From a virus: a stretch of DNA of 28,666 nucleotides. Numbering within the stretch: position 1 is the first letter of the stretch; each line of letters opens with the position of its first letter. Location: positions 1 to 28,666 of the IMG/VR virus record IMGVR_UViG_3300024351_000066; one strand, given 5' to 3'. Below, piece after piece: positions 1 through 28,666 of the stretch. A model generated the notes under the pieces. It was given only the letters and a program-made list of their open reading frames with translations. It was not told the origin of the DNA and made no database searches. The translations under genes were made by a program, and so were the position numbers.

Positions 1-3000
1 GGACAAGCATTATTCCAGCAACCTAACTTTGAGGCTACAAAGAATACAAGCAATGCTGTAACCGCATGGACAGCATCTGCATTAATGGAAGACATAACAT
101 TCTCAATTGGTGAATTTAACGGTGCTCAACACATGGAAGCAACTGCTACATTCCCACAACCTCAATTATTAATTCCAGGATTCTGGTTTGATAATCCTAA
201 GATTGCTACGGCTGAAATGGTTCAACCAACAGTTGTTACAACTCTTGGAGCGCTAATCAAGCCACAAAGCTTAAATGCGAAGGCTATATTCCAACTTCCA
301 CCAGCTTATTATCTAATAACTGATGACAAGTGGTATAACAGATTACTTGATGTTGATTATCAATCATCTGATTATACTGGAAAGATTACATTCTTTAATA
401 CCAGCGATAGTATTTATGTAGGTGGATCATATGATGGTTGGCAGGCTAAACAACCATCTGACAATTACAATATTATTAGCTCTCCTCTTCCTGTTGCATC
501 AGCTGGAATACTTGATCCTGCAGAAAGAAAATCATTAAAACTTAGAAATATTGAACTAGCTTATCGTAATAATGAAAGTTATTTTAAAGGTTGGACAATG
601 GAAACAATGATTAGAACAACAAAGGCTAATCAGTACCTTGCAGCTGGATATTTATTAGGAGATGTAACAAGTTCAGTTTCAAGAGACAAGCGCTCTGGAA
701 TTAGATTAAAAGATGGAAAAATTGCATTTACTAATATTAAAGATAGATCTCTGGGACGACTAACAAGTTTAGACTCAATAGCATTTACTGGATTTAAAAA
801 TATTGCTGACGGTGAGTGGCATCATTTAATTATCCAATACAGAGATGACGATGATAGAATTCAAGTCTGGATTGATGGTAAACTTGATATTCAGCGTTAT
901 GGTGAAACTTCATACGCTCCAATACAAATAGGATATAACTCAAACGATATTGATGCTTATTCAGATTTTGAAGTTTCTGCAATTGCTATAAATAAAGAAT
1001 CATTTGTTCTTGAAAGAGAAATAAAACTTAATTACTTTGCTGCAATTGGACACACACCATTTGAAGCAACGCCAGCAACTGCAGAAGTAGGTATTGGACA
1101 AGAATCGAGGGCAAGAGGAAATCGTGGACGTGCTCTCATGCTTTATTTCTGGCCAACATTTAATGCTAAATCTGGTTATTATGCTTCAGGATTTGACAAT
1201 CCGCTGGGAACAACAGGTTGGAATACTACTGACAAAGATCAGGGCAGAGAACCATTTGACTACGATACATTCTATGGTTTAACAACCTATTTAACAGACG
1301 AAGTTCAAAAATTCTATGACTGGGATGTTTTCCCACTTCCAGTTAAAAGATTCTATAGTGGAGATACATATAGAGGTGACAAACATCCTTTGCTAAATGA
1401 ATCTGTAATGATTTCTCAAGGAACGCAAGGAAGAACTTATGTTGATCCAGTAACAGAAAACTATCGTTATGTAAATCTGATGGAAGACGTATATGATCTT
1501 GACCAATATGATGCAATCTTCTTTAGAAATTATCCAGACCAGTCACGGGAACAAGATGAAGCTGGACTTAATTCAAAAACTGAAGTTGATGAATATTTCA
1601 ACCTTCAGGATAAAACATTATTTAAAGAATTTTTAACAAATCTAAGACAAGCTGTAGATACATATAACATTTCATTATTTGTGACAAATCCTCAACTTGC
1701 AGTAGATCTTGGAATTATTAGAGCCGCTACACCAGTTCCTTTGATGAGAAATGAAGGAACATTTATAGATGGAGAATGGTCAGATAATAGAGCTCCAGTC
1801 GTTACTGGAAGAGTTAAAAATGATGGAACTCCTCTGGACCTTGTTAATGAATATGGAGCAGGTTGGTATGACACATTCTTCAATGATAAACACCGTGTTA
1901 TAAATACTCTTGAATATCTAACAGATGATAATACATTTATTTGGACAGATTATGCTTACTATCAAAATGCCGATCAAAATGAATATGGTGGTCCAAATAG
2001 ACTTTATAAGAGATATGAAAATAGACCTTACGGATTACAGGTAGGAGATGAGTTTGTATTTGCTGATTCTGGAAATCCTAAATTTAGACTTCCATATCAA
2101 GCCATAAAGCCAGAAGATCTTTTGGCTGGTATTCCAATTACTGCTTTAAGTAATACAATATGGAATCAATCTCGTGATTCGTATGTTCAGGCAGAAAATC
2201 CATATAAGGATTATATTACTACAGTTGCTTTGCCTGTTGGAACTGAACTACAGGGCAAGTTAACTGGTGGAAAGATATTTGTATCGTTCTCAGAAAACTT
2301 AGCAACTTCTGTAACATCTGGAAGCACACAATGGGACACAAATAATACTGAATACCATTTGTTTGATATGGCTACAGAGTACTGGGTAAATATAGCTTAC
2401 AATGCTAATATTATTACTAATGAGGAAAGATTAAGTTATCTAGCTGGAACAAGTACTACGCAGCCTCCATTAAAACTTATTGGTGACACAATATCTCAAT
2501 ATTGGTCATTAAATGGAAATTATTTAGTTTCACAATTAACTGCACGTACTGATAATTTAAAGGGATTTGTTGGTGCAGATTTATTTGGACTTACGATAGA
2601 CCCACTTTCATATAAGAGAACTCGTGGCGGACTTGCACAACTTCCAACATCAAATAGCGTTAGATTAAGAGATGCTCTTGGAAGATTCGCATCTGGTGGA
2701 GGCTCTGGAAGCTTACAAGGTGGCAACTTAAAGACATTTGCTGTAAGTATTGGAAGAACATATAATACTGGAACATTATTTATTCCAAGCATAAATACTC
2801 GTGGTTTATGGTGGTTATCAGATAAGGTCAGATTAAAAGCAACTGGAGCTGTGGCTCTTAAGGCAACAGCACAAATGCCTAATCCAGCAGTTACTGCAGA
2901 TCATCCAGGTGGAGCATTGGCATCACCAATGCTTGCAACTGCAATGATTCTTGAAACAAACTTTAAGCCTTCAAATGTTAGCTATCCAGTTCTTCCAATG

Positions 3001-3174
3001 ACTGCTACGGCAACAATAAATAACTTTGGAGGACGAGCAAACTATACAAGTCCAATGACGGCAACTGTCCTAATGAAACAGCCATCTATATCATTTGTGG
3101 ATGCTGAGGAAGTAGTTGTATACCTTGGACACGTTGATCCAATACTATATCTCAGAAGGGAGATTATCACATGA
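1..3174 (+). CDS. Giant LamG-domain fibre/tail-spike-like protein, C-terminal part (unit A)
   Basis: The reading frame is open from the first base, so this is the 3' part of a gene that began upstream; about 1057 residues are visible. They align with residues ~792-1800 of the complete homologue at 12905-18307. Visible parts: repeated short beta motifs of the type xATAxMxxP, a LamG/concanavalin-like domain (GWTMETMIRTTK, DGEWHHLIIQY, VWIDGKLDIQ), then a long C-terminal region beginning GRALMLYFWP with no family I recognise. Near the end there is a glycine-serine linker after the motif RDALGRFASG. LamG domains in phage proteins are usually glycan- or receptor-binding, so a host-attachment role is inferred. 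The stop overlaps the next start (ATGA). The C-terminal part is about 48 residues longer than in unit B. Being a virion protein is inferred from size, domains and gene context. Confidence 0.8.
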   Translation, partial: GQALFQQPNFEATKNTSNAVTAWTASALMEDITFSIGEFNGAQHMEATATFPQPQLLIPGFWFDNPKIATAEMVQPTVVTTLGALIKPQSLNAKAIFQLPPAYYLITDDKWYNRLLDVDYQSSDYTGKITFFNTSDSIYVGGSYDGWQAKQPSDNYNIISSPLPVASAGILDPAERKSLKLRNIELAYRNNESYFKGWTMETMIRTTKANQYLAAGYLLGDVTSSVSRDKRSGIRLKDGKIAFTNIKDRSLGRLTSLDSIAFTGFKNIADGEWHHLIIQYRDDDDRIQVWIDGKLDIQRYGETSYAPIQIGYNSNDIDAYSDFEVSAIAINKESFVLEREIKLNYFAAIGHTPFEATPATAEVGIGQESRARGNRGRALMLYFWPTFNAKSGYYASGFDNPLGTTGWNTTDKDQGREPFDYDTFYGLTTYLTDEVQKFYDWDVFPLPVKRFYSGDTYRGDKHPLLNESVMISQGTQGRTYVDPVTENYRYVNLMEDVYDLDQYDAIFFRNYPDQSREQDEAGLNSKTEVDEYFNLQDKTLFKEFLTNLRQAVDTYNISLFVTNPQLAVDLGIIRAATPVPLMRNEGTFIDGEWSDNRAPVVTGRVKNDGTPLDLVNEYGAGWYDTFFNDKHRVINTLEYLTDDNTFIWTDYAYYQNADQNEYGGPNRLYKRYENRPYGLQVGDEFVFADSGNPKFRLPYQAIKPEDLLAGIPITALSNTIWNQSRDSYVQAENPYKDYITTVALPVGTELQGKLTGGKIFVSFSENLATSVTSGSTQWDTNNTEYHLFDMATEYWVNIAYNANIITNEERLSYLAGTSTTQPPLKLIGDTISQYWSLNGNYLVSQLTARTDNLKGFVGADLFGLTIDPLSYKRTRGGLAQLPTSNSVRLRDALGRFASGGGSGSLQGGNLKTFAVSIGRTYNTGTLFIPSINTRGLWWLSDKVRLKATGAVALKATAQMPNPAVTADHPGGALASPMLATAMILETNFKPSNVSYPVLPMTATATINNFGGRANYTSPMTATVLMKQPSISFVDAEEVVVYLGHVDPILYLRREIIT

Positions 3175-3524
3175 TTAGCCAATATTGGGTAGGTCAAATA
3201 CCATCGAAACCATTATCAATAACAGTTATGGATGAAAATGGGCAGGCTGTAAACTTAAATGATTATACAAACATATCAGTAAAGATAATAGGAAGCAATA
3301 ATGAAGAAGTTGATTTGACTGGTGCTACTGTTGTAACAACAAATAAAGCGCTAGGACAGATAGGTTTTAAATGGCCAACTACTCGCTCCCTATTTGAAAC
3401 ATACGGAGACTATGTTCTTCAACTATCATTAGCAGCCACTGGTAAATTAGATTTTACAACTACACATACATTAAGAGTACGTGAGTTAGGAAGGAAGAAT
3501 AGAGGAAATGTTTACAACCGTTGA
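3171..3524 (+). CDS. Small Ig-like protein resembling BppU N-terminal domain (virion component)
   Basis: 117 residues. The pattern IPSKPLSITVMDENGQ, SVKIIGSNNEE and GDYVLQLSL is the beta-strand layout of the N-terminal Ig-like domain of phage baseplate upper proteins (BppU/DUF2479 type). The start overlaps the fibre stop by 4 bases and the end overlaps the next gene by 17 bases, implying translational coupling. It follows the fibre gene directly, so a role in fitting the fibre to the virion is plausible. Its C-terminus (THTLRVRELGR) is kept in the unit B homologue at 18304, but this copy has about six extra residues after it. Function is inferred from fold-like pattern and position only. Confidence 0.6.
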   Translation: MISQYWVGQIPSKPLSITVMDENGQAVNLNDYTNISVKIIGSNNEEVDLTGATVVTTNKALGQIGFKWPTTRSLFETYGDYVLQLSLAATGKLDFTTTHTLRVRELGRKNRGNVYNR

Positions 3525-3897
3525 AAAAGTAAAAGAATACACGGATAAAGATGTATCAATTGCATTAATTAAACGTGCTCAATCCATTATTGAAATATAT
3601 ATTGGTAGAGATGAAATTGATGTTGAAAATCCATCAGACTTCCTTGTCCTAGACAAAATGACTGCTTATCAAGCCGTATACATGCTGGATAACGAAGACG
3701 TTATTTACAAGCAAGTTGCTGTAACAAGCGCAGGTTCTGGAGAATCTGCTCAAAACTTTGATGGAACATTTAATGCTCCGTTTATAGCCCCGCTTGCTGT
3801 TATAGCTTCTCGTGCATTGTCTTTTAATAGAACACGCACAATTAGCACAGGTAAAATATTCCAATGGAACCGCAAGGTTGATTGGAGAACTTTGTAA
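3508..3897 (+). CDS. Putative head-tail connector/adaptor protein
   Basis: 129 residues, predicted mostly helical: an N-terminal VEKVKEYTDKDVSIALIKRAQSII segment, then DKMTAYQAVYMLDNEDV. Small helical proteins with this layout (HK97 gp6 / SPP1 gp15 type) form the ring that sits under the portal. The gene is in a block of three small overlapping genes, which is how connector genes are usually arranged, although here the block follows the fibre rather than the capsid gene. Because the unit repeats head to tail, capsid, fibre and connector genes form one continuous structural block. The stop shares bases with the next start (TAATG). The unit B homologue is at 18639. Confidence 0.55.
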   Translation: MFTTVEKVKEYTDKDVSIALIKRAQSIIEIYIGRDEIDVENPSDFLVLDKMTAYQAVYMLDNEDVIYKQVAVTSAGSGESAQNFDGTFNAPFIAPLAVIASRALSFNRTRTISTGKIFQWNRKVDWRTL

Positions 3898-4274
3898 TGT
3901 TGTTTAATACCACCAGAGTATTTCCATATACTGGAAGTCATTATGCATATAGAAGAGTTACATCAGCAGATGGAAGAGTAACGACAAATCAGTATGACAC
4001 AGAACCAACGACAATTAAATTTTCTATGACGTCAGATTTGGCTCTTGGTGGTGCTACAACTGTAACTGGATCAGACCTTGGATCTGTATTTATTTATTCA
4101 AGGTCTAAACTACAGGTTGATAGTTTAATTACAAATATTTATGATTCTCAAGGTGATCTTATGTATGAAGGTGGCGGGGAATGGAAAGTAACAATGTCAG
4201 CTCCATTCTTAGGTCCAATGGGAATTCAAGATGGTTACAAGTATCGTCTGGCTCAAACAAAGGGTAACATCTAA
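3897..4274 (+). CDS. Putative head-closure/stopper-like small virion protein
   Basis: 125 residues starting MLFNTT; the ATG at 3897 overlaps the previous stop as TAATG, and the unit B homologue starts at the equivalent codon, so this start is preferred over the upstream in-frame start at 3882. The sequence is beta-rich, with the conserved piece YRRVTSADG and a C-terminal region containing GEWKVT and DGYKYRLAQ. Length, position behind the adaptor and beta-rich composition fit a head-closure (stopper) or tail-terminator protein. No signature motif proves it. The stop overlaps the ATG of the 65-aa membrane protein gene. Confidence 0.5.
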   Translation: MLFNTTRVFPYTGSHYAYRRVTSADGRVTTNQYDTEPTTIKFSMTSDLALGGATTVTGSDLGSVFIYSRSKLQVDSLITNIYDSQGDLMYEGGGEWKVTMSAPFLGPMGIQDGYKYRLAQTKGNI

Positions 4275-4440
4275 TGACACAGACACAAGCAATATTAGGT
4301 ATAGTTGTGTCCGTTATGTCCGTTTTAGCAGGATTTACGGCATTCGTTAAATGGCTTGTTAAACATTATTTATACGAACTTAGACCTAATGGTGGTGGAT
4401 CAATGAAAGATCAGATTAATAGACTTGAACAACGCATTGA
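4274..4440 (+). repeat. 167-bp exact repeat shared with 20094-20260
   Basis: The bases are identical in both units although the flanking genes (the head-closure gene in A, the 241-aa gene in B) are unrelated or diverged. The match starts exactly at the ATG and ends at the first of two nearby mismatches in the coiled-coil coding part. Confidence 0.9.
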
Positions 4441-4471
4441 TCATATCTTTGAAATAATATCTCAAAAATAG
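4274..4471 (+). CDS. 65-aa single-span membrane protein with coiled-coil tail (holin-like?)
   Basis: One N-terminal hydrophobic segment (about residues 6-30, ILGIVVSVMSVLAGFTAFV) is followed by a basic/aromatic stretch, a GGGS hinge and an amphipathic helix with heptad-like spacing (MKDQINRLEQRIDHIFEII). Such short proteins in actinophages are often called holin-like, but the fold is also seen in other small membrane proteins. No endolysin gene is visible next to it, which weakens the lysis reading. The protein is identical in unit B, and 167 consecutive bases (4274-4440) are identical including synonymous sites, which points to recent exchange rather than constraint alone. Confidence 0.6.
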   Translation: MTQTQAILGIVVSVMSVLAGFTAFVKWLVKHYLYELRPNGGGSMKDQINRLEQRIDHIFEIISQK

Positions 4472-4472
4472 T

Positions 4473-4501
4473 TTGACATAATAATTTTGTCATAGTATAA
4501 T
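4473..4501 (+). promoter_or_regulatory. Sigma70-type promoter for the initiator operon (unit A)
   Basis: A consensus TTGACA (4473-4478) and consensus TATAAT (4496-4501) are separated by 17 bases. It lies just after the membrane-protein stop and drives the initiator gene and its followers. The predicted transcript would start at about 4508, so the 5' leader is only about 20 nucleotides and is mostly one hairpin. Confidence 0.85.
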
Positions 4502-4504
4502 TGT

Positions 4505-4527
4505 ACTATTCCTAGAGAGGGGATAGT
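4505..4527 (+). promoter_or_regulatory. Hairpin in the initiator leader with the ribosome binding site in its loop and arm
   Basis: ACTATTCC (4505-4512) pairs with GGGATAGT (4520-4527) through 8 pairs, one a U-G wobble. The 7-base loop TAGAGAG and first arm bases form the Shine-Dalgarno stretch GAGAGGGG. The ATG follows immediately at 4528. The same inverted repeat stands before the unit B initiator although the surrounding bases differ. It may limit translation, or be the DNA operator of the winged-helix protein. Confidence 0.65.
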
Positions 4528-4959
4528 ATGAACAACTTTGAATTTATCAGAGCAGTAAGAGATGATGACAGTCTGTCACCCCATGCCAAGCTGACAGCTA
4601 TTGTCATAGGGTCACACTATAATTGGATTACAAATGATCCATGCTGGGCATCAAATAAAACATTAGCCAAAGAGACTGGATTAAGCGCAAGAACTGTAAT
4701 TAGAGCTAAGCGTGAATTAGAACAAGCAGGATACCTAGTGTCACACAGACAGTGGGATAGTGCCAATCTGTCACATGTCCTATGTCCCACTGGCCGTCTA
4801 AAAGATACATTAAAAGATACATTAAAAGATAAGAAAAAGGATTCTAACGAATCCTTGGTTATAAATAATATAAATGTTCAGCCAGAGGATATTCTGGTAT
4901 TAGAAGAACAAAGTTCCGCCGCCGCCCGAATTATGGAGGAGGACTGGTTGTCATGGTAG
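4528..4959 (+). CDS. Winged-helix replication-initiator-like protein (HTH_36 type)
   Basis: 143 residues. Residues ~15-75 form a winged helix-turn-helix of the kind found in plasmid and phage replication initiators: LTAIVIGSHYNW, then ASNKTLAKETGLSARTVIRA as the recognition part and KRELEQAGYL as the wing lead-in. A lysine-rich linker (LKDT repeats) encoded by 12-bp direct repeats separates it from an acidic tail (residues ~108-143) that is nearly identical to that of unit B. The N-terminal domain is strongly diverged between units. The layout, a DNA-binding domain plus iterons inside the gene, is that of lambda O-type initiators, so origin binding is inferred; a plain transcriptional regulator is the alternative. 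Own strong promoter at 4473. Confidence 0.65.
   Translation: MNNFEFIRAVRDDDSLSPHAKLTAIVIGSHYNWITNDPCWASNKTLAKETGLSARTVIRAKRELEQAGYLVSHRQWDSANLSHVLCPTGRLKDTLKDTLKDKKKDSNESLVINNINVQPEDILVLEEQSSAAARIMEEDWLSW
4799..4831 (+). repeat. 12-bp direct repeats (iterons) inside the initiator gene, unit A
   Basis: TAAAAGATACAT occurs at 4799-4810 and 4811-4822 and again as TAAAAGATA at 4823-4831. The period of four codons keeps the frame and encodes LKDT repeats. Unit B has repeats of the same period and position but different sequence. Confidence 0.8.
4799..4880. other. Candidate replication origin, unit A
   Basis: Iterons (4799-4831) are followed by a perfect 8-bp inverted repeat AAGGATTC / GAATCCTT with a 4-base spacer (4837-4856), then by an AT-rich stretch (about 4857-4878, GGTTATAAATAATATAAATG). 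Iterons next to an AT-rich unwinding region within the initiator gene is the layout of the lambda origin. This is inference from arrangement; no experimental or strand-skew evidence is available here. Confidence 0.5.
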
Positions 4960-5084
4960 AACAAGAAGGACCAATATATTATTGTGATGAGTGTGACAAG
5001 TTTATTAGATATGAAGAAGTCTGTGCAGATTGCAACAGCAAAGGATCAATAGTTGGATGGATGAAAACAAATGAAGAAGTGTAA
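4953..5084 (+). CDS. 43-aa zinc-ribbon-like micro-protein
   Basis: The ATG at 4953 lies inside the end of the initiator gene (overlap 7 bases) and is preceded by GGAGGAGGAC. The product begins MVEQEGPIYYCDECDKF and carries two CxxC knuckles (CDEC and CADC) spaced for one zinc ion. It ends GWMKTNEEV and overlaps the next gene by 14 bases. The homologue in unit B (20810-20941) has the same length and the same four cysteines with several substitutions elsewhere, which supports real coding. Function unknown; a small nucleic-acid or protein-binding zinc ribbon is likely. Confidence 0.7.
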   Translation: MVEQEGPIYYCDECDKFIRYEEVCADCNSKGSIVGWMKTNEEV

Positions 5085-5391
5085 TAAATGTAAATTAGAA
5101 AAACCAGTAACAGAATTTCACATGGATAAAAGAAGCAAAGATGGCTTTCAGGCTTACTGCAGGTCATGTGCAAAGGCCTATTTTAAGGCCTGGATGGACA
5201 ATATGAAGGCCTCTGGAGAGTCTATCCATGTCGAGAGTAAGGTATGCGGAGATTGTAGCTTAGAAAAGCCTCGTAGCCAGTTTGGAAGGCATTCTACAAG
5301 GAAGGATAAGCTAAACAGCTATTGTAAGCCATGTTGGAGAATTAGATGTGCCAAAGCTATAAGGAAATTTAATGAGAAAAAGAAAAAATGA
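5071..5391 (+). CDS. 106-aa protein with two tandem CxxC zinc modules
   Basis: Two copies of the same module are visible: CNKCKLEKPVTEF ... DGFQAYCRSC (residues ~4-33) and CGDCSLEKPRSQF ... LNSYCKPC (residues ~59-89). This cysteine pattern is seen in the N-terminal zinc part of many phage HNH/endonuclease-VII-like proteins, but no HNH catalytic motif follows here, so a DNA-binding or accessory role is more likely than cleavage. The tail is very basic (RKFNEKKKK). It overlaps both neighbours and is part of the initiator operon. The two modules look like an internal duplication. Confidence 0.7.
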   Translation: MKKCNKCKLEKPVTEFHMDKRSKDGFQAYCRSCAKAYFKAWMDNMKASGESIHVESKVCGDCSLEKPRSQFGRHSTRKDKLNSYCKPCWRIRCAKAIRKFNEKKKK

Positions 5392-5644
5392 CACGTATGA
5401 TGCGACGGGTAGAACAGGAAAAGAATCAGCCGTTATAAGATCGTTCTGGTGTGAATATACAATGGAACAAGTTCAGCAAATGTCGCAGGAAGAGTTAGAT
5501 AAATCCATTAGTGATTCTTTAGACAGATATGCAGCAGAAAGAATGAAGATGGACAAAAGATGGGACTGGCCAATTCCTCAAGGATGGTCCTTAATAAAGA
5601 GAAACAAAAATTCTCTTGACAAGAAAGACAAAAATATAATATAA
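5372..5644 (+). CDS. 90-aa conserved protein of unknown function
   Basis: Start overlaps the previous gene by 20 bases. The product begins with a basic MRKRKNDTYDATGRTGKE and has a helical middle (MEQVQQMSQEELDKSISDSLDRYAAERMKMDKRWDW). I do not recognise the family. It is the last gene before the terminator and is about 94% identical at protein level to the unit B copy (21229-21501), one of the better conserved genes outside the capsid. Confidence 0.7.
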   Translation: MRKRKNDTYDATGRTGKESAVIRSFWCEYTMEQVQQMSQEELDKSISDSLDRYAAERMKMDKRWDWPIPQGWSLIKRNKNSLDKKDKNII

Positions 5645-5690
5645 TTATCTTATTCATTACTTCCCTTACTAGGTTATGAATATATATATA

Positions 5691-5776
5691 GGCTGACAAC
5701 CCCACAAACCAATTAAGGAAGTCAGTCAGGGGCTCAGGATTCGGCCAATTGTTCCTGGGCCCCTTCTCTTTTTTTT
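5691..5776 (+). terminator. Two-hairpin element ending in an intrinsic terminator (unit A)
   Basis: First hairpin: GGCTGAC (5691-5697) with GTCAGTC (5721-5727), one G-U pair. Second hairpin: GGGGCTCAGGA (5729-5739) with TCCTGGGCCCC (5753-5763), 11 pairs with one U-G, followed by TTCTCTTTTTTTT. Unit B keeps both hairpins with compensatory base changes. It ends the initiator operon. Confidence 0.8.
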
Positions 5777-5780
5777 ACGG

Positions 5781-5786
5781 TATAAT
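5781..5786 (+). promoter_or_regulatory. -10 box for a leaderless transcript (unit A)
   Basis: A TATAAT directly after the terminator U-tract is followed after 5 bases by the ATG at 5792. No Shine-Dalgarno fits between them. A -10 box this close to the start codon is the usual arrangement for leaderless mRNAs. No good -35 box is seen. Confidence 0.6.
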
Positions 5787-5791
5787 TGAGT

Positions 5792-6016
5792 ATGAAACAT
5801 CGTGGTGATTTTCGAGATTTTGTGAGTGTACAGGCAGATAATGAAATGAGACTTTATCCATACGCCAAGGATCTTTATTATAGACCAGATGGAAATCTGA
5901 TTATGACGATTGAAATCTACGATGACGAGAATACATACGAGCAGACTTTTGGATTCATGACAAGCGGGAAGCTTAAAGAATTTCTAGATCAGCTCTGGGA
6001 TCAAGAGGAAGAATAA
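5792..6016 (+). CDS. 74-aa acidic conserved protein, probable leaderless start
   Basis: The ATG at 5792 is chosen over an upstream in-frame TTG (5786) because the TTG lies within the -10 box. The product begins MKHRGDFRDFVSVQADNEM and is predicted as beta strands (NLIMTIEIYDDENTYEQTF) with a C-terminal acidic helix (LKEFLDQLWDQEEE). No family recognised. Its stop overlaps the next ATG (TAATGG). The unit B homologue is almost identical in the middle but has a different start and a longer C-terminus. Confidence 0.7.
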   Translation: MKHRGDFRDFVSVQADNEMRLYPYAKDLYYRPDGNLIMTIEIYDDENTYEQTFGFMTSGKLKEFLDQLWDQEEE

Positions 6017-6381
6017 TGGCAGTTAAAGGTTCAAGAACAAAAAGTATTGCTAAAGTAAAAAAACCTAAACCTGGAGCAGGTTCTGGTAAAAAAACAGAAC
6101 GCATTTCTCCACAAGAAATTTCTAAATTTAAAAATGAAGTTCAAAAACAAAAATCAAAAGCAAACTTGGCTATAACTGCACGTTACAATAAATACACTGG
6201 CACGGGAACTACTAAAAGCGTAGGTGGACGAGAGTATGCAAAGGTTGCTGTACCAATTACAATTAATACTAATCTAAAAAAACCAAGAATAAAAGTCGGA
6301 AAAGTAAGTAAAAGATCAGGGTACCTTCCAAGACAAGTTTCTGGACGAAGAAAATTAGTAGAACAAAAAGGAATGAAATAA
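6016..6381 (+). CDS. 121-aa lysine-rich basic protein, unit A only
   Basis: Strongly basic and low in complexity at the N-terminus (TKSIAKVKKPKPGAGSGKK), then a short beta-like part (GREYAKVAVPITINTNLKKP) and a basic tail. No family recognised. It is the first of a set of four basic proteins present in unit A between the 74-aa gene and the small terminase gene; unit B has no counterpart to it. Coupling to its neighbours by TAATGG overlaps makes it a true gene. A DNA- or RNA-binding role, for example compacting DNA during packaging, is possible but only suggested by charge. Confidence 0.65.
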   Translation: MAVKGSRTKSIAKVKKPKPGAGSGKKTERISPQEISKFKNEVQKQKSKANLAITARYNKYTGTGTTKSVGGREYAKVAVPITINTNLKKPRIKVGKVSKRSGYLPRQVSGRRKLVEQKGMK

Positions 6382-6599
6382 TGGCTAATACTATTAAAAA
6401 ACAACAAAAACAACAATTAAGAAAATATATAAATAAAGCTGCTAAAACTGTTAGAGTTACACAGCTTCCACGTGTAAAAGATTTAGGTACTTTAAGGCCA
6501 GCCAAACTAACCAGAACAAAAATTGTTGTAGATCCAGGCCAAACACGAGGACAACAGCTTAAAAAACAAAGATTAAAAAGAAAAATGAAAAAGAAGTAA
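6381..6599 (+). CDS. 72-aa very basic protein, unit A only
   Basis: Nearly every third residue is K or R; the start is MANTIKKQQKQQLRKYINKA and the end QRLKRKMKKK. No hydrophobic segment is present. The start and stop overlap neighbours (TAATGG at both ends). Absent from unit B. Probably a nucleic-acid-binding small protein; function unknown. Confidence 0.6.
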   Translation: MANTIKKQQKQQLRKYINKAAKTVRVTQLPRVKDLGTLRPAKLTRTKIVVDPGQTRGQQLKKQRLKRKMKKK

Positions 6600-6751
6600 T
6601 GGCTAGAATAGTAGATGTAAATAAACACGGGATCAGAAGAGAAATTGATCACCAATGGAGGAAAAAGAAAAATGGCAGTAAAAAGAACTTCAAAACAAAA
6701 GGTTTTGAATCCAAAGAAAAAGCCTTACAAGGCCCCAGCCAGAGCAAATAA
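6599..6751 (+). CDS. 50-aa basic micro-protein conserved at N-terminus in both units
   Basis: Begins MARIVDVNKHGIRREIDHQW. The first ~16 residues match the 44-aa protein at 21906 (MARIIIDTNKHGIRRE) although the rest differ, so this is the shared member of an otherwise A-only basic cassette. The ATG overlaps the previous stop (TAATG), and its last 80 bases overlap the next gene in another frame. The divergent C-terminus may be a consequence of the overlapping frame. Function unknown. Confidence 0.6.
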   Translation: MARIVDVNKHGIRREIDHQWRKKKNGSKKNFKTKGFESKEKALQGPSQSK

Positions 6752-6944
6752 AGAGGGCATTGCGGCATCTGTATACGATATAGCTAAGGCTGGTCAAAAT
6801 GCCAATCCTTTAGCCATTATTAGAATGATTAATGGTCGTAGAACCCCTATATCAACGGGCGGGAAATCAAGAAGTACTACCTCTACAACTAGAAGAAGAA
6901 CAAGAACAATCAAGACTCAAGCTAGATCATATAGAGGAAGATAA
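6672..6944 (+). CDS. 90-aa basic protein, unit A only
   Basis: Start ATG at 6672 preceded by GGAGG about 10 bases upstream; an upstream in-frame TTG at 6645 is less likely. The product begins MAVKRTSKQKVLNPKKKPYK and ends in a threonine/arginine-rich tail (STTSTTRRRTRTIKT). A short helical part in the middle (GIAASVYDIAKAGQNANPLAIIRMI) is the only non-basic stretch. No homologue in unit B; family not recognised. Confidence 0.6.
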   Translation: MAVKRTSKQKVLNPKKKPYKAPARANKEGIAASVYDIAKAGQNANPLAIIRMINGRRTPISTGGKSRSTTSTTRRRTRTIKTQARSYRGR

Positions 6945-7204
6945 TGGCACTCAAAAGACCTAAGCTAATAAAGTATGGCAAAACATCTACAGGTGAGTAT
7001 AAAGAATTACCTGGAAAGAGAAGAAAATCATCTGGCCTTCCAAAACCTTCAAAGCCTCCAAAGCCTAAGAAGGAAACAAAGACAAAGCTTAATAAAAGAC
7101 TTGGCAGGATAGTGGTTTTGAATAATAAACCAAGCAGAAGATTGTCACCAGATCTAGATGTTGTTGCATTATCTAGGATAAAGAACGCTAGAAGGAAGAA
7201 ATAA
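6944..7204 (+). CDS. 86-aa proline/lysine-rich basic protein, unit A only
   Basis: Begins MALKRPKLIKYGKTSTGEYK and contains a KPSKPPKPKKETKTK stretch that is probably disordered, then LGRIVVLNNKPSRRLSPDLD. The start overlaps the previous stop (TAATGG). Last gene of the basic cassette, directly before the non-coding block in front of the small terminase. Function unknown. Confidence 0.6.
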   Translation: MALKRPKLIKYGKTSTGEYKELPGKRRKSSGLPKPSKPPKPKKETKTKLNKRLGRIVVLNNKPSRRLSPDLDVVALSRIKNARRKK

Positions 7205-7332
7205 CACGTATGCACAGTTTAACAGTTTGTTATTTATATAAACACGATATCAAATGTGCGCCCGTAAGTCAAATTTTATGCAAAAAGGATACATATCCAT
7301 ATGTCAATTTGTCGACATTTGGGAGGAATTAA
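7205..7332. other. Conserved non-coding block before small terminase; candidate cos/pac region (unit A)
   Basis: 128 bases without a gene. Compared with 22041-22145, the shared islands are TATCAAATG, GCCCGTAA, GTCAAATT, an AT-rich stretch after GGATA, and TTTGTCGACATTTGG running into the GGAGG ribosome binding site. Packaging start sites often lie just before or in the small terminase gene, so cos/pac is a reasonable guess from position and conservation. GGATACATATCC (unit A) and GTCGAC are small palindromes. Confidence 0.35.
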
Positions 7333-7809
7333 ATGGGATACGCAAAATATAACGAAGAACAAGTAAGCAATTTTATTGAATGTGCTAATGAAATGGGAAT
7401 TGGGCCAGCAATGAGAGAACTAGGATATCCTGGCTCATATCATACTGCTAGTAAGTTCTATAAACAAAGAAATCTAGACATTCCGACCATTAATACATTA
7501 GCATCAATGTCAAAACAATTAGACATTTTCTATAAAGATAAAGAGAAAGTATTGGCGGCACAGGCAGTATTAGATAGATCTATAGAGAAACTATATCAAG
7601 AAGATCTATTGGCAGAAGATATCAATAAGTTATCAAATGCTATACATAAGGCTATACAAACAATTAATCTAATTGAAGGTAAATCAACTAACATTAATGA
7701 ACAAAGAAATAAAGATGGATCTGATTTGGCTATTATAGACATATTGAATGAAGCTAAAATGAGAAATGAATCTATTAGACAAGCTATGACCACCCAAATT
7801 AATGAATAA
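7333..7809 (+). CDS. terS: Terminase small subunit
   Basis: 158 residues. The N-terminal ~50 residues form a helix-turn-helix-like DNA-recognition part (EEQVSNFIECANEMGIGPAM, then SYHTASKFYKQRN), followed by long helices suited to oligomerisation (KEKVLAAQAVLDRSIEKLY, INKLSNAIHKAIQTINLIEG). Size, architecture and position 47 bases before the large subunit are those of a small terminase, which binds the packaging site and hands DNA to the motor. Good ribosome binding site GGGAGGAATTAA before the ATG. Identification rests on architecture and context. Confidence 0.75.
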   Translation: MGYAKYNEEQVSNFIECANEMGIGPAMRELGYPGSYHTASKFYKQRNLDIPTINTLASMSKQLDIFYKDKEKVLAAQAVLDRSIEKLYQEDLLAEDINKLSNAIHKAIQTINLIEGKSTNINEQRNKDGSDLAIIDILNEAKMRNESIRQAMTTQINE

Positions 7810-7856
7810 TTAAATTAATTTTTATTTGGAACTGTAAAAAAATTTGAAAGGTAAAA

Positions 7857-9341
7857 ATGATAGATATAGCAAAAGTATTTGATGATATAGATCCTCTATT
7901 ATTATCAATTCCAGAAGGCAGGCGGGAATTAACTAAATATGACCCTATGCTTTTTGCTTTGATCTATTTGCCAGAGCATTTGAAGAATGCAAATGGTGAA
8001 ATTACACTTTCAGAGTTTCACTGGGCACTAGGTGAATATGGAAAGCAATGGATCACAAAGCCAACTACACCTAAGCAAAATAGAGATGCATTTATTGCAC
8101 CTCGTGAATGTGGCAAATCTACATGGATCTTCTTGATTCTTCCTATGTGGGCCGCCGCCCACGGTCATATTAAATTCGTAGCTGCATTCTCAGATGCTGC
8201 TTCTCAGGCTGAGACGCACTTAATGACATTTAAGAACGAACTAGACACAAATGAATATTTAAGATTGGACTACCCTGAGTTATGTAGTCCTAAGTTATCT
8301 GGTGTGGGCAGGGCTATGGCTAATAATTCATGGCGTATTGTTCAATCAAATGACTTCATATTCGATGCCAACGGTATCGATACTAACTCTCTAGGTAAAA
8401 AGGTATTTGGACAACGCCCTGACCTTATTATTCTTGATGATATTGAGAAGGGTGAAAAGAATTACTCTGAATACCAGGCAGGTCGTCAAATGAATACAGT
8501 GTTTGACGACATTGCCCCTATGAATATTTACGCAAGAATGATTGTTGTGGGTACTACCACCATGCCTAATTCAATGATGGACCAATTACGTAAGTATGCA
8601 GATGGAGATAGAGATCAGTCTCTACAGTGGATTACAGACCAGAATGTTAATGTCCACTACTATCCAGCCATCCTACCCAACGATGATGGCTCAGAACGCT
8701 CCGTATGGCCTGAGAAATGGCCTCTAGAGTGGCTTCAAAGCCAAAGACACCTACGTGACTTCGCTAAAAACTATATGAATCGTCCTGTAAATACAGATGG
8801 TAACTTCTGGACATACGAAGACATCATATTAGATGAAGAGGAATATGGAAATACTATAATCTCCATAGACCCAGCAGTAACAAAGAATAAGATTTCTGAC
8901 TATACAGGTATTGCGGTATTGTCTAGAGGCGAAGATGACAATATTTATGTCAGAGAAGCAATACAGTTAAAGGTTTCTCCTTCTGAATTAGCAGAAAGAG
9001 TAGAAGCCTTGGTAGACATTTATGATGCAGGAGTCATATATGTTGAAACAAACCAAGGTGGAGATCTATGGTACGATGTGTTTAAGGACATACCAGTACG
9101 ATATAGATCAGTAAAACAATCAGTATCAAAGCAAATACGTGCAGGAAAGGCATTAAACTTCTATCAACAAGGTAAGGTTAGACATACTAATCATTTCCCA
9201 GCCCTTGAAGAGCAAATGTTTTCTTTTCCAAAGGTATCCCACGACGACGTTCTTGACGCAGTTGTTTCTGGAGTGTTATACTTTTTAGACAACAAGGCGC
9301 CTAAAGTATTTGCAAAACAATTAAGTTATTTAAGGAGATAA
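7857..9341 (+). CDS. terL: Terminase large subunit (packaging ATPase and nuclease)
   Basis: 494 residues, a normal length. ATPase: Walker A-like APRECGKST at 81-89, Walker B LIILDD at 190-195 followed by E197, coupling motif GTTT at 232-235. Nuclease domain (RNase H fold): D338 in ISIDPA, E397 in VIYVETNQGG, and D463/D464/D467 in SHDDVLDAV. These are the expected acidic metal ligands, so the enzyme should be intact: it drives DNA into the prohead and cuts the concatemer. The stop is one base before the portal start region, with AGGAG overlapping the end. Divergence from unit B (23 kb region) is spread evenly. Confidence 0.95.
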   Translation: MIDIAKVFDDIDPLLLSIPEGRRELTKYDPMLFALIYLPEHLKNANGEITLSEFHWALGEYGKQWITKPTTPKQNRDAFIAPRECGKSTWIFLILPMWAAAHGHIKFVAAFSDAASQAETHLMTFKNELDTNEYLRLDYPELCSPKLSGVGRAMANNSWRIVQSNDFIFDANGIDTNSLGKKVFGQRPDLIILDDIEKGEKNYSEYQAGRQMNTVFDDIAPMNIYARMIVVGTTTMPNSMMDQLRKYADGDRDQSLQWITDQNVNVHYYPAILPNDDGSERSVWPEKWPLEWLQSQRHLRDFAKNYMNRPVNTDGNFWTYEDIILDEEEYGNTIISIDPAVTKNKISDYTGIAVLSRGEDDNIYVREAIQLKVSPSELAERVEALVDIYDAGVIYVETNQGGDLWYDVFKDIPVRYRSVKQSVSKQIRAGKALNFYQQGKVRHTNHFPALEEQMFSFPKVSHDDVLDAVVSGVLYFLDNKAPKVFAKQLSYLRR

Positions 9342-9342
9342 G

Positions 9343-10737
9343 ATGAAAGACGTAAGAGTAGCCCTTGAACAAATTATCACAAAACGAGAAGGTTATAAGC
9401 AAGCTGAGGCGTATTATGAAGGCGTAAACGCTGAGGTATTTGCAAATCAACGCTGGTTTAAGCTATTTCGCTACGAGGGCAGCGATTTTAGATTTAATTT
9501 TTCTAAAACAGTAGTAGATGCAGTTCTAAATCGTTTGGAAATCAAGCAAGTCATGGCAGGAACAGAAGAAGCTATGGACTATATTGATACTATTTGGGAT
9601 CAGACAGACATAAAGCTTGATATTAACGAAATTCATAGAAATGCGCTTGTCTATGGAGATTCATATGCAATTGTTTGGCCAAACGAAAATGGAGAACTAA
9701 CAATTGACTACAACTCACCAATGACAACATGTGTAGTTTATAGCCAAGAGAATCCTCGTGAAAAAGAATTTGCAGCTAAACTATGGCAAATAACTTCTAA
9801 CAACCAGAAGATTCTTAAACTAAACATGTATTATCCAGATCGCATTGAGAAATATGTTGGATATGGAGACATTGACCTAGTTTCACACCAAATGAACATG
9901 ACTGCGATGGAAACAATCCCAAATCCATGGGGTGAGATTCCAGTATTCCACTTCCGCACACACAAGCCATTTGGAAGACCAGAACATGCTGATGCATACG
10001 GTCCACAAGATGCTATTAATAAGCTTATTTCAACACACATGTTGACTGTAGATTATCAGGGTGCACCACAGCGTTATGCGCTTGCTGCAGGAGGAAATTC
10101 AAACGAATTTGATGATTTCTCTGATGATGATACAGCAAGAGAGAACTTGGCAGCCCTACAAAATGGTCCAGGTGAACTATGGTATCTACAAGGTGTCTCA
10201 TCTGTTGGACAATTCCCAGCAGCAGACCCAGGTATCTTTACAAATCCAGTAATTGAATATGTCAACGCAATGGCATCAATTACATCAACACCAAATCATT
10301 ACTTCATGAGAGGAGCAACACTTCCATCAGGACAGGCACTTCGTGTGGCTGAAGCTCCTTTATTCAAGAAAGTACTAAATAGACAGCTTTCATTCGGTTC
10401 AACATGGAGAGACTTGTTCAAATTCATGTTTAAGATTGAAAATATTCCAGCTGATGTAGAAATCAAATGGGAAAATGCAGAATCAGTAGATTCGCTAGAC
10501 AATTGGGATATAGCAGTTCGCAAGAAGTCAGTTGGTGTAGGTTTATACCAGATTCTTCTTGAGGCAGGTTATGACCCAGAAATTGCAGATGCAATTGTAG
10601 CTGAGTCGCAGGCACAACAGGGCTTGCCACCAGTTCCTACATCTGAAGTTGTAAACGCACACAATTACGCTCTAGAGCAACAGGCTATGGAACGTGCTTA
10701 TGCCCTAAATCAGGAGCAAGGCGAAGTTAATCCTTAA
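9343..10737 (+). CDS. Portal protein
   Basis: 464 residues, SPP1 gp6-like portal family by pattern: N-terminal helices (KREGYKQAEAYYEGVN), the FSKTVVDAVLNRLEI segment, a wing with FHFRTHKPFGRPEHADAYG, and the crown/stem region ITSTPNHYFMRGATLPSGQA with a long helix LFKKVLNRQLSFGSTWRDLF. It forms the dodecameric DNA gate at one capsid vertex. Ribosome binding site AGGAGATAAG precedes the ATG two bases after the terminase stop. The C-terminal ~40 residues are glutamine-rich. The stop codon lies inside the stem-loop that overlaps the scaffold ribosome binding site. Confidence 0.92.
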   Translation: MKDVRVALEQIITKREGYKQAEAYYEGVNAEVFANQRWFKLFRYEGSDFRFNFSKTVVDAVLNRLEIKQVMAGTEEAMDYIDTIWDQTDIKLDINEIHRNALVYGDSYAIVWPNENGELTIDYNSPMTTCVVYSQENPREKEFAAKLWQITSNNQKILKLNMYYPDRIEKYVGYGDIDLVSHQMNMTAMETIPNPWGEIPVFHFRTHKPFGRPEHADAYGPQDAINKLISTHMLTVDYQGAPQRYALAAGGNSNEFDDFSDDDTARENLAALQNGPGELWYLQGVSSVGQFPAADPGIFTNPVIEYVNAMASITSTPNHYFMRGATLPSGQALRVAEAPLFKKVLNRQLSFGSTWRDLFKFMFKIENIPADVEIKWENAESVDSLDNWDIAVRKKSVGVGLYQILLEAGYDPEIADAIVAESQAQQGLPPVPTSEVVNAHNYALEQQAMERAYALNQEQGEVNP

Positions 10738-10750
10738 TTGGACGATTAGG
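10733..10750 (+). promoter_or_regulatory. Stem-loop with UGGACG loop overlapping the scaffold ribosome binding site (unit A)
   Basis: CTTAAT (10733-10738) pairs with ATTAGG (10745-10750) around loop TGGACG (10739-10744). The 3' arm supplies AGG of the AGGAG Shine-Dalgarno (10748-10752), and the portal stop TAA is in the 5' arm. Protein bound to the loop would hide the scaffold start site. Confidence 0.65.
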
Positions 10751-10758
10751 AGAATAAA

Positions 10759-11211
10759 ATGGAAAATGAACTCGTAGAAGGTACATCTACAGAGATCAAA
10801 GACCCAGTAGCAGTTTTGGCTGCTCTGGATCGTGCAAAAAATGACGCTAAGCGTTTTAGAATGGAAAAGGAAGCGGTAGAGGCAGAAATTGCTGCTACTA
10901 GAGAAAGAGCTAACTTAGTACAAACTAAACTTAAGAATGACAAGATAATTAGACAACTCATGGAAAATGGGGTTCCTAATGCTGATAAATTGCTTAAGTA
11001 TATTAAAACATCAGAAATTAATTTAACTGATGATTTTGAAATCGAAGGATTGGATAGCCAATTGGATGCCCTTAAAACGGATTTCCCTGAACTATTTGAC
11101 CCTAAGAAAATTGTCGGCGGACGTGCTGATTCTGGAGTATCTTCATCTGTTGATTCTCCGCTATCTGCAACCGAATTACAGGCAAAATACGTGCTTGGAG
11201 AAATTATTTAG
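10759..11211 (+). CDS. Capsid scaffolding protein
   Basis: 150 residues between portal and major capsid genes. The first half is a charged coiled-coil (LAALDRAKNDAKRFRMEKEA, then EIAATRERANLVQTKLKND), the second half acidic and ends with a conserved tail (SATELQAKYVLG). Small size, coiled coil and position are typical of scaffolds that direct HK97-type capsid assembly and leave before maturation. No protease domain or separate protease gene is seen. Start has AGGAG six bases upstream, which is partly paired in the UGGACG stem-loop. Confidence 0.8.
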   Translation: MENELVEGTSTEIKDPVAVLAALDRAKNDAKRFRMEKEAVEAEIAATRERANLVQTKLKNDKIIRQLMENGVPNADKLLKYIKTSEINLTDDFEIEGLDSQLDALKTDFPELFDPKKIVGGRADSGVSSSVDSPLSATELQAKYVLGEII

Positions 11212-11213
11212 TG

Positions 11214-11219
11214 TATAAT
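11214..11219 (+). promoter_or_regulatory. -10 box of a probable capsid gene promoter (unit A)
   Basis: TATAAT directly after the scaffold stop, conserved at 26054-26059. No convincing -35 box is present, so this is tentative. A start about seven bases downstream would place the first UGGACG hairpin at the very 5' end of the capsid transcript. Confidence 0.45.
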
Positions 11220-11226
11220 AGATGTG

Positions 11227-11279
11227 TGCAAGCTAGATGGACGTTTAGGCTTGCAGACAGAAATATTTGGACGAATATT
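11227..11279 (+). promoter_or_regulatory. Two tandem UGGACG stem-loops in the capsid leader (unit A)
   Basis: Hairpin 1 (11227-11255): TGCAAGC with GCTTGCA, extended by TAGA with TTTA across one bulged G, loop TGGACG at 11238-11243. Hairpin 2 (11262-11279): AATATT with AATATT, loop TGGACG at 11268-11273. Only six bases separate them. The stems are unrelated but the loops are the same as in the scaffold stem-loop. Confidence 0.7.
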
Positions 11280-11325
11280 AATCTCAAGCTAACAAAATCT
11301 AACTTATGAAAAGGATAAAACTATA

Positions 11326-12225
11326 ATGGCAAGACAAGAACTTACTGTCGCTAATGGTTATATCATCGAAGAGCACAGCTCCAACGTTGTTCAGGCTGCA
11401 TTGCAGAATTCTGCAATTGAAAGCCAAGCACGTCGTGAGCCAATGGCAACTTCTGTGAAGCGTGTTCCACGTTTCGTTGGAGATGCTCCAGCAGTTTATG
11501 CTGAAGGTGCGACAATCGGTGAATCATCTGTAACTCTAGACGACATCACCCTAACAGCTCGTAAGTGGGCTAAGATTATGCACATCTCTGAAGAGGATAT
11601 GAATGACTCATTCATCGATGTACTTAATACATACAAGACTCAGTGGGCAACCAACTGGGCAAAGAAATTCGACAACGCATGCCTTGGTGTGACAGTTGCA
11701 GGAGACGGAACAGACACAGCACCATATACTTCTGTATATCGTGAAGTTTCACAGTACAACTCAGCTTCTAACCTCATCCAAACAGCAGGCGCTGTTACAT
11801 TCGCAGACTTGAACGATGTTCTTTCAAAGATCGAACAATCTTCATACTTTGATGCAGCTAAGACAGCATTCATCATCCACCCATCATTCCTAGGAACTCT
11901 TCGTGGCCTTGTTGATGACAACAATCGCCCAATTCTTCAGGATCCACTAGGTGCTCGTGGAGCAACTCTATTCGGCTACCCAGTAGTCGTATCAGCAGGC
12001 GCTGCTACATCTTCAGCTGCTTCAGCTGCACCAGCAGGAAATCCACTTTTGATCGTTGGTAACACCGATCTTATGGTTAACGGTGTTCGTGCAGGCATCG
12101 AATCTATGGTATCGAAGGATGCTAAATTTGACACAGATGGAGTTCTTCTTAAGGTTCGTGCACGTCGTGCATTCGCTGTTGCTAAGCCAGAAGGCTTTGC
12201 AATCGTTGAGAAGACTTCAGCGTAA
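11326..12225 (+). CDS. Major capsid protein (HK97 fold)
   Basis: 299 residues, no N-terminal delta domain, so assembly relies on the separate scaffold. Recognisable parts: N-arm with SQARREPMATSVKRVP, E-loop region (YAEGATIGESSVTLDDITLT), spine helix HISEEDMNDSFIDVLNTYKT, and the A-domain with FIIHPSFLGTLRGLVDDNN and FGYPVVVSAGAATSS. Codon use is visibly richer in C-ending codons than in neighbours, as expected for a highly expressed gene. It differs from the unit B protein at only about six positions (for example Q4T, I31V, R139C), much less than the flanking genes, and includes a 140-base exact match (11974-12113). Leader of ~100 bases carries two stem-loops. Confidence 0.93.
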   Translation: MARQELTVANGYIIEEHSSNVVQAALQNSAIESQARREPMATSVKRVPRFVGDAPAVYAEGATIGESSVTLDDITLTARKWAKIMHISEEDMNDSFIDVLNTYKTQWATNWAKKFDNACLGVTVAGDGTDTAPYTSVYREVSQYNSASNLIQTAGAVTFADLNDVLSKIEQSSYFDAAKTAFIIHPSFLGTLRGLVDDNNRPILQDPLGARGATLFGYPVVVSAGAATSSAASAAPAGNPLLIVGNTDLMVNGVRAGIESMVSKDAKFDTDGVLLKVRARRAFAVAKPEGFAIVEKTSA

Positions 12226-12239
12226 GGAGGAAATAACTA

Positions 12240-12671
12240 ATGGCTTCTAAACTATACGGAAATTTCCTACTTAAGGCTCTAAATAAGGAAGTTGATTTTG
12301 ATTCAGATACCATCAAGGTAGCTCTTCTTTCATCTTCTTACACACCAGATCAGGACGCTCATGACTACTTCAACGATGTTTCTACATACGAAGTATCAGG
12401 AACAGGTTATACTGCTGGTGGAGCAACTTTAGCTTCTAAAACAGCTACATACGATTCAAGCACAAACGTAATCGTACTTGATGCTGCTGACGTTACTTGG
12501 TCATCATCTACAATCACAGCTCGTTATGCTGTTGTATATGATTCAACAGGTACTGCAAGCACATCAGCACTAATTGGTTATGTAGACTTCGGTTCAGACC
12601 AGTCTTCAACCAACGGTAACTTCACAATTACATGGGATTCGACAGGCATAGTTCGAATCACAGTAGCGTAA
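12240..12671 (+). CDS. Beta-rich virion-type protein next to capsid gene (decoration or head fibre?)
   Basis: 143 residues, rich in S, T, G and aromatic beta motifs: begins MASKLYGNFLLKALNKEV, then DTIKVALLSSSYTPDQ, later VVYDSTGTASTSALIGYVDF and a C-terminal ITWDSTGIVRITVA. A family of similar small proteins is often found in phage structural regions, usually without assigned function. A strong GGAGGAAATAACTA ribosome binding site and position right after the capsid gene suggest high expression, fitting a decoration or tail-tube-like component. I prefer decoration/head fibre, with low certainty on the exact role. Confidence 0.65.
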   Translation: MASKLYGNFLLKALNKEVDFDSDTIKVALLSSSYTPDQDAHDYFNDVSTYEVSGTGYTAGGATLASKTATYDSSTNVIVLDAADVTWSSSTITARYAVVYDSTGTASTSALIGYVDFGSDQSSTNGNFTITWDSTGIVRITVA

Positions 12672-12682
12672 GGATACCCTAA

Positions 12683-12889
12683 ATGAATGTAAAGGTTGAG
12701 GTCGGCGTTATGCAAGTATCTGCTTGCATCAATGAGTCCAAAACAATTGTCGTAGCAACCACCCCCCGTTTGTTGTCATATGCTCCGATTGTTTCCGACC
12801 TCACCTTTACCCCTTCAGTAACAGTAAATGGTGGAAGCATTTCATCAATACCAGCAGATAAGAAATTGTTAGGAGTTATGGCTGCCTAA
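12683..12889 (+). CDS. 68-aa small conserved protein overlapping a structured RNA
   Basis: Begins MNVKVEVGVMQVSACINESK and ends IPADKKLLGVMAA. No recognised family; predicted beta strands. The unit B copy differs at only four residues (V12A, S13N, I16F, R29Y), but these come from clustered base changes, several multi-base, with almost no synonymous change around them. The gene contains a 16-bp long-range inverted repeat (see 12689-12810), so the nucleotide sequence may be under RNA-level constraint. Spacing is 11 bases after the preceding stop with a weak AGGATACCC ribosome binding site. It could be a short virion protein or partly an RNA gene. Confidence 0.5.
   Translation: MNVKVEVGVMQVSACINESKTIVVATTPRLLSYAPIVSDLTFTPSVTVNGGSISSIPADKKLLGVMAA
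12689..12810 (+). ncRNA. Predicted three-way-junction RNA fold inside the 68-aa gene (unit A)
   Basis: P1: GTAAAGGTTGAGGTCGG (12689-12705) with CCGACCTCACCTTTAC (12795-12810), 16 pairs and one bulged U. P2: TGCAAG (12711-12716) with CTTGCA (12723-12728), 6-base loop. P3: AAACAAT (12741-12747) with ATTGTTT (12788-12794), stacked next to P1. All helices are kept in unit B while the P2 loop and a P3 loop differ. Role unknown; may be a cis structure or processed RNA. Confidence 0.45.
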
Positions 12890-12904
12890 CCGCAGCCTAT
12901 TTTT
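12880..12904 (+). terminator. Attenuator-like hairpin just before the giant fibre gene (unit A/B border)
   Basis: GGCTGC (12880-12885) and GCAGCC (12892-12897) form a 6-bp GC stem with loop CTAACC, followed by TATTTTT. The stop codon of the 68-aa gene is in the loop and the fibre ATG follows the U-tract directly at 12905. Conserved exactly at 27717-27741. Confidence 0.7.
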
Positions 12905-15900
12905 ATGTCATTATATTCTCAAAGAGTAGCACAAGATAATCCAGTATTATATTTTGAAAACAATTCAAGCGGGGTCAACAATACTGGCTCACGTACTCCA
13001 ACAATTAGTACAGGCACATCAAACGTATTTTATTCAACTGGAGGAGTTGCAAATAGTCCCTACATTTACGTCGGTGACTATAACGATAGTAATTATGGAT
13101 TTGAATATTCAGACTCAACAACAACATTTAATGACAAAGCGTTTTCTATAACAGGTTGGTTTAAAGTATCTGCATCAGATAATCAACAAGCATTTAACTG
13201 GATTTTTCATACTGGAACATCTGGAAACGGAATTAATATTGACGTAAATCAGTCACTTGCATATTTAAGTGCAACGCCCAATGGGTTTACTAATCAGGTA
13301 AGTTCACCTGGAGTTTCTCTTAATGCATGGCATCATTTTGCTTGGACCGTAGATTCTACAAATATGAAACTATATATTGATGGAAGTCTTGTTTCCACAG
13401 CATCAACACCATCTACAATATCAATGGATTCACAAGTTAAATACTGGATGCGATGGACTTCAAGCGGAACAACCAGATATGGTGCTACGGGTAATTATGA
13501 TGAATTGGCAGTATTTGATTCAACTCTTTCAGCAACAACAATTGCTGAACATTATGCAGCAGGATTTGCTATAGGTTATTCAGCTACTCCAGCTACAGCA
13601 TCAGCATTAGCTGTTCAACCAACTACTATAATTGATAGTGGATATGTGGCACAAGCAGCAACAGCATCTGCCACATTTGCAGAAGCATCTTGGAACTTTG
13701 TTAATCTTCCACAAATGCTTGATACCTATATGCAAACATTGTCATTTGAGCAATGGTATAGATTTGATCAGCCTAAGAAAATCCGTAACTATGGAACTGG
13801 CGGAAATGCTGAAACAGCATGGGCATTTAACGGATCAGCTACGACAGATATTCTGGGCGGAAGACAGGGTTCAGGTGCATTAGTAATTTATGGACAACAA
13901 GGTAATACAGTTCCACTTGCATTTGGAGTTAACCAACCATACTCTACAGAAATTACAGATAATGAATTTGCAATTGGTTTTTGGTTTAAAGCAGAATCTG
14001 GATTTGGTGACAAATTAGCAGATATTATTAAATATTACAATCCATTTGGATCAGATTATTATAATTTAAGAATTAGAAATACTGGATATGTAGAATGGAC
14101 AATGCAAGGAAATCAGCAAAATCAAGTTGTTCATTTAACAAATGTGGCTGATGGAAATTGGCACTTTATTCATGCAAGAGCATCTACTTCAGGTAATACA
14201 ATTTCCATAAATGTTGATAATGGAACTGCCGTATCTACAACTACTAATGGAACTTGGCCATCTGTTTCTGCTTTAACTTTTGGAAATGTATTAAACTCAG
14301 GAACTAATAATAAAAAGGGTTACATTTCTCATTATTGGGTAAACGGATATAGCACAATTACCAGCACTCAAATTGGCAACATGATTACATATGCTGGTAC
14401 ACCAATTCAAGCTGCAACAATATTGCCAGAACCAACAGTTAAATTTACAAATGCCTATAATGATTATATTCAAGCCAATGGTTCAACAATTGAGTTTAGA
14501 ATGGATGAAGCTACGGGAACACCTGTAAACTTTGGAACAATAGATTCATTGTCCATTGGTTTAAATGGATCAAATGTAAGTTATTTACAACCAACAGTAA
14601 ATAGATATGCTTATAAATTTACAAATGCTAATACTTATCTACAAGGTGACTGGACTGCCGCTTCTGGTACATTTAGCACAAATGCTCAACAAACCATGGT
14701 TGTTAGATTTAAATCAAATGGCTATAAATCATTTGAACAAATTCTTGGATCTACTGGTATGTTTGGATTTCTTGGAACTGGTATTACAATAGCATTAGGT
14801 GCTAATAATGGACATATTTCTGCCAGATTAAATAAAGGATTTGGTCCAACAGATACAGAAACAATTACATGGTCAACAAACGTAGCAGATAACGAGTGGC
14901 ACCTTGCGGTAGCTTGCAAGTCTGGTTCTAACTTTACATTATATGTAGATGGTAAACAAAGAGCACAAATTACTAACTCAGCAATTACACCTGCAAACTC
15001 TGGAACATGGGGTGTTGCAGCTGAAGGTAAATATAATGGAACAGGGTCAAATACTAAAGAATTATATATTGATGAATTTGCAGTATTAGCTACTGAAATT
15101 ACGGCTGCAGAAGCATTTGAGATGTATCAGGCAATTTCATTAGACACAGATAATGAAATATCAGCATTAATGGTTAATCCTACATACTCAGCTGGATATG
15201 GCCCAACAATTGCAGCAGCTCCAATGATTGCAACTGCTGCAGAAGGAGCGGTATTCCCATTTGTAGTTCCATTAACTGGACAAGCATTATTCCAGCAACC
15301 TAACTTTGAGGCTACAAAGAATACAAGCAATGCTGTAACCGCATGGACAGCATCTGCATTAATGGAAGACATAACATTTTCAATTGGTGAATTTAACGGT
15401 GCTCAACACATGGAAGCAACTGCTACATTCCCACAACCACAATTATTTATTCCAGGATTCTGGTTCGACAACCCTAAGATTGCTACAGCTGAAATGGTTC
15501 AGCCAACAGTTGTTACAACTCTTGGAGCGCTAATCAAGCCACAAAGCTTAAATGCCAAGGCTATGTTTGCATTGCCTCCAGCATATTATTTAGCAAGTGA
15601 TGATAAGTGGTATCAAGCACTTCTTAATGTAGATTATCAAACTCCATCAGTTGCTGGAAAGATTACATTCTTTAATACCAACGATACTATTTATGTAGGT
15701 GGAGCGTATGATGGATGGCAAGCAAGACAACCAAGTGCTGGATACAATTTAGTTAATTCTCCACTTCCAGCAGCGTATGCTGGTGTTGTTGATAATCAAG
15801 GCAGAAAAGCATTAAATATTAGAAATATTGAATTAACTTATACACCTAATGAATCATATTCAGGTGGCTGGACATTAGAAACAATGTTTAGAACCACGAA

Positions 15901-18307
15901 AAAGAATCAATATATCGCTACTGGATATTTATTGGGAGACACAACAAGCTCCGTATCAAGAAATAAGCGTTCTGGAATTAGACTTAAAGATGGAAAGATT
16001 GCCTTTATAAATGAAAAAGATACATCTCTTGGATATTTGAAATCTTCAGATTCTATAGCATTTACTGGATATAAAGATATTGCAGACGGAGAATGGCACC
16101 ATCTCATTATTCAGCTTAGAAATGATGGTGTTGATGCAAATAATGCTCGTCTACAGGTATGGATTGATGGACAACTTGATATTCAAAGATTTGGATTACG
16201 TTCATATTCACCTAATCAAATTGGATTTAACTCAAGTGATGTTGATGCTTATTCTGATTTTGACATGTCGGCAATATCAATTAATAAGAGATCATATGTT
16301 CTTGAAAAAGAAATTCTTATTAACTATCTTGCAGCTATTGATGTTACTCCAATTGAAGTACCAGTAGCCAAGGCATCTGCAGACTTTGGAAAAGAAACAA
16401 AGGCATCTGGAAATAGAGGTAGAGCATTGATGCTTTACTTCTGGCCAACTGCTTCTGAACAGCTTAAAGGAGTATATACATATACCAACTTTACAAGCGA
16501 TGAAGCTGCAAATACTCTTACAACAATGGATTATTACACATCACCACCTCAAGAATATGAAGGTTGGGACGTATTCCCAGTAGATGTTACTGGGCGCTTT
16601 GTATCAGAATTAGTAAAACCTGAAGCATATGGCGTTGAAAACATAAAGCTTACAACATTTAGCTCTTATGTTGGCCCTTGGGATGGACCTAATACAAAAA
16701 CATATTTGGTAAATAGCAGAGGAACATTTGTAAATCCAGTAACAGATGCCGCAAGATATATTGATCTAATTAATGATATTGATTTATCTCAATTTGATAT
16801 GATTTTCTTTAAGAACTATCCAAATGATCCTAAAGAAAAGGATGCATTTACTGGATCAGAAATTGTTGATGCATACTTTAATTTAAGAGAATCAAAATTG
16901 TTTGAAGACTTTTTAAAGAGTCTTCGTGCAGCAGTAGATACTGGTGTGTCTCTGATGGTTTCAAGTGCACAACTTGCTCTTGATCTTAAGATTGTTGACC
17001 GTGTAGAAGTTGTTCCAGCTATGGATGACAATATTGGTCAGGGTAATTATAGTGATCCATATGCGCCAACACAAATGTTTGGCATTGAAGGCGCAGTAGA
17101 CCTTCCAGTACCTCCAGAATATGATGAACCACTTGGATGGGAAGATACTTGGAAGAATAACAGGACCAGAATTGTAAATACTCATCCTGGAATAACAGAT
17201 TATCCTGCATTGGTTAAAACACAATTTGCGTTTTGGCGAGCAACAGACGAATTCCGTTGGGGTGCACCAGATAGACCATTTGCAAGATATGAACATAAAA
17301 ATGCTCTTGCCGTTGGTGATGAATTTGTAATTTCAACAACTGGAGGAGATGGTAATAAATCTACTACATATTTAGCTACTCCATTTGAAAATGTAAAGGC
17401 TGGAAAGATTATTACAGCATTTGCCAATACAGTTCGTAGAGGATTAGATTTAATTGACAATCCTTATAAGAATTATGCACAATCTATTATCCTTGAGCCA
17501 GGAGATGTTCTTGATGGGCGTCAGGTTGGTGGAAAGATTTATGTAAACTTTACTGAAGAAATTAATAAGGTTACAGAAACTGGTTCTATTGAACTTACAA
17601 GCGATTACTGGGTAAATTATGCATATGAAAATGGAGCAATTGATATTGCTGCAAGAAATGATCTTTTACAACAAGACTTTGTTCAAACTGAGACTCCATA
17701 TTGGTCATTAAACGGTATGCATATTTTACAACAAGCTGGCGCACAATATGAACTTGATACAGACTTTGAAAAACCTGGTGTTCAAAAGAAGGCAGTAAAG
17801 ACTAGAAAGATTAATAAAGCTGGTGGACTGTCATTCACTTCAGTACCAACTGGCGGAGTATTCTTCTCCAGCACATATGCATGGCAATATCCAATGATCA
17901 ATTTTGAAGTGCCATCAATGCCTACAAGAGGATTCCGCTGGTTGTCTAATAGAGAAGTTCTAGAAGGAACAGTTATCCGCCCAGTATCTATGGATGCTAC
18001 AGCACAAATGCCAAATGCATTAGCTGTCCCAGATAAGGGAGCTTCATTTAGAACACAATCAATGGTTGCTGCTGGATACTTACCAGAAACACAATTTAGT
18101 TCAGGCACACGTACAATTCCTGTACTTCCTATGACTGCAAATGCTACAATTGTAAAGCCAGGGTCAACAATTGGAGTAACGCCAATGACTGCAACTACTG
18201 GAATGTTTATAAATAATAGAGCAATTGTTGCTGCAGAAGATCAGGTAATACTATACTTGATGCACGTAGACCCAATACTATACATAAGAGAGGACGTAAT
18301 CAAATGA
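12905..18307 (+). CDS. Giant multi-LamG fibre/receptor-binding protein, complete (unit B)
   Basis: 1800 residues, over a third of the 14.8 kb unit. Four LamG/concanavalin-like domains can be traced by their WFK/ETMF strand, a (N/E)WHxx strand and a YIDG/WIDG hairpin: ~15-220, ~280-495, ~528-742 and ~985-1145. Between them and at the C-terminus lie repeated short beta motifs (for example MEATATFPQP, MDATAQMPN, MTANATIVKP). The region from ~1170 (GRALMLYFWP) to the end has no family I recognise. Likely attaches to surface glycans of the host. There is no Shine-Dalgarno before the ATG, which sits at the end of a terminator-like U-tract, so expression is probably kept below that of capsid genes. 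The first LamG domain is unrelated in sequence to that of the gene starting at 27742. Confidence 0.85.
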   Translation: MSLYSQRVAQDNPVLYFENNSSGVNNTGSRTPTISTGTSNVFYSTGGVANSPYIYVGDYNDSNYGFEYSDSTTTFNDKAFSITGWFKVSASDNQQAFNWIFHTGTSGNGINIDVNQSLAYLSATPNGFTNQVSSPGVSLNAWHHFAWTVDSTNMKLYIDGSLVSTASTPSTISMDSQVKYWMRWTSSGTTRYGATGNYDELAVFDSTLSATTIAEHYAAGFAIGYSATPATASALAVQPTTIIDSGYVAQAATASATFAEASWNFVNLPQMLDTYMQTLSFEQWYRFDQPKKIRNYGTGGNAETAWAFNGSATTDILGGRQGSGALVIYGQQGNTVPLAFGVNQPYSTEITDNEFAIGFWFKAESGFGDKLADIIKYYNPFGSDYYNLRIRNTGYVEWTMQGNQQNQVVHLTNVADGNWHFIHARASTSGNTISINVDNGTAVSTTTNGTWPSVSALTFGNVLNSGTNNKKGYISHYWVNGYSTITSTQIGNMITYAGTPIQAATILPEPTVKFTNAYNDYIQANGSTIEFRMDEATGTPVNFGTIDSLSIGLNGSNVSYLQPTVNRYAYKFTNANTYLQGDWTAASGTFSTNAQQTMVVRFKSNGYKSFEQILGSTGMFGFLGTGITIALGANNGHISARLNKGFGPTDTETITWSTNVADNEWHLAVACKSGSNFTLYVDGKQRAQITNSAITPANSGTWGVAAEGKYNGTGSNTKELYIDEFAVLATEITAAEAFEMYQAISLDTDNEISALMVNPTYSAGYGPTIAAAPMIATAAEGAVFPFVVPLTGQALFQQPNFEATKNTSNAVTAWTASALMEDITFSIGEFNGAQHMEATATFPQPQLFIPGFWFDNPKIATAEMVQPTVVTTLGALIKPQSLNAKAMFALPPAYYLASDDKWYQALLNVDYQTPSVAGKITFFNTNDTIYVGGAYDGWQARQPSAGYNLVNSPLPAAYAGVVDNQGRKALNIRNIELTYTPNESYSGGWTLETMFRTTKKNQYIATGYLLGDTTSSVSRNKRSGIRLKDGKIAFINEKDTSLGYLKSSDSIAFTGYKDIADGEWHHLIIQLRNDGVDANNARLQVWIDGQLDIQRFGLRSYSPNQIGFNSSDVDAYSDFDMSAISINKRSYVLEKEILINYLAAIDVTPIEVPVAKASADFGKETKASGNRGRALMLYFWPTASEQLKGVYTYTNFTSDEAANTLTTMDYYTSPPQEYEGWDVFPVDVTGRFVSELVKPEAYGVENIKLTTFSSYVGPWDGPNTKTYLVNSRGTFVNPVTDAARYIDLINDIDLSQFDMIFFKNYPNDPKEKDAFTGSEIVDAYFNLRESKLFEDFLKSLRAAVDTGVSLMVSSAQLALDLKIVDRVEVVPAMDDNIGQGNYSDPYAPTQMFGIEGAVDLPVPPEYDEPLGWEDTWKNNRTRIVNTHPGITDYPALVKTQFAFWRATDEFRWGAPDRPFARYEHKNALAVGDEFVISTTGGDGNKSTTYLATPFENVKAGKIITAFANTVRRGLDLIDNPYKNYAQSIILEPGDVLDGRQVGGKIYVNFTEEINKVTETGSIELTSDYWVNYAYENGAIDIAARNDLLQQDFVQTETPYWSLNGMHILQQAGAQYELDTDFEKPGVQKKAVKTRKINKAGGLSFTSVPTGGVFFSSTYAWQYPMINFEVPSMPTRGFRWLSNREVLEGTVIRPVSMDATAQMPNALAVPDKGASFRTQSMVAAGYLPETQFSSGTRTIPVLPMTANATIVKPGSTIGVTPMTATTGMFINNRAIVAAEDQVILYLMHVDPILYIREDVIK
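13673..13799 (+). repeat. 127-bp segment repeated exactly at the window end (28540-28666)
   Basis: The final 127 bases of the window match this fibre segment without mismatch, the preceding base (28539/13672) differs, and the window stops there. Similarly bases 1-101 match 15278-15378 exactly. Together they mark the edges of a fibre segment (13800-15277) that is missing from the other unit. Confidence 0.95.
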
Positions 18308-18639
18308 TTAGTCAATACTGGATAAACCAGATCCCTGCTAGGCCTCTTTCGATTCAAGTAAAGGACCAGGATGGAAACAATGTTAACCTCTCTCCTTATA
18401 CTACAATCGCAGCGGTTCTATTAGGATCAAGAAATGAAGAAATAAGCTTAACAGGCTCAACACTTAACACAAGCGGAAAAGAATATGGAACCATCATATT
18501 TGAATGGCCAACAGATCGTAGTCTTTTTGAATACCCTGGAGACTATGTTTTCCAGCTTAAATTGAGCGGAACAGGAAAATTAGATTTCACAACAACTCAT
18601 ACACTAAGAGTTCGTGAATTAGGAAGGAGATTTAGATAA
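18304..18639 (+). CDS. Small Ig-like protein resembling BppU N-terminal domain (unit B)
   Basis: 111 residues; homologue of the gene at 3171, with the same IPxxPLSIxVxDxxG start and GDYVFQLKLSGTGKLDFTTT core, but lacking about six C-terminal residues of the A copy. Here the stop overlaps the next start as TAATG rather than the two genes overlapping by 17 bases. Most of the divergence is in the middle strands. Confidence 0.6.
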   Translation: MISQYWINQIPARPLSIQVKDQDGNNVNLSPYTTIAAVLLGSRNEEISLTGSTLNTSGKEYGTIIFEWPTDRSLFEYPGDYVFQLKLSGTGKLDFTTTHTLRVRELGRRFR

Positions 18640-19028
18640 TGTTTAGTACTGTTAATAGCGTAAAAGAATATACTGGATACGATGTAACAATGCCATTAAT
18701 TGCAAGAGCTCAGGCAATTGTAGAAATTTATATTGGTAGAGATGAAGTAGATATTGAATCTGCATCTGATTTAATTTTGCTTGATAAAATTACTTCATAT
18801 CAAACAGCTTATATGCTTGAAAATGAAGATGTTGTTTTTAAACAAGCAGCATTAACAAGTCAAGGCCAAACAGATGCAATTGTTAACTTTGATACTAGAA
18901 TGATGTCACCATTTATGTCACCATTAGCAATAATTGCTGCTAATGGACTTTCATGGAATAGATCCAGAAGCTACAGAACTGGCAAAATATTTCAATGGCC
19001 GACACGCATGGACTGGAGAACTCTATAA
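18639..19028 (+). CDS. Putative head-tail connector/adaptor protein (unit B)
   Basis: 129 residues, same length as the A copy at 3508. N-terminal helices VNSVKEYTGYDVTMPLIARA and IGRDEVDIESASD, central LLDKITSYQTAYMLENEDV, and the shared C-terminus GKIFQWPTRMDWRTL. Conservation of length with scattered substitutions supports a structural role in a fixed ring geometry. Assignment to the gp6-like adaptor type is by size, helical pattern and neighbours. Confidence 0.55.
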   Translation: MFSTVNSVKEYTGYDVTMPLIARAQAIVEIYIGRDEVDIESASDLILLDKITSYQTAYMLENEDVVFKQAALTSQGQTDAIVNFDTRMMSPFMSPLAIIAANGLSWNRSRSYRTGKIFQWPTRMDWRTL

Positions 19029-19372
19029 TGTTGTTTGACACACTCAGAAGAGCCAAATATAATTATACTGCAGACTATTATGGCTATAGAAGAGTAACTT
19101 CTGCGGACGGAACAGTAACAGAAAATATTTATGAAACAATTCCAAGTCCAATCATACTTGCATTAAGTACAACATTTATAGGAGATATAGTTATATTAAC
19201 TAATTCTAAATTACAAAAAGCTGGTTATTTGGCCAACATAAGAGATAGAAATGGAAATGAAATTTATGATGAAGGTCAGTGGGAAATCAAATCCACACAG
19301 CCAGTAGTCAATGCTTTAGGTTTTGTAGAAGGATATAAATATAAAGCAAAAATTATTTCTGGTGATGTTTAA
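19028..19372 (+). CDS. Putative head-closure/stopper-like protein (unit B)
   Basis: 114 residues starting MLFDTLRRAKYNYTADYYG; the conserved YRRVTSADGTV aligns with the A copy at 3897, which is eleven residues longer. An upstream in-frame start at 18995 would lie well inside the adaptor gene and is rejected in favour of the TAATG overlap. Less than half identical to A by eye, one of the most diverged structural genes. Confidence 0.5.
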   Translation: MLFDTLRRAKYNYTADYYGYRRVTSADGTVTENIYETIPSPIILALSTTFIGDIVILTNSKLQKAGYLANIRDRNGNEIYDEGQWEIKSTQPVVNALGFVEGYKYKAKIISGDV

Positions 19373-20097
19373 TGGCTAGAGGACGTTTTAGATTTGCTGT
19401 AAGATATATAGGAAGACAAGTATTTGGTTCAAAACGTCTGAATAGAAGATCAAACGGCAGAAGAGATGGGTATGACAGTTTATTTGATGCCGCAAAAGAT
19501 ATTAATAATGCCCGTGGTGGATATTTAGATGATAATCTTTGGGAAGAAGCTTATACTGATGTAATTGATTCACAAAAAGATAAAGCTGGAAATGCAGGAC
19601 AAGAAACACTTTTAGGTGATGATTATTTTGCTAATCATGCAAAAGATTATTGCAGAACAAATGGAAAAGATTATAATCCAGAAGATTTTATTTCTTATGT
19701 TCAAAATCATTTAGGCGATGAGTATTATAATGCAATAAGTGAAATTACAGAAGAGTGCGCTAATGAATTGTATGAAGCGTGGGATCAATCATATGCTGGA
19801 GATAACATCGGCGAAAAGATGTTTGGTGATTATACTCCAAAGAATAACAGAGTGTATGGCAGCACTGCTGGTGCAGCTGCTGCATATAGAGCGGCAGCTA
19901 TTAGAAATGGATACAAAGCTCCGACTTCAGCGGCAAACAGACAATTTAATTCAGAAAAAAATAGACAGTCTCTTATTTCAAGATTTGGAACTGGACCTAC
20001 AAAGGCATGGAAATCTGGTGATAGCATCCGAAATAATCCTGGATATAGTGCATACAGACAAGCTGCTCTTAGAAATGGAAAAACATTAAGGCCATGA
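19372..20097 (+). CDS. 241-aa protein of unknown function, unit B only
   Basis: Highly basic N-terminus (MARGRFRFAVRYIGRQVFG), an acidic helical middle (residues ~55-150, with EEAYTDVIDSQKDKAGN and ISEITEECANELYEAWDQSY), then a Gly/Ala/Arg-rich tail. The tail has two copies of a short repeat, AYRAAAIRNGYK (~172-183) and AYRQAALRNGKT, as if a binding motif were duplicated. The start overlaps the previous stop (TAATGG) and the stop overlaps the ATG of the 65-aa gene. Unit A joins the same two neighbours directly, so this is a cleanly inserted or deleted gene. Function unknown; a minor virion or ejected protein is possible. Confidence 0.65.
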   Translation: MARGRFRFAVRYIGRQVFGSKRLNRRSNGRRDGYDSLFDAAKDINNARGGYLDDNLWEEAYTDVIDSQKDKAGNAGQETLLGDDYFANHAKDYCRTNGKDYNPEDFISYVQNHLGDEYYNAISEITEECANELYEAWDQSYAGDNIGEKMFGDYTPKNNRVYGSTAGAAAAYRAAAIRNGYKAPTSAANRQFNSEKNRQSLISRFGTGPTKAWKSGDSIRNNPGYSAYRQAALRNGKTLRP

Positions 20098-20291
20098 CAC
20101 AGACACAAGCAATATTAGGTATAGTTGTGTCCGTTATGTCCGTTTTAGCAGGATTTACGGCATTCGTTAAATGGCTTGTTAAACATTATTTATACGAACT
20201 TAGACCTAATGGTGGTGGATCAATGAAAGATCAGATTAATAGACTTGAACAACGCATTGACCACATCTTTGAAATAATATCCCAAAAATAG
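20094..20291 (+). CDS. 65-aa single-span membrane protein with coiled-coil tail (unit B)
   Basis: Protein identical to that at 4274-4471; the first 167 bases are identical as well and the remainder has a few third-position changes. Membrane span at about residues 6-30, coiled-coil part from residue 44 on. Neighbouring genes in the two units differ upstream, so this gene marks one edge of a recently shared segment. Holin-like function is only a possibility. Confidence 0.6.
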   Translation: MTQTQAILGIVVSVMSVLAGFTAFVKWLVKHYLYELRPNGGGSMKDQINRLEQRIDHIFEIISQK

Positions 20292-20292
20292 T

Positions 20293-20321
20293 TTGACACA
20301 ATAAGTCTGTTATAGTATACT
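20293..20321 (+). promoter_or_regulatory. Sigma70-type promoter for the initiator operon (unit B)
   Basis: TTGACA (20293-20298) and TATACT (20316-20321) with a 17-base spacer whose sequence partly differs from unit A, so both boxes are conserved while the spacer drifts. Confidence 0.8.
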
Positions 20322-20324
20322 TAT

Positions 20325-20347
20325 GCTATTCCTAGAGAGGGGATAGT
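20325..20347 (+). promoter_or_regulatory. Leader hairpin with ribosome binding site in the loop (unit B)
   Basis: CTATTCC (20326-20332) pairs with GGGATAG (20340-20346); the outer pair is G-U instead of the A-U of unit A. The loop TAGAGAG and start of the 3' arm carry the Shine-Dalgarno. The initiator ATG is at 20349. Confidence 0.65.
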
Positions 20348-20348
20348 A

Positions 20349-20816
20349 ATGGACTATATGTCATATATAAGAGCAATTCGCTCTTCAGACTTACCAAGTA
20401 ATGCCAGGCTGACAGCTATAATAATAGCATCTCATTTTGATTTTTCAAAGGGTGATCCAGCCTTTCCAAGTAATAAATTATTAGCCAAAGAAACAGGCTT
20501 AAGTATTTCTACCATTGTTAGAGCTAAGAGGGTATTGTCAGAGAGAGCATACCTATACTCACAGATGCGATGGGATAACTCATGTGAATACACCCCTATG
20601 CTCCCTGAGAGCAGACCCTATAGTCATGGTGAGAAACTAAATACACATATAAATACACATATAAATACAAATATAAATACACATAGAAATATGAAGGATT
20701 CTAACGAATCCTTGGTTATAAATAATATAAATGTTCAGCCAGAGGATATTCTGGTATTAGAAGAACAAAGTTCCGCCGCCGCCCGAATTATTGAGGAGGA
20801 TTGGTTGTCATGGTAG
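20349..20816 (+). CDS. Winged-helix replication-initiator-like protein (unit B)
   Basis: 155 residues. Winged-helix part at ~14-75 (LTAIIIASHFDFSK, SNKLLAKETGLSISTIVRAK, VLSERAYL). Compared with the A protein this domain is strongly diverged and the linker is different: INTH repeats encoded by four 12-bp iterons instead of LKDT repeats. The tail from KDSNESLVINNINV on is nearly identical to A. The joint change of DNA-binding domain and iterons suggests that each initiator recognises its own repeats, so the two units would be separately controlled replicons. Inference, not shown. Confidence 0.65.
   Translation: MDYMSYIRAIRSSDLPSNARLTAIIIASHFDFSKGDPAFPSNKLLAKETGLSISTIVRAKRVLSERAYLYSQMRWDNSCEYTPMLPESRPYSHGEKLNTHINTHINTNINTHRNMKDSNESLVINNINVQPEDILVLEEQSSAAARIIEEDWLSW
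20638..20685 (+). repeat. Four 12-bp iterons inside the initiator gene, unit B
   Basis: TAAATACACATA at 20638-20649 and 20650-20661, a variant TAAATACAAATA at 20662-20673, and TAAATACACATA at 20674-20685, then a degenerate remnant. Same period and place as the A repeats, different sequence. Confidence 0.85.
20638..20738. other. Candidate replication origin, unit B
   Basis: Iterons are followed by the conserved inverted repeat AAGGATTC / GAATCCTT (20694-20713) and the AT-rich stretch with GGTTATAAATAATATAAATG. The inverted repeat and AT-rich part are unchanged from unit A whereas the iterons are not. Confidence 0.5.
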
Positions 20817-20941
20817 AACAAGAAGGCGCAATTTATTGGTGTGATGATTGTGATGAATTTATTAGATACGATAAAGTCTGTGCAAATTGCAACAGCAAAG
20901 GATCAGTAGTAGGATGGATGAAAACAAATGAAGAAGTGTAG
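20810..20941 (+). CDS. 43-aa zinc-ribbon-like micro-protein (unit B)
   Basis: Begins MVEQEGAIYWCDDCDEFIRY and has CDDC and CANC knuckles. Same length as the A copy with about nine substitutions and all four cysteines kept, which argues for a folded zinc-binding product. Overlaps the initiator end by 7 bases and the next gene by 14 bases. Confidence 0.7.
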   Translation: MVEQEGAIYWCDDCDEFIRYDKVCANCNSKGSVVGWMKTNEEV

Positions 20942-21248
20942 TGGATGTAAAGTAGAAAAAGCAGTAACAGAATTTAATTTAGATAAACAATCTAAAGATG
21001 GCTTTCAGGCATACTGTAAAGCTTGTCACAAGGCCCATCATAAGGCCTACAGGGAGGCTATAAAGGCCGAAAAGGCAACGGTGTATGTAACTAGTAAGGT
21101 CTGCCTAGATTGTGGCCTAGAAAAGCCTCGTAGCCAGTTTGGTGTAAAAAACAATGTTAAGGATAAATTAAATTCTTATTGCAAGCCGTGTTGGAGACAA
21201 AGATCAGTTATAGCGTTAAGGAAATTCAATGAGAAGAAGAAAAAATGA
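20928..21248 (+). CDS. 106-aa protein with two tandem CxxC zinc modules (unit B)
   Basis: Modules CSGCKVEKAVTEF ... DGFQAYCKAC and CLDCGLEKPRSQF ... LNSYCKPC. The eight cysteines and the DGFQAYC and LNSYCKPCW pieces match the A copy; the linker between modules is diverged (YREAIKAEKATVYVTSK). No HNH catalytic motif. Probably nucleic-acid binding. Confidence 0.7.
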   Translation: MKKCSGCKVEKAVTEFNLDKQSKDGFQAYCKACHKAHHKAYREAIKAEKATVYVTSKVCLDCGLEKPRSQFGVKNNVKDKLNSYCKPCWRQRSVIALRKFNEKKKK

Positions 21249-21501
21249 CACATATGATGCGACGGGCAGAACAGGAAAAGAAGCAGCCGTTATAAGATCA
21301 TTCTGGTGTGACTACACAATGGAACAGGTTAAGCAAATGTCGCAGGAAGAGTTAGATAAATCCATTAGTGATTCTTTAGATAGATATGCAGCAGAAAGAA
21401 TGAAGATGGACAAAAGATGGGACTGGCCAATTCCTCAAGGATGGTCCTTAATAAAGAGAAACAAAAAGTCTCTTGACAAGAAAGACAAAAATATAATATA
21501 A
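21229..21501 (+). CDS. 90-aa conserved protein of unknown function (unit B)
   Basis: Almost the same as the A copy at 5372, with substitutions such as S18A, E28D and Q35K. Basic start, helical middle, lysine-rich end. Overlaps the preceding gene by 20 bases. The DNA match between the units continues past the stop into the terminator region, with only isolated differences for about 200 bases. Confidence 0.7.
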   Translation: MRRRKNDTYDATGRTGKEAAVIRSFWCDYTMEQVKQMSQEELDKSISDSLDRYAAERMKMDKRWDWPIPQGWSLIKRNKKSLDKKDKNII

Positions 21502-21547
21502 TTATCTTATTCATTACTTCCCTTACTAGGTTATGAATATATATATA

Positions 21548-21632
21548 GACTGACAACCCCACAAACCAATTAAGGAAGTCAGTCAGGGGTCCAGGGTTCG
21601 GCCAATTGTCCCTGGGCCCCTTCTCTTATTAT
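21548..21632 (+). terminator. Two-hairpin element with weak U-tract (unit B)
   Basis: First hairpin GACTGAC (21548-21554) with GTCAGTC (21578-21584), now fully Watson-Crick. Second hairpin GGGGTCCAGGG (21586-21596) with CCCTGGGCCCC (21610-21620). Compared with A, the inner pair changed A-U to G-C and the wobble moved by one position. Only TTCTCTTATTAT follows, so termination may be weaker. Confidence 0.7.
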
Positions 21633-21637
21633 TAAGG

Positions 21638-21654
21638 TATAATAGTACTATAAT
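21638..21654 (+). promoter_or_regulatory. Tandem -10 boxes for a leaderless transcript (unit B)
   Basis: TATAAT at 21638-21643 and again at 21649-21654; the second is 6 bases before the ATG at 21661. No Shine-Dalgarno of normal spacing is present. Confidence 0.5.
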
Positions 21655-21660
21655 GCAAGG

Positions 21661-21918
21661 ATGTATTATCTAGTGAGACATCGTGGAGATTTCAGAGATT
21701 TCGTGAGTGTACAGGCAGATAACGAGATGAGACTATACCCATATGCCAAAGATCTATACTATAGACCAGATGGCAATTTGATTATGACAATCGAAATATA
21801 TGACGACGAAAACACATACGAAAAGACTTTTGGGTTTATGACAAGCGGTCCACTAAAGGAATTCCTAGATCAACTATGGGATCAGGATGGAGAAAATGGG
21901 GCGGGATGGCTAGAATAA
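21661..21918 (+). CDS. 85-aa acidic conserved protein (unit B)
   Basis: Homologue of the 74-aa protein at 5792 from RHRGDFRDFVSV on. The codon aligned with the A start is a GTG at 21676; the upstream ATG at 21661 is favoured because it sits 6 bases after a TATAAT box, adding five residues (MYYLV). The C-terminus is extended (DGENGAGWLE) and overlaps the following small gene by 13 bases. Function unknown. Confidence 0.65.
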   Translation: MYYLVRHRGDFRDFVSVQADNEMRLYPYAKDLYYRPDGNLIMTIEIYDDENTYEKTFGFMTSGPLKEFLDQLWDQDGENGAGWLE

Positions 21919-22040
21919 TAATAGACACCAATAAACACGGAATAAGAAGAGAAACCAATCTAGATGCCCTATATAAAGCAAAGATTAAAAAAGATCAAAA
22001 GAAGAAAGCTTGGCTAGAAAAGAAAAACAAAACTAAATAG
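21906..22040 (+). CDS. 44-aa basic micro-protein (unit B)
   Basis: Begins MARIIIDTNKHGIRRETNLD; N-terminal match to the 50-aa protein at 6599 in unit A shows it is a real, shared gene. The second half is lysine-rich (KIKKDQKKKAWLEKKNK) and unlike A. In unit B it stands directly after the 85-aa gene, showing that the A basic genes were added (or the B ones lost) on both sides of it. Confidence 0.6.
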   Translation: MARIIIDTNKHGIRRETNLDALYKAKIKKDQKKKAWLEKKNKTK

Positions 22041-22145
22041 TTTTATTATATATATAACGAGTCTATCAAATGAGGGCCCGTAATGTCAAATTAACGGTAA
22101 ACGGATATATATATAAGTCGATTTGTCGACATTTGGAGGAATTAA
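22041..22145. other. Conserved non-coding block before small terminase; candidate cos/pac region (unit B)
   Basis: 105 bases. Islands shared with 7205-7332 include TATCAAATG, GGCCCGTAA, GTCAAATT and TTTGTCGACATTTGG, separated by diverged AT-rich sequence of different length. The pattern of short fixed islands suggests protein-binding sites. Confidence 0.35.
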
Positions 22146-22646
22146 ATGGGATATCCCACATTTACAGAAGAACAAATTAGCACATTTATAGAGACGGCTA
22201 ATGAAATGGGCATTGGTCCAGCTATGAGATATTTAGGATATCCTAAGTCATATCATACATCTAAGAAGTTCTATACACAAAGAAATCTAGATATGCCTAC
22301 AGCTAATACATTAGCATCAATGTCAAAACAATTAGACATCTTCTATAATGATAAAGAGAAGGTCCTTGCAGCACAGGCTGTTATAGACAGGGCGGTAGAG
22401 AAACTATACGAAGAAGACCTATTGGCAGATGATATAAACAAACTATCTAATAGCATACATAAGGCTATACAAACAATTAATCTAATAGAAGGTAAATCAA
22501 CTAACATTAATGAACAAAGAAATAAAGATGGATCTGATTTGGCTATAATAGATATATTAAATGAAGCCAAAATGAGATCTAAATCTATTAAAGAATCATT
22601 ACATGCAAATATATCTCAGAATGTGGACCACCCACTTGACAAATAA
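22146..22646 (+). CDS. terS: Terminase small subunit (unit B)
   Basis: 166 residues, eight longer than the A copy at the C-terminus (ISQNVDHPLDK). N-terminal helix-turn-helix part has several changes (YLGYPKSYHTSKKFYTQRN), and the oligomerisation helices and the segment INLIEGKSTNINEQRNKDG are almost unchanged. The divergence in the recognition part fits with the different non-coding block upstream. Ribosome binding site GGAGGAATTAA. Confidence 0.75.
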   Translation: MGYPTFTEEQISTFIETANEMGIGPAMRYLGYPKSYHTSKKFYTQRNLDMPTANTLASMSKQLDIFYNDKEKVLAAQAVIDRAVEKLYEEDLLADDINKLSNSIHKAIQTINLIEGKSTNINEQRNKDGSDLAIIDILNEAKMRSKSIKESLHANISQNVDHPLDK

Positions 22647-22694
22647 ATTTATTTTTATTATTTTTGCATACGTAAATAAATTTGGACAGTAAAA

Positions 22695-24182
22695 ATGAAT
22701 AGTATAACAAACTATCTTGATGACATTAATCCAAAATTATTATCAATTCCAGAAGGCAGGCGGGAACTTACTAAATATGACCCTATGCTTTTTGCTTTGA
22801 TCTATTTGCCACATCATTTGAAGAATGGCAATGATGAATTAACGTTATCTGAATTCCACTGGGATCTGGCTGAATATGGCAAGACTTGGATAAATAAACC
22901 AACTGAACCTAAATCAAATAGAGATGCTTTTATAGCCCCCCGTGAATGTGGTAAATCTACATGGATATTTCTTATATTACCTATGTGGGCTGCCGCCCAT
23001 GGTCATGTTAAGTTTATTGCTGCATTTTCAGATGCTGCTTCTCAGGCTGAGACGCACTTAATGACATTTAAGAATGAACTGGAGACAAATGAATATCTCA
23101 AATCAGATTATCAAGAACTATGCACACCTAAAGCTGTCGCTTCAACTGGGCGTTCCCTTGCATCAAACTCTTGGCGTATTATTCAAGCAAATGATTTTAT
23201 CTTTGACGCTAATGGTATTGATACTAACTCATTGGGTAAAAAGGTCTTTGGTCAACGCCCTGACCTTATTATTCTTGATGATATTGAGAAGGGTGAAAAG
23301 AATTACTCTGAATATCAAGCTGGCAAGCAAATGAATACTGTATTTGATGATATTGCTCCTATGAATATTTATGCCAGAATGATTATTGTTGGTACCACCA
23401 CCATGCCTAATTCAATTATGGATCAATTTAGAAAGTATTCACAGGGAGATAGAGATCAGGCTTTATCATGGATTACAGACCAGAATGTACGTGTCCACTA
23501 CTATCCAGCCATCCTATCTAATGATGATGGCTCAGAACGCTCTGTATGGCCTGAGAAATGGTCTTTAGAATGGCTTCAAAGCCAAAGACATCTAAGAGAT
23601 TTTGCTAAAAACTATATGAACCGTCCTGTAAATACAGATGGTAACTTCTGGACATTTGAAGATATTATTATTGGAGAATCAGAGTTTGGAAATACAATCA
23701 TTTCTATTGACCCAGCTGTGACTAAAACAAAGATTTCTGACTATACAGGTATTGCTGTATTGAGCAGAGGAGAAGATGACAATATTTATGTAAGAGATGC
23801 TTTTCAGCTGAAAGTATCTCCTTCTGAATTGTCAGAACGGGTAGCCGCATTGGTGGAGCTATATGATCCTGGAGTCATATATGTTGAAACAAACCAAGGT
23901 GGAGACCTATGGCAAGACGTATTTAAGGATATTCCTGTAAAATATAGATCTATAAAGCAATCAGTATCAAAGCAAATACGTGCTGGTAAAGCTTTAAACT
24001 TCTATCAACAGGGAAAAGTAAGGCATACTGCACACTTTCCAGCGCTTGAGGAACAAATGTTTTCGTTTCCAAAGGTGTCTCATGATGACGTTCTTGATGC
24101 TGTAACATCTGGTGTTCTATATTTTCTAGATAATAAGGCACCAAAAGTATTTGCAAAGCAGTTAAATTACTTAAGGAGATAA
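22695..24182 (+). CDS. terL: Terminase large subunit (unit B)
   Basis: 495 residues, one more than A because of an insertion near residue 148. All functional motifs are intact: APRECGKST (81-89), LIILDD followed by IE, GTTT, ISIDPA, VETNQGG and SHDDVLDAV. Roughly 85-90% identical to A by eye, with many synonymous differences at DNA level, so this copy is not a recent duplicate of the A gene. Confidence 0.95.
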   Translation: MNSITNYLDDINPKLLSIPEGRRELTKYDPMLFALIYLPHHLKNGNDELTLSEFHWDLAEYGKTWINKPTEPKSNRDAFIAPRECGKSTWIFLILPMWAAAHGHVKFIAAFSDAASQAETHLMTFKNELETNEYLKSDYQELCTPKAVASTGRSLASNSWRIIQANDFIFDANGIDTNSLGKKVFGQRPDLIILDDIEKGEKNYSEYQAGKQMNTVFDDIAPMNIYARMIIVGTTTMPNSIMDQFRKYSQGDRDQALSWITDQNVRVHYYPAILSNDDGSERSVWPEKWSLEWLQSQRHLRDFAKNYMNRPVNTDGNFWTFEDIIIGESEFGNTIISIDPAVTKTKISDYTGIAVLSRGEDDNIYVRDAFQLKVSPSELSERVAALVELYDPGVIYVETNQGGDLWQDVFKDIPVKYRSIKQSVSKQIRAGKALNFYQQGKVRHTAHFPALEEQMFSFPKVSHDDVLDAVTSGVLYFLDNKAPKVFAKQLNYLRR

Positions 24183-24183
24183 T

Positions 24184-25578
24184 ATGTCAGACATTAAAAT
24201 AGCCCTTGAGAATATTTTGACCAAAAGAGAAGGTTATCAGAAAGCTGAAGCCTACTATGAAGGTGTAAATGGCGAAGTATTCGCTAATCAACGCTGGTTC
24301 AAGGTATTTCGATATGAGGGAAGCGATTTTAGATTCAATTTTAGCAAGACAGTTGTAGATTCAGTTCTCAACCGCCTTGAAATCAAGCAAATCCTGGCTG
24401 GAACAGAACAAGCAATGACTTACATTGATGAAATCTGGAATCAAACAGATCTAAAGCTTGATATTAATGAAATTCACCGTAATGCTCTTGTATTTGGTGA
24501 TTCATATGCAATTGTATGGCCAGATGAAACTGGAACATTAGCAATTGATTACAACTCACCTATGAGCACAACCATTATCTATAGCCAAGATAATCCTCGT
24601 CAGAAGGAATTTGCGGCTAAGATTTGGCAAGTATTGGATGGAAATACAAAGCTTATTAAACTAAACATGTATTATCCAGATCGTATTGAGAAGTATATGG
24701 GATATGGCGATATTGATACAATTACCAATAACATAAACCTCTCATTGATGGAAACAATTCCAAATCCATGGGGAGAAATTCCTGTATTCCACTTCCGCAC
24801 ACATAAACCATTCGGAAGACCAGAACATGCTGATGCATATGGTCCACAGGATGCAATTAACAAGTTAATCTCAACTCACATGTTCACCGTTGATTATCAA
24901 GGTGCTCCACAGCGCTATGCATTATCAAATGGCGGTAGTTCATCTGAATTAGATGATTTCTCAGAGGATGATACAGCTAGAGAGAACATTGGTGCCCTAC
25001 AAAATGGCCCAGGTGAACTTTGGTATTTACAAGGAGTCTCATCTGTTGGACAATTCCCAGCAGCTGATCCAGCAATATTTACAGAACCAGTAATGGAATA
25101 TGTAAATGCGATGGCATCAATTACATCAACTCCAAATCATTATTTCTTGAAGGGCTCAAACATTCCTTCAGGCCAAGCACTTCGTGTAGCTGAAGCACCT
25201 TTATTCAAGAAGGTACAAAATCGTCAGCTTGCATTTGGTTCAACCTGGAGAGACTTATTTAAGTTCATGTTCAAGATTGAAAACATTCCTGCAGACGTAG
25301 AAGTTAAGTGGGAAAATGCAGAGTCAATTGACTCATTAGATAATTGGGATATCGCAGTTCGCAAGAAGTCTGTAGGTGTAGGATTACGCCAGATTCTTCT
25401 TGAGGCAGGATATGATCCAGAAATCGCAGATGCAGTTGTGGCAGAATCCATGAATCAACAAGGATTACAAGCAAATCCAACATCTGAAGTAATAAATGCA
25501 CATAACTATGCGCTTGAACAAGCTGCCATAGAAAGAGCCACTGTCCTAGATCAGGAACAGGGCGATATAGAACCTTAA
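24184..25578 (+). CDS. Portal protein (unit B)
   Basis: 464 residues, same length as A. Conserved blocks: FSKTVVDSVLNRLEI, ETIPNPWGEIPVFHFRTH, GPQDAINKLISTHM, SGQALRVAEAPLFKK. Differences gather in the wing surface (about residues 120-190) and the C-terminal tail. Begins after AGGAGATAAT. The stop is in the 5' arm of the UGGACG stem-loop as in unit A. Confidence 0.92.
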   Translation: MSDIKIALENILTKREGYQKAEAYYEGVNGEVFANQRWFKVFRYEGSDFRFNFSKTVVDSVLNRLEIKQILAGTEQAMTYIDEIWNQTDLKLDINEIHRNALVFGDSYAIVWPDETGTLAIDYNSPMSTTIIYSQDNPRQKEFAAKIWQVLDGNTKLIKLNMYYPDRIEKYMGYGDIDTITNNINLSLMETIPNPWGEIPVFHFRTHKPFGRPEHADAYGPQDAINKLISTHMFTVDYQGAPQRYALSNGGSSSELDDFSEDDTARENIGALQNGPGELWYLQGVSSVGQFPAADPAIFTEPVMEYVNAMASITSTPNHYFLKGSNIPSGQALRVAEAPLFKKVQNRQLAFGSTWRDLFKFMFKIENIPADVEVKWENAESIDSLDNWDIAVRKKSVGVGLRQILLEAGYDPEIADAVVAESMNQQGLQANPTSEVINAHNYALEQAAIERATVLDQEQGDIEP

Positions 25579-25591
25579 TTGGACGATTAGG
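25574..25591 (+). promoter_or_regulatory. UGGACG stem-loop overlapping the scaffold ribosome binding site (unit B)
   Basis: CTTAAT (25574-25579), loop TGGACG (25580-25585), ATTAGG (25586-25591), then AG completing AGGAG. Identical to unit A although the portal gene just upstream is diverged. Confidence 0.65.
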
Positions 25592-25599
25592 AGAAATAA

Positions 25600-26046
25600 A
25601 TGGAAAATGAACTCGTAGAAGGTACGTCTACAGAGATCAAAGACCCAGCGGCAGTATTAGCTGCTCTGGACCGTGCAAAAAATGACGCTAAGCGTTTTAG
25701 AATGGAAAAGGAAGCGATAGAAGCAGAAATTGCGGCTACAAAAGAAAAGGCTAACCTTATTCAGACTAAACTTAAGAATGACAAGATAATTAGACAACTT
25801 CTTGAAAATGGAGTTCCTAATGCTGATAAATTACTTAAGTATATTAAGACATCGGAAATTAATTTGACTGATGACTTTGAAATCGAAGGATTGGAAGCTC
25901 AATTAGAGGCCCTTAAAACGGACTTCCCTGAATTATTTGATCCTAAGAAAATTGTTGGAGGTAAAGCTGATTCTGGAGTAGCCAATACAATTGATGCTCC
26001 TATGTCTGCCACCGAATTACAAGCAAAATATGTACTTGGAAAGTGA
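25600..26046 (+). CDS. Capsid scaffolding protein (unit B)
   Basis: 148 residues; about 90% identical to A. The coiled-coil part keeps heptad positions (AAVLAALDRAKNDAKRF, EIAATKEKANLIQTKL), and the C-terminal SATELQAKYVLGK lacks the last residues of A. Ribosome binding site AGGAG seven bases before the ATG, partly inside the stem-loop. Confidence 0.8.
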   Translation: MENELVEGTSTEIKDPAAVLAALDRAKNDAKRFRMEKEAIEAEIAATKEKANLIQTKLKNDKIIRQLLENGVPNADKLLKYIKTSEINLTDDFEIEGLEAQLEALKTDFPELFDPKKIVGGKADSGVANTIDAPMSATELQAKYVLGK

Positions 26047-26053
26047 TATAGTG

Positions 26054-26059
26054 TATAAT
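26054..26059 (+). promoter_or_regulatory. -10 box of a probable capsid gene promoter (unit B)
   Basis: TATAAT at the same place as in A, after the scaffold stop; no clear -35 box. Confidence 0.45.
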
Positions 26060-26066
26060 ATATATG

Positions 26067-26119
26067 TGCAAGCTAGATGGACGTTTAGGCTTGCAGACAG
26101 AAATATTTGGACGAATATT
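26067..26119 (+). promoter_or_regulatory. Two tandem UGGACG stem-loops in the capsid leader (unit B)
   Basis: Hairpin 1 at 26067-26095 (loop 26078-26083) and hairpin 2 at 26102-26119 (loop 26108-26113), both identical to unit A. Bases just before (TATATATG versus GATGTGTG type) and after have changed. Confidence 0.7.
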
Positions 26120-26165
26120 AATTCTCAAGCTAACAAAATCTAACTTATAAAAGGATAAAACTATT

Positions 26166-27062
26166 ATGGCAAGAACAGAACTTACTGTCGCTAATGGTTA
26201 CATAATCGAAGAGCACAGCTCAAACGTTGTTCAGGCTGCATTGCAGAATTCTGCAGTTGAAAGCCAAGCACGTCGTGAGCCAATGGCAACTTCTGTGAAG
26301 CGTGTTCCACGTTTCGTTGGAGATGCTCCAGCAGTTTATGCTGAAGGTGCAACAATCGGTGAATCATCTGTAACAATTGACGACATCACCCTAACAGCTC
26401 GTAAGTGGGCTAAGATTATGCACATCTCAGAAGAGGATATGAATGACTCTTTCGTAGATGTTCTTAATACATACAAGACTCAGTGGGCAACCAACTGGGC
26501 AAAGAAATTCGACAACGCATGCCTTGGTGTGACAGTTGCAGGAGACGGAACAGACACAGCACCATATACATCTGTATATTGTGAAGTTTCACAGTACAAC
26601 TCAGCTTCTAACCTCATTCAAACAGCAGGCGCTGTTACATTCGCAGACTTGAACGATGTTCTTTCAAAGATCGAACAATCTTCATACTTTGATGCAGCTA
26701 AGACAGCTTTCATCATTCACCCATCATTCCTAGGAACTCTTCGTGGCCTTGTTGATGACAACAATCGCCCAATTCTTCAGGATCCACTAGGTGCTCGTGG
26801 AGCAACTCTATTTGGCTACCCAGTAGTCGTATCAGCAGGCGCTGCTACATCTTCAGCTGCTTCAGCTGCACCAGCAGGAAATCCACTTTTGATCGTTGGT
26901 AACACCGATCTTATGGTTAACGGTGTTCGTGCAGGCATCGAATCTATGGTATCTAAGGATGCTAAATTTGATACAGATGGAGTTCTTCTCAAGGTTCGTG
27001 CACGTCGTGCATTCGCTGTTGCTAAGCCTGAAGGCTTTGCAATCGTTGAGAAGACTGCATAA
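26166..27062 (+). CDS. Major capsid protein (HK97 fold, unit B)
   Basis: 298 residues, about 98% identical to A, and also nearly identical at DNA level, in contrast to the flanking terminase and portal genes. R139 of A is C here (SVYCEV). The last residues are EKTA rather than EKTSA. The low synonymous divergence points to recombination between the two lineages across the capsid region or to strong codon constraint from high expression. Confidence 0.93.
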   Translation: MARTELTVANGYIIEEHSSNVVQAALQNSAVESQARREPMATSVKRVPRFVGDAPAVYAEGATIGESSVTIDDITLTARKWAKIMHISEEDMNDSFVDVLNTYKTQWATNWAKKFDNACLGVTVAGDGTDTAPYTSVYCEVSQYNSASNLIQTAGAVTFADLNDVLSKIEQSSYFDAAKTAFIIHPSFLGTLRGLVDDNNRPILQDPLGARGATLFGYPVVVSAGAATSSAASAAPAGNPLLIVGNTDLMVNGVRAGIESMVSKDAKFDTDGVLLKVRARRAFAVAKPEGFAIVEKTA

Positions 27063-27076
27063 GGAGGAAATAACTA

Positions 27077-27508
27077 ATGGCTTCTAAACTATACGGAAAT
27101 TTCCTACTTAAGGCTCTAAATAAGGAAGTTGATTTTGATTCAGACACTATCAAGGTGGCTCTTCTTACATCTTCTTATACACCAGATCAGGACGCTCATG
27201 ACTACTTCAACGATGTTTCTACATATGAAGTAACAGGAACAGGTTACACATCTGGTGGAGCTACTTTGGCTTCTAAAACAGCTACATACGATTCTGCAAC
27301 AAACGTAATCGTACTTGATGCTGCTGACGTTACTTGGTCATCATCTACAATCACAGCTCGTTATGCTGTTGTATATGATTCAACAGGTACTGCAAGCACA
27401 TCAGCTCTAATTGGTTATGTAGACTTCGGTTCAGACCAGTCTTCAACCAACGGTAACTTCACAATTACATGGGATAGCACAGGTATTGTGCGTATCACAG
27501 TAGCGTAA
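27077..27508 (+). CDS. Beta-rich virion-type protein next to capsid gene (unit B)
   Basis: 143 residues, differing from A at a handful of positions (for example VALLTSS for VALLSSS, EVTGTGYTS for EVSGTGYTA). Strong GGAGGAAATAACTA ribosome binding site kept. Probable decoration or similar capsid-associated protein. Confidence 0.65.
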   Translation: MASKLYGNFLLKALNKEVDFDSDTIKVALLTSSYTPDQDAHDYFNDVSTYEVTGTGYTSGGATLASKTATYDSATNVIVLDAADVTWSSSTITARYAVVYDSTGTASTSALIGYVDFGSDQSSTNGNFTITWDSTGIVRITVA

Positions 27509-27519
27509 GGATACCCTAA

Positions 27520-27726
27520 ATGAATGTAAAGGTTGAGGTCGGCGTTATGCAAGCAAATGCTTGTTTTAATGAGTCCAAAACAATTGTCGTAGCAACCACC
27601 CCTTACTTGTTGTCATATGCTCCGATTGTTTCCGACCTCACCTTTACCCCTTCAGTAACAGTAAACGGTGGAAGCATTTCTTCTATACCAGCAGATAAGA
27701 AATTGTTAGGAGTCATGGCTGCCTAA
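27520..27726 (+). CDS. 68-aa small conserved protein overlapping a structured RNA (unit B)
   Basis: Same length as A; changes are V12A, S13N, I16F and R29Y only. The changed bases fall in predicted loops of the embedded RNA fold, at and beside the P2 hairpin and in the P3 loop. Ends in the attenuator-like hairpin. Confidence 0.5.
   Translation: MNVKVEVGVMQANACFNESKTIVVATTPYLLSYAPIVSDLTFTPSVTVNGGSISSIPADKKLLGVMAA
27526..27647 (+). ncRNA. Predicted three-way-junction RNA fold inside the 68-aa gene (unit B)
   Basis: P1 arms at 27526-27542 and 27632-27647 are unchanged from A. P2 is GCAAG (27549-27553) with CTTGT (27560-27564), one pair now G-U, with loop CAAATG instead of TATCTG. P3 arms AAACAAT and ATTGTTT are unchanged. 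Confidence 0.4.
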
Positions 27727-27741
27727 CCGCAGCCTATTTTT
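27717..27741 (+). terminator. Attenuator-like hairpin before the third fibre gene
   Basis: GGCTGC / CTAACC loop / GCAGCC then TATTTTT and the ATG at 27742; identical to the element at 12880-12904. Confidence 0.7.
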
Positions 27742-28666
27742 ATGTCATTATTATCATTAGCACAAGCAGAATCAGGTTATGTAATAGCATGTAATTTTGA
27801 ATCATCTGCAACTGAAGAAACACATAAAACAGGATTAAGCGTTTCTTCATCATCAAATGGAACATTAACACAAACTGCTGGCGGATTAAGTGGTAATTAT
27901 TCATATGCTTTTGGCCCAAGTTCAAATGTATATCACCAATGGGGTGGATCAGCATATGCAAATAATCATATTTATGAAATAATTTTTAAGAGATCATCAG
28001 CTCCAGGTAGTTCTGCATATTTAATGAGTTCAAGAGGAACCGACACCGTTACTGGATTTGAATTATATCTTAATGGAAGTGGAGCTTTGCAAGCAGCCAT
28101 TTCAAACGGATCAAGCGGTAATTATTCTTTAAGTACAACAACAAATGTATGTGATGGTAAATTCCACCACGTAGTTCTTTCATCAAGCTCACAAAATTCT
28201 GCTGGAGGCTTAAGATTATATGTAGATGGAGTTTTAGTAGCTTCTGCTAACACTTATGCAGGTGGTATAGGCGGTGGAGCAAGTGTTGCAATAGGATCAA
28301 GAATAAACTATGCTGGAGTTTTTTCAGCTTATTCACAAGCAACAATTGATTTTGCTGCATATTATAAACCATCAAGCGCTCAGTCAAATGCTTATATGGA
28401 TACATTTGTTGCAAATCACTTTGCAGAAATTGCAAATTATACAAATTATGCTGGTATTGGAACAGCATCTGCGTTAATTGTAGAACCAACAATTATAAAA
28501 GATGGCGGGTACGCAGCAGATCAGGCAACAGCATCTGCTACATTTGCAGAAGCATCTTGGAACTTTGTTAATCTTCCACAAATGCTTGATACCTATATGC
28601 AAACATTGTCATTTGAGCAATGGTATAGATTTGATCAGCCTAAGAAAATCCGTAACTATGGAACTG
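27742..28666 (+). CDS. Giant LamG fibre protein, N-terminal part with a different first LamG domain
   Basis: The frame is open from ATG 27742 to the window end (308 codons). The product begins MSLLSLAQAESGYVIACNFE. Residues ~10-225 form a LamG-like domain (CDGKFHHVVLSSSS, LRLYVDGVLV, IDFAAYYKPS) that is not alignable at DNA level with the first domain of the gene at 12905. From about 28464 on (ASALIVEPTIIKDGGYAA) it becomes similar again and from 28540 it is identical. So the first receptor-binding-type domain has been exchanged as a module. The rest of the gene is cut off; its C-terminal part may be the partial gene at 1-3174. Confidence 0.8.
   Translation, partial: MSLLSLAQAESGYVIACNFESSATEETHKTGLSVSSSSNGTLTQTAGGLSGNYSYAFGPSSNVYHQWGGSAYANNHIYEIIFKRSSAPGSSAYLMSSRGTDTVTGFELYLNGSGALQAAISNGSSGNYSLSTTTNVCDGKFHHVVLSSSSQNSAGGLRLYVDGVLVASANTYAGGIGGGASVAIGSRINYAGVFSAYSQATIDFAAYYKPSSAQSNAYMDTFVANHFAEIANYTNYAGIGTASALIVEPTIIKDGGYAADQATASATFAEASWNFVNLPQMLDTYMQTLSFEQWYRFDQPKKIRNYGT

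Follow-up and report, generated by a model that had tools for sequence, protein, structure and literature searches.

The window, by which we mean the whole 28,666-nt stretch of DNA that was analysed, consists of two diverged copies of the genome of one small tailed phage (units A and B) arranged head to tail with a start-to-start distance of 14.8-15.9 kb, and both of its ends (positions 1 and 28666) fall inside a long LamG-like fibre gene. Either two related genomes form a natural concatemer here, or the assembly joined them. A terminase large subunit, an SPP1-type portal, a Phage_scaffold protein and an HK97-type capsid protein were recognised in it with Pfam and PHROGs. The features that concern the leaders of the scaffold and capsid genes are the following.

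10730..10752, + strand: scaffold-leader hairpin of unit A, TCC.TTAAT TGGACG ATTA GGA, with arms CTTAAT/ATTAGG at 10733-10750 and loop at 10739-10744
10759..11211, + strand: scaffold gene of unit A (Pfam Phage_scaffold, E 2e-11)
11214..11219, + strand: TATAAT -10 box of the predicted capsid promoter of unit A, without a -35 consensus
11227..11255, + strand: first capsid-leader hairpin (hp1) of unit A, arms TGCAAGC+TAGA / TTTA+(G bulge)+GCTTGCA, loop at 11238-11243
11262..11279, + strand: second capsid-leader hairpin (hp2) of unit A, arms AATATT/AATATT, loop at 11268-11273
11285..11289, + strand: CAAGC third strand of unit A, which can pair with GCTTG of the hp1 3' arm and so replace the hp1 5' arm
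11326..12225, + strand: major capsid protein gene of unit A (Pfam Phage_capsid, E 2e-27)
25571..25593, + strand: scaffold-leader hairpin of unit B, loop at 25580-25585
26054..26059, + strand: TATAAT -10 box of unit B
26067..26095, + strand: hp1 of unit B, loop at 26078-26083 (dual-hairpin model, E 4e-11)
26102..26119, + strand: hp2 of unit B, loop at 26108-26113
26126..26130, + strand: CAAGC third strand of unit B
26166..27062, + strand: major capsid protein gene of unit B, 98% identical to the unit A capsid

By capsid, the isolated phage most closely related to the window is the satellite MiniFlayer (OQ357865), with 44% identity in a tblastn search, and the satellite Mulchroom is also among the capsid matches. 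MiniFlayer and the window-type genomes have in common, in the same order, TerS, TerL (about 46% identity), portal, scaffold, capsid (44%), gp6 (up to 75%), fibre and adaptor, so that a MiniFlayer-like structural module of homologous proteins from TerS through TerL, portal, scaffold, capsid and gp6 to the fibre is present. According to its description (PMC10690885), MiniFlayer is a virulent satellite and has no known primases, and neither hairpins nor stem-loops were found by a term search of that paper. Among the subset of window ORFs that was scanned, no primase or polymerase was found, although some genomes of the family encode an HTH protein that resembles replication initiators. We infer that the window phages are satellite-like. 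Integration in bacterial genomes was considered and rejected, since the sole genome-contig match is a short contig (L141, RHCX01000049.1) binned in the archaeal MAG Nitrososphaeria WBC_8_2A_255, which is probably a misbinning.

Several other genes of the window deserve mention. The gp6 gene, which adjoins the capsid gene (12240-12671 and 27077-27508), belongs to phrog_644 of unknown function; in some relatives its product is 75% identical to that of MiniFlayer, an unusually strong conservation compared with only 44-47% for capsid and terminase. Upstream of TerS lies a small acidic protein with an LFPYAKD core (5786-6016 and 21661-21918), which is present in 18 of 18 genomes compared by transitive similarity and matched no Pfam or PHROG family. 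Unit A also contains several short lysine/arginine-rich ORFs before TerS (6016-7204), and unit B is devoid of them save for one partial relative at 21876-22040.

The hexamer TGGACG occurs nine times on the + strand of the window and not at all on the other, with 4.0 +/- 2.0 expected over both strands. Six of the nine are flanked by at least 5 bp of complementarity and are the six hairpins listed above; the other three (1125, 6225 and 6342) lie in coding sequence and have arms of less than 4 bp. As a background, flanking arms of at least 4 bp were found for only 2.5% of arbitrary hexamers in 1.09 Mb of relatives. The original prediction had described three unlike stems presenting one TGGACG loop, one on the AGGAG of the scaffold gene and two in tandem in the capsid leader, all recurring in unit B, and every one of these was found on the + strand of both units at the coordinates given, with the unit B loops starting at 25580, 26078 and 26108. 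It had also claimed that the coding copies lack matching arms, which is so, with one position corrected from 6228 to 6225. The 3' arm of the unit A scaffold-leader hairpin overlaps the AGGAG, and the portal stop codon lies inside the hairpin. Folded alone, positions 11226-11282 give exactly hp1 and hp2 (-13.7 kcal/mol, z -3.3, none of 200 shuffles as stable), and the scaffold hairpin is weak (-4.2 kcal/mol, z -1.2).

Some 200 capsid-leader loci were gathered: viral contigs were scanned three times by capsid, and a dual-hairpin DNA pattern and a terminase scan seeded on MiniFlayer added further loci. Tandem hairpins are present in every directly read capsid leader except one, with capsids down to about 44% identity. 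The exception is L160 (2300-2433), the sole relative in which the promoter box and hp1 are lost and hp2 is kept, through either a deletion or an assembly collapse. Between clades the stems are wholly different (for example TAAG/CTTG, GGCGA/TTGCC and GAGAC/GTCTC), and the loop takes the forms TGGACG, CGGACG, TAGACG, TGGACA and TAGACA; the hp2 loop of L042 and L043 is a seven-base variant, TGGTACG.

Covariation was measured in alignments cut in register around the loop, with hairpins partly picked by arm length where there were several loop matches, a procedure that somewhat favours structure and under which 94.0% of hp1 cells were paired in 47 unique sequences, compared with 68.1% after shuffling. 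Sixty-nine hp1 cells had changed on both sides, against 21 in the shuffled alignments, and none of 500 shuffles reached as high; sliding the partner by one column, in controls made from the same loop-registered cut, reduced pairing to 36-50%. For hp2 (40 unique sequences) the values were 88.8% paired against 68.9% shuffled, with 47 double-sided changes against 19. When 43 thinned leaders were aligned jointly, 95.1% of cells were paired against 75.7% shuffled, with 91 double-sided changes against 23. Mapped on a capsid tree (119 rows), the hp1 pairs showed at least 15, 22, 28, 28 and 25 changes and the hp2 pairs up to 23, and the hp1 pair -1/+1 is standard in all 119 rows. A covariance model found one strong site per genome in 34 genomes, with E values from 1e-8 to 1e-14.

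The loop obeys a strict rule: 104 of 105 unique hairpins fit [TC][GA]GAC[GA]. At positions 1 and 6 these hairpins have T.G (75), C-G (19) or T-A (10) and never C.A, a combination which the search pattern permitted on the tree set and which did not occur there. This pair changed 10 and 9 times on the capsid tree and was always U.G, C-G or U-A. Because positions 1 and 6 covary, they probably form a Y-R pair that closes an R-G-A-C tetraloop. In the four upper stem pairs of the same hairpins (positions 1 and 6 left free), G.U occurs 43 times and A.C twice. Since G.U is tolerated almost only in the sense reading, the RNA is the conserved thing, and a DNA-level or antisense function was rejected. 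Judged by these comparisons of sequence, the capsid-leader pair is a real and widely conserved RNA element under selection, and the loop is its conserved part. The check that had been proposed for the original prediction, a covariance model with a search of related genomes, was thus strongly passed by the capsid pair, and the view that the hairpins are RNA elements under selection, with a constant loop and tied to capsid and in some genomes also scaffold genes, is supported.

In all 116 unique leaders a TAnAAT or TATACT box lies upstream, mostly with 17-21 nt from the box end to loop 1; the distance from loop 1 to loop 2 is 29.9 +/- 1.4 nt, and loop 2 sits 58 +/- 4 nt before the capsid ATG, off the ribosome site. 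A promoter scan of the window found no -35 partner for the capsid -10 box. With a predicted start about 6 nt past the box, the first paired base would be 0-11 nt from the 5' end, and the element would thus form the predicted 5' end of the capsid mRNA, a placement derived from a -10 box without a -35. In the sequence searched, the element is also restricted to the leaders of capsid and scaffold genes. Outside capsid and scaffold leaders, [TC]GGACG with arms of at least 4 bp was found only twice in 1.09 Mb (131 distinct loci). Each newly fetched dual-pattern locus that was checked had the element 30-60 nt before a capsid gene of the same family, including one contig that stops just past the capsid start, with the start still visible; the scan gave at least 80 contigs, and this context holds among the matches listed.

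Two stem-loops directly after a promoter recall the putL site of phage HK022, which is about 70 nt long and lies just downstream of PL (PMC9378689). Conceivably, the two hairpins act on RNA polymerase while the RNA is being made, either by themselves, as in put, or with the help of a factor from phage, helper or host, and cause processive read-through of the long structural operon from capsid to fibre that comes after the element in the window. The layout is the same (PMC9378689), with about 70 nt and two stem-loops right after a promoter (here predicted only). The tight promoter-to-loop spacing of the present leaders and the long operon behind them also speak for this reading. However, the hairpins here are short, share one loop and precede structural genes, whereas put serves early genes, and no sequence relation to put is known. 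Terminator-like sites are not enriched in the region (12 against 9.2 +/- 3.1 expected), and antitermination would leave the copy on the scaffold SD unexplained; we consider it unlikely, though a serious alternative. The same position would suit a 5' stabiliser or an RNase processing signal, in which terminal hairpins guard the capsid mRNA or set its processed end, and the first paired base 0-11 nt from the predicted start and the A-rich stretch leading to the SD agree with this. Protection, however, requires stable stems and not a fixed loop, the pair that closes the loop is in most cases a weak U.G, and two hairpins with the same loop are kept where one would do, which makes this explanation quite unlikely.

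In the seven relatives on the MiniFlayer side (L285-L290 and L293), two [TC]GGAC[GA] loops lie in the scaffold-capsid gap, 33-37 nt apart (46 nt in L285), on stems that are often longer and composite and that in some cases have just two pairs under the loop. MiniFlayer itself has TGTACG (UGUACG) twice in the corresponding part of its capsid leader, with a spacing of 33 nt and the second copy 63 nt before the ATG, so that its loop would be GUAC where the others have GGAC. This repeat amounts to one 8-mer, GTGTACGC, and could be due to chance, yet its place and spacing match those of the relatives. The covariance model does not retrieve MiniFlayer, and its membership therefore rests on position and geometry. 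The concerted loop change, a single case, would point to a partner evolving together with the phage. The element was not found in Mulchroom or in the lytic phages with related capsids (Yara, KimJongPhill, Zuko, Rooney, Isperia, OscarSo and Wyvern), and no tandem element was seen in the first 50 kb of the helper phage MindFlayer, the part with the head genes.

The scaffold-leader hairpin is distributed differently. It was found in 16 of the 112 rows scored on the capsid tree, where it changed 6 times, and most relatives with the same gene order lack it. In 26 loci whose flanks diverge, among them the distant L052, the string TTAATTGGACGATTAGGAG stays the same, and because this sequence is invariant there is no covariation. 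On this evidence the scaffold hairpin is a real but clade-limited addition, and the original expectation that all three hairpins would be retained with the gene order and would covary failed for this copy.

As the best explanation, which we hold with moderate confidence, we suggest a dual-hairpin leader that is read by a protein and sets head-gene expression. The capsid mRNA of the small MiniFlayer-related phages would open with a cis-acting RNA of two hairpins, each presenting the same small loop on a freely varying stem, with the loops about 30 nt apart (33-46 nt in the MiniFlayer clade). Both loops, on the transcript as it is made or once it is complete, would be recognised by a trans-acting RNA-binding factor, probably dimeric or acting as two copies, which would set the amount of capsid and downstream structural protein after transcription start. 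In part of the family a third copy lies on the scaffold ribosome-binding site, where binding would directly block scaffold translation, and in several clades the factor may lock one state of a two-state leader. The transcription start, the recognition by a protein and the direction of the effect are what we infer here; a host or helper factor, RNA polymerase itself and a virion protein are all possible readers of the loop.

RNA-phage coat operators, such as those of MS2 and PP7, are small hairpins with a specific loop tied to capsid-related genes, and the scaffold protein of P22 autoregulates its own synthesis, for which we know of no defined RNA site. The original prediction was of this kind: a protein, perhaps scaffold or capsid protein, would bind the loop and balance the translation of the two. 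The conserved loop RNA at the capsid and scaffold genes bears out part of this proposal, but a simple operator does not fit, the scaffold copy is clade-limited and the shared core proteins checked are nearly all acidic. The small specific-loop hairpin, sometimes with a 5'-side bulge below an upper stem of 4-5 bp, does resemble the MS2 and PP7 operators. However, the present phages are dsDNA phages, and because the capsid pair stands in tandem at the predicted mRNA 5' end and off the ribosome site, a simple MS2-type operator does not fit; a hairpin over the regulated ribosome site is found for the scaffold copy and not for the capsid pair, and binding by capsid protein is unsupported. Autoregulation, in which scaffold or capsid protein that builds up unassembled would attach to the loops and repress the mRNA that encodes it, would be a special case of the protein-read leader. 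It would account for the confinement of the element to capsid and, in some genomes, scaffold genes, and for the concerted loop change of MiniFlayer if this reflects a co-evolving partner, and the proteins common to MiniFlayer and the freshwater clades are packaging and virion proteins. These are nearly all acidic, however; scaffold (pI 4.7-5.1) and capsid (pI about 5) have no RNA-binding domain, the loop is near-constant although capsid identity drops to 44-50% and scaffold identity to about 40%, the capsid SD is uncovered and the scaffold site is missing from most genomes. We therefore regard autoregulation as doubtful. No known RNA-binding domain was found among the universal phage proteins examined. 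Two further binders were rejected: a small basic protein next to TerS, which exists in few genomes only, and the universal small acidic ORF before TerS, for which the model was of low confidence and the fold matches were not significant.

We also compared the leader with other RNA elements that are read by proteins. A CsrA/Rsm binding site requires GGA in the loop, and was rejected because 17 of 105 unique hairpins have AGA. Protein-specific recognition of a small tetraloop hairpin in a 5' leader is known for LoaP and dfn, where the tetraloop is of the UNCG type (PMC12691694); here the loop is RGAC and not UNCG, there are two copies and the operon encodes a phage capsid. The greatest likeness in form is to the targets of ANTAR-domain proteins, which in actinobacteria are common and consist of two stem-loops with six-nucleotide loops carrying A1 and G4 and a linker between them (PMC8164766). 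Dual stem-loops with hexanucleotide loops, variable stems, a conserved loop and a short linker are all found here, in relatives of actinobacteriophages, which would allow an ANTAR protein of an actinobacterial host as the reader. However, the loop is Y-R-G-A-C-R, with T or C at position 1 and A at position 4 in all 105 unique hairpins, so that none has the A1/G4 pattern, and the capsid pair stands before phage capsid genes, off the ribosome site, and includes neither an intrinsic terminator nor an SD. An ANTAR target is therefore very improbable. By analogy, the element would work like other dual-hairpin leaders that are read by proteins, and its loop sequence places it outside the ANTAR, CsrA and LoaP target families.

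A search of Rfam 15 gave no family above the gathering threshold and two sub-threshold matches to eukaryotic snoRNAs (E 3-5), clear of the hairpins, and literature searches gave no described element of such kind before phage capsid genes. As far as these libraries and the literature were searched, the element is undescribed. Post-transcriptional control of the head genes of tailed phages is poorly understood, and a compact loop-specific RNA element is found here in some 200 small phage contigs. A factor derived from the helper would provide an RNA-level link between satellite and helper, and one from the host would define a new pairing of an RNA with the protein that recognises it. Because the isolated satellite MiniFlayer, with its altered element, grows on a laboratory Streptomyces strain, work with loop mutants, pull-downs and reporters is within reach.

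The hp1 stem has a competitor. In the full 100-nt leader of the window the minimum-energy fold is an alternative with hp1 opened, and a strand lying between hp2 and the SD is a second possible partner for the hp1 3' arm. Over 61 leader types, pairing with the leader's own third strand gave a mean of -6.1 kcal/mol and with swapped strands -3.8 kcal/mol (rank test P 2e-5, with the types treated as independent though they are related). The effect is strongest in L285-L289, L293 and MiniFlayer, where the own strand is the best or near-best of the swaps with energies near those of hp1 itself, and likewise in L066, L035, L117, L149 and the window clade; as a universal feature it was rejected, being absent in the large L140-type clade. 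In the window leader there is no U-tract after the alternative helix and the capsid SD is unpaired in both folds, and attenuation by an intrinsic terminator or by SD sequestration was rejected for these reasons. Because hp1 competes with the alternative helix in several clades, the leader may possibly be a two-state switch. For MiniFlayer-type leaders we tentatively put forward, as a proposal of low probability, a bistable leader with both RGAC hairpins formed in one state and, in the other, the hp1 3' arm paired to the third strand beyond hp2, which would dissolve hp1 and enclose hp2; a factor reading both loops, possibly supplied by the helper, would lock the first state and license shell production only when the helper is present.

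Two further observations concern the surroundings of the element. The window also has perfect TTGACA-17/18-TATAAT promoters at 4473-4501, 5616-5645 and 19035-19063, unlike the -10-only capsid promoter, and an early/late distinction between the two kinds is possible. In the Microbacterium phages Isperia, OscarSo and Wyvern (L059, L060 and L061), the scaffold-capsid gap holds another conserved long hairpin, with a GACGTC stem within a CTCGTGATGAG / CTCATCACGA outer stem; the hairpin ends near the capsid ribosome site.
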